Shown piece by piece: positions 1 to 64,000 of a DNA stretch of 64,000 nt (position 1 is the first letter of the stretch; each line of letters starts with the position of its first letter). This stretch comes from Embleya hyalina (GTDB lineage: Bacteria > Actinomycetota > Actinomycetes > Streptomycetales > Streptomycetaceae), in NCBI RefSeq assembly GCF_003967355.1, contig NZ_BIFH01000042.1:1-64000 (forward strand), read 5' to 3'. Position numbers and translations under genes: made by a program. Under the pieces are notes generated by a model. It was not told the origin of the DNA. It searched no databases and saw only the letters and a list, made by a program, of their open reading frames with translations.

Positions 1-1011
1 ACTGAACCCGGGAACCCACCCACACCCACGCCGCCGTCCCCGCCGCTGCGCCGCGAAGGCTGTGTTCTGGTCCTGTCGGGTCGTTTCGACCCGACGGCGG
101 ACCTGGTGGTGGAGGAATTGAACAAACGTGCGGTGCCGGTCTTCCGGGCCGATCCGGCCGAGTTTCCGCTCGAGTTGTCCGTGGCTGCGTCGTTCGACGG
201 CGTGACCTGGTCCGGGACGTTGCGCAACGACCGACGCAGCCTCGACCTCGCAGCGGTGCGGTCGGTGTACTACCGCCGTCCGACTCGGCCGCGGTTCCCT
301 GCGGGCATGTCGGCGCCGGCGCGGCGGATTGCCGAGCGCGAGGCCCGCCTGGGCTTCGGTGGCCTCCTGGCCGCGTTGCCGTGCCGGTGGTTGCCGCCGC
401 CGGGTCGGGCGGCGGATGCCGAGTACAAGCCGCTGCAGATGCGGGTGGCGGCCGAGTGTGGCCTGACGGTCCCGCGCACGCTGATCACCAACGATCCGGC
501 GGCCGCGCGGGCGTTCGCGGGCGAGGTGGCGGGCCCGGTGGTGTATAAACCGTTCGGCCCGGTCCGTGGTGTGGTGGACGGGGAGTCGATGGCGGTGTAC
601 GCCAACGTCGTCGACCCCGCCGCGCTGGACGATCCCGCGATCGCCACCACCGCACACCTGTTCCAGGCCGCCGTCGTGAAGGCGTACGAATGCAGGCTCA
701 CGGTGGTGGCCGGTCGGGTGTTCGCGGCCGAGATCCACGCCGGCTCCGACGCGGCCCGGGTCGACTGGCGGCGCGACTACGACAGCCTCTCCTACAAGAT
801 CTGCGACCCGCCGCCGGCGGTGACCCGCAGTGTCCTGGCGATGCTCGACGCCCTGGGCCTGCCCTACGGCGCGTTCGACTTCGTGATCACCCCGGCCGGC
901 GAGTGGGTGATGCTTGAGGTGAATCCGTCGGGACAATACGCATTCGTGGAACAGGCCACCGGGTTGCCCGTCACGGCGGCGATCGCCGACTACCTCGAAG
1001 GAGCCACGTGA
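1..1011 (+). CDS. tgmB: ATP-grasp graspetide maturase (TgmB-like), start outside window
   Basis: This is an ATP-grasp ligase of the TgmB type. The family forms omega-ester or omega-amide side-chain links in a ribosomal precursor peptide. The frame is open from base 1. The first in-frame ATG/GTG is the GTG at 106, but the residues before it (CVLVLSGRFDPTADLVVEEL) already match the N-terminal pre-ATP-grasp fold, so the true start lies upstream of the window. Visible features are the YYRRP motif after the first domain, VVYKPFG (ATP-binding lysine), and the metal-binding end WVMLEVNPSGQY. The length fits the usual 300-330 residues. The stop overlaps the methyltransferase start (GTGA). The precursor (tgmA-like) gene is normally just upstream and is not in the window. 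The family call is confident; the start is unresolved. Confidence 0.85.
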   Translation, partial: TEPGNPPTPTPPSPPLRREGCVLVLSGRFDPTADLVVEELNKRAVPVFRADPAEFPLELSVAASFDGVTWSGTLRNDRRSLDLAAVRSVYYRRPTRPRFPAGMSAPARRIAEREARLGFGGLLAALPCRWLPPPGRAADAEYKPLQMRVAAECGLTVPRTLITNDPAAARAFAGEVAGPVVYKPFGPVRGVVDGESMAVYANVVDPAALDDPAIATTAHLFQAAVVKAYECRLTVVAGRVFAAEIHAGSDAARVDWRRDYDSLSYKICDPPPAVTRSVLAMLDALGLPYGAFDFVITPAGEWVMLEVNPSGQYAFVEQATGLPVTAAIADYLEGAT

Positions 1012-2195
1012 AGGTCCTCGACGACCAGGCGCTGATCGCAGCCCGGGTGCGCCTGGTGGAGCGGATCGCGGCCGGTGACGTCGTGCTGTCGTCGCGGATC
1101 GCCGAGGCGTTCCTGAACGTCCCGCGGCACGTTTTCACCCCGGTATTCTACCGCCGAGAGTACGGTGACCGCTTTGTCCCCTGGCGCGCCGACGACACCG
1201 GCGACGCCGACGGCGCCTGGTGGGACGCGGTGTATTCGGGGGAGTCGCTGATCACCGAGGTCGACGGCGTCCATGCCGAACACGCCCCGCCCGAAGGCGT
1301 GTTCGGGGCGCCGACCTCCTCGTCGACGGCGCCGGACCTGATGGCCGACATGCTCGACGCCCTCGACCCCACCCCTGGCGCCCGAACGCTGGAGATCGGC
1401 ACCGGCAGCGGCTACAACACCGCCTTGCTCTCCCGGCTGGTCGGAGCGGACAACGTCACCACCGTCGACCACACCCCGCACCTGGTCGCCACCGCCCGCC
1501 AACGCCTGAAGGTCGCCGGTTTCACCCCCGACGTCGTCCCGGCCGACGGCACCGCCGGCTGGGCCCCGAACGCCCCGTACGACCGGCTGATCGCGACCGC
1601 GTCGGTCCCGCGCGTCCCTGACACATGGATCGAACAGTGCGCGCCGGGCGCGGTGTTGGTGGTCCCGCTCAAGGGCACCCTCGCGGGCGGATCGATCGCC
1701 TGGCTGAAGAAACTCCCCGACGGCACCGCGGCAGGCCGTCTCATGCACACCCCCGCCGCCTTCATGCCCCTTCTGCCCCGCACCGACGTCACCGAAAAGG
1801 GCCCTCGGTTCGCCCACCGGGAAACCGGCCACGCCGCAGACCGGACCCGCACTTCACCCTTGACGCCCAGGGTCCTGGACGACTGGACGTTCTCCTTCTT
1901 CGCCCAACTCCACCTCGACCCCCACACCACCCGCACCTTCACCCACATCGACGGCCGCCACAGCACCACCCTGCGCACCCCGAACGACCGCACCACGGTC
2001 ACCGATACCGACGACGGCACCGAGGTCGCATGGGTCGGCGGGCGGGACCTGTGGGCTCCGATGGAGCAGGCCCACCGGTTGTGGCTGGAGTTGAATCGGC
2101 CGCGCCGTGAGTGGTTCACCGTCGAGGTGGTGTCGACCGGCCAATACGTCAGCCTGGAAACCCCGGCCGGAGACGCGTACACCTGGACGCTGTGA
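1008..2195 (+). CDS. tgmC: PIMT-like methyltransferase of a graspetide system (TgmC-like)
   Basis: This is a 395-residue SAM-dependent methyltransferase related to protein-L-isoaspartate O-methyltransferase. The SAM motif I LEIGTGSGYNTALL sits around residues 126-139, after a PIMT-like N-terminal region (NVPRHVFTPVFY). A long C-terminal extension of about 190 residues goes beyond normal repair PIMTs. This size and its coupling to an ATP-grasp maturase define the TgmC family. Characterised members (for example in the fuscimiditide pathway) methylate an Asp in the cross-linked peptide and so drive aspartimide formation. The GTG start is preceded by AAGGAG at a good distance and overlaps the maturase stop by 4 bp, so translation is coupled. 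The specific product is inference because the precursor is not visible. Confidence 0.85.
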   Translation: MKVLDDQALIAARVRLVERIAAGDVVLSSRIAEAFLNVPRHVFTPVFYRREYGDRFVPWRADDTGDADGAWWDAVYSGESLITEVDGVHAEHAPPEGVFGAPTSSSTAPDLMADMLDALDPTPGARTLEIGTGSGYNTALLSRLVGADNVTTVDHTPHLVATARQRLKVAGFTPDVVPADGTAGWAPNAPYDRLIATASVPRVPDTWIEQCAPGAVLVVPLKGTLAGGSIAWLKKLPDGTAAGRLMHTPAAFMPLLPRTDVTEKGPRFAHRETGHAADRTRTSPLTPRVLDDWTFSFFAQLHLDPHTTRTFTHIDGRHSTTLRTPNDRTTVTDTDDGTEVAWVGGRDLWAPMEQAHRLWLELNRPRREWFTVEVVSTGQYVSLETPAGDAYTWTL

Positions 2196-2350
2196 GACGG
2201 CCGGAATCCGCGCGAGTTTGTCGCCGGCCGCCGACACCGTGGGCACGGTGATCGAGAGGCACCTGTGCGCGTTCGAGGTGCGATCCGCGGGTCTTGCCGG
2301 TGTGTTGGTGTGCCCGGATCCGCATGGCGGCGGTTGCGGTCGACGCCTTG

Positions 2351-3142
2351 TCAGCCGAGTGGAATCGGGTTGGTGAGGCCTTGTGGTACGGGTGGGAGGC
2401 GGTCGAGTGTGATGCCGAAGTGTTCGAGATAGGCCCGTCGCGTGTCCGCGGCGGATGTGAGCCGTCGTTCGTACCTGTTGCCGTGCACGGTGGTGACGAG
2501 CGTGTCGTTGCTGATGGTGATCCGGCCCGTCTCGGTGACGAGCGTGCAGAAGAGGTGGCGGGCGTAGGGGGAGTCCGGGGAGTTGCGGTACCACCAGACC
2601 ATCGGCCGGAAGTCGTCCGCTTCCCGGGGGTGGCTCTCGATGCGGTAGACCGGTTCGCCGTCGCGCAGGAGGTCGAGGTCGCCGTGCGGTGCCTCGACGA
2701 ACCGGAACGTGCCCCGGGGATCGTGCTGGGGGCCGCGTTCATCGAGGCGGAGGGGACGGAGACTTCCGGCGCCGAAGCCGACGTCCACCAGCCACGGTTC
2801 CGATGCCTCGACCCGGATCAGCACGTGCCCCGGGGGAATGCCCGGCCTGCCGCCGCGGTAGACCCTGCCTCCCAGGAGCACGCACGTGAAGCCCAGTGCC
2901 CCGAGCAGGAAGGGAAAGGCCGAGGCGTTGAGTTCGCGGCACCCGCCGCCGCGCCGGCGCCGCACGACCTTGTCCACCGCGGCCTGCCCCAACTCGATCG
3001 GTACTCCGAGGTGCACGTCGAGGTTCTCGAAGGGCACCGACATCAGATGCCGTTCCTGGAGATCGGCGAGCGCGGCCGCGTCGGCCGTCCATGGCCTCGT
3101 GGCGCCGATCCGCTTCAGGTAGTCGTCCACGTCGTCCCGCAT
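2351..3142 (-). CDS. arylamine N-acetyltransferase family protein
   Basis: This 263-residue NAT-family enzyme would transfer an acetyl or acyl group from CoA to arylamines or hydrazines. The papain-like triad can be seen: Cys in RRGGGCRELN, His in PPGHVLIRVE and Asp in WLVDVGFGAG. The usual motif around the nucleophile is RGGYCFELN; here Tyr and Phe are replaced by Gly and Arg, which could alter the substrate pocket. The ATG at 3142 was chosen because a GGGAG ribosome site precedes it and the protein begins with the usual MRDDVDDYLKRIG-type opening. It converges with the graspetide genes and is probably unrelated to them. The C-terminal half (YRIESHPREADDF, HLFCTLVT) is normal for bacterial NATs. 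Confidence 0.88.
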   Translation of the reverse strand: MRDDVDDYLKRIGATRPWTADAAALADLQERHLMSVPFENLDVHLGVPIELGQAAVDKVVRRRRGGGCRELNASAFPFLLGALGFTCVLLGGRVYRGGRPGIPPGHVLIRVEASEPWLVDVGFGAGSLRPLRLDERGPQHDPRGTFRFVEAPHGDLDLLRDGEPVYRIESHPREADDFRPMVWWYRNSPDSPYARHLFCTLVTETGRITISNDTLVTTVHGNRYERRLTSAADTRRAYLEHFGITLDRLPPVPQGLTNPIPLG

Positions 3143-3588
3143 GTCCGTGCTCCCACCGCCGTCGGCATCGGGGCCTCCGGCTGGAGGGTGGCCGACGGGA
3201 GCGGACACCAAACACGACCCCGGCGGTTGCTCCCGACAGCCCATGGCTTGCCTGCCGGCCCCACCGCCTCGGAGCGCGATTCCGAGGCGGGGGACACCGA
3301 CATCGGGGGGCGCGGCGGTGATCGTTGATAGGCTCCGGCACGCTCGGTAGTCTGTCGACGGCGGGGAGTGAGATGCGTTCGGGTGTGCGTCGAGACCCGG
3401 TGTCGATCCTTGGGCCGCACAGATCTCGGCCGTGCTCGAAGACCTCGGCCATCGCGTGACGCCGCGGACCGGTGACGTGTCGCCGGAGACGGACACGATC
3501 CACGCGGTGGGTGCCGACGCACGACGCCACGAGTCGTCCGACGTCGGCCGCGGACGAGCAGGCAGGGCGAGACGACAAGGGAACCTCG
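3143..3588. other. intergenic region between divergent genes
   Basis: This 446-bp stretch contains no gene I can support. It holds the upstream region of the N-acetyltransferase (minus strand) and a good plus-strand promoter candidate at 3325-3353. An ATG at 3373 preceded by GGGGAG opens a 28-codon frame ending at 3459, but nothing else supports it as a gene. Confidence 0.5.
3325..3353 (+). promoter_or_regulatory. putative housekeeping-type promoter
   Basis: TTGATA (3325-3330) and TAGTCT (3348-3353) are separated by exactly 17 bp, which fits the principal-sigma (HrdB-like) consensus. Transcription would start near 3360 and read into the membrane-protein gene at 3589. This is a consensus match only. 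Confidence 0.45.
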
Positions 3589-4107
3589 ATGTTCAGAACG
3601 CGCCGGTCCGGGGACCACGAGGGCAAGGCAGGAGGCCGTGCCCACGTCGACTACAGCGGCGGCGTCTACGGATCGATGCTCGCCGCTTCCGTCATCGTCG
3701 GTGCCGGGGGACTGGGCTCCTTTCCGCGCCTGGAACTGGCGTTGCTGCTCCTGGCCACCGGGGTCGTCTTCTGGATCGCCCACGTACACGCACAACTGTT
3801 CGGCAAGCGCATGTCCCAGCGGCACCTGAGCCGCGACATCGTGATGAGTGTGTGCGGGGAGGAGTGGCCGATCGTCAAAGCCGCCATCCCGCCTGCGATC
3901 GCGGTGCTCGTCAGCCCGCTGCTCGATTTGGGAGACCAGGGCACGGTCTGGCTCGCGCTCGTCGTCGCGATCGGCGGGCAGGTCGGATGGTCGCTCGCCG
4001 CCGCCTTTCGACTCGGTGCCTCCACGCGGCTCGTGGTCGTCGCCGCGGCGGTGAACCTGGTGCTCGGATTGGCCATCATCCTGCTCAAGGTCTTCCTGAC
4101 GCACTGA
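3589..4107 (+). CDS. small multi-pass membrane protein of unknown function
   Basis: I do not recognise a characterised family for this 172-residue protein. After a charged N-terminus (FRTRRSGDHEGKAGG) it shows about five hydrophobic segments: roughly residues 28-42, 47-68, 95-112, 118-138 and 147-168. It ends in KVFLTH. A short motif HVHAQLFGKRMSQRH sits at the end of the second segment. The ATG at 3589 follows AAGGGA at a suitable distance. Upstream codons in the same frame are Arg/Thr-rich and do not look coding. It lies 98 bp before the drug exporter on the same strand and may be co-transcribed with it. It is probably an integral inner-membrane protein. Confidence 0.75.
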   Translation: MFRTRRSGDHEGKAGGRAHVDYSGGVYGSMLAASVIVGAGGLGSFPRLELALLLLATGVVFWIAHVHAQLFGKRMSQRHLSRDIVMSVCGEEWPIVKAAIPPAIAVLVSPLLDLGDQGTVWLALVVAIGGQVGWSLAAAFRLGASTRLVVVAAAVNLVLGLAIILLKVFLTH

Positions 4108-4205
4108 ATCCGACGCGGCCACGTCGTGACCGCGGAGCCGCCATTCGACGTACAACCGTGGCGAGTCGCGAGCCCGCCCCCGGGGCGCTGCGCGACGATG
4201 TGCCC

Positions 4206-5819
4206 ATGACGGACAAGGCTGGGCCCGCGGTGGGTTCGGCGGCGGCACTCGTCCTGGGGACGCTGGCCGCCGGGCAGTTCCTGATGGCGCTCGACAGCTC
4301 CGTCATGAACGTCTCGATCGCGACGGTGGCCGACGACGTCGGCACGACCGTGACCGGGATCCAGGGCGCGATCACGGCCTACACCCTCGTGATGGCGATG
4401 TTCATGATCCCCGGTGGCAAGGTCGGGGAACTCATCGGCCGAAAGCGCGCGTTCATGATCGGCTGCGCGGTCTACGGCTGCGGCTCCCTGACCACGGCGC
4501 TCGCCCCGAACCTGCCCGTGCTCCTGCTGGGTTGGTCGTTCCTGGAGGGGATCGGGGCAGCGTTGATCCTGCCCGCGATCGTGGCACTCGTGGCCGGGAA
4601 CTTCCCCGTGGAACGCCGGCCCGCCGCCTACGGACTGGTCGCCGCCGCAGGGGCCGTGGCGATCGCGCTCGGGCCGCTCATCGGGGGCATCGCCACGACG
4701 TACTTCTCCTGGCGCTGGGTCTTCGCCGGCGAGGTCCTGCTCGTGCTCGTGATCCTGGTGCTCGCCCGACATGTCGCCGACGCGCCGATCGGCGAACGCA
4801 GGCGCATCGATTTCGTCGGTGCCGTGCTCTCCGCCGTCGGGCTCGGGACCTTCGTCCTCGGAGTGCTTCGTTCCAGCGAGTGGGGCTGGTTTCTGCCGAA
4901 GGCCGACGCACCCCAGTGGCTCGGAATCTCGCTGGTCGTCTGGTTGATGCTGACGGGTCTGGCCGTCATCCGGTTGTTCCTGCACTGGGAGGCCCACCTC
5001 GTGCGGCAGGGCGGGGATCCGCTCGTGGATCCGGCACTGCTGCGCAACCGGCAGCTCACCGGCGGCCTGACCATGTTCTTCTTCCAGTACCTCGTGCAGA
5101 TGGGCGTGTTCTTCCTGGTACCGCTGTACCTGTCGATCGCACTCGGACTGTCCGCGCTGGACACGGGCGTGCGCATCCTGCCGCTCTCGCTCTCGCTGTT
5201 GGCGGCCGCGATCCTGATTCCGCGATTCCTCCCGAACGTCTCGCCCCGGCGAGTGGTACGGCTGGGGGTCCTCGCGTTGCTCGCGGGCGCGGTCGCCCTG
5301 ATGGCCGCCCTCGACGAAGGCGCCGGGGCGGAGGTCGTGACCCTCCCGCTGTTGCTGATCGGGCTCGGCATGGGTGCGCTGGCATCCCAGCTCGGATCGG
5401 TCACCGTCTCGGCGGTGCCGGACGAGCAGAGCGCGGAGGTCGGCGGCATCCAGAACGCCGTCACCAACCTCGGCTCCTCGATCGGTACGGCGCTCGCGGG
5501 GTCCGTCCTGATCGGGGTGATGACGACTTCGTTCCTGACCACCATCGAGGAGAACCCGGCGGTCCCGCCCCAGGTCACGAGTCAGGCGACGGACAAACTG
5601 CAGAGCGGGGCGCCCTTCCTCTCGGACGCCCAGCTCGAGACCGCCCTCGACGAGGCGGGTACGAGTTCGGAGGTGGCCCAGGCCGCGCTCGACGCGAACG
5701 CCGCGGCCAGACTCGACGGCCTGCGCGTCGCACTCGCCATCCTCGCCGTCGGCGCGCTCCTCGCGATGTTCTTCACCCAGCGGATCCCGACGACCCAACC
5801 CCGCTCGGCCCAGGCGTAG
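4206..5819 (+). CDS. MFS drug/proton antiporter, DHA2 (14-TM, EmrB/QacA) family
   Basis: This 537-residue transporter would expel hydrophobic or cationic drugs in exchange for protons. The first helix carries the DHA2 signature MALDSSVMNVSIATV. The loop 2-3 motif GGKVGELIGRKRAF and the motif C region LGPLIGGIATTYFSWRWVF are clear. About 14 membrane segments are present, with the usual pair of extra central helices. The C-terminal region includes NAVTNLGSSIGTALAGSVL, typical of the subfamily. The ATG at 4206 is the first codon of the recognisable N-terminus. No regulator gene is adjacent, so the substrate cannot be guessed. Confidence 0.9.
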   Translation: MTDKAGPAVGSAAALVLGTLAAGQFLMALDSSVMNVSIATVADDVGTTVTGIQGAITAYTLVMAMFMIPGGKVGELIGRKRAFMIGCAVYGCGSLTTALAPNLPVLLLGWSFLEGIGAALILPAIVALVAGNFPVERRPAAYGLVAAAGAVAIALGPLIGGIATTYFSWRWVFAGEVLLVLVILVLARHVADAPIGERRRIDFVGAVLSAVGLGTFVLGVLRSSEWGWFLPKADAPQWLGISLVVWLMLTGLAVIRLFLHWEAHLVRQGGDPLVDPALLRNRQLTGGLTMFFFQYLVQMGVFFLVPLYLSIALGLSALDTGVRILPLSLSLLAAAILIPRFLPNVSPRRVVRLGVLALLAGAVALMAALDEGAGAEVVTLPLLLIGLGMGALASQLGSVTVSAVPDEQSAEVGGIQNAVTNLGSSIGTALAGSVLIGVMTTSFLTTIEENPAVPPQVTSQATDKLQSGAPFLSDAQLETALDEAGTSSEVAQAALDANAAARLDGLRVALAILAVGALLAMFFTQRIPTTQPRSAQA

Positions 5820-6021
5820 CCGACGTGCGTCCGGCACGACCGCATGGGCGTGGGCACGTCGGCGCCCGCGGTACTCGCGCCCCCGCCGTCGGTGCCGCGT
5901 CGACCGATCGCCGGTCGGAAGGGTGGCGGATCGGGTCCGGCACTACCGTTGGAAGGAGCATGACCGGCGCCGGAACGCGGGCCGAGCCCGCGTTTCGTGA
6001 GCACGCGGTCACGGAGGAGCC

Positions 6022-7461
6022 ATGACGGATGCCGAGAAGCCGTACCGGGGTCCCCGAACAGGCCGCGACCGTGGAGATCCCCGCACGGAGGCCACGACCC
6101 CCGAGGCCCGACCACTGCCGGTGACAGCCGCCCAGCGCCGGTTCGCCCGGCTGGCCTTCGCGGCCGCGCTCGCCACCGCGGCGATGCTCGTCGTCGGCGG
6201 TCGCACCAGCCTGTTCGTGCTGATCGTGGGTGTGCTCGGACTCGTGGTGACGCTCGCGGCGCTGTGGGGATTCCTGAGCAGACGAGGTCCGCTGCGCTGG
6301 GCCTGCGCCATCGTCACCGTCGCCGTGCCGATCACCGTGATCGCCGTCTACATCGCTCGCGGCCATTTGTGGGACATCGTGCTGACGCTGCTCCTGGCCG
6401 CGCTGGCGGTCGCCGCCGCGCGGGCCGCCCTGGTCCTGGCCCGGCCGCCCGCCGGCATGCCCGAGCGCGAGACGCCGCCCCCGGCCCGACCCTTTCTGAT
6501 CATGAACCCCCGCTCGGGCGGAGGGAAGGTCGGCCGGTTCGCACTGGACGACAAGGCGGCCGCGCGAGGCGCCGAGGTGGCGCTGCTGACCGGCCCCGGC
6601 CCGGTCGACGTGGCCGCGCTGGCCCGACGGGCGGTGGCGGACGGGGCCGATCTGCTCGGGGTCGCGGGCGGCGACGGCACCCAGGCACTCGTCGCCGGCA
6701 TCGCCGCCGAGAACGACCTCCCGTTCCTCGTCGTCTCGGCGGGCACGCGCAACCACTTCGCGATGGACCTCGGGTTGGACCGGGAACGGCCGGACGCCGG
6801 CCTCGACGCCTTGGACGACGGCGTCGAACTGTGCCTGGACCTGGGGCTGATCGGTGGGAGGACCTTCGTCAACAACGCCTCGTTCGGTGCGTACGCCGAG
6901 GTCGTGCGGAGCCCGGAGTACCGGGACGACAAGCGGGGCACGATGCTTCGGTTGTTGCCCGAGATGCTCTCGGGCCGGCGCGGCCCCCACCTGGTCGTCC
7001 GGATCGACGACGACGTGGTCGTCGAGGCGCCGAAGGCACTGCTCGTCAGCAACAACCCGTACGAGTTCGGCGGCCCGGCCGAACCGGGCCGGCGGAGCCG
7101 GCTCGACACCGGTCTGCTCGGCGTCGTCGCGATCACGGTCGACAACGCCGAGCAGGCCGTCGAACTGCTGCGTGGCCGCCGCGGCCGAGGACTGCGCACA
7201 CTGGTCGCGCACGAGGTGCTGGTCGAGTCGGACGCCCCGCAGATCCCGGTCGGCATCGATGGCGAGGCCGTGCTCATGCCCACCCCGGTGCGCCTCACGA
7301 TCCGGCCGCTCGCGCTACGGGTGCGGGTGCCGCGGGAACGGCCGGGCGTGCCACGGCCGAAGCCGGTGTTCGACCTGGCACTGCTGCGACGCCAAGCGCT
7401 GACGATGGCGCGTCTCGCCGGTGGCGGCACCTCCCCGACCGGTCGCCGGCGGCGGAGCTGA
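6022..7461 (+). CDS. diacylglycerol-kinase-type lipid kinase with N-terminal membrane segments
   Basis: The 479-residue protein has about four hydrophobic helices in residues 40-145. A DAGK catalytic domain follows from about residue 155: FLIMNPRSGGGKVGRF (phosphate loop), GVAGGDGTQALVAG (the GGDGT nucleotide motif) and SAGTRNHFAMDLGLD. Enzymes of this family (DgkB/YegS/BmrU type) phosphorylate diacylglycerol or related lipids at the membrane with ATP. The fused membrane region is common in actinobacteria. GGAGGAG lies just before the ATG. The stop overlaps a small hairpin, and the next gene converges. The substrate is not determinable from sequence. Confidence 0.88.
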   Translation: MTDAEKPYRGPRTGRDRGDPRTEATTPEARPLPVTAAQRRFARLAFAAALATAAMLVVGGRTSLFVLIVGVLGLVVTLAALWGFLSRRGPLRWACAIVTVAVPITVIAVYIARGHLWDIVLTLLLAALAVAAARAALVLARPPAGMPERETPPPARPFLIMNPRSGGGKVGRFALDDKAAARGAEVALLTGPGPVDVAALARRAVADGADLLGVAGGDGTQALVAGIAAENDLPFLVVSAGTRNHFAMDLGLDRERPDAGLDALDDGVELCLDLGLIGGRTFVNNASFGAYAEVVRSPEYRDDKRGTMLRLLPEMLSGRRGPHLVVRIDDDVVVEAPKALLVSNNPYEFGGPAEPGRRSRLDTGLLGVVAITVDNAEQAVELLRGRRGRGLRTLVAHEVLVESDAPQIPVGIDGEAVLMPTPVRLTIRPLALRVRVPRERPGVPRPKPVFDLALLRRQALTMARLAGGGTSPTGRRRRS

Positions 7462-7477
7462 CGGGCCGATGCCCGTC
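7460..7477 (+). terminator. short hairpin between convergent genes
   Basis: A perfect inverted repeat with arms GACGGGC and GCCCGTC and loop CGAT starts inside the lipid kinase stop codon. No T-run follows, as is common in GC-rich actinobacteria. It could serve both convergent genes. Confidence 0.4.
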
Positions 7478-7522
7478 GGCGGATCGCCGGCCGCGGCTCG
7501 GCGCGGGGGCCTCGGCGGACTT

Positions 7523-7774
7523 CTACTTCGCGGGCGTTGCCTTGGCCTGCGCGGTCGACCACTTCAGCTCGATCTCGAGTTCGATCTCGCCGTCGCCCAC
7601 TTCCACCTCGACCTCGCTGCGCAACGCGTCGGGAACATGCATGCTCAGCACGCCCGGACCGAGCTCCAGTTCGACGTGACCGCCGCGCCTGAGCGCGACC
7701 GCGAGCGCGGACAGCAACTCGGCCGCCTCGGTCCGCGACAGCGAGCCCTTCTGCTCGAACTTGAGGTCCTTCAT
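7523..7774 (-). CDS. amphi-Trp domain protein
   Basis: This 83-residue protein matches the amphi-Trp family throughout: KFEQKGSLSRTEAAELLSAL at the start, the acidic VEVGDGEIELEIELKW core, and the final conserved Trp. The family is small, soluble and of unknown biochemical role; members often sit among stress-related small genes, as here. GGGAGG lies before the ATG. The tail AQAKATPAK is short and basic. Confidence 0.85.
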   Translation of the reverse strand: MKDLKFEQKGSLSRTEAAELLSALAVALRRGGHVELELGPGVLSMHVPDALRSEVEVEVGDGEIELEIELKWSTAQAKATPAK

Positions 7775-8076
7775 GGAACGCCTCCCAACCGCCGGGAACA
7801 GCCTTTGCAGTCGAGTCTGCGCCCGGTCCGGCCCCCGGGCATCTTGCGCTGCGGGCGCCGGACGGGTGTGGGCGGTGTCCTGCGGAACGTCGTACCGGCG
7901 CGCTCTCGGCGCGGTGCCGCGCCGACCGCTCGACTGGACGCGGCGAGTCGGGCGGAGTTCCCATGGAGACGGGGCAGTGGATTCGCCGTGGCTTCCGCGG
8001 CGGGTTTGCCCCGGGTGGGTGATCCGACCATACGATCCGTGGAAGGCGTGTCGGTGACGTCCTCGAGGATTCTCGG
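7775..8076. other. divergent intergenic region
   Basis: This 302-bp region separates the amphi-Trp gene (minus) from the helix-bundle gene (plus). I see no open frame with coding character and no clear terminator or tRNA. It presumably contains both promoters, but no consensus match is good enough to mark. Confidence 0.5.
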
Positions 8077-8355
8077 ATGAACGTCCGGCGGGATGAGCAG
8101 GCCGCGATCGGGCATGCGGCGGCGCGGTTGAAGTCCGCGTTCCCCTCCGTGGATCCGGACACCGTCGACGCGCTCGTCGAGCAGGCCCACGACGCGTTGA
8201 GCGGTGCCACGATCCGCATCTACGTCCCGATCCTGGTCGAACGACGTGCCCGGACGATGATCACGGACGGCCTCGGGCCGTTCGGGCCGTCGGCGCCGCC
8301 CGAGGCCGAACACCGGGAATACGGGGCCACGGCCTGGCACGCCCATGATCGGTGA
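8077..8355 (+). CDS. three-helix-bundle dimerisation domain protein
   Basis: A 92-residue protein whose first 65 residues (QAAIGHAAARLKSAFPSVDP, then DALVEQAHDALSGATIRIYV) match the small actinobacterial family with a predicted three-helix dimerisation bundle. The pattern VDALVEQAHDxL followed by RIYVPILVERRAR is typical. The C-terminal 25 residues are low complexity (GPFGPSAPPEAEHREYG). The ATG follows GAGGATTCTCGG. No enzymatic motif is present; the function is unknown and the protein is likely cytosolic. Confidence 0.75.
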   Translation: MNVRRDEQAAIGHAAARLKSAFPSVDPDTVDALVEQAHDALSGATIRIYVPILVERRARTMITDGLGPFGPSAPPEAEHREYGATAWHAHDR

Positions 8356-8482
8356 GCCGACCGAAGGCGGGCCTCCACGTGAAGGGCGTTGTGCACGACA
8401 CGCCATCCGGCCACCGGGCGGCGATGGGCGTGCACCGCTTTTCCGGTGGCCCGCGCGAACCCGTCCCCGGCATCATCGTCCG

Positions 8483-8989
8483 ATGATCGACGACCAGCGC
8501 GTACATCCCTCCAAGGTGGCCGACGACCGCGCGTCACTCACCTCGTTCCTCGACTATCAGCGGGCGACGTTGGCCATGAAGTGCGCCGGTCTGACCGGCG
8601 GGCAACTGAAGCGGAGGGCGATCCCGACGTCGGGGCTCACCCTCCTCGGCCTGATCCGCCACGCGGCGGCGGTCGAGCGGACCTGGTTCCGCTCGGTCGT
8701 GCGCGCCGAGGACGTCGAGATGCCCTGGCCGGGCAGGATCGACGGTACGTTCGCCGAGTTCCACGTCGAGGACGCCGACGTCGACGAGGCGTTCGAGGTG
8801 TGGCGCGACGAGTGTGAACGGGCGCGCGCCGTCGTCGCCTCCTTCGATTCCCTCGACGACACGGTCCGGTTTCGTGGCGAGGCCGTCTCCATCCGCTATG
8901 TCCTCATCCACATGATCGAGGAGTACGCCCGCCACAACGGCCACGCCGACCTGCTGCGCGAAGCGATCGACGGAGTCGTGGGGGAGTAG
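8483..8989 (+). CDS. DinB-family protein
   Basis: This 168-residue four-helix-bundle protein is of the DinB/YfiT-like family common in actinobacteria. The three metal-binding histidines are visible in LIRHAAAVERTWF and HMIEEYARHNGHADLLRE. Members include thiol-dependent transferases (mycothiol- or bacillithiol-dependent); the reaction here is unknown. The ATG at 8483 begins MIDDQRVHPSKVADDRASL, and no clear Shine-Dalgarno precedes it, so the message may be leaderless. It converges with the M28 peptidase-like gene. Confidence 0.88.
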   Translation: MIDDQRVHPSKVADDRASLTSFLDYQRATLAMKCAGLTGGQLKRRAIPTSGLTLLGLIRHAAAVERTWFRSVVRAEDVEMPWPGRIDGTFAEFHVEDADVDEAFEVWRDECERARAVVASFDSLDDTVRFRGEAVSIRYVLIHMIEEYARHNGHADLLREAIDGVVGE

Positions 8990-9061
8990 GCGCGGCCCGT
9001 CGACCGAGGACGACCCCTTCTTCGCCCCGGCCACCCGCCCGGCCGCCCGGACTCGGTCCAG

Positions 9062-9091
9062 GTCTCTGTCTCCGTCTCGGTCTCGGTCTCG
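9062..9091 (+). repeat. hexanucleotide tandem repeat (GTCTCN)x5
   Basis: Five head-to-tail hexamers (GTCTCT, GTCTCC, then GTCTCG three times) lie in the 183-bp gap between the convergent DinB and peptidase genes. They are non-coding and probably arose by slippage. Confidence 0.8.
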
Positions 9092-9172
9092 GACGACGGT
9101 CGCCGCGCATCGGGCGCGGGCGGCGAAGAACGCCCAGGGGATCCGGCCGGGGCCCGCCGGGTCGGACCGGTG

Positions 9173-10138
9173 TCACCAGGCCACGGCGGTCGTCCAGATC
9201 GTGTGGAAGATCCCGTCCGCGCTGCGGTCGAGGGCCTTCGGGTCGATGTTGGTGGTCGTGTCGCAGGAGGCGTGGTGGCACACGTCGAACGGGCGGTTCG
9301 CGGTGCCGCCCCACTTGGCCGCCTGCGCCGACGTCTTGATGCCGGCGGCGCCCGTCGTGTATCCGGACGTGGGTATGCCGGCCTCCTGGAAGGGCACGTT
9401 GTCGGAACGGCCGAATCCCTCGATGTTCTCCTCGGGGTACAGGTTCAGGGCGTTCCAGTACTGCCTCAAGGGCGCGGCCGTGGGCGACGAGACGCGGTCG
9501 ACGAAGTAGCCGGCGTTGGTCGAGCCGACCGTGTCGATGTTGTAGTAGGCGGTGATCGCGGCGCGTTGGGCCGCGGTGAGCGATCGCACGTACGACTGCG
9601 AGCCGTCGAGGCCCTGTTCGGTGCCCGGCCACCAGATGAACCGCACGCTCTTGGTCATGGTCGGGTTCTCCCGGGCCAAGGCGAGCGCGTTCTCCAGAAG
9701 GACGGCGGCGCCGGAGCCGTTGCCGTTGATGCCGGGTCCGCCGAAGACGGTGTCGAGATGGGCACCGAACACGACGACCCGACGGTCCCCCGGAGGGCCG
9801 GGGGGTGGGGCCGGCCATTCGGCGGTCAGGTAGGTGGCGGAGCGGAGGCAGGGGACGCAGGTCCTCTGCTCGACACTGATCCCCGCGCTCTGCAGCTTGC
9901 CCTGTATGTAGTCGCGCGACGCGTTGTATCCGGTGGTTCCGGTCACCCGATTGTTGCCGAACCGGGCGGTCGTCGCCTGGAGTTGGGCCAGGTGCGATTG
10001 CACCCGGGCGACGTCGACGTCCGGCGGAGAGGTCTTCGCCGACGGCGCCGACGCGGCGGCGGACGGTGTGGTCGTCGAGACCACCAGCGCGGCGACCAGC
10101 GCCATGATGGTCGCGATCGCCTTGGTTCTGCGGTTCAT
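9173..10138 (-). CDS. secreted M28 aminopeptidase paralogue with degenerate active site
   Basis: This 321-residue M28-fold protein has a Sec signal peptide (MNRRTKAIATIMALVAALVV up to about residue 29). The family uses two zinc ions to remove N-terminal residues. Against Streptomyces griseus aminopeptidase, His127 (GAHLDTV), Glu174, Asp202 (YNIDTVGS) and His288/289 (VCHHASCD) remain. The bridging metal ligand Asp of GINDNGSG is Gly139 (GINGNGSG), and the general-base Glu of the AEE pair is Thr173 (PGTEQGL). The protein is therefore probably catalytically dead or altered. The next peptidase gene upstream keeps all of these residues. GAGGAG precedes the ATG. Secretion to the outside is expected. 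Confidence 0.88.
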   Translation of the reverse strand: MNRRTKAIATIMALVAALVVSTTTPSAAASAPSAKTSPPDVDVARVQSHLAQLQATTARFGNNRVTGTTGYNASRDYIQGKLQSAGISVEQRTCVPCLRSATYLTAEWPAPPPGPPGDRRVVVFGAHLDTVFGGPGINGNGSGAAVLLENALALARENPTMTKSVRFIWWPGTEQGLDGSQSYVRSLTAAQRAAITAYYNIDTVGSTNAGYFVDRVSSPTAAPLRQYWNALNLYPEENIEGFGRSDNVPFQEAGIPTSGYTTGAAGIKTSAQAAKWGGTANRPFDVCHHASCDTTTNIDPKALDRSADGIFHTIWTTAVAW

Positions 10139-10353
10139 CGAGGCTCCTCGAAGTGGAAGACGTACCTCGATCACGATTCCGGCCTGCGCCGGGTGCTCTC
10201 CCGATCGGCGCGCCGGCGGCGGTGGGCATCGGAAGCGTGCCCGAGCCGAGACCAGGCTCGCACCGGGCGCGCGGCCCCTGTAGGGCCCGATCCGGGCCGG
10301 CAAGATTCGGCACACCATCGACCGTCCGGGTGTCCGCGGCCGGGGTTCGGCGC

Positions 10354-10821
10354 TCAGTCCCAGACCAGGGACACGATTCGGTGGCCTTCGGGGTTGTCGG
10401 GAAGATCCGTGAACCGGTCGACCCGGTACACGAGTCCTTCGATCACCCCGTCGGCGCACAACGATTCGTGATCCACCCGGCGTTCGATCTCCCGCGTCGT
10501 GGCGCTCGTGCACACGGCGACGGCCTCGGCCAGGACACCGTCGCCGCAGACGAGGTCGTCGTGCGGTTGCACCCGGATCCACGCGACGTCGGGCGCCTCC
10601 TGGAGCACGCGCAACCGCCGGTGAATCTCCGCGAGTTCGGGCCGTTCGTCGGCGGGCCGGTGCACTTCCCATCGGTTCGGGGCGAGGGAGTCCTGCGCGT
10701 GGTTGCCCACGAAGAACTCGTCGAGCGTGAGCAGCGGGAGGGCTCCGCCGGCGGCCTCGGAACGGGCGACGAGTTCGATGGAGGTGATCACGAGGACACC
10801 GTACGGCCGCCGGCGAAGCAC
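10354..10821 (-). CDS. conserved actinobacterial hypothetical protein
   Basis: This 155-residue soluble protein resembles unnamed Streptomyces proteins that I recall by pattern only: LTLDEFFVGN near residue 33, SLAPNRWEVHRP, AVAVCTSATTREIE and a final GHRIVSLVWD. No catalytic motif, signal peptide or membrane segment is visible. The start is taken as the GTG at 10821; a GTG at 10791 (ITSIELVARSE) would remove ten residues and neither has a good ribosome site. It lies between two secreted peptidase genes on the same strand but has no obvious link to them. Confidence 0.7.
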   Translation of the reverse strand: MLRRRPYGVLVITSIELVARSEAAGGALPLLTLDEFFVGNHAQDSLAPNRWEVHRPADERPELAEIHRRLRVLQEAPDVAWIRVQPHDDLVCGDGVLAEAVAVCTSATTREIERRVDHESLCADGVIEGLVYRVDRFTDLPDNPEGHRIVSLVWD

Positions 10822-10973
10822 CGTGTGGATGGGCGCGACGATGGCGCGGCCGGCCTCGGCCCGTCGCCACCGGAGCAGCCGCGCCCGCCTGTCGCGGCTG
10901 CGCCTCTCCGCCCGGACCGTGCGAACGGCCCGGGTGGAGAGGCTTCGGCCGCGGGTCGGCGGTTCTCCCCCGG

Positions 10974-12455
10974 TCAGCGGCTGATGGCTCGCAGTGCGGC
11001 CCGGCCGGCGGTGGTGCAGATGGCGAGGGCCTCGATGCCGACGTTGGTGATGGTGTCGCCTGCGGTGTGGTAGCGGGGGTCGAAGGGTTGGCCGACGGTA
11101 CCGCCGAAGAGTTCGGCCTCACGGTCGTTCTTGAGTTCCGCGGGTGCGCTGCGGACGGTGTCGATCCCGGCGACGGGGATCCCGGCGTCGAGGAAGGGAA
11201 CCTGGTCGGACATGCCGTCGACGGGGCCATCGAGCCAGGGTTGGCCGATGGCGGTGAAGTGGTCGGTGAAGTGACGTTGCGGCCCGTTGCCATAGACGCC
11301 GATGACGTGGTTGGGGGCGGCGACCATGTCCATGTTGAAGTAGGCGCGGATCGGCCGGAGCGGTTCGGTCTCGACGAAGTGCCGGGAGCCGCGCATGCCG
11401 TCCTCTTCGCCGCCCCACCAGCAGAACCGCACGGGAGCGCGGGCGGGCTCGGCGGCGAGGACGTGTGCGAGGTGGAGGAGCAACGCGGAGCCGGAGCCGT
11501 TGTCGTCGATGCCGGGGCCTTGCGGGACGCTGTCCAGATGCGCGCCGATCAGGTGTCTGTCGGCGGTGGCGTCCGGGAGCTCGGTGAGCACGTTGAAGGT
11601 GTCCACATGCCGCCGCCGCAACTCCAGTTCGACGCGCACCGTCGCGCCGCCGGCTTTCATGTCCTCGCGCAGCGCGGTCGCGTCGCTGGAGAACACGACG
11701 CCCGTCGGCGGCAGTTCGGTGTCCCCGGGAGCGTCGAAGAACAGGCCGATCGGGATGTCGGCTTGATCGAGGTAGAACAGGGCCGCCGTGATGCCGGCGG
11801 CGCGGGCGTGGATCAGTGCCCGGCGGGCGGCCTCGGTCTGATCCGCGGCGATCCGGTGCCTCGCGGTCACGCCGCCACCGCGGTATCCGCCCCCCACGTA
11901 CTCTCGGCGGGCACCGCGCAACAGGTTCGGGCGCAACTGCAACAGGGCCACCTTCCCGCGCGCGTCGATCCCCTCCCAACTGTCGGCGGCGTCGCCGAAC
12001 GCGTCGCGGGGGATGACCAACTCCCCGGTGTCCCCGCCGGCCGGTGATGCCGCGACTCCTTCCGCCACGGTGTGAAATACGTCGCGCTGCCGGGGGCGGA
12101 CCTGTTCGACGGTGTCCCGTATGTGATCGGTGCGGTCGTAGCCGAACGGTTGGCGCCGGGTGCGGTATCCGGATCGGCGCAACTGTTCCTCCACGTAGAG
12201 CGCGGAGTGCGTGTAGCCGGGGAGGCCGGCCGCCCGGTTGCCGCCGTGCCGGGCGGCGATCGTGTCCAGCATCGCCATGTGCCGCTTCACCGGCGCGGTC
12301 ACACGTCCCGCGGCCGAAGGGGTCCCGACGGGCGAGCCGTACGCCCGCGCCCGCCCGGCCAACCCGGCCGAGGCCACGGCCCCCGCCGTCATCGCCCCCA
12401 GGATCCGCCTCCGGGACACTCCCTCGACCACCCGGTTTCCGTCCTGTGCTGTCAC
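10974..12455 (-). CDS. Tat-exported M28 family zinc aminopeptidase
   Basis: This 493-residue peptidase begins with a twin-arginine signal (SRRRILGAMTAGAVASAG). A PA-like insert precedes the M28 catalytic domain. All metal and catalytic positions are intact: HLDSVPQGPGIDDNGSG (His and bridging Asp), WWGGEEDGM (general-base Glu and metal Glu), FNMDMVA (Asp) and YHTAGDTITNV (His). It should remove N-terminal residues from peptides outside the cell. The GTG at 12455 was chosen because GGAAAGGAG lies 7-8 bases upstream; the open frame extends further, but that part is not coding-like. Its intact active site contrasts with the neighbouring paralogue. Confidence 0.9.
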   Translation of the reverse strand: MTAQDGNRVVEGVSRRRILGAMTAGAVASAGLAGRARAYGSPVGTPSAAGRVTAPVKRHMAMLDTIAARHGGNRAAGLPGYTHSALYVEEQLRRSGYRTRRQPFGYDRTDHIRDTVEQVRPRQRDVFHTVAEGVAASPAGGDTGELVIPRDAFGDAADSWEGIDARGKVALLQLRPNLLRGARREYVGGGYRGGGVTARHRIAADQTEAARRALIHARAAGITAALFYLDQADIPIGLFFDAPGDTELPPTGVVFSSDATALREDMKAGGATVRVELELRRRHVDTFNVLTELPDATADRHLIGAHLDSVPQGPGIDDNGSGSALLLHLAHVLAAEPARAPVRFCWWGGEEDGMRGSRHFVETEPLRPIRAYFNMDMVAAPNHVIGVYGNGPQRHFTDHFTAIGQPWLDGPVDGMSDQVPFLDAGIPVAGIDTVRSAPAELKNDREAELFGGTVGQPFDPRYHTAGDTITNVGIEALAICTTAGRAALRAISR

Positions 12456-12571
12456 TGTCGACTCCTTTCCGTCGCTGCTGTTTCGGTCGGTGCGCAGGGC
12501 GGTGGATTCCGACGCGGCGAACGCCGCCGCATCGCTCGAATCGCACGCCACGAAGCGGGAATCGCGCTCCG

Positions 12572-13435
12572 CTATCGACGTGGTCCCGACAGGGTGCTCC
12601 GGATCCAGTCCAGGTGGTCGGCCACGGAGACGTCGATACCGTCGGGCCGCTCCCGGCCGTCGAAGAACCAGCCGACGCGGGAGACGACCCCGCCCAGGGT
12701 CCAACCGCAGCGGCCCTTCACCAGCACCGGACCGCCCGAATCCCCGGCCCGCGCGGATTCGCCGACGGGCGTCGTCGCGACGCAGAACTCCTTGTCGGCG
12801 ATGTACTTCCCGTCCGGGCCGTCGCAGCGCCGGGAGGTGACGACCGAGGAGTCCAGCCGGCGCAGCATGGTGGGGGGATCCGGGAAGGGATCTCCCGGCT
12901 TCTGCGGCAGTTCGTGGTCTCCCCAGCCGAGGATGCGAACGCGGGTGCCGACCCCGGGCCGCTTTTCGGGCAGGTCCACAGGGGTCGCCTCGACGGGGGC
13001 GTCGAGCTTCAGGAGAGCCAGATCCGTCCCGAGCCCATCGGCGTCACCTGCGCCGTCGGGCGCGGACACCACCTGTGCGATGCCGCGGACCTCCCCGCCC
13101 CCGGTCCGGTCGAGACTGCCGACGCGTACCTGCTTGTCCTGCGTGTCGATCGGTTTGCCGTCCCTGTCGAACACGCAGTGGCGTGCCGTCAGGACCCACG
13201 TCGGCGCGATCAGGGAGCCGCCGCAGATTTGACCACTGTCCTTCTTGCTCTGCATCGATGCCATGAACGAGTACGGTTTCGTCACCTCTTCGCCACCGTT
13301 GATCGCCCGGGCCGGCGATGTGCCCAGTGCCGTTGCCAGCAGTGCGGTTGCCGCGGTCCCCGCCACGCGGGCCGCCCGGAGCCTTCCCCGTGCGGAACGG
13401 CGGGACGGGGCGGTTTTCGTCGTCGATTTCCACAT
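12572..13435 (-). CDS. secreted trypsin-like serine protease (S1A)
   Basis: This 287-residue chymotrypsin-fold protease has a basic Sec signal ending SPARA followed directly by INGGEEV, the usual mature N-terminus form (I-x-G-G). No propeptide is evident. The triad is visible as TARHCV (His), TDLALLKLD (Asp) and GDSGGPVLV (Ser). Cysteines pair around the His loop and near GRCGWTLGG. The S1 pocket residue lies within CVATTPVGESARAGDSGG and is not an obvious Asp, so trypsin specificity is uncertain. The ATG at 13435 lacks a strong ribosome site. It lies downstream of the histidine kinase on the same strand. Confidence 0.88.
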   Translation of the reverse strand: MWKSTTKTAPSRRSARGRLRAARVAGTAATALLATALGTSPARAINGGEEVTKPYSFMASMQSKKDSGQICGGSLIAPTWVLTARHCVFDRDGKPIDTQDKQVRVGSLDRTGGGEVRGIAQVVSAPDGAGDADGLGTDLALLKLDAPVEATPVDLPEKRPGVGTRVRILGWGDHELPQKPGDPFPDPPTMLRRLDSSVVTSRRCDGPDGKYIADKEFCVATTPVGESARAGDSGGPVLVKGRCGWTLGGVVSRVGWFFDGRERPDGIDVSVADHLDWIRSTLSGPRR

Positions 13436-13515
13436 GGGACGAGCCAACCAACCGCCCCATTGCAGGGAGATAAGGTCGCCGGCCGAACAGCCGCGCGGCC
13501 GGCGGTTGTCGGGCC

Positions 13516-14709
13516 TCAGGGGTCGGTGAACGTGACAGCGATCCCCAGCCCACCGTCCGCACTCGCGGCGGCCTCGACCCTCGCGCCGTGGGCGTCGGCG
13601 ATGGAGCGCACTATGGAGAGGCCGAGTCCGTGCCCGCTGTCGTGGCCCACCCGGTCCCTGGCCAGCCGGCGGAACGGCTCGAACAGGGTGTCGACTCGGT
13701 CGGCGGGGATCCTGGGGCCGGTGTTGGTGACGGTGAGCGTCCGGCCTCGGAGTGCCACGACGACACGGCCACCGGCATGGTTGTAACGGATGGCGTTGTC
13801 GACCAGGTTGGTGAGGAGATGGCGCAGGAGTACGGGATCGCCGTCGACGTCGACGGGGGAGCCGGTCACCGTCACGACGACGTCCTTCTCGTGGGCCGAG
13901 TCGGCGAGGTCGACGGCGGCTTGCCGGGCCAGGCCCCGAACGTCGACCGGCTCGGTGTCGTCGAGCCCGCGGTCGCTGCGGGCGAGCAACAACAGTGCGG
14001 CGATGAGCTTCTCGGCGTCCCGGTTGGCGGTGAGCAGGTCCTCGCGAACCTCGACGAGACCCTCCGGCAGCGGATCGGCGAGGCCGACCTCCAGGCCGGC
14101 CCGCTGGACGGCGAGTGGGGTGCGCAGCTCGTGCGAGGCGTTGGCGACGAAGCGGCGCTGACTGTCGAAAGCCTTCTCCAGTCGGTCCAGCATCGTGTCG
14201 AAGGTGTCGGCGAGGCGGTGCAGTTCGTCGTCGGGGCCGGTCAGGCCCAGCCGCTCGTGCAGGTTGTGATCGCTGATCCGGCGCGCGGCGTCGGTCATCG
14301 AGGCGATCGGTCGCAGTGCCCGCCCGGACAACCACCAGCCGATCAGGGCGGTGAGCAGGGTCAGCACCGCCAGTCCGACGCCGGACCAGAGCAACAATTG
14401 CCGTAGCGCGGCCTCCTGGACGATCTCGACGGTCCGGTTCACCAGCCTGGCGGCGACGCCTTCGGCGCCGGACCGATCCCATGTCGGCCCGAACGCGGTG
14501 GTGCCGTCCGGTGCCGTCGGCCCGGCGTTGCCCGGGACCGCGTTCGTGGGCAGCCGCGTGATCTCCATGCCCTGGACCTGCTGCGCGGTGCCATAGCGGG
14601 CCAGCAGCACGACAAAGGCCAACAGGGCGGCGCCGGCCAGCAGGAACAGCCCGCCGAAGGCGCCCGCCAGCCTGGCCCGGAAGGGCAACCGGCGCGGGTT
14701 CAGTCGCAC
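13516..14709 (-). CDS. sensor histidine kinase
   Basis: This 397-residue membrane kinase has TM1 around residues 12-36, an extracytoplasmic sensor loop of about 75 residues, and TM2 (LLLWSGVGLAVLTLLTALIG). A HAMP linker, HisKA with FVANASHELRTPLAV (phosphoacceptor His), and HATPase_c with NLVDNAIRYN and GHGLGLSIV follow. The GTG at 14709 (VRLNPRRLPFRARL) overlaps the 3' end of the response regulator by 10 bp, so the two are translationally coupled. The partner is the OmpR-type regulator upstream. Divergence from a MacB/FtsX-like ABC transporter suggests that this system controls that transporter, as in envelope-stress or antimicrobial-peptide modules. Confidence 0.92.
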   Translation of the reverse strand: MRLNPRRLPFRARLAGAFGGLFLLAGAALLAFVVLLARYGTAQQVQGMEITRLPTNAVPGNAGPTAPDGTTAFGPTWDRSGAEGVAARLVNRTVEIVQEAALRQLLLWSGVGLAVLTLLTALIGWWLSGRALRPIASMTDAARRISDHNLHERLGLTGPDDELHRLADTFDTMLDRLEKAFDSQRRFVANASHELRTPLAVQRAGLEVGLADPLPEGLVEVREDLLTANRDAEKLIAALLLLARSDRGLDDTEPVDVRGLARQAAVDLADSAHEKDVVVTVTGSPVDVDGDPVLLRHLLTNLVDNAIRYNHAGGRVVVALRGRTLTVTNTGPRIPADRVDTLFEPFRRLARDRVGHDSGHGLGLSIVRSIADAHGARVEAAASADGGLGIAVTFTDP

Positions 14710-15362
14710 AGCCGGTAGCCCTGGCCCGCGTTGGCGGTGATCACTTCGCGATCGCCGAGTTTGCCCCGCAGTCGGCTCACGGTGGAGCGCACCGCGCTCG
14801 TTCGCGGATCGAGGTGCTCGTCCCACACCGCCCGCATGATCTCGTCGTGCGGCACCGCCTCGCCCTCGGCCTCCAGCAGCACCTGCAGAACGGCGAACTC
14901 CCTGGGTGTGAGCTCCACGCTCCGGTCGTCGACCGTCACCTCTCGCATGGCACGATCCAGGGTGATGCCCCGATGCCGCAGCACCACGGGCGGCGGCTTG
15001 GGGACGCGCCTGCCGAGCGTGCGGATACGCGCGACCAATTCGGCGAAGTCGAAGGGCTTGGCCAAGTAGTCGTCGGCGCCGAGTTGTTCCAACCCGTACA
15101 CCCGGTCCTCCAGCGCCCCGGCGGAGGTGAGCATCAGGATGCGCGGCGGATCGACCATCCCGCGCAGCCTCCGGCAGACCTCGTCACCGGTCATCACGGG
15201 CAGGTCGCGGTCGAGCACCAGCACGTCGTAGTCGGTGAGCTGGGACATCCGCTCGGCCTCGTCGCCCGAGAGGGCGAGGTCCACCGCGATCGACCGCCGG
15301 CGCAGGCCGGTTGCGATCATCCGCGCCAGCACGCGATGGTCTTCGGCGACCAGAACTCTCAT
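14700..15362 (-). CDS. OmpR/PhoB-family response regulator
   Basis: This 220-residue regulator has a receiver domain (VLVAEDHRVLARMI, acceptor Asp in VLVLDRDLPVMTGDEV, Thr/Lys in LMLTSAG and DDYLAKPFDFAEL). A winged-helix DNA-binding domain follows (ELTPREFAVLQVLLEAEG, SAVRSTVSRLRGKLGD, NAGQGYRL). The ATG at 15362 (MRVLVAEDH) is the family-typical start; no clear Shine-Dalgarno is seen. It pairs with the overlapping kinase. The direct repeats at 15425-15459, between it and the divergent ABC genes, are a plausible binding site. Confidence 0.92.
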   Translation of the reverse strand: MRVLVAEDHRVLARMIATGLRRRSIAVDLALSGDEAERMSQLTDYDVLVLDRDLPVMTGDEVCRRLRGMVDPPRILMLTSAGALEDRVYGLEQLGADDYLAKPFDFAELVARIRTLGRRVPKPPPVVLRHRGITLDRAMREVTVDDRSVELTPREFAVLQVLLEAEGEAVPHDEIMRAVWDEHLDPRTSAVRSTVSRLRGKLGDREVITANAGQGYRLCD

Positions 15363-15424
15363 GCACCGATGCAAGCAGCCCGAGCGTTGCACGGACGTAA
15401 GCAACCGGGCCGACCGGATGCCCC

Positions 15425-15459
15425 CTTATCCCGCCGCAACAGAACTTATCCCGCTGCAA
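15425..15459 (+). promoter_or_regulatory. direct repeat, likely response-regulator operator
   Basis: Two copies of a 15-mer, CTTATCCCGCCGCAA (15425-15439) and CTTATCCCGCTGCAA (15445-15459), differ at one base and start 20 bp apart, two helical turns. They lie between the response regulator and the divergent permease gene, 25 bp before its ATG. Head-to-tail half-sites on one DNA face are how OmpR-family dimers bind. The assignment to this regulator is inference. Confidence 0.6.
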
Positions 15460-15484
15460 GGTTCGGCCTGTTCTGCTCTGCGTC

Positions 15485-16738
15485 ATGAATTTCGTCAAAC
15501 GGGCGGCCCGGAGTCTGGCCGCTCGCAAGGGCAAGACGACGCTGCTGCTCGGGATTTTCCTCGTGGTGTGCGTGCTGTTGCTGGGCGGCTTCCTGCTGCA
15601 GAGCGCCATGGCCCGCCAAGAGGCGCAGGCGCAGCGCCGGATCGGCGTGGACGTCACCGTACGCGGGGACAAGCTGACCGCGGAGGCGGCGGCGAAACTG
15701 GCGGCCGCGCCCCTGGTGGAGCGCTACAACCCGGTGCTGCGGCGCACGGTGCGGCTCTCGGGTCTGAAGCTCGTCGAGGCCGACGCCTTGCGGCCGGCGG
15801 GCAGTCGGCCGGAGCGGGACGGGCCGGGGCTGACCGGCCTGCGGGACTCCGCGATGTTGCTGGACTTTGCCACCGGACGGGTCACTTTGACACAGGGTCG
15901 TCACCTCACGGCGCAAGACGCGGACCGCAGGTTCGTGCTGATCGGGGAGCAACTCGCCGCGAAGAACAAGCTCACGGTCGGCGACACAATCCAGCTGACG
16001 GCACCGGACGGGACCGGGCGCACGGCGTTCGAGATCATCGGCGTCTTTCGCGACGGCCGGCCCCAGCTTCTCACCACTTGGGTGGATCCGGCCGAGCTGC
16101 CCGCCAATCAGATCTACGCCCCGCTCGGAGCGCTCGGCGCGCTGGGCCTCGGTGGCTCGCTGGACGAGGCGGTCTTCAAGCTCGGCTCGCCGGAGCGAGC
16201 CGAACGGCTGCACGCCGTCGCCGGGCGGCTGCTCGGCGGCGACGGTTTCCGTTTCGACGTCAACGACAAGGCCTTCCGGGACCAGGTGCAACCCCTGCGG
16301 CGGGTCGGCGCGTTCGCCGGCGCGCTCGTCTGGCTGATCGCCGGGGCGGGCACCGTGATCCTCGGCCTGATCGTCACCCTGACCATCCGCGAGCGGCGCG
16401 ACGAACTGGGAGTGCTGCTGTCGCTCGGCGAGAAGAAGTGGAAGCTCGTCGGGCAGCACACGGTGGAGGTCGCCACCGTGGCGGTACCCGCGCTCGCACT
16501 CGCGGCACTGGCCGGAATCGCCCTCTCGGGGCCGGCCGCCGCACACCTTCCCGGGCACGGCGGCAAGCCCGCCGTGTCGCGGTCGGAAGCCCTGCCCCCG
16601 CCCGAACTGCGGATGGACCCCGCCGACCTCGGCAAGGTCGCCGGCCTCGGCCTCGGTATCGCGCTGGTGTCGACCGTGCTTCCCGGCATCGGCATCCTCC
16701 GCCTGCACCCCCGATCCATCCTCACCGACAGCGAATAG
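15485..16738 (+). CDS. ABC transporter permease, MacB/FtsX family
   Basis: This 417-residue permease has one N-terminal membrane helix (TTLLLGIFLVVCVLLLGGFLL), a large extracytoplasmic domain of about 230 residues, then three C-terminal helices. These include GALVWLIAGAGTVILGLIVTL followed by the coupling-helix segment RERRDELGVLLSLGEKKW. This topology is that of the type VII (MacB/FtsX) ABC systems, which act on periplasmic or surface substrates rather than moving solutes through the membrane. It starts an operon with a second similar permease and one ATPase, divergent from a two-component system. Confidence 0.88.
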   Translation: MNFVKRAARSLAARKGKTTLLLGIFLVVCVLLLGGFLLQSAMARQEAQAQRRIGVDVTVRGDKLTAEAAAKLAAAPLVERYNPVLRRTVRLSGLKLVEADALRPAGSRPERDGPGLTGLRDSAMLLDFATGRVTLTQGRHLTAQDADRRFVLIGEQLAAKNKLTVGDTIQLTAPDGTGRTAFEIIGVFRDGRPQLLTTWVDPAELPANQIYAPLGALGALGLGGSLDEAVFKLGSPERAERLHAVAGRLLGGDGFRFDVNDKAFRDQVQPLRRVGAFAGALVWLIAGAGTVILGLIVTLTIRERRDELGVLLSLGEKKWKLVGQHTVEVATVAVPALALAALAGIALSGPAAAHLPGHGGKPAVSRSEALPPPELRMDPADLGKVAGLGLGIALVSTVLPGIGILRLHPRSILTDSE

Positions 16739-16755
16739 CGTTAGGCAACGTCGAC

Positions 16756-18126
16756 ATGAACCTCCTCAAACGCGCGGCCCTGAGCCTGTGGTCGCGCAAG
16801 ACCAAGACCCTGATCACACTGGGGACTTTCCTGGTCATCTCCGTGATGGTGCTCGGCGGGATCCTGATCAGGGACGCCACCGCCCGGGCCGGTGACGCCG
16901 CCAAACGACGGATCGGCGCCGACGTCACCCTGGGCATGGACGTCAACGCGTCGGCCAAGTCCGGGCAAATGCAGGCGCCGCAGATCCGCACCGGCACCGT
17001 CGACAGGATCGGCGGGTCGCCGCTGGTAGAGCGGTACACGTACCAGTCCTTCAATCTCGCCGCCCTGCGCGGCGGTCTGAAACTGCCCGGCAAGCCCATC
17101 TACCCCGAAGCCCCGAACTCGGCGATGGCCTTCGGCGTACTGGACTCCACGCTCCAGCCGGACTTCGCCGGCGGCACGTGGAAACTGCTGTCCGGCACGC
17201 CGATCACCGGCGCGGACCGGGCCAAGAACGTCGTCCTGGTCGAGGAGCGGATGGCGCGTACGAACAACCTCAAACCCGGCGACCGGATCACGCTCGGGGA
17301 GAACGACCCGCAGGGCACCCGCACCGCCGAGTTCATCGTCCAGGGCGTCTACCGCGACCCGTCCGACAAACCCGACCCCGAGTGGCAAATGGACCCGGGA
17401 AACCGGCTGTTCGCCCCGGCCGAGGCCCTCGGCAGGCTCAACGGGGAGCAGTCGCCGACGGTGGGCACGGCGACCTTCCGACTCAAGGACCCCGCCACGT
17501 TCGAGCGATTCGAGGCCGAAGCCAAAAAGGCCGCCGGGCCCGAGCTCAACGGATTCACCCTCGGCATCAACGACAAGGCCCTCAGGCAGATGACCGGCCC
17601 GCTGTCATCCGTCTCGGACACCGCCACCATCGCCATGTGGCTCATCGGCATCGCCGGTGCCGCCGTACTGGCACTGCTCACCGCCCTGTGGGTCAAACAA
17701 CGCCGCACGGAATTCGGCGTGCTGCTGGCACTGGGCGAACGGAAGTGGAAACTCGTCGCCCAGCAGGCGGCGGAGATCGTCGTGGTCGCCGTACTGGCGG
17801 TGGGCCTCGCCTCGTTGTTCGCCGGAGCCCTCACCGAGTGGGCCGGCAACTCCCTGATGGGCAACGAGGCACGCGCCGCCCAACGGAAGCTGGACTCCTG
17901 GCGGCCCCCGCCGCCCGGCTCGACCGGCCTCGGCGAGGGCATCGACCCCGACGGCGGCCCCGTCAAGGGCGCCGACCCGATCGACGAGATCACCGTACGT
18001 CTCGACAACGGCACCCTGGCCTCCGTGGCCGGCCTCGGCCTCGTCGTCGCGCTGCTGTCCACCGCGATCCCCGCGACATCCGTGCTGCGCCTGTCCCCCC
18101 GAATCATCCTCTCGAAGGGCAAGTGA
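16756..18126 (+). CDS. ABC transporter permease, MacB/FtsX family (second paralogue)
   Basis: This 456-residue permease is a clear paralogue of the one before it (shared RAALSLWSRKTKTLITLGTF-type start and RRTEFGVLLALGERKWKLV coupling segment). It has the same 1+3 helix layout and a large external domain. A proline-rich insert (SWRPPPPGSTGLGEG) lies between the last helices. The ATG begins 17 bp after the previous stop, and the ATPase ATG follows two bases after this stop, so the three form one transcription unit. Two unequal permeases with one ATPase imply a heterodimeric MacB-like complex. Confidence 0.9.
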   Translation: MNLLKRAALSLWSRKTKTLITLGTFLVISVMVLGGILIRDATARAGDAAKRRIGADVTLGMDVNASAKSGQMQAPQIRTGTVDRIGGSPLVERYTYQSFNLAALRGGLKLPGKPIYPEAPNSAMAFGVLDSTLQPDFAGGTWKLLSGTPITGADRAKNVVLVEERMARTNNLKPGDRITLGENDPQGTRTAEFIVQGVYRDPSDKPDPEWQMDPGNRLFAPAEALGRLNGEQSPTVGTATFRLKDPATFERFEAEAKKAAGPELNGFTLGINDKALRQMTGPLSSVSDTATIAMWLIGIAGAAVLALLTALWVKQRRTEFGVLLALGERKWKLVAQQAAEIVVVAVLAVGLASLFAGALTEWAGNSLMGNEARAAQRKLDSWRPPPPGSTGLGEGIDPDGGPVKGADPIDEITVRLDNGTLASVAGLGLVVALLSTAIPATSVLRLSPRIILSKGK

Positions 18127-18128
18127 CC

Positions 18129-18833
18129 ATGACCGCCGACACCGCGACCGACCCGCCCGTCCTGCGGATCTCCGGGCTGAGCCACACGTACACCGGACAG
18201 CGTCGCAGGACCACCGTGCTCAAGCAGATCGACTACAGCTTCGAACGCGGCGTCTTCTACACCGTCCTGGGTGCCTCCGGCAGTGGCAAGACGACGCTGC
18301 TGTCCCTGGCATCCGGACTCGACGTGCCCACCGCGGGGTCGATCGCCTTCGACGGCGTGGACCTGCGGACCATCGGCCTGGGCCGCTACCGGAACAAGCA
18401 CGCGGCCACCATCTTCCAGCAGTACAACCTGCTCACCTACATGACCGCGGTGCAGAACGTCACCACCGCCATGGAGATCACCGGTGTCCGCGGCCGCCAC
18501 AGGAAGGCCCGGGCGATGGACCTCCTGGCCAGGGTCGGCCTCGACCGGTCCCAAGCCACCAGCAACGTCATGCGGCTCTCCGGCGGCCAGCAGCAGCGCG
18601 TCGCCATAGCCCGGGCCCTGGCCTGTGACGTCGACATCCTCTTCGCCGACGAGCCGACCGGGAATCTCGACGAGGACACGGCGCGGGGCGTCATCGACAT
18701 CTTCCGGGAACTGGCCCACGAGCAGAACAAATGCGTGGTGGTCGTCACCCACTCCCAGCAACTCGCGGCCCGGTCCGACCGCACCTTGACGCTTCGCAGA
18801 GGCAAGGTCACGGCCGTCTCGAACCGGGACTGA
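18129..18833 (+). CDS. ABC transporter ATP-binding protein, MacB/LolD type
   Basis: This 234-residue ATPase powers the two preceding permeases. Walker A is LGASGSGKTT (around residue 48), the Q-loop is FQQYNLLTYM, the signature is LSGGQQQRVAIARAL, Walker B is ILFADEPTGNLD and the switch His is in VVVVTHSQQ. The length and the EPTGNLD motif are typical of the LolD/MacB/BceA group. The ATG lies 2 bp past the permease stop. A strong hairpin at 18880-18924 follows the operon. Confidence 0.93.
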   Translation: MTADTATDPPVLRISGLSHTYTGQRRRTTVLKQIDYSFERGVFYTVLGASGSGKTTLLSLASGLDVPTAGSIAFDGVDLRTIGLGRYRNKHAATIFQQYNLLTYMTAVQNVTTAMEITGVRGRHRKARAMDLLARVGLDRSQATSNVMRLSGGQQQRVAIARALACDVDILFADEPTGNLDEDTARGVIDIFRELAHEQNKCVVVVTHSQQLAARSDRTLTLRRGKVTAVSNRD

Positions 18834-18879
18834 CACACGCGGAGGAGCCGTCGGGCCACGGAAGCCGCTCGCACGGGGC

Positions 18880-18924
18880 GGGGGCTTCGGCGGGCGACCG
18901 GTCGCCCGTACGCCGCAAGCCCCC
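18880..18924 (+). terminator. strong hairpin terminator after the ABC operon
   Basis: Outer arms GGGGGCTT (18880-18887) and AAGCCCCC (18917-18924) enclose a perfect inner palindrome CGGGCGACC/GGTCGCCCG (18891-18908). No T-run follows. It lies between the ABC operon and the convergent small gene and could stop transcription from either side. Confidence 0.6.
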
Positions 18925-18948
18925 GGTCCGGCCGCGGGCGATGTCTTC

Positions 18949-19221
18949 TCAGTCGCAGAGTCGCCCGTCGGCCCTTCGCCAGGCCTGTCGTCCGGCCCGC
19001 GACGCCGCCAGGGCCCGGTGCAACGTGCCGACGGTGTGCTCCCTCGCGAACTCCCGCCGCCGCCGTGCCCACTTGCGGCCGGCGGCCGCCACCGCGTAGG
19101 CGGCGAGACCCACCCCCGCCGACGCGATCATCGTGCCACCTGCGGTCAGCGCCGCGCCGGCCCCCAGCAGGCGCGCGTCGCCGTGTGTCGATCGATGGGT
19201 CGTCCCGCCGCGGTTCACCAC
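18949..19221 (-). CDS. small actinobacterial membrane protein of unknown function
   Basis: This 90-residue protein opens with a Thr/His-rich segment (MVNRGGTTHRSTHGD) and has one or two hydrophobic stretches (LLGAGAALTAGGTMIASAG and VGLAAYAVAAAG). A basic C-terminal tail ends in RRADGRLCD. Similar short proteins with the same layout occur in streptomycetes, so I judge it real, but no function is known. It is downstream of the SHOCT gene on the same strand (79-bp gap) and convergent with the ABC operon. Confidence 0.6.
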   Translation of the reverse strand: MVNRGGTTHRSTHGDARLLGAGAALTAGGTMIASAGVGLAAYAVAAAGRKWARRRREFAREHTVGTLHRALAASRAGRQAWRRADGRLCD

Positions 19222-19300
19222 TTCACCACTTCCCCATCACCCGCCGAGGTCCGCACCGGCGACCGTGCGGCGAGGCCGCTGCCGCACGGTGCGTGCGACC

Positions 19301-19684
19301 TCAGGCCAGGATCTTGGCCTTGGCCCGCTCGTACTCCTCGACCGTGATGTCACCGTCGTTCCTGAGCTCGGCGATCCTGGCCAGTTCCTCGGACGTGGCC
19401 GGTGTGGCCGCCGCGTCGCGTACGTAGGAGCGAAACTCCTGCTGCTGCCGCTCGGCCCTGCGGCGGTCGCGTTCGCCCATGCCGTGCCCACGCACGATGA
19501 GGTACACGAAGATGCCGAGGAACGGCAGGATCACGCACACGATCGACCAGCCCGCCTTGGCCCATCCACTGAGGGAGTCGTCGCGGATGATGTCCCCGAA
19601 CACGTGGAAGAGGAGCATGATCCAGAGGATCCACAGGAAGAACCAGAACATGGTCCAGAACGCGTTGAGGAGTGGGTAGTCCAT
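19301..19684 (-). CDS. PLDc_N plus SHOCT domain membrane protein
   Basis: This 127-residue protein has two N-terminal membrane helices (FWTMFWFFLWILWIMLLFHV and AGWSIVCVILPFLGIFVYLI) in a phospholipase D N-terminal (PLDc_N)-like arrangement. A linker follows, then a C-terminal SHOCT domain (ELARIAELRNDGDITVEEYE). SHOCT proteins are small, often stress-linked, with unknown biochemical action. A perfect AAGGAGG ribosome site precedes the ATG at 19684. The gene diverges from the LuxR-family regulator; palindromes in the shared 401-bp gap could control both. Confidence 0.88.
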   Translation of the reverse strand: MDYPLLNAFWTMFWFFLWILWIMLLFHVFGDIIRDDSLSGWAKAGWSIVCVILPFLGIFVYLIVRGHGMGERDRRRAERQQQEFRSYVRDAAATPATSEELARIAELRNDGDITVEEYERAKAKILA

Positions 19685-19870
19685 TGTCGGCCTCCTTCGG
19701 ACCGAGTCGGTCGCCGCGTGGGGGAGAGCGGAGCCGTCTCCCGCGTATTCGCCCGACCTCCGGTCGTTCGTCCGGGAAGGACGCGACCGTCCGGGACGAC
19801 CCGCCGGGCGCTCGTACTCGCCGGGTCGCGGATCGAGACTCCATGATGGGTGGTGATCCACGCCGCCGGC

Positions 19871-19887
19871 TCACCCGATGCGGGTGA
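19871..19887 (+). promoter_or_regulatory. palindrome TCACCCG-N3-CGGGTGA (copy 1)
   Basis: A perfect 7-3-7 inverted repeat in the divergent region between the SHOCT gene and the LuxR-type regulator. An identical arrangement recurs at 19992-20008, and an imperfect third lies at 20028-20045. It is a likely operator; the binding protein is unknown, and the adjacent regulator is the first candidate. Confidence 0.55.
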
Positions 19888-19990
19888 AGTTCGGCCCGAG
19901 GCGGTGCCGGCCGCCGACCGCACGACCGAGAGCGGCGGCGGGGACGGCCGCCCCGATCCCAGCACCTTCGGCCCCCACGCTCGGGCGCAC

Positions 19991-20009
19991 CTCACCCGGC
20001 ACGGGTGAG
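19991..20009 (+). promoter_or_regulatory. palindrome CTCACCCG-N3-CGGGTGAG (copy 2)
   Basis: A perfect 8-3-8 inverted repeat with the same core as copy 1, located 121 bp closer to the regulator start. A weaker related element (TCACCCG at 20028, CGGTTGA at 20039) follows, and a single half-site CGGGTGA spans the regulator's GTG start at 20083-20089. Confidence 0.55.
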
Positions 20010-20085
20010 CGACCTCGGTCGCGGACATCACCCGACCGCGGTTGAGTGGAGGGAGGAGCCCGATCATCTCCCCACGTGAACACGG

Positions 20086-22764
20086 GTGACCCGGATGTAC
20101 CACCACACCGCGCCGGACCCCGTCGGAGCCTCGCCCCGGCGAGACCCCGGGGGACCGGCGGATCCCCTGCTTTCCGCCAGATTCGCCGTGCCCGCGGTAC
20201 CGCGCTTCACGGTGCGTCGCCCCGCGCTGGTCGCCCGCCTGACGTCCGGCATCGAAACCTCGCTCACCCTGATCGACGGCGTGGCGGGCGCGGGCAAGAC
20301 CGTCCTCGCCGCCCAATGGGCCGCTTCGGGCCGGGCCCCACGCCGCACGGTCTGGCTCACCGCCGACCGTGGCGATACCTCCGGGACATTCTGGGCGTAC
20401 CTGCTGGAAGCGCTGCGTCGACACGGGATCGCGCCGAGCCTCGGCGTGGGCACACCCGTACCGACCGAGGGAGTGGACCGGTCGTTCCTGGTGCGCCTGG
20501 CGGCGGAGTTCGCCGATCTCCGGGAGCCCGTGGTGCTCGTCCTCGACGCGTTCGACACGGTTTCCTCGCACGACATCACCGACGACCTGTACTTCGTCCT
20601 CACGCACGCGGGCGGGGGGCTACGCCTCGTGCTCACCGCGCGAGACGAAGCGTCGACACCTCTGCGCCGTCACCGAGTGTCGGGTGACCTCACCGAGATT
20701 CGCGACGCGGACCTGCGGTTCAGCACCGCGGAGGCCGACGAACTGCTGCGCGCACACGCACTCGAGGTTTCACCGGAGTGCGTACGACTGCTCGTCGAAC
20801 GCACCGAGGGCTGGGCCGCCGGGCTGCGTCTGTGCGCCCTGGCCATGTCGCGGGCGGCCGACCCAGAGGCATTCGTCCGCGATTTCGCCGTCGACCGCAC
20901 GGCGATCCCCGACTACCTGCTGGCCGAGGTGCTCGACGCCCAGCCGCCCGGCACCCAGGACCTGTTGTTGCGGGCCGCCGTCACCGACCGCGTACATCCG
21001 GAGCTGATGGCCGCGTTGACCGGCCGCCGGGACGTCGAATGGACGTTGGCCCGACTCGCCCGGGCCCACGCCTTCCTGGACCGGGTCGACGCGTCGGACC
21101 GGTACCGGCTGCACCCACTGTTCGCCGAAAGCCTGCGCATCGAGTTGCGCCACCGGTGCCCGGACCTGGAGCCGCGACTGCGCCGACGAGCCGCCCGATG
21201 GTTCGCCGGAGCCGGGCGGCCCACCGACGCCCTGGAGCAGGCGACCGCGGGCCACGACTGGCGATACGCGGCCGAGTTGATGGTCGACGACCTGCAGATC
21301 GGTCGACTGTTCACCGGTGCGGAGCGCGAGCGGCTGGCCCACGCCCTCGCCGGACTGCCGAGCGACGTGCCGGGCGCCGCCGCGGCCCTGGTGGGAGCCG
21401 CGCTACGGCTGGCCGCCCACGACCTCGACGGCTGTACGGCGGGACTGCGTCGCGCGGACGCCCGGCCCCGTGACCCGACCGCTCCGACATGGTTGCTGGC
21501 CCGGGCCCTGGTCGGCGTGCTGGCCGCGCGAGCCGCGGGTGACCCGACGGTCGCCGGGCGCGCCGCCGCCGATGCCGACCGCCAGATGCGCCGGCTTTCC
21601 GCCCCGCTGGTCGAACGACACCCGGAGATCCCGGCCCTGGTGCTGACCGGGCTCGGAGCCACCGAGTTGCACGCCGGACGTTTCGATCGTGCCGAAGCCG
21701 ACCTCACCGCGGCCGTCGCGGTGTGCCACGGCCCCGATACCCGGGAACCCCTGTGCGACGCGTTGGGGATGCTGGCCCTGGACGAACTGCTGAGGGGTCG
21801 GCTGAGTGACGCCGAGGCACACGCACACGCCTCGCTCGCGGCGGCCGAAGCCGCGACGACCCCACCGAAGGATCCGATGGGCATGGACCACCTCGTGCTG
21901 GCGGGCGTCGAGGTCGAGCGGGACGATCTCGCGGCGGCCCGCCTGCACCTCGACCTCGCCGCCACATTCGCCGGACCGCACACGGAACCGGTCGCGACCG
22001 TCGAGGCCGCCGTGATCGGCGCCCGGCTGGCAACCGCCGCGGGTGACTGGCGGCAGGCGCTGGCGGTGCTGCGCGCGGCCGGATCGGCGCTGCCGGCGGC
22101 ACGGACCAGGGCCTGGGAACGGGATGAGATGGCCATCGCGCGGTCCGGCGCACACCTGGCACACGGTGACGCGGACGCGGCGCTGGATGTCCTGGACGGC
22201 GTGGATCGCGACGACCCCGGGCACGCGGTCGCGCTCGCCCGCGCCCTCCTGGCCGCGGGGCGGGGCGATCGGGCCGTGGAGATGCTGGCGGGAGTGACCG
22301 ACGACGCGACACTCGGCCGGACCCGGGCATGCCTGATCCGGGCCGAGGCGGCGGCCGAGGCCGGCGCCCTGCCGGCCGCCCGCCACTGGCTGCGGGTCGC
22401 CGTGGGGGTCGCCTCCGCGGAACGGCTGCGACGCGTGTTCGTCGAGAGCGGTCCGTGGACGCGTCGGCTGCTCCGGCAGGATCCGGAACTGGTGCGGGCG
22501 CACGACTGGCTGCCCGTCCGCGCGCTCGGCTGCCTGCGGCTCGGCTCACGCGGGCAGTCCCCCGCGCTGGTGGGGCCGCTGAGCGACCGCGAGATCGACG
22601 TCCTGCGCCAGGCGGCGCGGATGTTGTCGACGCAGGAGATCGCGGCCGAACTGTGCGTCTCCGCCAACACGGTCAAGACGCATTTGAAGAGCATCCACCG
22701 CAAGCTCTGCGTCACTCGCCGCAGCGAGGCGGTACACCGCGCGCGGGACCTGGGCATCCTGTGA
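20086..22764 (+). CDS. MalT-like LuxR family transcriptional regulator
   Basis: This 892-residue regulator belongs to the MalT/LAL class. The N-terminal NTPase has Walker A DGVAGAGKTVLAAQW (around residue 65) and Walker B VVLVLDAFDTV. A winged-helix linker and TPR-like helical repeats fill residues 250-800. The C-terminus is a LuxR helix-turn-helix (LSDREIDVLRQAARMLSTQE, ELCVSANTVKTHLKSIHRKL). Such proteins integrate a small ligand and ATP to activate transcription. The GTG at 20086 was chosen; an ATG at 20095 is an alternative. Repeated TCACCCG/CGGGTGA palindromes lie upstream and one half-site spans the start codon, which is consistent with autoregulation (inference). Confidence 0.92.
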   Translation: MTRMYHHTAPDPVGASPRRDPGGPADPLLSARFAVPAVPRFTVRRPALVARLTSGIETSLTLIDGVAGAGKTVLAAQWAASGRAPRRTVWLTADRGDTSGTFWAYLLEALRRHGIAPSLGVGTPVPTEGVDRSFLVRLAAEFADLREPVVLVLDAFDTVSSHDITDDLYFVLTHAGGGLRLVLTARDEASTPLRRHRVSGDLTEIRDADLRFSTAEADELLRAHALEVSPECVRLLVERTEGWAAGLRLCALAMSRAADPEAFVRDFAVDRTAIPDYLLAEVLDAQPPGTQDLLLRAAVTDRVHPELMAALTGRRDVEWTLARLARAHAFLDRVDASDRYRLHPLFAESLRIELRHRCPDLEPRLRRRAARWFAGAGRPTDALEQATAGHDWRYAAELMVDDLQIGRLFTGAERERLAHALAGLPSDVPGAAAALVGAALRLAAHDLDGCTAGLRRADARPRDPTAPTWLLARALVGVLAARAAGDPTVAGRAAADADRQMRRLSAPLVERHPEIPALVLTGLGATELHAGRFDRAEADLTAAVAVCHGPDTREPLCDALGMLALDELLRGRLSDAEAHAHASLAAAEAATTPPKDPMGMDHLVLAGVEVERDDLAAARLHLDLAATFAGPHTEPVATVEAAVIGARLATAAGDWRQALAVLRAAGSALPAARTRAWERDEMAIARSGAHLAHGDADAALDVLDGVDRDDPGHAVALARALLAAGRGDRAVEMLAGVTDDATLGRTRACLIRAEAAAEAGALPAARHWLRVAVGVASAERLRRVFVESGPWTRRLLRQDPELVRAHDWLPVRALGCLRLGSRGQSPALVGPLSDREIDVLRQAARMLSTQEIAAELCVSANTVKTHLKSIHRKLCVTRRSEAVHRARDLGIL

Positions 22765-22795
22765 CGAATCGTGTGCGGCAGGTGCGCCGTCGAGG

Positions 22796-23086
22796 TCAGG
22801 AGCCGAGGATCGTGGCCTTTTGGGCCTCGAACTCGCTTTCACTGAGCACGCCTTGCTCCTTCAGCTCGCCCAATTCCTTGAGCTGGGCGAGCTTGCTGCT
22901 CATGTCGTCCGCCGGTGCGGACGGTGCGGGCGGTGCGGGCGGGGCGGGTTGGGCCGGGTAGGAGGGTTGCTGCGGCTCCTGCTGGGCCCAGCGACCGGCC
23001 TGGCGCCGGGAGACTCGGTTGGAGACCGCGGTCGCGGTTCCGGCGACGACGGCGGTGCGGGCGATGCCGCGAAGAAGCCCTGGCAT
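22796..23086 (-). CDS. SHOCT domain protein
   Basis: This 96-residue protein begins MPGLLRGIARTAVVAGTATA (a weak membrane or amphipathic helix). A Pro/Ala linker (AQPAPPAPPAPSAPADD) follows, and it ends in a SHOCT domain (KLAQLKELGELKEQGVLSES...ATILGS). GGAGGAGACAGATC precedes the ATG. It is the second SHOCT protein flanking the LuxR-type regulator. The role is unknown. Confidence 0.88.
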   Translation of the reverse strand: MPGLLRGIARTAVVAGTATAVSNRVSRRQAGRWAQQEPQQPSYPAQPAPPAPPAPSAPADDMSSKLAQLKELGELKEQGVLSESEFEAQKATILGS

Positions 23087-23130
23087 GATCTGTCTCCTCC
23101 GGTGGTGCGGGAACGGCGTTCGGACCCGAC

Positions 23131-23574
23131 TCAGGCGCTGTTCTCGGCGGCGTCGAGCGAGGCCAGGATCTCCTGGACCGGGATGCGTCCACCGGCGACG
23201 AGCCGGGCTCCGCCGCGCCGCAGGGCGGCGGCGAGCGGGCCCGCCCACACGTTCTCGTAGACGAGGACGGCCGCCGAACTGCCGGGCTCCAGGACCTTGC
23301 CCGCGTCGTCGATCTCGTCCCGACCGAGCAGGCCCGAGGAGGCTCCCTCGAAGACGGTGAGGTCGAGACGATCGTCTCCGGCCAGGTCGGCGAGTTCGAC
23401 GCCGCGGATCGATCCGTCCGAGTCCTTCCGGACGAAGATCAGATCCAGGACCCGGATGATGCCTCGGTCGACCAGATCGACCAGAAGGGGCAGCCCCTCG
23501 CCGGTCATCCGACTTCCGGGGAACTCGATCACCAGGTAGTCGATCGGGCCGGGCTCGTTGGGTTCGTCACTCAT
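23131..23574 (-). CDS. DUF6325 family protein
   Basis: This 147-residue soluble protein matches the DUF6325 pattern: GPIDYLVIEFPGSRMTGEGL, then DRGIIRVLDLIFVRKDSDG, and finally LVYENVWAGPLAAALRRGGA. Members are common among small stress-response genes in actinobacteria and often neighbour SHOCT proteins, as here (44 bp upstream of the SHOCT gene, same strand). No catalytic motif is visible. GACGAGG precedes the ATG. The two genes probably form one unit. Confidence 0.85.
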   Translation of the reverse strand: MSDEPNEPGPIDYLVIEFPGSRMTGEGLPLLVDLVDRGIIRVLDLIFVRKDSDGSIRGVELADLAGDDRLDLTVFEGASSGLLGRDEIDDAGKVLEPGSSAAVLVYENVWAGPLAAALRRGGARLVAGGRIPVQEILASLDAAENSA

Positions 23575-24081
23575 GTCGATTCCTCGTCCGGTCGGGTCGT
23601 CGAGACCGCCGGTACGGTCCGTCCGCGCGCTTTCGAGGCGCGTCGGGATGGGCCGAGGGACCGACCGGTGGCCGTCACTCTCGTCATTGCAGCAGCGTGC
23701 GACCGGGCGCGCATCTCGGTCCCCCCGGGCGGGGGCGACCCCCGCTCGACAGGTATGGGCGCGGTTCCGCGGTGGCGGGCCGCGGGGCGTACCCGACGCA
23801 CGCGGGGGTGGATCGGGTCCCCCCGCCGACGCCATACAGGGGACGTCGTTCAGTCCTTCGGCGGAGCCGGTCCGGGCGCGGCCGGAACACGGCCCATGGA
23901 CGACAAACGATCGACCGCGACGGTTTCCCGCCGTCGCCCGTTCGTCGACCGTGCGAGAAAGTGCCTCCGGAGAGACGCGGTTCTAGTGTCGAAGGGGGGA
24001 GCCGGAAAACCGGCGCACGTCGGCGTCCCGTGCGGACGTACGGCACCCGCCGGACAGGAGCATTCAGCAAGGAAGCGCATC
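23575..24081. other. divergent intergenic region
   Basis: This 507-bp region separates the DUF6325 gene (minus) and the CMD-family gene (plus). I find no open frame with convincing codon character. A small inverted repeat (GCCGGAAAACCGGC, 24002-24015) lies about 65 bp before the plus-strand start. Confidence 0.5.
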
Positions 24082-24402
24082 ATGACCACAGCGCATGACA
24101 CACCCGTCCTCGACACCCTGGCCGCCATGACCCTCGACTCGATGGAGCGATGCGGCCTGTCACCGGAGGCCCTCATCCTCACCCGCATAGCCGCCCTCGT
24201 CGCGATGGACGCCCCTCCGCTGTCCTACGTGGCCCATTTCGAGGCCGGCGCGAACACCGACCTGCGGCCGGAGCAGATCCAAGACGTCCTCGTGGCGATC
24301 GCACCCGTGGTCGGGACCGCCCGGGTGATGACCGCGGCCGGCCACATCGCCAAGGCCCTGGGCATCGAAATCACCGCCTCGGCCCATGAGGCCGTGGGCT
24401 GA
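24082..24402 (+). CDS. carboxymuconolactone decarboxylase (CMD)-family protein
   Basis: This 106-residue all-helical protein has CMD-like spacing (ALILTRIAALVAMDAPPLSY, EQIQDVLVAIAPVVGTARVM). The AhpD-type CxxC redox pair is absent; the only cysteine is in MERCGLSPE. Peroxidase activity is therefore not expected and any decarboxylase role is unproven. AAGGAAG lies before the ATG. A perfect 13-bp hairpin (24427-24461) follows the stop. Its neighbours are small stress proteins. Confidence 0.8.
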   Translation: MTTAHDTPVLDTLAAMTLDSMERCGLSPEALILTRIAALVAMDAPPLSYVAHFEAGANTDLRPEQIQDVLVAIAPVVGTARVMTAAGHIAKALGIEITASAHEAVG

Positions 24403-24426
24403 CCCGAAGGCTCGACACTCGACACG

Positions 24427-24461
24427 CACGGCGGGCGAGCAGGACCCACTCGCCCGCCGTG
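24427..24461 (+). terminator. hairpin terminator after the CMD-family gene
   Basis: Perfect arms CACGGCGGGCGAG (24427-24439) and CTCGCCCGCCGTG (24449-24461) flank a 9-base loop, 25 bp past the stop codon. There is no T-run. It also faces the 3' end of the GH15 remnant on the other strand. Confidence 0.65.
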
Positions 24462-24480
24462 GTCGAGGCCCGCTTCGGGA

Positions 24481-24657
24481 TCAACCCTCGACATGGTCGA
24501 GGTGCTCGTCCAGGGCCTGTGCGGCGGCGATCAGCGCGAGGTGGGTGAACGCCTGGGGGAAGTTGCCGAGTTGTTCGCCCGACGGGTCGATTTCCTCGGC
24601 GAAGAGGCCGACGTGACGCGGAGCGACTCGCCCGCCGACATTCGCAACGGGCGCTGA
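24481..24657 (-). pseudogene. C-terminal remnant of a GH15 (glucoamylase/trehalase-like) enzyme
   Basis: The minus strand from about 24616 to the stop at 24481 reads [19 protein letters not shown], then [20 protein letters not shown] and DHVEG. This is the characteristic C-terminus of actinobacterial glycoside hydrolase family 15 proteins. In-frame stops lie just upstream (24658), no start codon is present and the other 500-600 residues are missing, so this is a gene fragment. It abuts a decayed MFS gene fragment on the opposite strand, which marks a deletion or rearrangement junction near 24657-24660. Confidence 0.7.
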
Positions 24658-24659
24658 TC

Positions 24660-24884
24660 ATGACGGGTTTCGTGGTGACGATCCTCGGCATCGGCGTGCT
24701 GATCGGCCTGGCCCCGCGTTCCCCGCGGAACGCCGAGGAGAGATCTCGGGGTTGTTCCGAAGCGTCTCCAATTCTCGGCTCCTCGTTCGGCACCGCCATC
24801 GCGGGCACGATCCTTGTCGCCGGCCCGACCCGGAACGCCTACGCCGTCGCGATGTCCGACGGACGAACGACCGGTGACGCATAG
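24660..24884 (+). pseudogene. frameshifted remnant of an MFS transporter
   Basis: The 3' half of this open frame reads GSSFGTAIAGTILVA...NAYAVAM, a segment typical of 14-TM MFS exporters. The residues that should precede it (GEISGLFRSVSN) are present but in another frame, so an indel separates SVSN from LGSSFG around 24770. A hydrophobic piece (GFVVTILGIGVLIGLA) at the start may be a displaced transporter helix. The frame has no plausible ribosome site and ends far short of a transporter. I regard it as decayed DNA adjoining the GH15 remnant. Confidence 0.65.
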
Positions 24885-25184
24885 GCGGGTCGAGTGAACC
24901 CCGATGGATGCCGGCCACCCCGCCCGCTTCACCCGTATGGAGTAGTCGGGAGGGCGGGCCGGCGGAGTTCTCGGAAGTATGGGGCGCGGAAGAGGAGGTC
25001 GACCGCTCGATCGGGGCCTTCCTCTCCCTCGCTTGGCGCCCGGGCACCGACGGTGGCCCCGCCGCCAAGGATCCAGCGCCGTCGTCGGCCTTTTCGTTGT
25101 CGTCCGTTTCGCACAGGACGTCCACCGATCGATCTCGGCTTTCGGCCGGCGGCTCACAGCCACGGCACAGAAAGCGAAAAATCG
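24885..25184. other. intergenic region upstream of the NHL-repeat gene
   Basis: This 300-bp stretch between the MFS remnant and the NHL-repeat gene contains no recognisable gene or conserved fragment. Its base composition is locally less GC-rich near 25090-25185, consistent with a promoter region. Confidence 0.45.
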
Positions 25185-26279
25185 ATGACTGTCCTCGAAC
25201 GCCCCGCAACCGTCGTCCCGCAGACCATCTCCACGGTCGCGGGCACGGGAGCATCGGGTTTCTCCGGTGATCAAGGCCCCGCGACCTCGGCGAGGTTGTA
25301 CCGCCCCAGCTACATGGCGCGAGACAGGACGGGGTGCCTGTACCTCTGCGACTCCGAGAACAATCGGGTGCGGAGGGTCGGCCCCGACGGAACGATCCAC
25401 ACGGTCGCCGGTACCGGTACGGCCGGGTCGGCCGGTGACGGTGGCTACGCCACGTCCGCTCAACTCGACAGTCCCTCCGGGCTGGAGTCGGATGGTGAGG
25501 GCAACCTCTACATCGCGGAGTACCGGGGGCATCGGGTGCGCAGGGTGGCCACCGACGGGAAGATCTCCACGGTGGCCGGGACCGGGCAGGCCGGCCACAG
25601 CGGAGACGGGGAGTCCGCCACCTCGGCTCGACTCAACAGCCCCGTGGGGCTGGCACTTCGGGGAGACGAGTTGTACATCGCCTGCCGCGACAGCCACAAG
25701 GTGCGCAAGGTCTCCACCGACCGCAGGATCTCCACGGTGGCGGGCACCGGTAGGGGCGGGTACTCCGGCGACGGCGGTCCCGCCACGTCCGCCCGGTTGA
25801 GCAACCCCCACGGAGTGGTGCTCGACGACGCCGGCAACCTCTACATCGCCGAACTGCGGAACCACCGGGTACGCAAGGTGTCCACCGACAAGAGGATCTC
25901 CACGGTCGCCGGCACCGGGCGGGAAGGGTTCTCCGGTGACGGAGGACCCGCCACCTCGGCACGACTGAGCGGTCCGACGGGCCTGGTGTTGGACCGGGCG
26001 GGCAATCTCTACATCGTCGAGTGCTGGAACCACCGTATCCGCAAGGTTTCCGGCGACGGCACGATCTCCACGGTGGCGGGTACCGGCAGGGGCGGGTACT
26101 CGGGCGACGGCGGCCCCGCCACGTCGGCACAGCTGGGGAATCCGCTGTCGGCGACGCTGTCCGAGGGGCAGACGCTGTTCGTCACCTGCAGCAGCAATCA
26201 TCGCGTGCGAGCCATCGCGATGGCCGAGCAACCCGGTGGTCGAGGGCACGACGATCGGTCGACCGGTCCGTCGACGTAG
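25185..26279 (+). CDS. six-bladed NHL-repeat beta-propeller protein
   Basis: The 364-residue protein consists almost wholly of six tandem units of about 56 residues. Each starts (T/K/R)ISTVAGTG..G.SGD.GPATSA and contains LYIAE..NHRVRKV. The units fold as blades of an NHL propeller, a surface that binds proteins, nucleic acids or sugars. There is no signal peptide or membrane segment, so it is likely cytosolic. Repeats 4 and 6 share nearly identical DNA, a sign of recent duplication or gene conversion. The ATG at 25185 lacks a strong ribosome site. It is convergent with the GntR regulator. The partner and function are unknown. Confidence 0.85.
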   Translation: MTVLERPATVVPQTISTVAGTGASGFSGDQGPATSARLYRPSYMARDRTGCLYLCDSENNRVRRVGPDGTIHTVAGTGTAGSAGDGGYATSAQLDSPSGLESDGEGNLYIAEYRGHRVRRVATDGKISTVAGTGQAGHSGDGESATSARLNSPVGLALRGDELYIACRDSHKVRKVSTDRRISTVAGTGRGGYSGDGGPATSARLSNPHGVVLDDAGNLYIAELRNHRVRKVSTDKRISTVAGTGREGFSGDGGPATSARLSGPTGLVLDRAGNLYIVECWNHRIRKVSGDGTISTVAGTGRGGYSGDGGPATSAQLGNPLSATLSEGQTLFVTCSSNHRVRAIAMAEQPGGRGHDDRSTGPST

Positions 26280-26344
26280 TCCGGGGTGAGCGGGCCCGGA
26301 CCGCGACGACCATCCGCGGGTGTGTCCGGTGCGTTCGGGGTCCG

Positions 26345-27094
26345 TCAGGGGGTTTCGGCGTGGGGGATCGTGTCGAAGTCGACCGTGTATCCGTAACTGC
26401 CCGCCGGATACCACGAATGGGCGAGCTCGACCGGGGTGCCGTCCTCGGTGCGCACGACGCGTTCGGTGTACAGCACCACCCCGCCGTGGCCGACGTCGAG
26501 CCGGTCCGCGATGTCCGGCTCGGCGGCCCGGGCCAAAATCGTCTGCCGGGCCCGGACGAGCGGCACACCCGACTCGTTGAGCAGGTGCAGGACGCCCACC
26601 GACTTGAGCCGGCGGCGCGAGAGCAGGCGCCCGTACGCGTCCGGCAGGTAGTTGCGGTGGTAGGCGAACGGTGCGTCGGCCGCGTCCATCAGCCGCTCGA
26701 CGATGGTGCCGCGCCCGTCGGCCACGTGCAGGTCCCGGGCCACCGTGGGCGGCAGCTCGCGCCGGTGGTGCAACGACATCTCGCGGACGGTGTGCGCGTT
26801 GGCCGCCGCGGCCGTCAACAGGTCGTGCATGTCGCCGTGGAAGCGGTAGCGCAGCGGTTTGCGGGCCGCGTCCAGGACGAACGTGCCGCGGCCGTGCCGG
26901 CGTGCGAGCAGTCCGGCGTCGGCCAGTTCGAGCACCGCCTGGCGCACCGTCGCGCGGCTGACGCCGAACTGTTTGGCGAGGTCGTTCTCCGGCGCGAGTT
27001 GGTGCTCCGGCGGATAGACGCCGTCGAGGATCTGCTGCCGCAGAATGCTCGCGATCTGGTGATACAGCGGAATGGGTGAGGAGTGACTGACCAT
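26345..27094 (-). CDS. GntR family regulator, HutC/UTRA subfamily
   Basis: This 249-residue regulator has an N-terminal winged helix-turn-helix (PLYHQIASILRQQILDGVYP, APENDLAKQFGVSRATVRQA, GRGTFV) and a C-terminal UTRA ligand domain ending PVELAHSWYPAGSYGYTVDF. HutC-type members normally repress uptake or catabolic genes and are released by a small effector. It lies 81 bp downstream of the MFS exporter, last in a run of fourteen minus-strand genes, and is the obvious candidate regulator of that cluster. Confidence 0.9.
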   Translation of the reverse strand: MVSHSSPIPLYHQIASILRQQILDGVYPPEHQLAPENDLAKQFGVSRATVRQAVLELADAGLLARRHGRGTFVLDAARKPLRYRFHGDMHDLLTAAAANAHTVREMSLHHRRELPPTVARDLHVADGRGTIVERLMDAADAPFAYHRNYLPDAYGRLLSRRRLKSVGVLHLLNESGVPLVRARQTILARAAEPDIADRLDVGHGGVVLYTERVVRTEDGTPVELAHSWYPAGSYGYTVDFDTIPHAETP

Positions 27095-27175
27095 GCGGCT
27101 TCCGGCTCGACCTGCTGGGACCTGACGGGCGGCCCATGCGGCCGACCCACATTGTCTCACCCGGCCCCTCGCGGC

Positions 27176-28390
27176 TCACCCGCTCCGCCGCACCGCCGCG
27201 ATCGAGCACGCCGCGGCGAGCGCGGCCATCACCGCGCCCGCCACGACCACCGCGCCCGCCCGGTGGTCGCCCAGACCCATCAACCACACGCCCCACGACG
27301 TCGCGCCGTACAGGACGGCCAGGTTCCACGACAGCGCCACCGCCGTGAAACCCGGTGCGTGCGAGGCCACCAGCGTCTGCTGATTGGTGTCGAAGGCACC
27401 CGCGGCGAGGAACCACACCAGTACCGCGACGATGTTGAGCCACAGCGGTCGCCCGCCCACCGCCACCACGAGCGCGACCGGGAGCACGATCGTCCACACG
27501 GGCAACAACCGGTCCTCGGTGTGCCCCCTCGCCCGCGCCGCGTCGCCCACCCGACCGCCGAGCGCCGCGCCCGCGAACATGCCCAGACCACTGAGCAGTC
27601 CGATCGTGCCCAGCGCGGTCGGGGACAGGTCGTAGCGGGTGTCGATCACGTCGGCGAGGTAGGTGTAGGCGCCGAGGTTGGCGGCATGGAACAGGAAGGT
27701 GATCACCAGGGTGCGGCGCAGCGGGCCGCGGGTCCATACCTTCAGCAGGACTCGGGGTCCTTGTCCCGGCTCCCGGGGCCGCTCGCGCGCGCCGCGCAGG
27801 CCGTACAGGAGCAGCGGCAGCGTGAGCGCGGCGCCCGCCCCCAGGAGCGCGAACGCGCGGTGCCAGCCGGCCGCGTCGGCGACGAAGGCGCCCAGCGGCA
27901 CGCCGAGCACCTGCCCCAGGGCGAACGCGGCCATCCCCGCGCCCATCGCGCTGCCGCGGATCGCCTCGGGCGCGGTGGTCGCGATCCAGGTCCAGATCGC
28001 CGGGCCGGCCGTGGCCACCCCCAACCCGGCGAGCGCGCGCGAGCCGACCAGCAGCGCGAAGTCGCCGGTGAGCGCGGCGATCACGTTGCCGGCCACGAAC
28101 AGCGCGGCGCCCGTACCCACCATGACGACGGGGCCGAGTCGCGGATAGGCCAGGCCGAGGAAGGGCCCGGCCACGGCCTGCACGAGCACGTAGGCGGTGA
28201 CCAGGTGCGCCGCGGCCGTCACCGGCACGTCGAGGTCGGCGGCCAGCTCCGGCAGCAGCGGCGACACGAGGTACATCTCGGCCCCGACCAGGAACAGGAA
28301 CAGGTACAGCGGCAGATAGCCGATCAGCGCGCGACGCGTCTTCGGCGCGGCGGAGGCGACCGCCGACTGTCGCGTGCCGTCCGCGCTCAC
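27176..28390 (-). CDS. MFS transporter, 12-TM (DHA1-like)
   Basis: The 404-residue protein has about 12 helices. The first helix and loop are YLFLFLVGAEMYLVSPLLPE, and the central loop holds RGARERPREPGQGPR. The A-like motif after TM2 is degenerate (LGLAYPRLGPVVMV). It resembles sugar or drug exporters of the AraJ/Bcr type. The GTG at 28390 overlaps the asparagine-synthetase stop by 4 bp, so translation is coupled. It most likely exports the product of the cluster, complementing the ABC importer encoded at its start (inference). Confidence 0.88.
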   Translation of the reverse strand: MSADGTRQSAVASAAPKTRRALIGYLPLYLFLFLVGAEMYLVSPLLPELAADLDVPVTAAAHLVTAYVLVQAVAGPFLGLAYPRLGPVVMVGTGAALFVAGNVIAALTGDFALLVGSRALAGLGVATAGPAIWTWIATTAPEAIRGSAMGAGMAAFALGQVLGVPLGAFVADAAGWHRAFALLGAGAALTLPLLLYGLRGARERPREPGQGPRVLLKVWTRGPLRRTLVITFLFHAANLGAYTYLADVIDTRYDLSPTALGTIGLLSGLGMFAGAALGGRVGDAARARGHTEDRLLPVWTIVLPVALVVAVGGRPLWLNIVAVLVWFLAAGAFDTNQQTLVASHAPGFTAVALSWNLAVLYGATSWGVWLMGLGDHRAGAVVVAGAVMAALAAACSIAAVRRSG

Positions 28391-30252
28391 AGCGGCAGCA
28401 CCGGGTCGTAGGCCCGCAGCCATACGTCGAAGTTGAGCGCGAGTTCGGCCCCGACGTTGCCGATCAGGCTGCCCTGCTCGGAGACGGTGACGGCGTCGTG
28501 CAGCGCGGCGTCGTCGAACAACTCCGGCAGCCGGCAGTCGGGTTCGGCGAGCCGCGCGGCCAGTTGTCCGCGCAACGCCTGCGAGTAGACCGGGTCGGGG
28601 GTGGAGGGGTAGGGGCTCTTGGGCCGGTACAGCACGGCCTCGGGCAGCAGGTCGGCGACGGCGGCGCGCAGCACGCTCTTCTCGCGGCCGTCGTGGGTGC
28701 GCATGCTCCACGGGATGTTGTGCACGTATTCCACCAGGCGGTGGTCGCAGAACGGCACCCGGACCTCCAGCCCGACCGCCATGCTCAGGCGGTCCTTGCG
28801 GTCGAGCAGGGTGGGCAGAAAGCGGGTGAGCGCGAGGTGTCCGATCTCGTCCATGCGGTGCTCGGACGCGCCCGCGCCGTCGTGGTGTCGGACCTCGCCC
28901 AGGGCCGTGCGGTACTGGTCGGCGACGTAGTCCTCCACCGCGAACCGCTCGCGCACGTCCTTGCGGAACAATGCCAGGATCCGCTGATGCAGCCGGCCGT
29001 GTGCCGGCGAGTCGGCCATCCAGGGGAAGGTGTCGGCGTGCACGGCCTCGGGGTGGTGGAACCAACGGTAGCCGCCGAACACCTCGTCGGCCGACTCGCC
29101 GGACAACGCCACCGTGGAGTGGGTGCGGATCGCCGCGAACAACTGGTGCAGGCTCAGGTCGAGATCGCCGATGCCGATCGGCAGGTCGCGGGCGCGGACG
29201 CAGGCCGCGCGTACCTCGGGGTCGGCCAGTCGGCCGCCGTCGAGGACGATGTCGCGGTGGTCGCTGCCCAGGTGGGCGGCGGCGAGTCGGACGTAGGGGT
29301 CGTCCTCGGTGTCGGCCGCCTCGCCGGAGGCGTCGGTGAATCCGACGGAGAACGAACGCGGCGCCCGCCCGCCCGCGGGCCGGGCGAGCGCGGTGATCGC
29401 GGAGGAGTCCAGGCCGCCGGACAGCAGGGTGCACAGGGGTACGTCGGCGACGAGTTGGCGCGTGACGATGTCCGCCAGGAGTTCGCGCACGTGGGCGACG
29501 GTCTCGGCCCGGTTGTGGTGGTGTTCGCGCGGTTGCGGTGCCCAGTAGCGCCGTTCGGTCGTCGAGCCGTCGGCGCGCACGTGCAGCAGGTGCCCCGGGC
29601 GTACCTCGCGCAGGTCGGCCCACGGGGCGCGACCGGGCACCTTGAGCAGCGGCAACATCAGCTGCGCCAGTCCCTCGTCGTCGACGCGGGGCCGACTCGC
29701 CGGGTGGGCCAGGATCGCCTTGGGCTCGGAGCCGAAGACGACGCCGCCCGGCAGGGGCCGGTAGTAGAGCGGCTTGATGCCCAACCGGTCGCGGACCAGC
29801 CACAGTTCGCGGGTGCGGGTGTCCCAGACGGCGAACGCGTACATGCCGTTGAAGCGGTCGACGGCGGCCGGGCCCCAGGCGTGCCAGGCGGCCAGGACCA
29901 CCTCGGTGTCGCCGGTGGTGCGGAAGTGGTGGCCGGCGGCCGCGAGTTCGCCGCGCAGTTCGCGGTAGTTGTACAACTCGCCGCTGTAGGTGAGGACGAG
30001 GCGTTCGTGGCCGGGTTCGCCCAGCAGCATGGGTTGGGCGCTGCCGGCGAGGTCCAGGATCGCGAGTCGGCGATGGCCGAGCGCGGCCGGGCCCGCGTGC
30101 CACAGGCCCTCGGCGTCCGGTCCGCGGCAGGTCATGGTCGCGGTCATCGCGGCGAGCAGCAGGCGGCTCTCGGGGTCGGGGGACGTCGTCTCGCCGGGGT
30201 GTGTGGTGGGGTGCGGGCGGTGGTGATCCACCCAGCCGGTGATGCCGCACAT
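28387..30252 (-). CDS. asnB: asparagine synthase-like glutamine-dependent amidotransferase (copy 1)
   Basis: This 621-residue protein has a class II glutaminase domain starting MCGITGWVDHH (nucleophile Cys2; supporting GHRRLAILD, SGELYNYREL, TTGDTEVVL). A synthetase domain follows, with the PP-loop TLLSGGLDSSAI, ALSGESADEVFGGY and DRKDRLSMAVGLEVRVPF. It should adenylate a carboxylate and transfer ammonia from glutamine to it. A housekeeping asparagine role is possible, but a close paralogue lies next to it inside a metabolic operon, which points to a dedicated amide-forming step. GGAGGAG precedes the ATG. Confidence 0.92.
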   Translation of the reverse strand: MCGITGWVDHHRPHPTTHPGETTSPDPESRLLLAAMTATMTCRGPDAEGLWHAGPAALGHRRLAILDLAGSAQPMLLGEPGHERLVLTYSGELYNYRELRGELAAAGHHFRTTGDTEVVLAAWHAWGPAAVDRFNGMYAFAVWDTRTRELWLVRDRLGIKPLYYRPLPGGVVFGSEPKAILAHPASRPRVDDEGLAQLMLPLLKVPGRAPWADLREVRPGHLLHVRADGSTTERRYWAPQPREHHHNRAETVAHVRELLADIVTRQLVADVPLCTLLSGGLDSSAITALARPAGGRAPRSFSVGFTDASGEAADTEDDPYVRLAAAHLGSDHRDIVLDGGRLADPEVRAACVRARDLPIGIGDLDLSLHQLFAAIRTHSTVALSGESADEVFGGYRWFHHPEAVHADTFPWMADSPAHGRLHQRILALFRKDVRERFAVEDYVADQYRTALGEVRHHDGAGASEHRMDEIGHLALTRFLPTLLDRKDRLSMAVGLEVRVPFCDHRLVEYVHNIPWSMRTHDGREKSVLRAAVADLLPEAVLYRPKSPYPSTPDPVYSQALRGQLAARLAEPDCRLPELFDDAALHDAVTVSEQGSLIGNVGAELALNFDVWLRAYDPVLPL

Positions 30253-30292
30253 GGGTCGCTCCTCCGTGGTCGGGTACGTCGGTGTTCGGTGC

Positions 30293-30310
30293 CCCGGGCC
30301 CGGGCCCGGG
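30293..30310. repeat. (CCCGGG)x3 self-complementary repeat
   Basis: Three tandem CCCGGG hexamers lie in the 74-bp gap between the two asparagine-synthase genes. The run is palindromic and could form a very stable hairpin, possibly modulating expression between the paralogues. Confidence 0.6.
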
Positions 30311-30326
30311 GGCGCGGCCCGCGGGG

Positions 30327-32165
30327 TCAGTCCACGCGTACGCGGTACGCGCGCAGCCAGGCGTCCACGCCGAGCAGGTAGCCCGCTCCGGCCGTGGCGC
30401 TGCTCGCGGCGCGCGGGCTCGGCAGCGGCCGTCCCGCCGCGACGAGCGCCGTCACCGCCGCGCGGTCGACCAGGTCGAACACGGGCGCGTTCCGGTCGGC
30501 GAGCAGGTCGGCGACCCGGTCGCGCAGCGCGGCGGCGTAGCCGGGGTCGGGATTGGCCGGGAAGGCGCTCTTGCGCCGACGCACCACCTCGTCCGGCAGC
30601 AGGTCGGCCACCGCGCGGCGCAGCAGGTGTTTCTCCTCGCCGCCGGCGAAACGCGTCGACCACGGCACGTTCCACACGTACTCGACCAGGCGGTGGTCGC
30701 AGAACGGCACCCGGACCTCCAGACCGGTGGCCATGCTCATCCGGTCCTTGCGATCGAGCAGCGCGGGCAGCCAGCGGGTCAGCGCCAGGTAGGAGACCTC
30801 GCGCACCCGCGCGTCCGCGCCGCGTTCGCCGGGCAGTCGCGGCACCTCGGCCAGGGCTTCCTCGTAGCGGGCCCGCGCGTACTCGGTGGGGCGTACCCGC
30901 TCGCGTACCTCGGGCCGCAGCAGCGACGCCGGGGTGTCGCGGTCGAACAGCCACGGGAAGCCGTCGTGGGCGAGCGCGGCGGGGTCGCGGAAGTAGGGGT
31001 ATCCGCCGAAGACCTCGTCGGCCGATTCGCCGGACAGGGCGACGGTGGAGTGCCGGCGCACATGGGTGAAGAGCAGGTGGAGCGAGACGTCCATCTCGCC
31101 CCAGCCGGGCAGGTCGCGAGCGCGCAGGACACGTTCCTCGTGGGCGCGCACGTCGTCGGGGTCGACCACGATGGTGGTGTGTCGGGTGCCCAGATGGGCG
31201 GCGACGGCCCGGGCGTACGGTTCGTCGCGGCTGTCGTGCCACGCGGTGCGGCGGAATCCGGTGTCGCCGCCGGGGAAGTCGACCGAGTAGGTGTCGAGTT
31301 CGGCGCCGTCGCGGCCCAACGCCTCGGCGGCGAGCGCGGACACGGCGCTGGAGTCGACCCCACCGGACAGCAGCGAACCCAGGGGGACGTCGGCGACGAG
31401 TTGCCGGGTGACGGTGTCGCGCAGGAGTTCGCGTACGTGCGCCGCGGTGGTGTCGAGGTCGTCGCGGTGTTCCCGTGCGGGCGGGCGCCAGTAGGCGCTT
31501 TCGCTCACCCCTCGGGTGTTCGCCCGCAGGACGTGGCCGGGGCGGACCTGGCGCAGTCCGGCGAAGATCGCGTGTCCGGGGGTGGGCGCGGTGGGCAGCG
31601 CGAAGAGTTCGGCGATGCCCGAGTCGTCCAGCGCCGCCTCGAACAGCGGGTTGGCCAGCACCGACTTGGGCTCGGAGCCGAACAGCACGCCGCCGGGGTG
31701 CACGTGGTAGTACAGCGGCTTGACGCCCAACCGGTCGCGGACCAGGAGCAGTTCGCGCGAGCGGGTGTCCCAGATCGCGAAGGCGTACATGCCGTTGAGC
31801 CGCGGGGCGAGGTCGGCGCCCCACTCCAGGTAGGCCCGCAGCACCACCTCGGTGTCCGAGCGGGTGCGGAACCGGTGGCCTCGGCCGTGGAGTTCGGCGC
31901 GCAGTTCGGCGAAGTTGTAGACCTCGCCGCTGTAGCTGAGCACGACGTCGGGTTCGTGCTCGGTGTCGGTCATCGGTTGGGCGCCGCCCTCGAGGTCGAT
32001 GATCGACAGGCGCCGATGGCCCAGGACGGCGTGCGGGGAGGTCCACAGACCGTCGGCGTCGGGTCCGCGGCAGGCCATCGTGGCGGTCATCGCGGCGGTG
32101 GTCGCCCGGTGTTCGGGGGCGGTCAGGTCGTGTTGGGTGTCGGTCCATCCGGTGATGCCGCACAT
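30327..32165 (-). CDS. asnB: asparagine synthase-like glutamine-dependent amidotransferase (copy 2)
   Basis: This 612-residue paralogue of the next gene downstream has all catalytic features: MCGITGWTDT (Cys2), GHRRLSIIDLEGGAQPM, SGEVYNFAEL, RSDTEVVLRAY, the PP-loop SLLSGGVDSSAV, ALSGESADEVFGGY and DRKDRMSMATGLEVRVPF. Both copies carry SGESADEVFGG rather than the more usual SGEGADELFGG. The proteins are similar but far from identical, so they may act on different carboxylates or as a pair. The ATG at 32165 lies 43 bp inside the end of the FAD-oxidoreductase gene and has a CCAGGAG ribosome site there. Confidence 0.92.
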   Translation of the reverse strand: MCGITGWTDTQHDLTAPEHRATTAAMTATMACRGPDADGLWTSPHAVLGHRRLSIIDLEGGAQPMTDTEHEPDVVLSYSGEVYNFAELRAELHGRGHRFRTRSDTEVVLRAYLEWGADLAPRLNGMYAFAIWDTRSRELLLVRDRLGVKPLYYHVHPGGVLFGSEPKSVLANPLFEAALDDSGIAELFALPTAPTPGHAIFAGLRQVRPGHVLRANTRGVSESAYWRPPAREHRDDLDTTAAHVRELLRDTVTRQLVADVPLGSLLSGGVDSSAVSALAAEALGRDGAELDTYSVDFPGGDTGFRRTAWHDSRDEPYARAVAAHLGTRHTTIVVDPDDVRAHEERVLRARDLPGWGEMDVSLHLLFTHVRRHSTVALSGESADEVFGGYPYFRDPAALAHDGFPWLFDRDTPASLLRPEVRERVRPTEYARARYEEALAEVPRLPGERGADARVREVSYLALTRWLPALLDRKDRMSMATGLEVRVPFCDHRLVEYVWNVPWSTRFAGGEEKHLLRRAVADLLPDEVVRRRKSAFPANPDPGYAAALRDRVADLLADRNAPVFDLVDRAAVTALVAAGRPLPSPRAASSATAGAGYLLGVDAWLRAYRVRVD

Positions 32166-34762
32166 GGGGCGCTCTCCTGGGTCGTGGCGGGTGGGTGGAC
32201 GTGCGGCGTGGTGTCGGGGTTCGGGCCCGGCGGGTGCGGTGGTGACGGACGACATCGGCCCTCGGGTGCGGTGCCGACGAGGTACAGACCGACGCCGTAG
32301 ACGCGGCAGCCGGGCGCGAGTGTGGCGCGGCTCGCGCGCAGTCCGTCCTCGCGCCAGTAGGTCGCCTCCACGTCGTCGAGCGGGCGCGCGTCCGGGGCGC
32401 CGACGGCGAGGATCTCCACCCGCAGCGCCTGTGCGGTGACGGGTTCGGGCAGGCGGATCACGTTCAGCCGGCGGTGGTTGGCGGCGACGTGGTGGATCCG
32501 TTCCCACGGCGCGTCGGCGTGCGCGCGCACCAGCAGTCGGTAGCGCGAGACGCACTGGGGTGCCTGCCACAGTCCGGGCGCGGCGCTGATCCGGGCGTTG
32601 AGGTCGGTGTCGAAACGCAGTCGGACCTCGTCGAAGGTGACCGTCGTGTCGTGCGCGAGGTCCAGGTGTTGCGGCAGGGGGGCGGCCGGGTCGGACATCC
32701 ACAGGTTGGGCCACGACTCGGGCCAGTGCAGGCCGTTGACGGCGTTGGCGGGCCCGTAGGGGTATTGGTGCGGGGTCGGCCGCAGGGTCAGCGCGGTCCA
32801 CTTGTCCTGGGCCCAGTGGCGGTACGCGGGTACGTCGATCTCGTCGGGGTCGAACGCGCCACGCGCCTCGGTGGTGGGGTCGGGGCCGCCGGTGGAGGTG
32901 TGCAGGAACTGTGCGGTGCTGCCGGGCGGCAGGTCGGTCGCGGCGATCCAGTGGGTGCCGGCGAGGGCCGGACCGGTGTGGGCGCCGGTGCCCGGGGTGC
33001 CCACGACGAGCCGGTGCAGCCGTCCGGGCCGGGTCGCGGTGTGCGGGGCGAGCACGATCGGGCCGCTGCCGGGCGGCACGTCGACGGTGCCCTCGGCGAG
33101 GAGGCGACCGTCCTCGCGCGACCACAGGGTGTCCACCTCTTGGAGTTGCCAGGCCGGCCGCACCACCGAGGAGGTGTCGTTGCGCAGGTGGATCTCGATC
33201 TCCTCCAGATGATCGCCCGCGACCGGGAACACCTGGGCGCGCGGCACGGTCAGGTCGCGGGTGTGCGTCGGATCGGGTCGCCCGACGTCGAACCGGGCCT
33301 GGCTGGCGGCGCTCGCGCGGGGGGTGGGCAGGCCGGGCGCGACGTGCTCGCGCAGGGCCGGGACGCGCACGTCGTCGCGCACCAACCGCTGCTGGATGGA
33401 CCCGATGTGCGGCCCGTCGGGGGCCGCGGCCGTGCGGGGGGTGAGGCCGTGCGCGAGGGCGTAGGCCGCCGCGGTGCCGACCGCTTGGCCGAGCATGCCC
33501 AGGGTCTGCTGCACCCGCAGCGCGCCCAGCGCCACGTGGCTCGCGCTCAGGCAGCGACCGCCGATCCACAAATTGGCCACGTCGCGGCTGTAACAGGCGC
33601 GCAGTGGCACCCCGAACGGCGGCACCCGGGCCCAATGGCGGTAGTTCGTGTCGGCCTGCGACGGCTCGCCGGGATCGCGTTTGCTCAGCAGTCCGCCCTT
33701 GACGTGCAGGTCGAGGTACCAGCCGGCGACGCCCACCCGGTCCGGCCAGTGCGGGTCGCGGTGGCAGTCCCACTCGGTGAGCACGACGTCGCCGAGCAGG
33801 CGGCGGCTCTCCCGGCGGCCGGGCAGCGCGCCGATCCAGTCCAGCGCGTAGCCGGCGAGTCGTTCGCGCTGCGGGTGGTGGTTCTTCAGGTGGTCCCAGA
33901 CCCCCAGGGCGTGGCCGAGCAGGGCGTCGCGGACCTCCTCGGTGCCGGTGACCTGGTGGTAGGGGTAGCCGATCTCCAGCCACCAGAAGCCGCCGAACTC
34001 GGGGCGGTGCACGTTGCGCAACTCGCGGAAGGCGCCGATGGCCTTGGCGGTCGCGTAGTGCTCGGCCCAGGCGGGGGCGGTGTAGGGCACCGGGCGTCCG
34101 ATGTCGCGCGCGTGCAGGGTGATCGTGCTGCCCGACGTCGCCCGGTCGCGTACGCGCGGCGCCAGCGGCTCGCCGAACTCGGCCCGGCCCTCGCGCCCGT
34201 AGTCGCGCGCGGCCCCGGCGAGCCGACCGACGGTGCCGTTGCCGGTGCAGTCGGCGAACTGGCGGGCGTGCAGCCGGATGTCCTTCTCGGTGGTCGTCTG
34301 GACCGCGTCCAGGCGCACCAGTTCGCGTCCGTCGGTGCCCTGTCGTGTGTGCGCGTCGCGGACCGAGGCGTTGAGGATCACCCGCAGGCCCGGCTGCCGG
34401 CGGGTGGCGTCGAGCAGGGTCAGGTCCCAGCCCGAGTTGGTCAGCCCGCCCTCCCAGAATTGCGCGTGGTTGGTGCGGCGGTCGTCCAGGAGCAGGTCCT
34501 CGACGATGCCGGTCTCCCGGGCCCACGCCGACACGTGGCCGGCGCCGGCCGGGGTGACGCGGACCTCGCTGGAGGAGTTGCCGCCCAGGACGGGTCGGTC
34601 GTGCACCAGGACGGTGTCGGCTCCCCCGCGCGCGGCGGCCAGCGCCATGCACAGCCCGGCCAGTCCGCCGCCGACCACGACCAGGTCGGCGGACACGTCG
34701 TCGACGTGCCGGGCGGGCGCGTCCGCCGGATTCTCGGGCACGGCGGCGTGGTTGTCGTACAT
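32123..34762 (-). CDS. large FAD-dependent oxidoreductase with C-terminal carbohydrate-binding-like region
   Basis: This 879-residue protein has an N-terminal Rossmann FAD motif LVVVGGGLAGLCMALAAARG (around residues 27-46) and GGNSSSEVRV, typical of the FAD_oxidored family (PF12831-like). A second FAD contact is LWIGGRCLSASHVALGALRV. From about residue 500 the sequence changes to beta-rich segments, including VNGLHWPESWPNLW and TVTFDEVRLRFDTDL, which resemble a galactose-binding or F5/8 type C-like sandwich. It ends in a Pro-rich tail. The substrate is unknown. Its start abuts the SDR stop, and its 3' end overlaps the next gene by 43 bp. It probably oxidises a cluster intermediate (inference). 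Confidence 0.85.
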   Translation of the reverse strand: MYDNHAAVPENPADAPARHVDDVSADLVVVGGGLAGLCMALAAARGGADTVLVHDRPVLGGNSSSEVRVTPAGAGHVSAWARETGIVEDLLLDDRRTNHAQFWEGGLTNSGWDLTLLDATRRQPGLRVILNASVRDAHTRQGTDGRELVRLDAVQTTTEKDIRLHARQFADCTGNGTVGRLAGAARDYGREGRAEFGEPLAPRVRDRATSGSTITLHARDIGRPVPYTAPAWAEHYATAKAIGAFRELRNVHRPEFGGFWWLEIGYPYHQVTGTEEVRDALLGHALGVWDHLKNHHPQRERLAGYALDWIGALPGRRESRRLLGDVVLTEWDCHRDPHWPDRVGVAGWYLDLHVKGGLLSKRDPGEPSQADTNYRHWARVPPFGVPLRACYSRDVANLWIGGRCLSASHVALGALRVQQTLGMLGQAVGTAAAYALAHGLTPRTAAAPDGPHIGSIQQRLVRDDVRVPALREHVAPGLPTPRASAASQARFDVGRPDPTHTRDLTVPRAQVFPVAGDHLEEIEIHLRNDTSSVVRPAWQLQEVDTLWSREDGRLLAEGTVDVPPGSGPIVLAPHTATRPGRLHRLVVGTPGTGAHTGPALAGTHWIAATDLPPGSTAQFLHTSTGGPDPTTEARGAFDPDEIDVPAYRHWAQDKWTALTLRPTPHQYPYGPANAVNGLHWPESWPNLWMSDPAAPLPQHLDLAHDTTVTFDEVRLRFDTDLNARISAAPGLWQAPQCVSRYRLLVRAHADAPWERIHHVAANHRRLNVIRLPEPVTAQALRVEILAVGAPDARPLDDVEATYWREDGLRASRATLAPGCRVYGVGLYLVGTAPEGRCRPSPPHPPGPNPDTTPHVHPPATTQESAPCAASPDGPTPNTT

Positions 34763-35515
34763 TCAGTAGTCCCCGTTCGCGGTCCAGCCGCCGTCGAAGG
34801 GCAGGGTCGTCGCCGTCACGGCGGCGAAGGTGTCGCCGGTCAGCGCGTGCACGAACGCGGCCACCTCGTCGGCCTCCAGGAGTCGACCCTGCGGGGTCCG
34901 GGCGCGGATGCGGTCCTCGTCCAGGCCACCCGAGGCCAGGGCACGTTCGACCATGGGGGTACGGGTGTAGCCGGGGCTGACGCCGACGACGCGGATGCCG
35001 TCGGCGGCCCATTCCACGCCGAGCACCTCGGTGAGCATGACGACGCCGGCCTTGGCGGTGCAGTAGGCGGCGCGGTCGCGTCCCGCGCGATGCGCGGTGA
35101 TGGAGGCGATGTTGACGATCAGGCCGCGACGGGCGGACAGCGCCCGGTACAGGGCCCGGCTGGTGTAGAAGACCGCGTTGAGGTCGACCGCCAGGACTCG
35201 GTCCCAGCGGTCGGGTGCCAGGGTCGCCGCCGCGCCCGAACCGCCGATGCCCGCGGCGTTGACGAGCAGGTCGAGACCGTCGACCGCGTCGGCCGCCGCG
35301 GCCACCGCGCGGTGGTCGGCGACGTCGACCGTACGCCCGCGTACTCCGTCGGCGTCCGGGGTGGGTGGTGCCAGGTCCCACCCGGTGACCTGCCAGCCCG
35401 CGCGGGCCAACCGGCGGGCGATGGCGGCGCCGATGCCGCTCGCGGCGCCGGTGACCACGGCCGTGCGGACGCGGGGGGCGGGTTCGCGCGCGGGCGTCGG
35501 CCGCTCGTGCGTCAT
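34763..35515 (-). CDS. short-chain dehydrogenase/reductase
   Basis: This 250-residue classical SDR has the cofactor motif TGAASGIGAAIA, NAAGIGG, catalytic Ser in NIASITAHRAG and YCTAK (Tyr and Lys), and ends with FDGGWTANGDY. Asp in TGWDLAPP after the second strand suggests an NAD(H) preference. It would interconvert an alcohol and a ketone. It lies between the amidase and the FAD oxidoreductase in the same operon, with its stop directly adjacent to the next start. The ATG at 35515 begins a short Pro/Arg-rich leader before the Rossmann fold. Confidence 0.9.
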   Translation of the reverse strand: MTHERPTPAREPAPRVRTAVVTGAASGIGAAIARRLARAGWQVTGWDLAPPTPDADGVRGRTVDVADHRAVAAAADAVDGLDLLVNAAGIGGSGAAATLAPDRWDRVLAVDLNAVFYTSRALYRALSARRGLIVNIASITAHRAGRDRAAYCTAKAGVVMLTEVLGVEWAADGIRVVGVSPGYTRTPMVERALASGGLDEDRIRARTPQGRLLEADEVAAFVHALTGDTFAAVTATTLPFDGGWTANGDY

Positions 35516-35568
35516 CGTGGATTCCTTCGTTGTCGGGAGAACGGGTGGGGCGGCGACGCCGGGTGGGG

Positions 35569-36936
35569 TCAGGGGGACCACGGGCGTACTCCCGCGAGGC
35601 CGGGCGGGTGGGGGAGGGGGCCGATCGCGGCCTGGTACGCGGTGCCTGCCCGCAGCACCGCGGCGTCGCCGCCCGCCGCCCCGACGAACTGGACCGCGAA
35701 CGGCAGCCCTTCGGGCGAGAGACCGGCGGGCACGGTCAGCGCGGGCGCGCCGGCCAGGGTCGCGGGTCGGCACAGCCGCGGATACACCGCCGTGACCGAT
35801 TCGTATCCGCCGTTCCCGTGCCGCACGTGCGTGGCGTCGGCGGTGGCGGCCGGCACCGGCACGGTCGGCACCACGAGCACGTCGACGTGCGCCGTCGCGC
35901 GGGCCCAGGCGCGCCGCAGGTCGCCCAACCGCCCGCGCAGCGCGGCGCGTTCGGCGGCGCCCACGCGTTGCCCGAGCCGGACGGCGGCGCCGATCGGCCC
36001 GTGCGGCGGGGCCGGGCCGCGCACGCGGGTGGCGGTGTCGACGGCGATGAGGATCCGGGTCAGGTCGCCGTCGAAGCAGTCGTCGGGCACGTGCGCCTCG
36101 TGCGCGACGGCGCCCGCCGCGCACAGGATCCGCGCCGCGTCCGCGACCGCCGCCGTGACGTACGGCGCGCACCGCTCGTGGAACGGGCCTGCGGGGACCG
36201 CGATGCGCAGTCCCCGCGCGTCCGTCGCCCGCGCGTGCGCCGCCGCCGGATGGGCTCGCGGGTCGAGGACGCCCAGCAGCGCCGCGACGTCCTCGACCCG
36301 ACCGGCGAGCGGGCCGACCTCGTCGAAGGTCCTGGCCATGAGCGCCAGCCCGCGGCGGTCGATCCGCCCCCGACTCGGCCGCATCCCCACCACACCGCAC
36401 AGCGCGGCGGGGATACGCACCGATCCCACGGTGTCACTGCCCAGCGCGGCGGGCACCAGACCCGCGGCCACCGCGACCGCCGATCCCCCGCTGGACCAGC
36501 CGGGAGTGCGCGACGGGTCCCACGGATTGCGCGCCGGCGAGTCGAAGCCGAACGGATCCGGCGCGACCGTGGTGCCCACCGGCACCGCACCCGCCGCCCG
36601 CAGCGCGGCCGGCGCCGCGGCCTCCCGGCGCCCGGACCCCGCGGTGCCGAACAGTCGTTTGCAGGCGATCGGCACGCCGTGCAGCGGCCCGAGCGGCAGC
36701 CCGGCGAGCACCGCCCGCTCGGCGTCTCGCGCCGCGCGCCGGGCGCCGTCGACGTCGAGCGTGTCGAACGCCCGCAGATCCGGGTCCAGCACCCGGATCC
36801 GGTCGAGCCGGAAATCCAGCAACTCCACCGGTGACACGAGGCGTTCGCGCACCAGACGGGCCGCCTCGACCACTCCGGGACCGGCCGGGTCGGCCTGCCC
36901 GACCACCGTGGGGGTGTCGCCGACCGCCTCACGCAT
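35569..36936 (-). CDS. amidase signature family hydrolase
   Basis: This 455-residue member of the amidase signature family (Ser-cisSer-Lys triad) shows Lys93 in HGVPIACK, the Ser-rich motif GWSSGGSAVAVAAGL and nucleophile Ser172 in GSDTVGSVRIP. The usual GGSSGGS and DTGGS are altered to GWSSGGS and DTVGS, changes next to catalytic residues that may tune specificity. The ATG at 36936 overlaps the alpha/beta hydrolase stop by 8 bp. In this cluster it could cleave or transfer an amide made by the paired amidotransferases (inference). Confidence 0.88.
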   Translation of the reverse strand: MREAVGDTPTVVGQADPAGPGVVEAARLVRERLVSPVELLDFRLDRIRVLDPDLRAFDTLDVDGARRAARDAERAVLAGLPLGPLHGVPIACKRLFGTAGSGRREAAAPAALRAAGAVPVGTTVAPDPFGFDSPARNPWDPSRTPGWSSGGSAVAVAAGLVPAALGSDTVGSVRIPAALCGVVGMRPSRGRIDRRGLALMARTFDEVGPLAGRVEDVAALLGVLDPRAHPAAAHARATDARGLRIAVPAGPFHERCAPYVTAAVADAARILCAAGAVAHEAHVPDDCFDGDLTRILIAVDTATRVRGPAPPHGPIGAAVRLGQRVGAAERAALRGRLGDLRRAWARATAHVDVLVVPTVPVPAATADATHVRHGNGGYESVTAVYPRLCRPATLAGAPALTVPAGLSPEGLPFAVQFVGAAGGDAAVLRAGTAYQAAIGPLPHPPGLAGVRPWSP

Positions 36937-37894
36937 CGGCGGTTCCCCCGTCCGCCGACACCGGATCGACGACGTCCTCCTCGAACCCGAACGTGTCCGC
37001 CGGCGCGCCCGCGAGCAGGCCCACCCACCGCTCCAGCAGGGTGTGGAACCGGTCCGGGTGTTCGAGGTGCGGGAAGTGCCCGGAGTCCGGCCAGACCAGA
37101 CTGCGCGAGCGCACCGGTCCCCGGTTCGCGCTCGCCGCCAGCACACCCGCCTCCCAGCGGGCCCGCTCCCGGTCCCGGTTGAGCGCGAGCACCGGACATG
37201 CGCGTTCGACCAGGTAGCGGCTGCCCGCCGGTTCGGTGGACAGCGCCCCCTCCGACAGGTGCAGGTCCGCGAGCGTGCGCCAGATCGTCCGGACGGGAGT
37301 GCGCAGCGCCCGGCGGAACAGGTACTCGCGCAACCGCGGATGCCGCTCGGCGTCGACCGAACCCGCGACGAGTTCGGCGCCGAACGCGGCATCGCCCGCA
37401 CGCAGTCGACGCACCCACGGCTCGACCCGCAGATGGTGGCCCGCCGGCCGGCCGTACGCCGGATCGATCACCATCAGCCCCGCGATCGGCACCGGCCGCT
37501 CGACGGCCAGGATCGAGGCGACGACGGCGCCCAACGAGTGACCGACCAGGATCACCGGACCGGCCACGGCCCGCTCGCCGAGCACGAACGCCACGTCGGC
37601 GGCCGACGCGTGCGGCCGGTGGTCGTCGTTCGGCGCCGAGCCGCCGTGCCCGCGCAGATCCACGGCGAGCACCCGCCGCTCGGGCGCGAAACGCGCGACC
37701 ACCGCGTCCCAGTCGTGCGTGTCGGCGCCCCAGCCGTGCACGAGCACCAATGGGGCCTTCGCCGCGTCGGTCGGACCGGCGTCGACCAGGGCCAGTCGCC
37801 CGCCCGGCCCCTCCAGGTGGAAGCGTGCGACCCCACCTTCCGGTACATACGCCTGCTCGTCGACGCCGGCCGCGCCTCGCTGCCCGGTCACCAC
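36929..37894 (-). CDS. alpha/beta hydrolase
   Basis: This 321-residue alpha/beta-hydrolase fold protein has an oxyanion motif LVLVHGWGADTHDW, nucleophile elbow VGHSLGAVV, an acid within VLALNRDRER or earlier, and catalytic His in DSGHFPHLEHPDRF. The N-terminal 35 residues (EGGVARFHLEGPGGRLALVD) form the first strands. GTG at 37894 (followed by a second GTG) is the likely start. The family includes esterases, C-C hydrolases and haloperoxidase-like enzymes, and the substrate cannot be set from sequence. It overlaps the amidase gene by 8 bp. Confidence 0.88.
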   Translation of the reverse strand: MVTGQRGAAGVDEQAYVPEGGVARFHLEGPGGRLALVDAGPTDAAKAPLVLVHGWGADTHDWDAVVARFAPERRVLAVDLRGHGGSAPNDDHRPHASAADVAFVLGERAVAGPVILVGHSLGAVVASILAVERPVPIAGLMVIDPAYGRPAGHHLRVEPWVRRLRAGDAAFGAELVAGSVDAERHPRLREYLFRRALRTPVRTIWRTLADLHLSEGALSTEPAGSRYLVERACPVLALNRDRERARWEAGVLAASANRGPVRSRSLVWPDSGHFPHLEHPDRFHTLLERWVGLLAGAPADTFGFEEDVVDPVSADGGTADA

Positions 37895-37952
37895 GCCGAC
37901 CCCCCGTCGCGGTCGAGGGGGCGTGCGAAACCCCGGGTGTGCGCGCGGGCCC

Positions 37953-38657
37953 TCACGAGGGCTCCCGCACGGGAGCGCTCGCCCGCCAGCGGCAGCCGCG
38001 ATCGCCGTCCTCGGCGAGCAGTTCGAACTCGGGCCGGTAACCTCGGGCCGCGATGTTGGCGGAGGTCGCCGTCGTGCAGTACTCGCACGGCGACGCGAGG
38101 GTGATCGGCACGCCCCGACTGCGCGCGCGTTCGCGGTAGTCCCAGATCGAGCAGTGCGAGATCAGCAGCTCGGAGCGTTCGGGGGAGGACTCGACCACCC
38201 GGTAGCGGGAGCCGTACAACTCGGCCTGTCGGCGCACCCGCCCGATGACGTCCGCGCTGCCGCCGCCCCGATCGCGCTCGACCGCGCCGTGCACGGCCGC
38301 GTTGGCCCTGGCCCAGCCGGCCAACTCGCCGTGCCCGTAGTGGGCGACCACGAAGCGCTCCATCAGGGCCTGGGCCCGGAAGAACACCCGCTGCCACGCG
38401 CCGGGATCGACGACGTCGGCATCCGGCAGGTCCGCGAAGATCGCCGACTGCACCCCGATCCACTCGCGCAACGCCGCGCCCGCGTGTTGCTCCACCAGGT
38501 ACTTGGTCATGCCGGCCTCGGCCTCGAACAGCCGCTGCTGCCACAGCCCGACACGTTCGGCGTCGGTCATCCCCCGGTCCTCTCCCGCCGCGGCCCGGAC
38601 GGCGGTGGCCCCGGCGAGCGGTATGGGTGGGATCGCCGTCTGCTCCTTGACCGGCAC
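37953..38657 (-). CDS. L-2-amino-thiazoline-4-carboxylic acid (ATC) hydrolase-like protein
   Basis: The C-terminal half matches the ATC hydrolase domain pattern: SELLISHCSIWDYRERARSR, then SPCEYCTTATSANIAARGYR, and FELLAEDGDRGCRWRA, with conserved Cys residues. The family is named for an enzyme that opens a thiazoline to give cysteine derivatives, but most members are uncharacterised. The GTG at 38657 starts one base after the DAHP-synthase stop and gives 234 residues; the first 29 codons are strongly GC3-biased. An ATG at 38570 with GGGAGAGG upstream is a good alternative. Its role in the cluster is unknown. Confidence 0.65.
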   Translation of the reverse strand: MPVKEQTAIPPIPLAGATAVRAAAGEDRGMTDAERVGLWQQRLFEAEAGMTKYLVEQHAGAALREWIGVQSAIFADLPDADVVDPGAWQRVFFRAQALMERFVVAHYGHGELAGWARANAAVHGAVERDRGGGSADVIGRVRRQAELYGSRYRVVESSPERSELLISHCSIWDYRERARSRGVPITLASPCEYCTTATSANIAARGYRPEFELLAEDGDRGCRWRASAPVREPS

Positions 38658-38658
38658 C

Positions 38659-39714
38659 TCACACCGCCTCTGCGGTCGGCGCCCACAACGGCCGGGTCAG
38701 CGGTCGGTCCACCGCGTACAGCACCCGCTCCAGGGCCTCGACGAGTTCGGCGAACTCGGGCGCCGTCAACGCCTGGTCGGCGTCGCATCGCGCGCTCGTC
38801 GGGTCGGTGTGCACGTCCACGAGCAGTCCGTCCGCCCCGGCCGCGGCGGCGGCCAGCGCCAAGGGCCGGACCAGGTCGGCGCGTCCGCCGGAGTGGCTGG
38901 GGTCGACGATCACCGGCAGGTGACTCACCCGCTTGACCACCGGTATCGCGCTCAGGTCGAGGGTGAAGCGCGTCGACGGCTCGTAGGAGCGGATGCCCCG
39001 CTCGCACAGGATCACGTTCGGGTTGCCTTCCAGGAGCACGTACTCCGCGGCGAGCAGCCACTCCTCCACGGTCGCGGACAACCCCCGCTTGAGCAGTACG
39101 GGCAGTCCCGAACGCCCCGCCTCGCGCAGCAGCGGGTAGTTCTGCATGTTGCGCGCCCCGATCTGGAGGATGTCCGCGCTCTTGGCGACACGTTCGATCC
39201 AGGCGGGCTCCAGCACCTCGGTGACCACCGGCAGTCCGGTGCGATCGCGCTGCTCCTCCAGCAGTCGTAACCCGTGCTCCTCCAGCCCCTGGAAGCTGTA
39301 CGGCGAACTGCGCGGCTTGAAGGCGCCGCCACGCAGCACCGCCGCCCCGCCGTCGGCGACCGCCCGGGCCACGGAGTCCAGTTGCCCGGCGCTCTCCACC
39401 GCGCACGGACCCGCGGCCACGACGAATCCGGGGCCGCCGATCACCACTCCCGCTCCGACCTCGACGGTCGTGGTGGTCGGCCGGAACACCCGTGACGTCA
39501 ATCGATACTTGCCCGGTGTGACGGTGACCTCCGCGACCCCGGGCAGGCCGCGTATCCACGTACTCTGATCCGCCGAGACCTCGCGTTCGGACACCAGCAC
39601 GGCCCGTCCGCCGGCTTCGGTGCCGGGCGTGGTCGCCACACCCGCCGAGGCCAGTTCGGCGGAGATCCCGGCGGCGCGTACGGCGTCGGTCTCCCGTTCC
39701 AATACCACGATCAT
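38659..39714 (-). CDS. aroF: 3-deoxy-7-phosphoheptulonate (DAHP) synthase, AroF/Thermotoga type
   Basis: This 351-residue enzyme condenses PEP and erythrose-4-phosphate, the first shikimate step. It has an N-terminal ACT-like regulatory region (residues 1-75), then VVAAGPCAVES, RGGAFKPRSSPYSFQGL, LQIGARNMQNY, PVLLKRG, ERGIRSYEP and VIVDPSHSGG. No other shikimate gene is nearby, so it seems to boost flux for a specialised product. Codon 149 is TTA (reverse complement of TAA at 39268-39270), a mark of bldA dependence in streptomycetes. It overlaps the ATPase stop by 4 bp and has a TCAGGAGG ribosome site. Confidence 0.94.
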   Translation of the reverse strand: MIVVLERETDAVRAAGISAELASAGVATTPGTEAGGRAVLVSEREVSADQSTWIRGLPGVAEVTVTPGKYRLTSRVFRPTTTTVEVGAGVVIGGPGFVVAAGPCAVESAGQLDSVARAVADGGAAVLRGGAFKPRSSPYSFQGLEEHGLRLLEEQRDRTGLPVVTEVLEPAWIERVAKSADILQIGARNMQNYPLLREAGRSGLPVLLKRGLSATVEEWLLAAEYVLLEGNPNVILCERGIRSYEPSTRFTLDLSAIPVVKRVSHLPVIVDPSHSGGRADLVRPLALAAAAAGADGLLVDVHTDPTSARCDADQALTAPEFAELVEALERVLYAVDRPLTRPLWAPTAEAV

Positions 39715-41522
39715 CGATCCGTCCTCCTGAAGGAGAGAAAGTCCGCCGCGACCCCGGGCGGGGGCGGCGGTGGTGCCGGGGATGCGCCCGGCCCGAGATC
39801 CCGGCCGGGCAGCGCGTGCAGCAGCGTCCGGGTGTATGCGTGCTCCGGATCGGCGAACACCCGGTCGACGTCGCCCTGTTCGACCACCCGACCGTCGTGC
39901 ATGACCAGCACGCGATCGCAGACGTGGTGGACGACCCCCAGATCGTGCGAGATGAACAACAGCGCCAGGCCGTGGCTCTCCCGCAGGTCGGCCAGCAGAT
40001 CGAGCACCTGCGCCTGCACCGACACGTCCAGCGCGGACACCGGCTCGTCGCAGACCAGCACCTGCGGTTCGGTGGCCAACGCCCGTGCGATCGCCACCCG
40101 CTGGCGTTGTCCGCCGGACAGGGTCGCCGGTCTGCGACCCAGGTGATCGGCGGCCAGGCCGACCCGCAGCAGCAGGTCCACCGTGCGCTCGCGACGTGCG
40201 GCGCCGCGCCGGACGCCGACCGTGCCCAGCGCCTCGCCGAGCAACCGCCCCACGCTCCAGCGCGGATCGAACGACCCGAGCGGATCCTGGGTGATCACTT
40301 GGAGGCGGCGGCGCAGCGGACGGCGCGCACGTTCGGGCATCGTGCTCCAGGGTCGGCCGTCGAATCGCACGGTTCCGGTGTCCGGGGTCACCAGCCCCAG
40401 CAGCAGCCGGGCCGCGGTCGTCTTGCCCGACCCCGACTCGCCGACCAGTCCCACGGCTTCCCCGGGGTGGATGGTCACCGCGAACTCGCGTACCGCGTCG
40501 CGCACGCTCCCGTCCGCGTCGGTGAAGCTCCTGCCGACGGCGTGTGCCTCCACCAGGGGCGTGTCGCGGTGGGCGGGCCGGGTCCGCCGAGGGCCGGTGA
40601 CCGAGGTCGGGTCGGAACCGGGTCGGGGCGTGTGCGTGGGTTCCTCGGGGCGGGTGTCGTCCGGGCCGGGCGAGAGCCGGCGTCCACGGGTGCGCCCCGA
40701 CGGTACGGCCGCCAACAGCAGCCGGGTGTAGGGGTGTTCGGGCTGTGTCAGGACGCGCGCGGCCGGCCCCTGCTCGACGATCACGCCGTCGCGCATCACC
40801 GCCACGCGGTCGGCGACGCGCGAGACCACGGCGAGGTCGTGACTGATCAGCAGCAGGCCCATGCCGCCGGCCCGCTTGTCGGCGAGCAGGTCGAGGATCT
40901 GCGCCTGTACGGTGACGTCCAGCGCGGTGGTCGGTTCGTCGGCGATCAGCAGGGCGGGTTCGGCCGCCAACGCGGAGGCGATCAGGGCACGTTGACGCAG
41001 GCCGCCGGAGAGCTGGTGCGGATACTGGCGGACCCGTCGCGCGGGATCGGGGATGCCGGCGTCGGCGAGCAGGTCGAGCACGCGCGTGTGCACCCGACCG
41101 CGCGGAACCACCGCGTGGGTGCGCAGCGGTTCGGCCACCTCGGCGCCCACGGTGCGCAGCACGTCCAGCGACACCAGCGCGTCCTGGAGCACGAAGCCGA
41201 TCCGCCGCCCGCGCACCCCCCGCCAGGCCCGCGCGTCGAAGCGGGTCGCGTCGCGGCCGTCGACCAGCATGCGGTCGCACGAGACGTGCGCGCGGGGTCC
41301 GGCCAGCCCCACCAGGGCGCGGGCGGTCACGCTCTTCCCCGATCCCGACTCGCCCACCAGGGCCAGGCATTCGCCGGGGGCCACCGACAGGTCCACCGCG
41401 TCCACGGCGCGCACCCGGCGGCCGCCGGTGCCGAAGTCGACGCGCAGTTTGGCGATCTCGACCAGCGGGGTCCGGGCCCGCCGCCCGGTCGCGGCGGGTT
41501 CGGTGCGGGTGGGCGCGGTCAT
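39711..41522 (-). CDS. fused dual ATP-binding protein of a peptide/nickel-type ABC importer
   Basis: This 603-residue protein contains two complete ATPase domains fused head to tail, equivalent to DppD plus DppF. Domain 1 has GESGSGKSVTARAL, LSGGLRQRALIASAL and LLIADEPTTALD. Domain 2 has GESGSGKTTAARLL, LSGGQRQRVAIARAL and VLVCDEPVSALD. Oligopeptide-type tails (EHPYTRLLL and EHAYTRTLL) follow each. The linker is Pro/Arg-rich. It energises the two permeases encoded just upstream. ATG overlaps and is overlapped by its neighbours by 4 bp. Confidence 0.93.
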   Translation of the reverse strand: MTAPTRTEPAATGRRARTPLVEIAKLRVDFGTGGRRVRAVDAVDLSVAPGECLALVGESGSGKSVTARALVGLAGPRAHVSCDRMLVDGRDATRFDARAWRGVRGRRIGFVLQDALVSLDVLRTVGAEVAEPLRTHAVVPRGRVHTRVLDLLADAGIPDPARRVRQYPHQLSGGLRQRALIASALAAEPALLIADEPTTALDVTVQAQILDLLADKRAGGMGLLLISHDLAVVSRVADRVAVMRDGVIVEQGPAARVLTQPEHPYTRLLLAAVPSGRTRGRRLSPGPDDTRPEEPTHTPRPGSDPTSVTGPRRTRPAHRDTPLVEAHAVGRSFTDADGSVRDAVREFAVTIHPGEAVGLVGESGSGKTTAARLLLGLVTPDTGTVRFDGRPWSTMPERARRPLRRRLQVITQDPLGSFDPRWSVGRLLGEALGTVGVRRGAARRERTVDLLLRVGLAADHLGRRPATLSGGQRQRVAIARALATEPQVLVCDEPVSALDVSVQAQVLDLLADLRESHGLALLFISHDLGVVHHVCDRVLVMHDGRVVEQGDVDRVFADPEHAYTRTLLHALPGRDLGPGASPAPPPPPPGVAADFLSFRRTDR

Positions 41523-42382
41523 CGGGTCGCCTCCGTCCCACGTTCGCGCAGGGTCCGCCCGAGCACGGTGACCGCCATGACCACGGCGGCCACGGCGAGT
41601 CCGGGGAAGACCGTGATCCACCACGCGGTCTGTACGAAGTCCTGGCCGTCGGCGAGCATCACGCCCCATTCGGCGGCCGGCGGACGTGGCCCCATCCCCA
41701 GGTAGCTCAGCGCGGCGCCGGAGACCACGGCGGTGCCGGTGCCGATCGAGGCCAACACCAGGAGCGGGCCCACGGTGTTGGGCAGGATGTGTCGAAGCAC
41801 CAGGGCCGGGCGCGACACGCCCAGCGCCACGCCGGCCTCGACGAAGTCGGCCCGTCGCACCACGAGCGCGCGCGAGCGCACCAGTCGCGCGTAGCCGGGC
41901 ACGGAGGCGACCCCGATGGACACCAGCACATTGGTGGTTCCGGGCCCGGTGACGGTGATGACCAGGAGTGCGAGCAGCAGTTCCGGGAAGGCCGTCAGGA
42001 CGTCGGTCGCCCGCATCGACACGGCGTCCGCCGCGCGCCCGCCCAGACCCGCGACCAGGCCGATCACGGTGCCCACGACGCTGCCGATCACGGTGGCGCC
42101 GACGCCGATCTCCAGCGAGAGCCGTGCGCCGTACACCACGCGGGCGTAGACGTCGCGGCCGAGTTGATCGGTGCCGAACAGGTGCTCGGTGTCCGGTGGG
42201 CGCAGTGCCCGGGCGGGTGCGGTCGTGTCGGGGGAGTGGTCGGTCAACAGGTCGGGCCACAGGGCGGCGAGCACGGCGCAGGTCACCACCACCAGGGCCG
42301 GCACCGCGCCCGGTCGCAGCCGGGCGGCGCGGGCGGCTCGGCCCACTCTCGGATGCGCGAGCAAGGACGCCGTCGCGCTCAT
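41519..42382 (-). CDS. ABC transporter permease, DppC type
   Basis: This 287-residue integral membrane permease has the DppC N-terminal helix (PALVVVTCAVLAALWP) and the family motif HLFGTDQLGRDVYARVVYGARLSL. The EAA-type coupling segment is VEAGVALGVSRPALVLRHILPNT. About six helices are present. It pairs with the DppB-type permease. Start and stop codons overlap both neighbours by 4 bp (ATGA), so stoichiometric translation is likely. The substrate could be a peptide, an opine-like compound or a metal chelate. Confidence 0.92.
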   Translation of the reverse strand: MSATASLLAHPRVGRAARAARLRPGAVPALVVVTCAVLAALWPDLLTDHSPDTTAPARALRPPDTEHLFGTDQLGRDVYARVVYGARLSLEIGVGATVIGSVVGTVIGLVAGLGGRAADAVSMRATDVLTAFPELLLALLVITVTGPGTTNVLVSIGVASVPGYARLVRSRALVVRRADFVEAGVALGVSRPALVLRHILPNTVGPLLVLASIGTGTAVVSGAALSYLGMGPRPPAAEWGVMLADGQDFVQTAWWITVFPGLAVAAVVMAVTVLGRTLRERGTEATR

Positions 42383-43368
42383 GCGGGGGTCTCCTTCGCC
42401 ACGGTGACGGGCATCGGTGGGGTGCGGCGCGTGGCGGGCGCGGTGCGCAGGCGGGGGTCCAGGGCCGGGCAGACCAGGTCGACCAGCAGGTTGGCGCAGG
42501 TGAAGGCCGCGGCCGACAGCAGGACGATCGCCGCCACCACGGGCGTGTCCCTCGAGCCGACGGCCGCCAACAGCACCCGACCCAGACCCGGTCGCGCGAA
42601 CACCGTCTCGATCAGTACCGCGCCGCCGAGCAGGCTGCCGACGACCCACCCGGCCAGCGTGACCACCGGGATCGCGGCGTGCCGGAGCGCGTGACGGGCC
42701 AGCACCAGTGCCTCGGGGACCCCGCGGGTGCGCACGGTGAGCACGAACGGCTGGGTGAGCGCCTCGTCCAGGGATTGGCGCAGCACCTGGGCGAGGACCC
42801 CGGCCACGGGCAGCGCGAGGGTGACGGCGGGCAACACCAGCGCCGCGAAGCCCTGATCGCCCGCGACGGGGAACAGGTGCCATCGAAAGGAGAGGAAGGT
42901 GAGCGCGAGCAGTCCGACCCAGAACGAGGGCAGCGACACCACCGCCAGTTCGGCCCCGGACACCAGGCCCCGGACCAGCCGGCCGCGACCGGCCGTCGCC
43001 AGCGCGGTGACCACCGCCAGGACGCCCGCGAGCAGCACGGCCGAGAGCGCGAGCGCGCAGGTGGGCCGGACCTGGTCGGCGAGCACCGCGCTCACCGGCC
43101 GACCCAACTGGTAGGAGCGGCCCAGGTCGCCGCCGAGCAGCCGGCCCAGCCAGCGGCCGTACTGCACGATCAGCGGCTGGTCGAAGCCGTACTCCTCGGT
43201 GATCTGCCGGCGCAGGCTCGGGGTGGGGCTGACCCCGGGGCCGACGACGGCGTCCACGGGATCGCCCCCGACACGGTGCAGCGCCACGAACGTCACCGTC
43301 GCCGCGCCCCACAACACCACCACGCCGGCGAGCAGTCGGCGCGCCACGTAGCCGGCGAACGTGGGCAT
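42379..43368 (-). CDS. ABC transporter permease, DppB type
   Basis: This 329-residue permease starts with the family opening YVARRLLAGVVVLWGAATVTF and contains GDPVDAVVGPG, YGRWLGRLLGGDLGRSYQLG and the EAA segment VRTRGVPEALVLARHALRHA. Six helices are apparent. The ATG shares one base with the stop of the binding-protein gene. It has a long Arg/Pro C-terminal tail (RLRTAPATRRTPPMPVTVAK). It forms the membrane channel with the DppC-type permease. Confidence 0.92.
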   Translation of the reverse strand: MPTFAGYVARRLLAGVVVLWGAATVTFVALHRVGGDPVDAVVGPGVSPTPSLRRQITEEYGFDQPLIVQYGRWLGRLLGGDLGRSYQLGRPVSAVLADQVRPTCALALSAVLLAGVLAVVTALATAGRGRLVRGLVSGAELAVVSLPSFWVGLLALTFLSFRWHLFPVAGDQGFAALVLPAVTLALPVAGVLAQVLRQSLDEALTQPFVLTVRTRGVPEALVLARHALRHAAIPVVTLAGWVVGSLLGGAVLIETVFARPGLGRVLLAAVGSRDTPVVAAIVLLSAAAFTCANLLVDLVCPALDPRLRTAPATRRTPPMPVTVAKETPA

Positions 43369-45029
43369 CAGCCGCGTCCCTTCAGCCACACGTCGCGAAA
43401 CAGCGGCCACGCGTTCGCGTCGAACGTGAGCCCGTGTACGGCGCTTCCGGTCGCGACCGTGCGGCGGCCGACGTAGGTGGGCAACGCGTAGCCCCGGGCC
43501 ACGATCCGGGCCTGGACGTCGGCGTATCTGGCCCGGCGCAGTTCCGGATCCGCGCTCTCGGCGGCCTCGCGCAGCCACGCGTCCAGTTGCGGGTCGTGCA
43601 GCCGCGCCGCGTTGGTGCCGCCCTGGGCGAACTGCTGCTCGGAGTCGAACAGGGAGCGCAGCAGGTCGGGTTCGGCGCCGCCCCAGCTGAAGCCGATCAG
43701 GTCGTAGTCGCCGGCGTTGCGTCGGGGCAGGTAGTCGTTGGCGGTGGACTGCTCCAGGTCGAGCCGGATCCCGACCTTCTTGAGGTCGGCCTGGACGCCG
43801 ACGTCGAGGGTGCGTCGGTCGGTGACGGTGAACTCGGGGACGAACGGCATTGCGACGGTGAGGGTGTGTCCGTCGCGGGTGCGGTAGCCGGCCGCGTCGC
43901 GGCCGGTCCATCCCAGTTCGTCCAGCAGGGCGTTGGCCCTGGCCGGGTCGTATCCCCAACCGCCCTCCGCCGTGCGGTCGTAGCCGGTGGTGGAGGGGCC
44001 GAGCACGCTGAACGCCTGGGGGAACCGGTCGAAGAAGACGGCCTTGAGCAGGGGCTTGAAGTCCACGGCGCAGCGCACCGCGAGTCGGGCGCGGACGTCG
44101 TCGAACGGCGGTCGCGCGCTGTTGAGAAAGTAGGTGTAGCCCAGGCCCGGCAGGTCGGCCGTGGTGGTGCGCAGTCGGCGGTCCGCCTCCAGGACGCCGA
44201 CGCTCTGCGGTGGCACGTTGTCGATCGCGTCGACCTGGTCGCTGCGCAGTGTGCCGACCCGGACGGAGCCGGTGGGCAGGTAGCGGACGACGAGTTTGTC
44301 GAGGTGGGCCGGACCCGGGTGGGCGGCGTTGGCCGGTGCCCAGGCGTAGTCGGTGTTGCGGGCGAACTCGTCCTGTTGGCCCTTGGTGTGCGCGGTGAAG
44401 CGGAAGGGGCCGGTGCCGACGCTCGCCGATCCGCCGGCGCACAGGTCGGCGGCCCGGGTACGGAGGGAGCGCGGCGAGTGCATGCCCAGGTAGGTGGTGC
44501 CGACGGCGTGCAGGAACGGGGCGAAGGGGCGGGCGAGTCGCACCTGCGCGGTGTGCGGGCCGATCACCGTCGTGCTCTGGTAGGGGCCGATCAGGGAGGC
44601 CGCGTATTGGGATTTGGTGGCGGGGGCGGCGATGTGATCGAGGTTGGCCTTGACGGCTTCGGCGTCGAACGGTGTGCCGTCGGTGAAACGTACGTCGGTG
44701 CGTAACTCGAACGTGTAGGTGGTGCCGTCGGGGGAGAGCGTCCACGAGGTCGCGAGCCACGGTACGAACGTGCCGCCCGGTCCCTCCGCGACGAGCGAGT
44801 CGAAGACATTGCGCATGACGACGGCGGTGACGTCGGCGGGGCTGACATGCGGGTCGTAGCAGTCGGGTTCCTTGTCGGTGGCGAAGGTCAGCGTGCCGCC
44901 GTCCCTGGGCGGGCCGGCGTCGTCGCCCGCGCGGACGCCGGTGCCGCCCGTCGTACCGGAGCAGGCAACGAGCCCCGTCACCAGGGCCAGGGCGCCCGCG
45001 GTCAGCCGGACTCTGGATCGCGTGTGCAT
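43368..45029 (-). CDS. extracellular substrate-binding lipoprotein, family 5
   Basis: This 553-residue lipoprotein has a signal with lipobox LVTGLVAC followed by SGTTGGTG, so it would be anchored outside the membrane. The SBP_bac_5 core is visible: PDCYDPHVSPADVTAVVMRN, YTFELRTDVRFTDGTPFDAE, DLIGFSWGGAEPDLLRSLF. It delivers peptides or similar ligands to the DppBC-like permeases downstream. Codon 109 is TTA (reverse of TAA at 44703-44705), so production may need the bldA tRNA. As the first gene of the run, this would make uptake itself developmentally timed. CCCGGAGAG precedes the ATG. Confidence 0.92.
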   Translation of the reverse strand: MHTRSRVRLTAGALALVTGLVACSGTTGGTGVRAGDDAGPPRDGGTLTFATDKEPDCYDPHVSPADVTAVVMRNVFDSLVAEGPGGTFVPWLATSWTLSPDGTTYTFELRTDVRFTDGTPFDAEAVKANLDHIAAPATKSQYAASLIGPYQSTTVIGPHTAQVRLARPFAPFLHAVGTTYLGMHSPRSLRTRAADLCAGGSASVGTGPFRFTAHTKGQQDEFARNTDYAWAPANAAHPGPAHLDKLVVRYLPTGSVRVGTLRSDQVDAIDNVPPQSVGVLEADRRLRTTTADLPGLGYTYFLNSARPPFDDVRARLAVRCAVDFKPLLKAVFFDRFPQAFSVLGPSTTGYDRTAEGGWGYDPARANALLDELGWTGRDAAGYRTRDGHTLTVAMPFVPEFTVTDRRTLDVGVQADLKKVGIRLDLEQSTANDYLPRRNAGDYDLIGFSWGGAEPDLLRSLFDSEQQFAQGGTNAARLHDPQLDAWLREAAESADPELRRARYADVQARIVARGYALPTYVGRRTVATGSAVHGLTFDANAWPLFRDVWLKGRG

Positions 45030-45146
45030 GTTCTCTCCGGGTTGGTGGCGTGGCGTGGCGGACCCCGGCCACGCGGCGTCGAGCGCCGCGGCGCGGTCAC
45101 ACGGGAGTCGCGGGAGGGTGTACGGGCCGCGCGGGGCGACACCGCG

Positions 45147-45290
45147 TCACGCGTGCCGGGTGGGACCGGTGGGCGGGGCGACGCGGCGGCGGTGGGCCGG
45201 GCGGAGGGGGCGCGGGCGCCGGAGAGCGCCGTGCGCGGATGGGAGGCGGTCGTCGAGGAGGGCGACTACGAGGTCGTCGAGGAGCAACAC
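45147..45290 (-). CDS. possible 47-residue leader ORF upstream of the importer operon
   Basis: A GTG-started frame on the operon strand encodes an unusual peptide: a hydrophobic-acidic N-terminus (LLLDDLVVALLDDRLPS) and an Arg/Pro-rich remainder ending PPTGPTRHA. It stops 118 bp before the binding-protein ATG. Third-position GC is about 90%. There is no clear Shine-Dalgarno and I recognise no family. It may be a leader peptide, a small unknown gene or chance in GC-rich DNA. Confidence 0.25.
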   Translation of the reverse strand: MLLLDDLVVALLDDRLPSAHGALRRPRPLRPAHRRRVAPPTGPTRHA

Positions 45291-45417
45291 ACCGCGGCGG
45301 CCAATCGGCCCAGATCCAGGGTGCGTCGCGTCGTCAATCGGCGTCCTTCGTCCACGGCCTCAGAATGGCGGCCGGGCCCGGCGAGCGTCAACATGACCCA
45401 GGTCACATGAAGGACCG

Positions 45418-45439
45418 AAGGTACGGATGACCGTACCTT
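45418..45439 (+). promoter_or_regulatory. perfect 9-4-9 palindrome, possible operator
   Basis: AAGGTACGG (45418-45426), ATGA, CCGTACCTT (45431-45439) forms a perfect inverted repeat. It lies 270 bp before the PPK2 start and 390 bp upstream of the importer operon start. No T-run follows, and no gene ends here, so an operator is more likely than a terminator. The regulator is unknown; the cluster GntR protein is one candidate. Confidence 0.5.
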
Positions 45440-45710
45440 TCAACCGTGGTCCGCCGTCCCCGCCCCGGCCTCGGGAAGCGACCTCGTCCAGGCGAGCAGA
45501 CAATGATCCGAGGGAACCCGTCGCGGCAGCGGCGGGTGTGTGAGGTTCCGGGGACTCGCGTCCCCACCGCGGGCCGATGCGGCGCGTGGATCCCGGGAGC
45601 CCGCCGAACCTCCCGTCGCCCGGCTCGCACGACGGACCCGTGTCGATCGGGGCCGTGCCGGCGCGGCCGAGGACCACGCCCGCCCCGGACCAACGAAGGA
45701 CTGATGGGTG

Positions 45711-46703
45711 ATGTCGGACGAGAGAGCCGAACGCATCGCGAGGTTCATCGAGCCGCTCCGGGTGAAACCGGGAACCGAGGTGCGCCTGGAGCGGGACTTC
45801 GATCCCCGCTACAAAGCCGGTCTGAAGAAGCGCGACGGGATCGAGTTGTTGCGGACCGGGGTTTCGTTGCCGGCCGAGTACCAGCAGCGGCTGGCCGCCC
45901 AGGACACGTACGGGGTACTGCTCTGTCTCCAGGCACTGGACTCCGGGGGCAAGGACGGGACGATCCGCCACGTGATGAGCGGCGTCAATCCCCAAGGCGT
46001 GCGGGTCAGCAGCTTCAAGGTGCCGTCCGCCGAGGAACTCGAGCACGACTACCTGTGGCGCTACGCCCGACGGCTGCCCGGACGCGGCGAGATCGCCATC
46101 TTCAACCGTTCGCACTACGAGGAAGTGCTCGTCGTGCGCGTCCACCCCGAGATCCTCCGCCGGCAGAAGTTGCCGGACGACGCGTCCGGTCGGGACCTGT
46201 GGGACCGGCGCTATCGCGAGATCAACCGCTGGGAGCGCTACCTCACGGACAACGGGTTCAAGGTGGTGAAGATCTTCCTGAACCTGTCCAAGGAGGAGCA
46301 GCGGGTCCGCTTCCTCAAGCGGATCGACCTGCCGGAGAAGAACCGGAAGTTCTCCGCGGCCGACGTCCGCGAGCGGCGGCGGTGGGACGACTACCAGCAC
46401 GCGTTCTCCGAAATGTTGTCGGCCACGAGTACGAAGTGGGCGCCGTGGTACGTCGTGCCGGCGGATCGGAAGTGGTTCGAGCGGATCTGCGCGGCGGCGA
46501 TCCTCGCGCACACCCTGATCGACATCGATCCTCGGTACCCCGATGTGGGGAAGAAGGCGCGAAAGGAACTGCTCGTCACCAAACGGGACCTGGAGCGGGA
46601 AGCTCCTGCCGGGGCGTCGGCGGATCCGTACGCCGAGCGGCATCCGTCGGCCGTCCGCGCCGGCGGGCGGAAGGACCGTTCGACGAGGAAGAAGCGCGGC
46701 TAG
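45711..46703 (+). CDS. polyphosphate kinase 2 (PPK2) family protein
   Basis: This 330-residue enzyme would transfer phosphate between polyphosphate and nucleotides. The PPK2 Walker A form is LQALDSGGKDGTIRHVMSGV, followed by GVRVSSFKVPSAEE, HDYLWRYARRLPGRGEIAIF, NRSHYEEVLVVRVHPE and the lid region RFLKRIDLPEKNRKFSAAD. A basic C-terminal tail (AGGRKDRSTRKKRG) follows. The ATG at 45711 was preferred; a GTG directly before it is possible. GAAGGA lies upstream. It is followed after 33 bp by a P-type ATPase. Such genes often serve energy or stress survival. Confidence 0.9.
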   Translation: MSDERAERIARFIEPLRVKPGTEVRLERDFDPRYKAGLKKRDGIELLRTGVSLPAEYQQRLAAQDTYGVLLCLQALDSGGKDGTIRHVMSGVNPQGVRVSSFKVPSAEELEHDYLWRYARRLPGRGEIAIFNRSHYEEVLVVRVHPEILRRQKLPDDASGRDLWDRRYREINRWERYLTDNGFKVVKIFLNLSKEEQRVRFLKRIDLPEKNRKFSAADVRERRRWDDYQHAFSEMLSATSTKWAPWYVVPADRKWFERICAAAILAHTLIDIDPRYPDVGKKARKELLVTKRDLEREAPAGASADPYAERHPSAVRAGGRKDRSTRKKRG

Positions 46704-46736
46704 GACGGAAGCGGGCCACGGATCGGAGGCGAAGCG

Positions 46737-49454
46737 ATGACGGTGCGTTCGAATCCCCTCGGAGAACAGCCCGCTTCGGGGGACGGCTGGTACACGCGCA
46801 CTCCCGAGGAGGTCGCGGCGGAGTTCGGCGTGGATCCGGCGGTAGGTCTGTCCGCGGCACGAGCCGCGGAAACCCTGACCGCGCGGGGCCCGAACGCGCT
46901 GCCCGAGGAGAAGCGGATTCCGGCCTGGCGCCGGTTCCTGGAGCAGTACCGCAGTTACATGCAGATCGTCCTCGTGGCCGCCGCGATCGTCTCGCTGCTC
47001 GTCCGGGAGTGGACCACCGCGATCCTGCTGATCGTGCTGACCCTGCTGAACGCGGTCGTGGGCCTACGCCAGGAGGGCAGGGCCGAGAGCGCGATGAACG
47101 CGCTGCAGTCGATGATGAAGGCGACGGCGCGGGTGCGCAGGGACGGGACGGAAGCCGAGATCCCCGCCGAGCGGCTGGTCGTGGGCGACATCGTGCTCAT
47201 CGCCGCGGGGGACCAGGTGGCGGCGGACGGACGCATCATCGAGGCCAGTGCCCTGCAGATCGACGAGTCGGCCCTCACCGGCGAGAGCGTTCCCGCCGCG
47301 AAGGACGCCGGCACGCTGCGGGGCGCGCGAGCGGCACCCGGCGACCGGACGAACATGGCGTTCATGAACACCCCCGTCACCCACGGCAGCGGCGTCCTCG
47401 TCGTCACCGCGACGGGCGCCGAAACCGAGGTCGGCAAGATCTCCGGGATGTTGTCGGCCACCGAGAAGGAAGTGCCGCCGCTCACCAGGGAACTCGACAC
47501 CCTGACGTTGTGGATCACGGCGGCGGCGGTGCTGACCATGATCGTGATGTTCGCCCTGGGGCGGCAGCGCGACCAGGCCTGGGACGTCCTGTTCGTCAGT
47601 GCGGTCTCGCTGGCGATCGCCGCCATCCCCGAGGCCCTGCCGACCGTGACCCAGGCGATCCTGTCCGTCGGCAGCCTCAACCTGGCCGAGCGCAACGCCA
47701 TCGTCAAGGAACTGCCGTCGGTGGAGACCCTGGCGTTCACGTCGGCGATCAACTCGGACAAGACCGGCACGTTGACGATGAATCAGATGACCGTCGTCGA
47801 AGTCGTGACTCCCACCGACCGGTACACCGTCTCGGGTACGGGCTACGGACTCGAGGGGAGGATCCACCATGCCGCGGGTTCCGCCGCGGGTATCGAGGAC
47901 GCGATCCTGCCCTACGTGGTGGCCGGCGACGCGAAACTGGTGGACGGCGAGGTGGTGGGTGATCCCACCGAGGGCGCGCTGTTGGTGCTCGCGCACAAGG
48001 CCGGGCTCGACATCGACGCCACCAGGGAGGGACTGCCCCGGCTCGCCACGCTGCCCTTCGACCCGGGTTACAAGCTGATGGCCACCTTCAACGCGGCGGT
48101 CGACACCTCCGGACGGGAGGTCGTGCGCTGCTTCGTCAAGGGCGCGGCACCGGCGGTGATGGCGCGCGCCGCCACCGCGCTCGCGGCGGGCGAGACCATC
48201 GCGTGGGACGCCGAAGTGCTCGCGCGTGCCCGGGCGCAGACCGAGCGGATGGGCGGCGAGGGGCGTCGTGTGATGGCGGCGGCCACCCGCGATCTGGACC
48301 GGGCCGATTTCGATCCGGACGGCGACCTGCTCGGGTACGTCACCGAGTTGCGCATGACCAGCCTCGTCGGCATGGTCGATCCGCCCCGCGAGGACGCCAA
48401 GGCCGCCGTGGCCGGTGCCCGGGCCGGGCACATCCGGGTCCGCATGGTGACCGGTGACGACGTCACCACTGGTGCGGCGATCGCCCGGCAACTCGGCATC
48501 CCCGGTGAGGCGGTCCTCGGCGCCGATTTCGCCGCCATGAGCGAGGACGAGCAACTCGCCCGCATCGACGGGATCGGTGTGGTGGGACGGGTCGCGCCGG
48601 AGCACAAGGTGTTGCTCGCCGACACGCTCAAGAAGAAGGGCGACGTCGTGGCGATGACCGGGGACGGGGTCAACGACGCGCCCGCGATCAAGGCCGCCGA
48701 CATCGGCATCGCCATGGGCAGCGGCACGGACGTGGCCAAGAACGCCGGGCGCATGATCCTCTCCGACGACAAGTTCGCCACCATCGTCTACGCGGTGGCG
48801 CAGGGCCGGCGAATCTACGACAACCTCACCAAGTACATCCGTTTCGTCCTGCTCCTGCTGGTCACTTTCGTGCTGACCTTCCTCGGGGCCACCGTCTTCG
48901 ACATCGCCGCCGGTGAGCCCTTCACCCCACCGCAGGTGTTGTGGATCCACTTCGTCGTCAACGCCTCGTTCGGCTTCGCGCTCGGCTTCGACCGGGAGAG
49001 TCCCGGGCTCATGCGGCGCAGGCCGCGTCCGCGCGGGGAGTCGGTGCTCACCCGGCCCGTGCTGCTCACGGTCGGAATGGGCGGGTTGGCGATCACCGTC
49101 TTCCTGCTCGGGCTGATCACGCTCGGTCGGCACCACTTCGACAGCGTCGAAACAGGTCGGTCGATCGCGTTCACCGCCTTCGCCCTGTGTCTGATCGTGG
49201 CCGCGTTCGAGTGCCGCAGCGAGACGGACTCGGTGCTGGCGACGTCCACCTTCGACAGCAGGCAGATGAACTGGGTGGCACTGGCCCAGTTCGTGCTCGC
49301 GGTGGCGGTGACCCAACTGGACGGCTTCCGTCGCATCCTCGGGACGACGCGACTCGACGCCCGGGAGTTCGGCTGGGCGCTGCTGGCCGCCGTCGCGCTT
49401 CTGCTCCTGTGGGAACTGGGCAAACTCGTGGCCCGCCGCTCGCGAGGTGCCTGA
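46737..49454 (+). CDS. P2-type cation-transporting ATPase (calcium-pump-like)
   Basis: The 905-residue pump has an N-terminal cation ATPase domain (YTRTPEEVAAEFGVD, LTARGPNALPEEK) and the actuator motif DESALTGESVPAAK. The phosphorylation site is SDKTGTLTMNQM with Asp341, followed by MVTGDDVTTGAAIARQLGI and MTGDGVNDAPAIKAADIGIAMG. TM4 has AIPEALP, close to the PEGLP of P2A calcium pumps. Ten helices are expected. The hinge before the acceptor Asp reads AINSDKTG rather than the usual CSDKTG. GGAGGCGAAGCG precedes the ATG. Its stop overlaps a tiny ORF that bridges to SulP. The ion is not certain; calcium or magnesium is likely. Confidence 0.92.
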   Translation: MTVRSNPLGEQPASGDGWYTRTPEEVAAEFGVDPAVGLSAARAAETLTARGPNALPEEKRIPAWRRFLEQYRSYMQIVLVAAAIVSLLVREWTTAILLIVLTLLNAVVGLRQEGRAESAMNALQSMMKATARVRRDGTEAEIPAERLVVGDIVLIAAGDQVAADGRIIEASALQIDESALTGESVPAAKDAGTLRGARAAPGDRTNMAFMNTPVTHGSGVLVVTATGAETEVGKISGMLSATEKEVPPLTRELDTLTLWITAAAVLTMIVMFALGRQRDQAWDVLFVSAVSLAIAAIPEALPTVTQAILSVGSLNLAERNAIVKELPSVETLAFTSAINSDKTGTLTMNQMTVVEVVTPTDRYTVSGTGYGLEGRIHHAAGSAAGIEDAILPYVVAGDAKLVDGEVVGDPTEGALLVLAHKAGLDIDATREGLPRLATLPFDPGYKLMATFNAAVDTSGREVVRCFVKGAAPAVMARAATALAAGETIAWDAEVLARARAQTERMGGEGRRVMAAATRDLDRADFDPDGDLLGYVTELRMTSLVGMVDPPREDAKAAVAGARAGHIRVRMVTGDDVTTGAAIARQLGIPGEAVLGADFAAMSEDEQLARIDGIGVVGRVAPEHKVLLADTLKKKGDVVAMTGDGVNDAPAIKAADIGIAMGSGTDVAKNAGRMILSDDKFATIVYAVAQGRRIYDNLTKYIRFVLLLLVTFVLTFLGATVFDIAAGEPFTPPQVLWIHFVVNASFGFALGFDRESPGLMRRRPRPRGESVLTRPVLLTVGMGGLAITVFLLGLITLGRHHFDSVETGRSIAFTAFALCLIVAAFECRSETDSVLATSTFDSRQMNWVALAQFVLAVAVTQLDGFRRILGTTRLDAREFGWALLAAVALLLLWELGKLVARRSRGA

Positions 49455-49516
49455 TGGGTCGACACCGATCGGGCGGGAGCGGCGGCAGCGGCGCAGGCGG
49501 GAAGGACGGTCGGTGA
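49454..49516 (+). CDS. 20-residue Gly/Ser-rich bridging micro-ORF
   Basis: The frame begins at the ATG of TGATG, sharing a base with the ATPase stop, and ends in the TGA of GTGA, overlapping the SulP start by 4 bp. It encodes MGRHRSGGSGGSGAGGKDGR. It fills the whole gap between two transporters. It may be expressed only to couple translation, or be chance; no family is recognisable. Confidence 0.35.
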   Translation: MGRHRSGGSGGSGAGGKDGR

Positions 49517-51231
49517 CCACCCCGCGTACGGGCAACGGAATGCGCTCCCGGTTGCGGGCCGTGCCCGGGATCCGCGCGGCGTCGTCGTACCGGCGGGCGT
49601 GGCTGGTCAAGGACCTGGTCGCAGGCATCGTCTTGACCACGCTGCTGGTGCCGCAGGGCATGGCGTACGCCGAGTTGGCGGGTCTGCCGCCGATCACCGG
49701 CCTGTACACGACGATCCTGTGCCTGCTCGGGTACGCGGTGTGCGGGCCGTCCCGGATCCTGGTGCTGGGTCCCGATTCCTCGTTGGGCCCGATGATCGCC
49801 GCCACCGTGCTGCCCCTGGTGGCGGCCGACGGGGACCCCGAGCGGGCGATCGCTCTGGCGTCGACACTCGCGCTCATGGTGGCGGCGGTCATGATCCTGG
49901 CGTCGGTGGCGAAGCTCGGTTTCATCGCCGATCTGATCTCCAAACCCACGATGATCGGCTACATGAACGGCCTGGCCCTGACCATTCTGATCGGTCAGTT
50001 GCCCAAGCTGCTCGGGTTCGAGGTCGAGGCGGACAACCTGATCCGCGAGTGTGTCGGCCTTGTTCGGCAATCGGCCGACGGGGCGGTGGTGCCGGCCGCC
50101 GCCGCGGTCGGCGGCTGCGGGATCGTCCTGATCCTGGTGCTCCAGCGCTTCCTGCCGAAGGTCCCCGCGGTGCTCGTGATGGTGGTCCTGGCGATCGCCG
50201 TGACCACCGTCTTCGACCTGGGCGAGCACGGCGTGGGCCTGGTCGGAGAACTCCCCGAGGGTTTCCCGCCGTTCACCGTGCCCACGGTGGGAGTCGCCGA
50301 CCTCGCCCCGCTGTTCGGCGGTGCGCTGGGCATCGCTCTGGTGTCCCTGGCCGACACGATCTCCAACGCGTCCGCCTTCGCGGCCCGTACGGGCCAGGAG
50401 GTGCGCGGCAACCAGGAGATGGCGGGGGTCGGTGCCGCGAACCTGGCGGCCGGTCTCTTCCAGGGCTTCCCGGTCAGTACGAGTGGATCCCGTACGGCGG
50501 TGGCGGAGCGCGCGGGGGCCAGAAGTCAGCTGACCGGGGTCGTCGGTGCGGCGCTCATCGTCCTCATGCTCGTGCTGGCTCCGGGGCTGTTCCGCAACCT
50601 CCCCCAGCCGGCCCTCGCCGCCGTGGTCGTCACCGCGTCGCTCTCCCTGGCCGACATCCCGGGGGCGGTACGGTTGTGGCGGCAGCGCCGGACGGAATTC
50701 ATGTTGTGCTTCGCGGCCTTCGTCGGCGTGGCGGTACTCGGCGTGTTGCCCGGGATCGCCATCGCCGTGGCCCTGTCCGTCCTCAACGTCTTCCGACGCA
50801 CCTGGTGGCCGTACAACACCGTGCTGGGGCGGGTGCCGGGCCTGGAGGGCTTCCACGACGTCCGCTCCTACCCGCAGGCCGAGCAACTGCCCGGCCTGGT
50901 GATCCATCGTTTCGACGCCCCGCTCATCTTCGCCAACGCCAAGGCGTTCCGTGACGAGATCGGGCGACTGGCCGGCGCCGACCCGCGGGTGAGTTGGATC
51001 GTGGTCGCGGCGGAGGCGATGACCGACGTGGACACCACCGCCGCCGACATCCTGGAGGAACTGGACGAGACGCTCAACGCGAACCACGTGCACCTGGTGT
51101 TCGCCGAGCTGAAGGACCCGGTGCGCCGCAAGATCGAACGGTACGGGCTCACCCGCACCATCGACCCCGGGCACTTCTTCCCCACGGTGGAGGCCGCGGT
51201 CGCCGCCTTCCGCCGGCGCACCGGAACGTGA
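49513..51231 (+). CDS. SulP-family anion transporter with STAS domain
   Basis: This 572-residue transporter has the SulP opening DLVAGIVLTTLLVPQGMAYA, LAGLPPITGLYTTIL, then PDSSLGPMIAATVLP and about 12 further helix-forming segments. FQGFPVSTSGSRTAVAERAG is the conserved loop. A C-terminal STAS domain (residues about 440-560) contains DAPLIFANAKAFRDEIGRL and VAAEAMTDVDTTAADILEEL. Members carry sulfate, bicarbonate or other anions. The GTG at 49513 has GGGAAGGACGG upstream and overlaps the micro-ORF. The substrate is unknown. Confidence 0.92.
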   Translation: MTTPRTGNGMRSRLRAVPGIRAASSYRRAWLVKDLVAGIVLTTLLVPQGMAYAELAGLPPITGLYTTILCLLGYAVCGPSRILVLGPDSSLGPMIAATVLPLVAADGDPERAIALASTLALMVAAVMILASVAKLGFIADLISKPTMIGYMNGLALTILIGQLPKLLGFEVEADNLIRECVGLVRQSADGAVVPAAAAVGGCGIVLILVLQRFLPKVPAVLVMVVLAIAVTTVFDLGEHGVGLVGELPEGFPPFTVPTVGVADLAPLFGGALGIALVSLADTISNASAFAARTGQEVRGNQEMAGVGAANLAAGLFQGFPVSTSGSRTAVAERAGARSQLTGVVGAALIVLMLVLAPGLFRNLPQPALAAVVVTASLSLADIPGAVRLWRQRRTEFMLCFAAFVGVAVLGVLPGIAIAVALSVLNVFRRTWWPYNTVLGRVPGLEGFHDVRSYPQAEQLPGLVIHRFDAPLIFANAKAFRDEIGRLAGADPRVSWIVVAAEAMTDVDTTAADILEELDETLNANHVHLVFAELKDPVRRKIERYGLTRTIDPGHFFPTVEAAVAAFRRRTGT

Positions 51232-51401
51232 CGGTGCGCGTCGCCGCGTCGGCGGCGGATGCGCACCCGCGGCGGCACGCGGCGGGTCGTCCCCGCCGAC
51301 CCGGGGTGGCCGGTCGGCACACGTTCGCGCGTTCGCGCCCATCGGCCCGGCCCGGCACCGCCGCGAGGCGGGCGCGGCGCGACTCGCCCGAACGGACCGG
51401 A

Positions 51402-51417
51402 TGTGAGGCGCGTCACG
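51402..51417 (+). promoter_or_regulatory. CRP/FNR-type palindrome upstream of the hydrogenase operon
   Basis: TGTGA-N6-TCACG (51402-51417) matches the CRP-family consensus TGTGA-N6-TCACA at nine of ten positions and fits GTG-N6-GNCAC exactly. It lies 68 bp before the small-subunit ATG. A second short palindrome GTCCG-N6-CGGAC (51444-51459) lies between it and the start. Binding is inferred. Confidence 0.55.
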
Positions 51418-51484
51418 TACGGGCCTGATAAGAAGATTCGAGAGTCCGTTATGTCGGACAAGTGACTTTCGAGGAGGCGTCCTC

Positions 51485-52570
51485 ATGCGCGCCACGTCCG
51501 AGACCCCCGCAGAGCAGTCGACCGCCGCCACGCCGGTCGAGGAACCGTCCCCGATCCATATCCTCTGGATCAACGCCGGCCTCAGTTGCGACGGCGATTC
51601 CGTCGCGCTGACCGCCGCGATGCAACCGTCGATCGAGGAGATCGTCACCGGCGCGCTGCCCGGACTGCCGCCGATCGCCGTGCACTGGCCGTTGATCGAC
51701 TTCGAGTGCGGACCGGTCCAGGGCGCGGACACCTTCATCGAATGGTTCTTCAAGGCCGAACGGGGCGAACTGGACCCGTTCGTGCTGGTGGTCGAGGGAT
51801 CCATCCCGAACGAGTCGATCAAGACCGAGGGATATTGGAGCGGATTCGGCGACGATCCGGCCACGGGCCAGCCGATCACCACCAGCGAGTGGCTGGACCG
51901 GCTCGCGCCCAAGGCCACCGGCGTGGTGGCGATCGGTACCTGCGCCACCTACGGCGGAATCCACGCGATGGCCGGCAACCCCACCGGCGCGATGGGCGTC
52001 CCCGACTACCTGGGCTGGGACTGGAAGTCCAAAGCCGGTCTGCCGATCGTGTGCGTGCCCGGGTGCCCGATCCAGCCGGACAACTTCGCCGAGACGCTGA
52101 CCTACCTGCTCTACCAGCTCGCCGGGTCCGCGCCGATGATCCCACTGGACGACAAACTGCGTCCCACCTGGCTGTTCGGTGCCACCGTGCACGAGGGCTG
52201 CGACCGCGGCGGTTACTACGAGCAGGGTCAGTTCGCCGACGAGTACGGCTCGCCGCTGTGCCTGGTGAAGCTCGGCTGCTGGGGTCCGGTGGTCAAGTGC
52301 AACGTGCCCAAGCGCGGCTGGATCAACGGCGTCGGCGGTTGCCCGAACGTCGGCGGAATCTGCATCGCCTGCACGATGCCCGGCTTCCCGGACAAGTTCA
52401 TGCCGTTCATGGACGAACCGCCCGGCAGCAAGATCTCCTCGACCGCCAGCGGTGCGTACGGCGTGGTGATCCGCAAGCTGCGCTCGATCACGGCGAAGAC
52501 CGCGGACGAGGAAACCAAGTGGCGCCACACCGGGCGCGAGCTGACCACCGGCTACCGCCCGCCCCGGTGA
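51485..52570 (+). CDS. hhyS: [NiFe] hydrogenase small subunit, group 1h
   Basis: This 361-residue electron-transfer subunit takes electrons from the large subunit through iron-sulfur clusters. The proximal-cluster motif reads LSCDGDS with Cys35 and Asp38, so the second Cys of the usual CxxC is Asp, a hallmark of group 1h (actinobacterial type) enzymes. Other ligands appear in GTCATYGG, PGCPIQPDNF, HEGCDRGGYYEQGQ, KLGCWGP, VVKCN and GGCPNVGGICIACTMPGFPDK. No Tat signal peptide is present, unlike classic membrane uptake enzymes. GAGGAGG lies before the ATG. It is the first gene of the operon and is expected to scavenge atmospheric hydrogen. Confidence 0.95.
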   Translation: MRATSETPAEQSTAATPVEEPSPIHILWINAGLSCDGDSVALTAAMQPSIEEIVTGALPGLPPIAVHWPLIDFECGPVQGADTFIEWFFKAERGELDPFVLVVEGSIPNESIKTEGYWSGFGDDPATGQPITTSEWLDRLAPKATGVVAIGTCATYGGIHAMAGNPTGAMGVPDYLGWDWKSKAGLPIVCVPGCPIQPDNFAETLTYLLYQLAGSAPMIPLDDKLRPTWLFGATVHEGCDRGGYYEQGQFADEYGSPLCLVKLGCWGPVVKCNVPKRGWINGVGGCPNVGGICIACTMPGFPDKFMPFMDEPPGSKISSTASGAYGVVIRKLRSITAKTADEETKWRHTGRELTTGYRPPR

Positions 52571-52651
52571 GCGGATCGCCTTCGTAGTCCCCGACCCCGC
52601 GGCCGGCTCCACGCATGCCGCAGTCCTCACCGCAGAAGGGCACAACACACG

Positions 52652-54436
52652 ATGGCACCCTCGACCAAGACGGCCGCCGACGGCAGCGGCCTGACCGAGA
52701 TGTCCTGGGACCCGATCACCCGGATCGTCGGCAGCCTGGGCATCCACACCAAGATCGACTTCAAGCGGAAACGGGTCGCCGAGTGCTACAGCACCTCGTC
52801 GGTCTTCCGCGGCTACAGCGTGTTCATGCGGGGCAAGGACCCGCGCGACGCGCACTTCATCACCAGCCGGATCTGCGGCATCTGCGGCGACAACCACGCC
52901 ACCTGCTCGGTGTACGCGCAGAACATGGCCTACGGCGTCAAGCCGCCGCACCTGGCCGAATGGATCATCAACCTCGGCGAGGCCGCCGAGTACATGTTCG
53001 ACCACAACATCTTCCAGGAGAACCTGGTCGGGGTGGACTACTGCGAGCGCATGGTCCGTGAGACCAACCCCGGCGTACTGGACCTGGCCGAACGCACCGA
53101 GGCGCCGCACGCCGCCGAACACGGCTACCGCACCATCGCCGACATCATGCGCTCGCTCAACCCCATCGAGGGCGAGTTCTACCGCGAGGCGCTGGCGGTC
53201 AGCCGCTACACCCGGGAGATGTTCTGCCTGATGGAGGGTCGGCACGTACACCCCTCCACGCTCTACCCGGGCGGTGTGGGCACCGTCGCCTCGGTCCAGC
53301 TGTTCACCGACTACCTCTCCCGACTGATGCGCTACGTCGAGTTCATGAAACGCGTCGTCCCCCTGCACGACGACCTCTTCGACTTCTTCTACACCGCCCT
53401 GCCCGGCTACGAGGAGGTCGGGCGGCGGCGGGTACTGCTCGGATGCTGGGGCGCGCTCAACGACCCCGACCACTGCGACTTCACCTACCGCAACATGACC
53501 GACTGGGGCCGGCGCATGTACGTCAGCCCCGGCATCGTGGTCGACGGCAAGCTGATCACCAACGATCTGACCGAGATCAACCTGGGCATCCGAATCCTGC
53601 TCGGCAGCTCCTACTACCAGGACTGGGAGGGCCGGGAGCTGTTCGTCACCCACGACCCGCTGGGCAACCCGGTCGACCCGCGCCACCCGTGGAACCAACA
53701 CACCATCCCCGCCCCGCAGAAGCGGGACTTCGACGGCAACTACAGCTGGGTCATGTCGCCGCGCTGGTTCGACGGCACCGACTACCTCGCCCTGGACACC
53801 GGCGGCGGCCCGCTCGCCCGACTCTGGTCCACCGCGCTCAACGGACTGGTCGACACCGGCTTCGTCAAGGCCACCGGGCACAGCGTGATCATCAACCTGC
53901 CCAAGTCGATGACCAAACCGGAAACCACCTTCGAGTGGAAGATCCCGCAGTGGAGCAACGCCCTGGAGCGCAACCGGGCGCGCACCTACTTCCAGGCGTA
54001 CATGGCCGCCATGGCGGTGTACTTCGCGGAGAAGGCACTCGAGGAGGTGCGCTCGGGCCGGACCACGACGTGGGAGAAGTTCGAGGTGCCCGACCAGGCG
54101 GTCGGCGTCGGCTTCACCGAGGCCGTGCGCGGCGTGCTCTCGCACCACATGGTGATCCGGGACGGGAAGATCGCCAACTACCACCCGTACCCGCCGACCC
54201 CGTGGAACGCCAGCGTTCGAGACACCCTCGGCACCCCCGGGCCCTACGAGGACGCGGTGCAGAACACGCCGATCTTCGAGGAGAACCCCCCGGAGAACTT
54301 CAAGGGCATCGACATCATGCGGGCCGTGCGCAGCTTCGACCCCTGTCTGCCGTGCGGTGTGCACATGTATCTCGGCGACGGCAAGACCCTGCAGAAACTG
54401 CATGTGCCCACCGGGCTGAGCGGACTGAGCGGATGA
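52652..54436 (+). CDS. hhyL: [NiFe] hydrogenase large subunit, group 1h
   Basis: This 594-residue catalytic subunit binds the NiFe(CN)2CO site through the L1 motif RICGICGDNHATC and the L2 motif DPCLPCGVH. After the L2 His a 23-residue tail (MYLGDGKTLQ...GLSGLSG) should be removed by the maturation protease encoded downstream. Other family features are WDPITRIVGSLGIH, NIFQENLVGVDYCE and HPSTLYPGGV. It begins 81 bp after the small subunit and ends in an ATGA overlap with the NifU-like gene. It forms the H2-oxidising heterodimer with the small subunit. Confidence 0.95.
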   Translation: MAPSTKTAADGSGLTEMSWDPITRIVGSLGIHTKIDFKRKRVAECYSTSSVFRGYSVFMRGKDPRDAHFITSRICGICGDNHATCSVYAQNMAYGVKPPHLAEWIINLGEAAEYMFDHNIFQENLVGVDYCERMVRETNPGVLDLAERTEAPHAAEHGYRTIADIMRSLNPIEGEFYREALAVSRYTREMFCLMEGRHVHPSTLYPGGVGTVASVQLFTDYLSRLMRYVEFMKRVVPLHDDLFDFFYTALPGYEEVGRRRVLLGCWGALNDPDHCDFTYRNMTDWGRRMYVSPGIVVDGKLITNDLTEINLGIRILLGSSYYQDWEGRELFVTHDPLGNPVDPRHPWNQHTIPAPQKRDFDGNYSWVMSPRWFDGTDYLALDTGGGPLARLWSTALNGLVDTGFVKATGHSVIINLPKSMTKPETTFEWKIPQWSNALERNRARTYFQAYMAAMAVYFAEKALEEVRSGRTTTWEKFEVPDQAVGVGFTEAVRGVLSHHMVIRDGKIANYHPYPPTPWNASVRDTLGTPGPYEDAVQNTPIFEENPPENFKGIDIMRAVRSFDPCLPCGVHMYLGDGKTLQKLHVPTGLSGLSG

Positions 54437-54972
54437 ACGCCGAACGGACCGGACTGCGGGTCGAGGAGATCCTGACCCGCCTGGGCGACAGCCCCGACCC
54501 GGACGCGCGCGTCGGTGCCGAGGAACTGGTCCGCGCCCTGATGGACTTCTACGGCACCGGCCTGGCCCGGCTGGCCGCGCTGCTGCGCGACGCCGACGCG
54601 GATCGGCGCGCGCTGCTCGACGACGAACTGGTCACCGGCCTGCTCGTCCTGCACGACCTGCACCCCGACGACGTGCCGACGCGCGTCACGCGCGGCCTCG
54701 CGGCGCACCCCGAACACCGAGCCGAGTTCCTCGACTACGACGAGCACGGCCGGACCCTGCGGCTGCGGATCACCGCCGCGAGCGGCGGCTGCGGATGCGC
54801 GGGCGCGAGCGGGAGCGCCGCGGGCTCACCCGAGGCGGTGGAAGGGCTCCTCGCCGGCTACGCGCCCGAGGTCGAACGGATCGAGATCGAGGACGCCCCG
54901 GCCGCGAAGCCCGAACCCGCGCTGCTCCACATCGGCACCCGACCGGCCGATCCGGCCCGGGCCGCGCGGTGA
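54433..54972 (+). CDS. NifU-like domain protein associated with the hydrogenase
   Basis: This 179-residue protein has an N-terminal helical region (EELVRALMDFYGTGLARLAA, LVTGLLVLHDLHPDDVPTRV) and a C-terminal NifU-like segment: SGGCGCAGASGSAAG followed by VEGLLAGYAPEVERIEIED. NifU domains assemble or carry Fe-S clusters, normally with a CxxC motif; here the motif is Cys-Gly-Cys. Homologues occur in group 1h hydrogenase operons and may deliver clusters or relay electrons. The ATG overlaps the large-subunit stop, and its stop overlaps the next start (GTGA). Confidence 0.82.
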   Translation: MNAERTGLRVEEILTRLGDSPDPDARVGAEELVRALMDFYGTGLARLAALLRDADADRRALLDDELVTGLLVLHDLHPDDVPTRVTRGLAAHPEHRAEFLDYDEHGRTLRLRITAASGGCGCAGASGSAAGSPEAVEGLLAGYAPEVERIEIEDAPAAKPEPALLHIGTRPADPARAAR

Positions 54973-55619
54973 GCGCGCCGTTGCCGACGACCGCTCGACC
55001 GGCGGGAGGGCTGCGCCGATTCCGCCTCCCGCCCGGGCCGCGCCCGGAACGTTGCGAGTTGTGCGCCCAGGAGGTCGGTGCCGGACACCGCCACCTCGTG
55101 GACACCGACGCGCGGGCCCTGGCCTGCGCGTGCCGGGGCTGCGCCATGCTCTTCGAGCGGCGCGGCGCGGCCGGCGGTCGCTATCGGGCGGTGCCCGAGC
55201 GCTACCTCGCCGATCCCGGGCACAACCTGGACGACGCTGCCTGGGACGCCCTGCAGATCCCGGTCGGCCTGGCGTTCTTCCTGCGCAACGCCGCGCTCGA
55301 CCGGCTGATCGCGCTCTATCCGAGCCCGGCCGGCGCCACCGAGAGCGATCTGGACCCACAGCTGTGGCAGGCGGTGCTCGGCGGGAGTCGGCTCGCCGAA
55401 CTGCTGCGTCCCGACGTCGAAGCGCTGTTGTTGTCCCGCACCGACGGGGCGAGCGAGTGTTTCCTGGTCCCGATCGACGTCTGCTACGAACTGGTCGGCC
55501 GGATGCGCCTGCGCTGGCGGGGCTTCGACGGCGGCGCCGAGGCCCGTGCGGACCTGGCCGCGTTCCTCGCCGACGTACGTTCGCGCGCGCGGGTGCCCGG
55601 AAGGGACGAAGCGCCGTGA
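54969..55619 (+). CDS. DUF5947 family hydrogenase-associated protein
   Basis: This 216-residue soluble protein has four cysteines arranged like a metal site: RCELCAQEVGAGHRHLVD followed by LACACRGCAMLFE. The pattern CxxC...CxCxxC, with a nearby His, could bind zinc or a cluster. Later conserved stretches are QIPVGLAFFLRNAALDRLIA, YPSPAGATESDL and ECFLVPIDVCYELVG. It belongs to DUF5947, found next to group 1h hydrogenase genes, with no known biochemical function. GTG start and stop both overlap their neighbours by 4 bp, so it is translated with the hydrogenase. Confidence 0.82.
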   Translation: MSAPLPTTARPAGGLRRFRLPPGPRPERCELCAQEVGAGHRHLVDTDARALACACRGCAMLFERRGAAGGRYRAVPERYLADPGHNLDDAAWDALQIPVGLAFFLRNAALDRLIALYPSPAGATESDLDPQLWQAVLGGSRLAELLRPDVEALLLSRTDGASECFLVPIDVCYELVGRMRLRWRGFDGGAEARADLAAFLADVRSRARVPGRDEAP

Positions 55620-56323
55620 CCGAGTTGCACTTCTCCTGCGTCGGCGTGCGCGCCGACGGCTACGCGGCGGGCCCCACGCTGGTCTTCCGGCTGCGGATCA
55701 CCGCCGCCGAGCAGTCCCGGGTGCACGCGCTCGCGTTGCGCGTCCAGTTGCGGATCGAGCCCGCCCGGCGGCGCTACGGGACGGCCGAGGGTGCCCGGCT
55801 GGGCGTGCTGTTCGGCGAACGCTCCCGCTGGGGCGGCACGCTGCACCCGATCGAATTCGCCCAGGTGGCGTGTACCGTGCCGGGCTTCACCGCGGAGACC
55901 GAGGTGGATCTGGCGGTGCCGTGCACCTACGACATGGACATCGCCTCGTCCCGCTACTTCCACGCGCTGGTCGAGGGAGAGGTGCCGTTGCTGATGCTCT
56001 TCTCCGGGACCGCGTTCACCGGCCCGGGCGGCTTCCGGGTGGAACCGGTGCCCTGGCACAAGGAGGCCGCCTACCGCATGCCGGTCACGGTCTGGCGGGA
56101 GATGGTCGAGCAGCACTTCCCCGGCTGCGGCTGGCTGCGGCTGCCGCGCGAGGAGATGGACGCGCTGCTCGCCTACCGGGCTCGGCACGCGTTGCCCTCC
56201 TGGGAGGCCACGATGCGGGCGCTGCTGGCGGGCGCGGAGCCGGACGCCGAGCCGGTGCGGGCCTTCGGTGTTCGCCGTGATCGCTCCGGCGGGTCGGACC
56301 GCACCGAGGAGACCGTACGATGA
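55616..56323 (+). CDS. DUF6084 family hydrogenase-associated protein
   Basis: This 235-residue protein matches DUF6084. The N-terminal part is beta-rich (LVFRLRITAAEQSRVHALAL, LRVQLRIEPARRRY) and includes LFGERSRWGGTLHPIEFAQV and LAVPCTYDMDIASSRYFHAL. The C-terminal half contains FRVEPVPWHKEAAYRMPVTV, WREMVEQHFPGCGWLRLPRE and WEATMRALLAGAEP. It has no signal or membrane segment. It is restricted, as far as I know, to hydrogenase neighbourhoods of actinobacteria and close relatives. It overlaps both neighbours by 4 bp. It may be an assembly factor or structural partner; this is inference. Confidence 0.82.
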   Translation: MTELHFSCVGVRADGYAAGPTLVFRLRITAAEQSRVHALALRVQLRIEPARRRYGTAEGARLGVLFGERSRWGGTLHPIEFAQVACTVPGFTAETEVDLAVPCTYDMDIASSRYFHALVEGEVPLLMLFSGTAFTGPGGFRVEPVPWHKEAAYRMPVTVWREMVEQHFPGCGWLRLPREEMDALLAYRARHALPSWEATMRALLAGAEPDAEPVRAFGVRRDRSGGSDRTEETVR

Positions 56324-57729
56324 CGCCGTTCGAGCCCGCGATCCGGGAACGGTTCGCCGTCGCGCGACAGATCGCCGACGCCGTGCTCTTCGAGGGCTAC
56401 GTGTTGTACCCGTACCGGGCCTCTGCCGCCAAGAACCGGATGCGCTGGCAGTTCGGCGTCCTGGTGCCGCCCGCCTGGGGGCCCGGCAGCGGCGAGCATC
56501 ACGACCAGCGCACCGAGTGTCTGATCGAGCCCCGCGCGGGGGCCAACCTCTCGATCGAGCTGCGCTTCCTGCACGCCCAGCGGCGCACGGTCGAACAGGT
56601 CGGCGCCGACGGCGAGTTCGCGACGGTGGATGCCCTGGAGCTGCCCGATCGGGTGCTCGTCCCGTGGGACGAGGGCGTCGAGGAGCGGGTCGAACTGGTG
56701 CTGCCGGTCGCGGCGTCGGCCGGGGACGGGTTGGTCCTGCCCTTCGATCGGGCCGAGCACGAGGAGACCGAGGCGGTCGAACTCGACGGTCGCGTGTGCG
56801 GTCGACTGGTCCGCCGGCGGGCACGGGTCGACGGGGAGATCCGGGTGCGGACCACCGAACTTCCCGGCCCGTACCGCACGTTCAGGTTGACCGTCGAGGT
56901 GGCCAACACCAGTGGGTGGACACCGGACGCGGGTGCCGACCGGGACGCCGCGCTGCCGTACGCGCTCGTGTCGGCACACGTGCTGCTCGGCCTCGACGCC
57001 GGCTCCTTCCTGTCCATGACCGACCCGCCGGAATGGGCCCGGGGCGCCGTCGCCGCGTGTACGAACCTGCGGACCTGGCCGGTGCTGGCCGCAGAGCGGG
57101 ACGACGTGGTGCTGTCCTCGCCGATCATCCTCGAGGATCATCCGCAGGTGGCCCCGGAAAGCCCCGGCGCACTCTACGACGCGACCGAGATCGACGAGAT
57201 CCTCGCGCTGCGCACCTCGGCCCTGACCGAGCGGGAGAAGCGCGAGGCACGCGGCACCGATGCCCGCGCGGGTGCCGCCGTGGACCTGGTCGACTCGCTC
57301 GCCCCCGAGGTGTGGGACCGGCTGCACGGCACGGTGCGGGCGCTGCGCGAGAGCACCGGGTCGGCCGGGCCGACGACCCCGACGGAACCGGGCACGTGGG
57401 ATCCGGGCGGGTCGGGAGCCGACCGGCCCTGGTGGGACCCGGCAAGCGACGCCGGGTTCGATCCCGCCACGGACCGGGTGTCGGTGGACGGGCGTTCGAT
57501 CGGTGCCGGCAGTCGGGTCCGGCTGCGGCCGGGGTCGCGCCGCACCGACGCCCAGGATCTGTTCCTGCACGGTCGGGACGCCCTGGTCGAGGCGGTGCTG
57601 CACGACGTCGACGGCGTGGTGCACCTCGCGGTGACCGTGGACGGCGACCCCGGCGCGGACATCCGGCGGGCCCAGGGACGGTTCCTGTACTTCCAACCGG
57701 ACGAACTCACACTCCTGGAGGACGCGTGA
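56320..57729 (+). CDS. hydrogenase-associated protein of unknown function
   Basis: I do not recognise a characterised domain in this 469-residue protein. It opens with MTPFEPAIRERFAVARQIAD and AVLFEGYVLYPYRASAAKNR. A beta-rich centre (SIELRFLHAQRRTVEQ, GRLVRRRARVDGEIRVRTTE, TVEVANTSGW) leads to SLAPEVWDRLHGTVRALRES, a Gly/Pro linker, and a C-terminal module (RVRLRPGSRRTDAQDLFLHG, VHLAVTVDGDPGADIRRAQG, FLYFQPDEL). It lies between DUF6084 and the maturation protease with 4-bp overlaps on both sides, so it is an obligate member of the hydrogenase operon. It is large enough to be a scaffold or third structural component. Confidence 0.8.
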   Translation: MTPFEPAIRERFAVARQIADAVLFEGYVLYPYRASAAKNRMRWQFGVLVPPAWGPGSGEHHDQRTECLIEPRAGANLSIELRFLHAQRRTVEQVGADGEFATVDALELPDRVLVPWDEGVEERVELVLPVAASAGDGLVLPFDRAEHEETEAVELDGRVCGRLVRRRARVDGEIRVRTTELPGPYRTFRLTVEVANTSGWTPDAGADRDAALPYALVSAHVLLGLDAGSFLSMTDPPEWARGAVAACTNLRTWPVLAAERDDVVLSSPIILEDHPQVAPESPGALYDATEIDEILALRTSALTEREKREARGTDARAGAAVDLVDSLAPEVWDRLHGTVRALRESTGSAGPTTPTEPGTWDPGGSGADRPWWDPASDAGFDPATDRVSVDGRSIGAGSRVRLRPGSRRTDAQDLFLHGRDALVEAVLHDVDGVVHLAVTVDGDPGADIRRAQGRFLYFQPDELTLLEDA

Positions 57730-58355
57730 TCGGTCACGGTCCGCCGACCGAGGGCGTCGAGCGGGTGCTCGTCGCCGGAGTCGGCAACATCTTCCTCGGT
57801 GACGACGGCTTCGGAGTGGAGACCGTCGCCAGGCTGGCCGCGCATCCGCTGCCGGACGGTGCCGAGGCGGTCGACTTCGGCGTGCGCGGTGTGCATCTGG
57901 CCTACCAACTCCTCGAGGGCTACGACACGTTGATCCTCGTGGATGCCACCGCCCGCGGCGGCGAACCGGGCACCGTGTACCTGATCGAGGCCGTCGCGCC
58001 GGGCTCGATCGAGCCCGGCGCGGCGCTCTTGGACGGCCATCGCATGGGGCCCGACGCGGTCCTCGCGCTGCTGGGCACGCTGAGCGCGGGCACCGGCGGA
58101 ACGCCGCCCCGACGGATGCTGGTCGTCGGCTGCGAACCGGCCGACCTGGACGAACGCGTGGGGCTCAGCCCACCGGTCGCGGCAGCCGTCGACGAGGCGG
58201 TCGCGCTGATCCTGCGGGTGCTGCGCCGGCAGGAGCCCAGCCGAACACCGACCGGCGCGCCGGACGCGCCGGACGCGGTCGAGGTCCGACCCGCCACCGC
58301 GGACGCGGTGCGCGGTCCCGAGTCTGGAGAGGTGCCGGCGTGCGAAGGATTCTGA
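57726..58355 (+). CDS. hydrogenase maturation protease (HyaD/HupD family)
   Basis: This 209-residue endopeptidase removes the C-terminal tail of the large subunit after nickel insertion. It has GVGNIFLGDDGFGVETVARL (metal Glu and Asp region), VDFGVRGVHLAYQLLEGYD (second Asp), LVDATARGG and LDGHRMGPDAVLAL with the His ligand. The last 50 residues are low complexity and exceed the usual 150-170-residue length. GTG overlaps the preceding stop by 4 bp, and the 3' end overlaps the microprotein gene by 16 bp. Confidence 0.92.
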   Translation: MIGHGPPTEGVERVLVAGVGNIFLGDDGFGVETVARLAAHPLPDGAEAVDFGVRGVHLAYQLLEGYDTLILVDATARGGEPGTVYLIEAVAPGSIEPGAALLDGHRMGPDAVLALLGTLSAGTGGTPPRRMLVVGCEPADLDERVGLSPPVAAAVDEAVALILRVLRRQEPSRTPTGAPDAPDAVEVRPATADAVRGPESGEVPACEGF

Positions 58356-58438
58356 TCGGCGGAGTGGCCCTGTTCGCGCTCGTCGCGTTCGCGAACCGGG
58401 CGGACATTCGACGCTACCTGCGCATGCGTGCCATGTAG
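58340..58438 (+). CDS. 32-residue membrane microprotein (DUF6893-like)
   Basis: GTG-started frame: a basic N-terminus, one hydrophobic helix (RILIGGVALFALVAFA), then a basic tail NRADIRRYLRMRAM. This layout resembles the short DUF6893-type proteins of streptomycetes. GAGAGG precedes the start, and the gene overlaps the protease gene by 16 bp. It may be a small membrane anchor or modulator of the hydrogenase (inference). It is very short, but its position and composition favour a real gene. Confidence 0.6.
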   Translation: MRRILIGGVALFALVAFANRADIRRYLRMRAM

Positions 58439-58614
58439 CCCCGCCCCGCGAGGTGTTCCCTCGGCGGAGCCCCGCGCTGCGGCGAACGGCGTACGTGCGA
58501 CGTCGGATACGGCGTGGGTGCCGGGTCGCGGCGCCGCCGGTGCCTGTAATGGAGCGCGGGCCCGTCGACTCGGCGGGCTGCCGGCGATGGATCGTCGAGC
58601 CCGGGAGAGGGTCG

Positions 58615-59004
58615 ATGCACGAGATGTCGATTGCCTTGGCCGTCATCGAGCAGGTCGAGGCGGCCGCCGCGCGTACCGGGGAGCGCGCCGCGCTGAGCGT
58701 TCGGCTGCGGGTCGGCGAACTGGCCGGGGTGGTTCCCGACGCGCTCGCCTTCGCGTTCGAGGTCGCGCGCGTCGAGACGGTGCTGCGCGACGCGGAGTTG
58801 GTGGTCGAGGGCATCCCGGGCCGGGCCCGCTGCGGCGGATGCGCCGTCGAGTGGGCGGTGGGCATGCCACCGGACCTGTGCTGCCCCGAATGCGCGGGCG
58901 CGAGTACCGAACTGTTGTGCGGGCGCGAATTGCAGATCGTCGACGTGTGCTGGGCCGATCCGGCCCGGACCGTCGGATACGCCCAGGCCACCCAGGAGGG
59001 TTGA
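58615..59004 (+). CDS. hypA: hydrogenase nickel-insertion protein HypA
   Basis: This 129-residue metallochaperone has MHEMSIALAVIEQ (His2 and the N-terminal amine bind nickel) and a zinc finger formed by CGGC and CCPEC (residues about 73-96). It inserts nickel into the large subunit together with HypB. GGGAGAGG lies just upstream of the ATG. It begins the hyp gene run 176 bp after the microprotein and 7 bp before hypB. Confidence 0.95.
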   Translation: MHEMSIALAVIEQVEAAAARTGERAALSVRLRVGELAGVVPDALAFAFEVARVETVLRDAELVVEGIPGRARCGGCAVEWAVGMPPDLCCPECAGASTELLCGRELQIVDVCWADPARTVGYAQATQEG

Positions 59005-59011
59005 CCCAATC

Positions 59012-59884
59012 ATGTGCCGAGTCGACGAATTGCGGCAGGCCGTGCTCGCCCACAACGATCGCGGGGCGAGCGACCTGCGCGCCGAACTGGCCGCACGCGG
59101 GGTGATCGCGGTCAACCTGCTGTCCAGCCCCGGCAGCGGCAAGACCGCCCTGCTGGAGGCGGAGTTGCGCCTGGCCGGCGAACTCGGAGTGCCGGTCGCG
59201 GCGTTGACGGCGGACCTGGCCACCGACAACGACGCGACGCGGTTGGCCCGGTCCGGGGCACCGGTCAAGCAGATTCTCACCGACGGGCTGTGCCACCTGG
59301 AGGCCGCGCAGTTGCGTCGACAACTCACCGGCTGGCTGCCGGCGAGAACCCGTGTGCTGTTCGTGGAGAACGTCGGCAATCTGGTCTGCCCGGCCTCCTA
59401 CGACCTGGGCGAGAGCCTGCGGGTCGCGCTCGCCTCGGTGACCGAGGGGGAGGACAAGCCGCTCAAGTATCCGTCCGCGTTCGGTCTGGCGAACCTGGTG
59501 GTGGTGACCAAGATCGACCTCGCCGAGGCGGTCGAGTTCGACGAACACACCTTCCTGGCCAACGTCCGACAGGTGAACCCCGGTGTCGAGGTGTTGCTCA
59601 CCTCGACCAGGACCGGTCTGGGGGTCGGCGAGTTGTTGACACGCGCGGTCGCGGTGCTCGACGGCGCGGCGGTGCATACGCCGGCCATGGCGCGGCACGC
59701 GGCGGACGGTCACACCCACGCGCACGGATCGACCGACACCGGGCAGGGGACCGGCAACGGCCCCGGGCACGAGCCCGGTCGTGCCCATGGCCATGGTCAT
59801 GGGCATGGCCATGAGCACGGGCTGGGGCACGGACACACGCGCGAGATCGACCCGCGGCCGGTTCCGGCGCGGGAGCCGTCTTGA
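59012..59884 (+). CDS. hypB: hydrogenase nickel incorporation GTPase HypB with C-terminal His-rich tail
   Basis: This 290-residue SIMIBI GTPase has P-loop LLSSPGSGKTALLEAEL, metal site CHLEA, FVENVGNLVCPASYDLGE and the base-recognition motif VVTKIDL. Residues 230-275 form a His-rich nickel-storage stretch (HTHAHG, then AHGHGHGHGHEHGLGHGH). In most HypB proteins such a stretch is N-terminal; here the N-terminus is short (MCRVDELRQAVLAHNDRG) and the tract is at the C-terminal end. It acts with HypA. The stop overlaps the TTG start of hypF. Confidence 0.95.
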   Translation: MCRVDELRQAVLAHNDRGASDLRAELAARGVIAVNLLSSPGSGKTALLEAELRLAGELGVPVAALTADLATDNDATRLARSGAPVKQILTDGLCHLEAAQLRRQLTGWLPARTRVLFVENVGNLVCPASYDLGESLRVALASVTEGEDKPLKYPSAFGLANLVVVTKIDLAEAVEFDEHTFLANVRQVNPGVEVLLTSTRTGLGVGELLTRAVAVLDGAAVHTPAMARHAADGHTHAHGSTDTGQGTGNGPGHEPGRAHGHGHGHGHEHGLGHGHTREIDPRPVPAREPS

Positions 59885-62241
59885 CCGCCGCCGGGTCGCC
59901 CCAGGTCGCGCAACGGCGTCGGATGCTCGTGCGCGGCACCGTGCAGGGCGTCGGCTTTCGGCCGTTCGTCTACACGCTGGCCACCGAGCTGGGGCTGGCC
60001 GGACACGTCACCAACACCGGTGTCGGCGTGCTCGTCGAGATCGAGGGCGGGTCGGCCGAGGTGGCCGCGTTCTGCCGGCGGATCGACACCGAGGCACCCG
60101 CGCTGGCCTTGGTCGAGTCGATCACCCACGAGGAACTGGCGATCGGCGGCGACACCGGATTCACGATCGTGGCGTCGGTGCCGCCCGAGCCGGGCGCCGC
60201 GCACCGCACCCGGATTCCGCCGGATGTCGCCACGTGCGCTCGTTGCCTGGCCGAACTCGAGGACCCCGCCGACCGCCGTCACCTGCACCCGTTCATCACC
60301 TGCACCGATTGCGGCCCGCGCTTCACCATCGTCACCGCGCTGCCGTACGACCGCGCGCACACCACGATGGCCGACTTCCCGATGTGCCCCGACTGCGCCC
60401 GGGAGTACACCGATCCCGGCGACCGACGCTTCCACGCGCAACCCATCGCGTGCCACGCCTGCGGACCCCGGCTGGCCCTGGTCGACGCGGACGGTGCCCC
60501 GATCGGCTTCGGCACCCTGGACGAGGCCCGGCGAATGCTCGCCCAAGGGGCGATCCTGGCGGTCAAGGGCATCGGCGGCTACCACCTGGCCTGCGACGCG
60601 GCCGACGAGGACGCGGTGCTGCGGTTGCGCGAGCGCAAGGGGCGCGGCGACAAACCGTTCGCCCTGCTGGCCCGCACGCTCGCCGAGATCGAGCCACACG
60701 CCGCGATCACGGACGCGGAGAAGGAATTGCTCACCGGCGCCGCGCGGCCGATCGTCCTGCTGCGGCGGCGCCCGGCGGCCCGGGCCGCGCTGCCGGAGGC
60801 GATCGCCCCGCGCTGCCCCGATCTGGGCTTCATGTTGCCGTACACACCCCTGCACCACCTGCTCCTGGGGCTGCTCGACGACCGGGCCGGGCCACGCCTG
60901 CTCGTACTCACCAGCGGCAACGCGGCCGGCGAGCCGATCGTGACCGACGACGGCGAAGCACTGACCCGGCTCGCGACACTCGCGGACGGCTGGCTCACCC
61001 ACGACCGACCCATCCGGGTGCCGCTGGACGATTCGGTGGTGCGGGTGGTGGACGGCGAACCACTGTTCGTCCGGCGCTCGCGAGGTTGGGCGCCGCTGCC
61101 GATCCGGCTGCCGGTGGAGGTGCCCGCGACGCTCGCCGTCGGCGGGGACCTGAAGAACACGTTCGCGCTGGCCGAGGGCCGCGAGGCGTGGCTGTCCGGG
61201 CATGTCGGCGACATGGACGACCTGGCCACGCAACAAACCTTCGAGCACACGATCGAGCACCTGGGCGCGATCACCGGCGTGCGTCCGGAGGTGCTGGTCG
61301 CCGATCGCCATCCGGGCTATCGCTCCACCGGGTGGGCCCGGCGCGCCGCGGCCCGACGGCCGGTACGGCTGATCCAACACCATCACGCGCACATCGCCGC
61401 CGCGATGGCCGAACACGGACTGGACGGCGCCGCGCCGGTGCTGGGCGTCGCCTTCGACGGGACCGGCTACGGGGACGACGGTGCGGTCTGGGGCGGCGAG
61501 TTCCTGCGCGCCGACTACGCCGACTTCCACCGGGTGGCGCACCTGCGCTACGTGCCCTTGGCCGGTGGCGACGCGGCGGTGGCCCGGCCGTACCGGATGG
61601 CGCTGGCCCACCTGTACGCGGCCGGGATCGAGTGGTCGCCGGATCTGCCGTGTGTGCGGGCCGGTTCCGACGAGGAACGCCGGGTATTGGCGCGTCAACT
61701 CGAACGCGACCTGAACTGCGTGCCCACCTCCAGCATGGGTCGCCTCTTCGACGCGTTCGCGTCGCTGATCGGCGTCTGTCACCTGGCCGGCTACGAGGCA
61801 CAGGCGGCGATCGAGTTGGAGGGCGCGGCCGTTCGACGGCCCGGACCGGTCCGCGGGTACACGTTCGCGCTGCTCCCGGGCGAGGGCGAGGGTGATCCGC
61901 TGATCGCCGACCCGGGCCCGGTGTTCGCGGCGGCGATCGCCGACCTGCGGGCCGGCTGTGACCCCGAGCTGCTCGCGGCGCGCTTTCACCACGCGGTGGT
62001 CGATCTGGTGGTCGCGGTGGCCGAGCACACGCGGGAGCGGTACGGGCCGACGCCGGTCGCGCTCACCGGCGGCGTGTTCGCCAACGCGATCGTTTCCTCC
62101 GCCTGCGGACGGGCGCTGCGCGAACGGGACTTCACCGTGCTGCGCCATCGTCTGGTGCCGCCGAACGACGGCGGGCTGGCGCTGGGCCAGGTGCTGGTCG
62201 GCGCCGGTCGGCGGGCGCCGGGCGAGACGGGCCGCCCGTGA
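59881..62241 (+). CDS. hypF: carbamoyltransferase HypF
   Basis: This 786-residue enzyme makes the cyanide ligands of the NiFe site from carbamoyl phosphate. Domains in order are acylphosphatase (VRGTVQGVGFRPFVYTLA), two zinc fingers (CARCLAE, CTDCGPRFT, CPDCAREYTDPGDRRFHAQP, CHACGP), YrdC-like (VKGIGGYHLACDAADEDAVL) and Kae1-like carbamoyltransferase (HHHAHIAAAMAEHGL, GVAFDGTGYGDDGAVWGGEF, LTGGVFANAI). The TTG at 59881 overlaps the hypB stop and has GGGAG upstream; an ATG at 59923 is the alternative. Its partner is HypE at the right edge. Confidence 0.94.
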   Translation: MTAAGSPQVAQRRRMLVRGTVQGVGFRPFVYTLATELGLAGHVTNTGVGVLVEIEGGSAEVAAFCRRIDTEAPALALVESITHEELAIGGDTGFTIVASVPPEPGAAHRTRIPPDVATCARCLAELEDPADRRHLHPFITCTDCGPRFTIVTALPYDRAHTTMADFPMCPDCAREYTDPGDRRFHAQPIACHACGPRLALVDADGAPIGFGTLDEARRMLAQGAILAVKGIGGYHLACDAADEDAVLRLRERKGRGDKPFALLARTLAEIEPHAAITDAEKELLTGAARPIVLLRRRPAARAALPEAIAPRCPDLGFMLPYTPLHHLLLGLLDDRAGPRLLVLTSGNAAGEPIVTDDGEALTRLATLADGWLTHDRPIRVPLDDSVVRVVDGEPLFVRRSRGWAPLPIRLPVEVPATLAVGGDLKNTFALAEGREAWLSGHVGDMDDLATQQTFEHTIEHLGAITGVRPEVLVADRHPGYRSTGWARRAAARRPVRLIQHHHAHIAAAMAEHGLDGAAPVLGVAFDGTGYGDDGAVWGGEFLRADYADFHRVAHLRYVPLAGGDAAVARPYRMALAHLYAAGIEWSPDLPCVRAGSDEERRVLARQLERDLNCVPTSSMGRLFDAFASLIGVCHLAGYEAQAAIELEGAAVRRPGPVRGYTFALLPGEGEGDPLIADPGPVFAAAIADLRAGCDPELLAARFHHAVVDLVVAVAEHTRERYGPTPVALTGGVFANAIVSSACGRALRERDFTVLRHRLVPPNDGGLALGQVLVGAGRRAPGETGRP

Positions 62242-62311
62242 GCGTGCGCCCGATCACCCATGAGTCGACGACCCGCGAGCGTGGTCGTTGTCGGACGACG
62301 AGGAGAGAGCG

Positions 62312-62659
62312 ATGTGCCTGGCGGTGCCCGGCAGAGTGACGAAGATCGAGGAACGGGACGGAACCCGGATGGGCCTCGTCGACTTCGGCGGTGTGGTCAA
62401 GGACGTGTGCCTGGAGTACGTCCCCGACCTGAAGGTCGGCGAGTACGCCATCGTGCACGTGGGCTTCGCGCTGCAACGGCTGGACGAGGAGTCGGCCCTT
62501 CGCACGCTTGCCCTGTTCGACGAGATGGGGCTGCTCCAGGAGGAGTTCGGTGATCCCTGGGAGGCGGCGGGCGCGGCGTCCGGGGAGTTCGTCCGGCCGG
62601 AACCCGTGGTCGTCCCCGACCCGATTCCCAGTGATGTGTCGAAGGAGGCACTGCGGTGA
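62312..62659 (+). CDS. hypC: hydrogenase assembly chaperone HypC with C-terminal extension
   Basis: This 115-residue chaperone starts MCLAVPGRV, where Cys2 is the essential ligand for the Fe(CN)2CO group. It contains [20 protein letters not shown] and [20 protein letters not shown]. The usual HypC length is 75-95 residues; here an acidic/proline tail ([18 protein letters not shown]) adds about 30. The ATG at 62312 was chosen over an upstream in-frame start because the Met-Cys N-terminus is functionally required; GAGGAGAGAGCG precedes it. It overlaps hypD by 4 bp. Confidence 0.93.
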
Positions 62660-63783
62660 AGTACCTGGACGAGTTCCGTAATCCGGAGGTCGGTCGGCGA
62701 CTGCTGGACGAGATTCGAGCCACGGTGACCCGGCCGTGGTCGATCATGGAGGTCTGCGGCGGCCAGACGCACACCATCATTCGGCACGGCATCGACCAAC
62801 TGCTGCCCGCCGAGGTGGAGTTGATCCACGGTCCCGGCTGTCCGGTGTGCGTGACGCCGCTGGAGGTGATCGACAAGGCACTGGCCATCGCGGCACGCCC
62901 GGGCGTGATCTTCTGCTCGTTCGGCGACATGTTGCGGGTGCCGGGCACCGATCGCGACCTGTTCCGGGTACGCGGCGAGGGCGGTGACGTGCGAGTGGTC
63001 TACTCGCCGCTGGACGCGCTCGCGATCGCCCGGGACAACCCCGACCGGGAGGTGGTGTTCTTCGGCATCGGCTTCGAGACCACCGCACCACCCAACGCGA
63101 TGACGGTGTATCAGGCCAAGCGGCTGGGCATCCGCAACTTCAGCCTGCTGGTGTCGCACGTGCGCGTTCCGCCGGCGATCGAGGCGATCATGAATTCGCC
63201 CGACTGTCGGGTACAGGGCTTCCTCGCGGCCGGGCACGTGTGCAGCGTGATGGGCGTGGAGGAGTACCCGGAACTGGCCGAGCGGCATCGGGTGCCGATC
63301 GTGGTCACCGGGTTCGAGCCGTTGGACATCCTGGAGGGCATCCGGCGTACGATCGGCCAACTCGAGCGGGGCGAGCACACGGTGGACAACGCCTACGCCC
63401 GGGCGGTGCGGGAGCAGGGCAATCCCGCCGCGAAGGCGATGCTGGCCGACGTGTTCGAGGTGACCGACCGGGCCTGGCGCGGCATCGGGGTGATCCCGAA
63501 CAGCGGGTGGCGGCTGTCCTCGCGCTATCGCGACTACGACGCCGAGCACCGCTTCGAGGTGACCGGGATCGACACCCTGGAACCGGCCGAGTGCCGCAGC
63601 GGCGAGGTGTTGCAGGGCCTGCTCAAGCCCAACGAGTGCGCGGCGTTCGGCACCACGTGTACCCCGCGCAATCCGCTCGGCGCGACGATGGTCTCCAGTG
63701 AGGGCGCGTGCGCCGCCTACTACCTCTACCGTCGGCTCGACGCCGCCGACGCCGCGCCCCGGGAGGCGACCCCCGTTGGCTGA
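62656..63783 (+). CDS. hypD: hydrogenase formation protein HypD
   Basis: This 375-residue Fe-S protein, with HypC, assembles the Fe(CN)2CO moiety. Conserved motifs are [11 protein letters not shown] (iron-binding Cys), [55 protein letters not shown] and the C-terminal cluster ligands near [20 protein letters not shown] and [11 protein letters not shown] overlaps the hypC stop by 4 bp, and the stop overlaps the hypE start by 8 bp. The length is typical. Confidence 0.95.
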
Positions 63784-64000
63784 ACTCACCGATCTCACCG
63801 ACCTCACCGTCATCGCCGACTCGCCCGCGGCCGCCGTGCCCGCCGCGCCGGACTTCTCCGGGTGGACCTGTCCGGCGCCGTTGCGCGATCATCCGCGGAT
63901 CGTGACCGGACACGGTGGCGGCGGCGCGTTGTCCGCCGAACTCGTCGAACACGTCTTCGCCCCCGCGTTCGGGGGACCCCTGCTCGCCTCGCTCGCCGAC
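63776..64000 (+). CDS. hypE: carbamoyl-dehydratase HypE, 3' end outside window
   Basis: The partial gene gives 75 residues. After a short leader ([20 protein letters not shown]) it reads [20 protein letters not shown] and [16 protein letters not shown], the unmistakable HypE N-terminus. HypE dehydrates the thiocarbamate made by HypF on its C-terminal Cys, which lies beyond the window. The TTG at 63776 has GGGAGG about nine bases upstream and overlaps the hypD stop by 8 bp. It is cut by the window edge. Confidence 0.93.

Follow-up and report, generated by a model that had tools for sequence, protein, structure and literature searches.

Two genes for M28 aminopeptidases lie side by side in the window (the whole 64,000-nucleotide stretch of Embleya hyalina DNA analysed here), and one of them has an altered active site. 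The question raised by this locus is whether the altered gene is a peptidase in the course of decay or encodes a folded, exported protein that is kept for something other than catalysis. An earlier note on this DNA had favored the second answer. Three features are needed at the outset:

9173..10138, minus strand: P0001, putative pseudo-aminopeptidase gene; 321 aa, signal peptide and a single M28 domain, with D97G, E131T, M161T and Y246H (SGAP numbering)
9176..10024, minus strand: M28 domain of P0001, residues 39-321; 58-62% identity to M28 domains at the C-terminus of M4-M28 fusion proteins
10974..12455, minus strand: P0002, intact M28 peptidase of another subgroup; 493 aa, GTG start, twin-arginine-like N-terminus (SRRRILGAM)

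Active site and fold of P0001

P0001 is an SGAP-type M28 protein: it matches S. griseus aminopeptidase (SGAP; 1cp7) with an E value of 1.5e-69 and is a family homologue by profile, scoring 130.5 bits against Pfam M28 (PF04389; cut-off 21.3) over residues 118-312. Its AlphaFold model (pLDDT 86.4, pTM 0.85) superposes on SGAP 1qq9 with a Z of 42.6 and an rmsd of 1.5 over 275 residues, although the model is built on an alignment of active relatives and says little about stability. As the earlier note described, the frame is undamaged (0 stops and 0 frameshifts over 321 residues) and the N-terminus, MNRRTKAIATIMALVAALVVSTTTPSAAASA, resembles a Sec signal peptide when judged by eye.

Translation and the SGAP alignment agree on the residues that the same note listed as kept, namely H127, E174, D202 and the late histidine H289 (SGAP H85, E132, D160 and H247), and the Cys pair C287/C292 is also retained at the SGAP positions. 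Both of the losses it named are real as well. First, Gly139 stands where the bridging Asp should be, which leaves four of the five ligands of the di-zinc site. Second, the general-base Glu (SGAP E131) is replaced by Thr173, codon ACC. A count of two nevertheless understates the loss: His288 occupies the position of the SGAP-type Tyr (Y246) and Thr203 that of M161, and both had been missed. From SGAP and its Vibrio/Aeromonas relative, we take D97 to bridge the zincs, E131 to act as general base, Y246 to contribute to transition-state stabilisation and the Met to be a second-shell residue. The PDB contains an M180A mutant of the Vibrio enzyme. P0001 thus combines the M28 fold with lost catalytic residues, the pattern of a pseudoenzyme. 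Because the zinc-bridging Asp, the general base, the transition-state Tyr and the Met are all replaced, it should not hydrolyse peptides, and we consider it very probably dead as a catalyst.

A different possibility is that P0001 is still an enzyme but one with altered chemistry, in which His127, Glu174, Asp202 and His289 would hold a single metal ion and carry out a slower or different reaction. The four retained metal ligands are consistent with this. The general base of SGAP corresponds to E151 of the Aeromonas enzyme. A solved E151H mutant of that enzyme is titled “functional” (2anp), which implies that some residues can stand in for the base. Thr, however, offers no side chain that could act as general base, the bridging Asp is missing, Tyr246 and Met161 are lost as well, and each metal site would be left with only two protein ligands; residual activity of this kind is unlikely.

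The replacements stand out among relatives. Each residue that P0001 has lost is kept in all 111 distinct full-length relatives, and none of them has any of its changes. In an alignment of 130 distinct M28 sequences, P0001 apart, both the bridging Asp and the Tyr are present wherever a sequence covers those positions, and the base and ligand positions are Glu-Glu in all of the relatives except two remote ones with Asp-Asp. DNA patterns for the motifs “WWxGTEQG” and “G[I/L/M]NGN” matched no other M28 gene across 395 family genomes; genomes that at first seemed to carry the changed motifs were set aside, as the matches there were not M28 genes. No orthologues with intact residues, which would mean a strain-specific mutation, came to light: the search found just paralogue-level relatives at 62% identity or less, all of them intact. 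No orthologue above 62% identity was present among 60 relatives, 394 other family genomes, the GTDB 220 contigs and plasmids, the genus being sampled by 4 Embleya genomes and two large secondary replicons. P0001 is so far known from one gene in one genome.

Origin and surroundings of the gene

The nearest relatives of P0001, at 58-62% identity, are not its neighbor P0002 but the M28 domains that lie C-terminally in large secreted M4-M28 proteases. By Pfam, these proteases comprise an FTP propeptide, an M4 thermolysin-like domain, an Ig-like linker, the M28 domain and, in some, a CBM5/12 domain. The genome itself carries three such genes elsewhere (C14:482k, C14:604k and C21:106k). P0001 is not a fusion of this type: it has neither FTP nor M4 domain, and its signal peptide is joined directly to the M28 domain. 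In Streptomycetaceae, in this genome as in related ones, secreted M4 endoproteases are found fused to an SGAP-like M28 domain, and many of these proteins are extended at the C-terminus by an Ig-like, CBM5/12 or other domain. Two further sets of coordinates describe the 5′ end of the gene and its copies:

10045..10260, minus strand: 5′ leader and signal-peptide DNA of P0001; homologous leaders belong to FTP-M4 and M4-M28 metalloprotease genes at other places in the genome
C38:60036, C21:111204, C21:109466, C14:484835, C14:457075, C14:607080, C13:630957 and C13:818127: the other leader copies in the same genome

The leader homology extends from ~110 bases before the P0001 start codon to 85 bases after it. 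Homology to the M28 domain picks up only 27 nt further on, so ~1.77 kb is missing relative to the M4-M28 genes. When the genome was searched with the P0001 leader, all eight of the other copies lay ahead of FTP-M4 or M4-M28 genes. Given the homology of the leader to those of M4 genes, the close resumption of M28 homology and the placement of the other copies, it appears well supported that an internal deletion in a bifunctional M4-M28 protease gene gave rise to P0001: loss of the propeptide, M4 domain and linker would have left leader, signal peptide and M28 domain.

Descent from a standalone signal-peptide-M28 gene, as in Micromonospora and Saccharothrix, rather than from a fusion would concern the origin only and is compatible with every functional reading. 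There are four examples of such standalone relatives, and the position of P0001 in the tree is poorly supported (bootstrap 26-62). Yet the leader and signal-peptide DNA of P0001 best matches FTP-M4 genes of its own genome (E 2e-14 to 2e-8), and this, together with the eight leader copies ahead of M4 genes, makes standalone ancestry improbable.

The leader common to the M4 metalloprotease genes is possibly a shared promoter or regulatory leader. Across the dispersed secreted M4 metalloprotease genes it spans about 60-200 bases, with a GTGTGAGTGTTTCGCTCGCTCGGGCACG-like block in most and a GGAGCCTCGATG start region in all. P0001 retains the GAGGAGCCTCGATGA start region, whereas the upstream motif GTGTGAGTGTTTCGCTCG, common to most sister leaders, has diverged, and expression of P0001 may for that reason be altered or lost.

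P0002 holds every M28 catalytic residue, as had been claimed: metal ligands, general base and Tyr are all in place (alignment row HDDEEDMYH), and it scores 130.6 bits against Pfam M28 (cut-off 21.3). The description of the two genes as side-by-side is accurate for the window, but the pairing is incidental. Tandem duplication was rejected, since identity between P0001 and P0002 is ~41% and confined to the M28 domain, and the true sisters of P0001 lie elsewhere in the genome. A conserved gene pair was rejected too, because P0001 is absent beside the P0002 orthologue of E. scabrispora (87%) and sits in a stretch that has no match in the syntenic regions of Embleya sp. NBC_00888:

8339..10955, no strand: segment holding P0001, unmatched in the two Embleya sp. 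NBC_00888 regions that are syntenic with its flanks

Window positions 3574-8338 and 10956-18407 match two places ~3.2 Mb apart in NBC_00888, the second block being rearranged. Both blocks are on a 5.7 Mb second replicon there, and the junction in the window carries a mycothiol-S-transferase gene (8345-8989) in addition to P0001. In E. scabrispora, ~1.8 kb of the 20 kb taken matches the window. That genome also has a second, truncated P0002-type M28 copy at C152:27122-27634 (254 aa open frame, 81% identity). Near P0002, at 13044-15404, the window contains a trypsin-like secreted protease frame that adjoins a histidine kinase (13516-14826) and a response regulator (14700-15404).

Selection, decay and a possible retained role

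The GC3 of P0001 is 0.919, compared with a GC of 0.74-0.78 in the non-coding DNA on both sides. Selection was examined with a purpose-written codon model applied to 16 M28 domains plus P0001 (273 codons). In the tree, the branch leading to P0001 measures 0.6 substitutions per site, long beside the roughly 0.03-0.1 of most close sisters. Its omega in the codon model was 0.21, versus 0.11 elsewhere; an omega of 1 was rejected (2dlnL 36), and equality with the background was borderline (2dlnL 4.0). An alternative tree gave an omega of 0.24 on this branch and again rejected an omega of 1 (2dlnL 31). A plain dN/dS, however, does not tell continued constraint on a pseudoenzyme apart from neutral evolution late on the branch: background constraint that gives way at the tip to 0.2-0.4 neutral substitutions per codon describes the branch about equally well (lnL -6350.97 for the split model with a 0.2 neutral phase versus -6349.88 for a uniform omega of 0.21).

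That near-equal fit is what would be expected if P0001 were a duplicate that has begun to decay: through most of its history it would have been an active enzyme, losing function recently and not yet acquiring a stop or frameshift. A neutral phase of 0.2 would leave the gene free of stops with a probability of 0.18; P0001 is also absent from all other genomes searched, and the upstream motif shared by sister leaders has diverged in it. Several observations point the other way. First, longer neutral phases sit poorly with the open frame: the probability of no stop is 0.03 at 0.4 and ≤0.03 for 0.4 or more. Second, the changes are not spread evenly. Across the 111 full-length relatives 57 positions are strictly invariant, and P0001 differs at six of them (G62N, D139G, E173T, M203T, Y288H and A311F): four of the nine active-site positions are changed, compared with two of 48 elsewhere (Fisher p 0.004), or three of eight compared with three of 49 if the Met is placed outside the active-site set (p 0.03). 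Third, the change of Glu173 to Thr is GAG to ACC, with all three bases of the codon altered, which argues against a very recent loss. The probability of that change is of the order of 1e-4 for t of 0.2-0.3; multi-base mutations do happen. Early decay, the main rival to a retained role, is a possibility to be taken seriously, though we do not think it the probable course.

Retention for a non-catalytic role is the best single explanation, one that we would give an even chance of being right. The clustering of losses in the active site is as predicted by selection for a folded non-catalytic protein. Under this explanation the active-site replacements would likely have ended peptide hydrolysis, and P0001 would still fold, be exported and be kept for a non-catalytic task, steps that are modestly supported. 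The task would most plausibly be extracellular binding of the ligands of its active sisters, that is, peptide or protein substrates, or protease inhibitors. The earlier note's proposal of selection for a non-catalytic role rather than decay therefore survives in weakened form. The predicted loss of catalysis, the intact frame and signal peptide, the rejection of an omega of 1 and the clustered changes are in its favor, but against it stand the comparable fit of constraint that ends in a brief neutral phase, the long P0001 branch and the diverged leader motif. We rate a selected role as only slightly likelier than decay, also because no orthologue turned up in the collections searched that would show the inactive state persisting over time. 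A more speculative reading, which we think unlikely, is that a bifunctional endo/exo-protease gene, having lost its endoprotease half by deletion and also its exopeptidase site, became a secreted binding protein; this protein would modulate the many active M4 and M4-M28 paralogues of its own genome, either in their activity or in their access to substrate.

Comparison with known systems

SGAP (1cp7/1qq9) resembles P0001 in the fold of the whole domain (Z 42.6, 44% identity), the metal-site histidines, the Cys-pair positions and secretion, and differs in having Asp97, Glu131, Met161 and Tyr246 where P0001 has Gly, Thr, Thr and His. The M4-M28 proteases of the same genome share with P0001 the M28 domain, at 58-62% identity, and the 5′ leader and signal-peptide DNA. 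Unlike P0001, a lone M28 domain that is inactive as judged from its residues, they have FTP, M4, Ig-like and sometimes CBM5/12 domains and intact catalytic residues. P0002-type M28 proteins (E. scabrispora, 87%; Embleya sp. NBC_00888, 81.5%) belong, like P0001, to family M28 and are exported, and the two types adjoin in the window; they differ in subgroup, in their intact site and in an identity of ~41% over M28 only, and no P0001-like neighbor accompanies them in the relatives checked.

Literature on M28 pseudoenzymes, inactive peptidases and SGAP mutants offered little of direct use. KP1/PaAP entries in which Ala takes the place of the general base were considered as natural inactive relatives and discarded, as they are actually an engineered E340A mutant. 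To our knowledge, the known M28 homologues without enzymatic function are mainly eukaryotic, the transferrin receptor being the example. With its predicted inactivity, P0001 joins these already known non-enzymatic homologues. In the transferrin receptor the M28 fold has been reused without enzymatic function (PMC10794815). This M28B homologue is like P0001 in its non-enzymatic M28 fold (Z about 28 to the P0001 model) and unlike it in being a eukaryotic membrane receptor with extra domains, a remote relative whose loss was independent. P0001, if the present reading is true, would be a secreted bacterial M28 non-enzyme that shares one genome with its active parent family, making the step from enzyme to non-enzyme directly testable.
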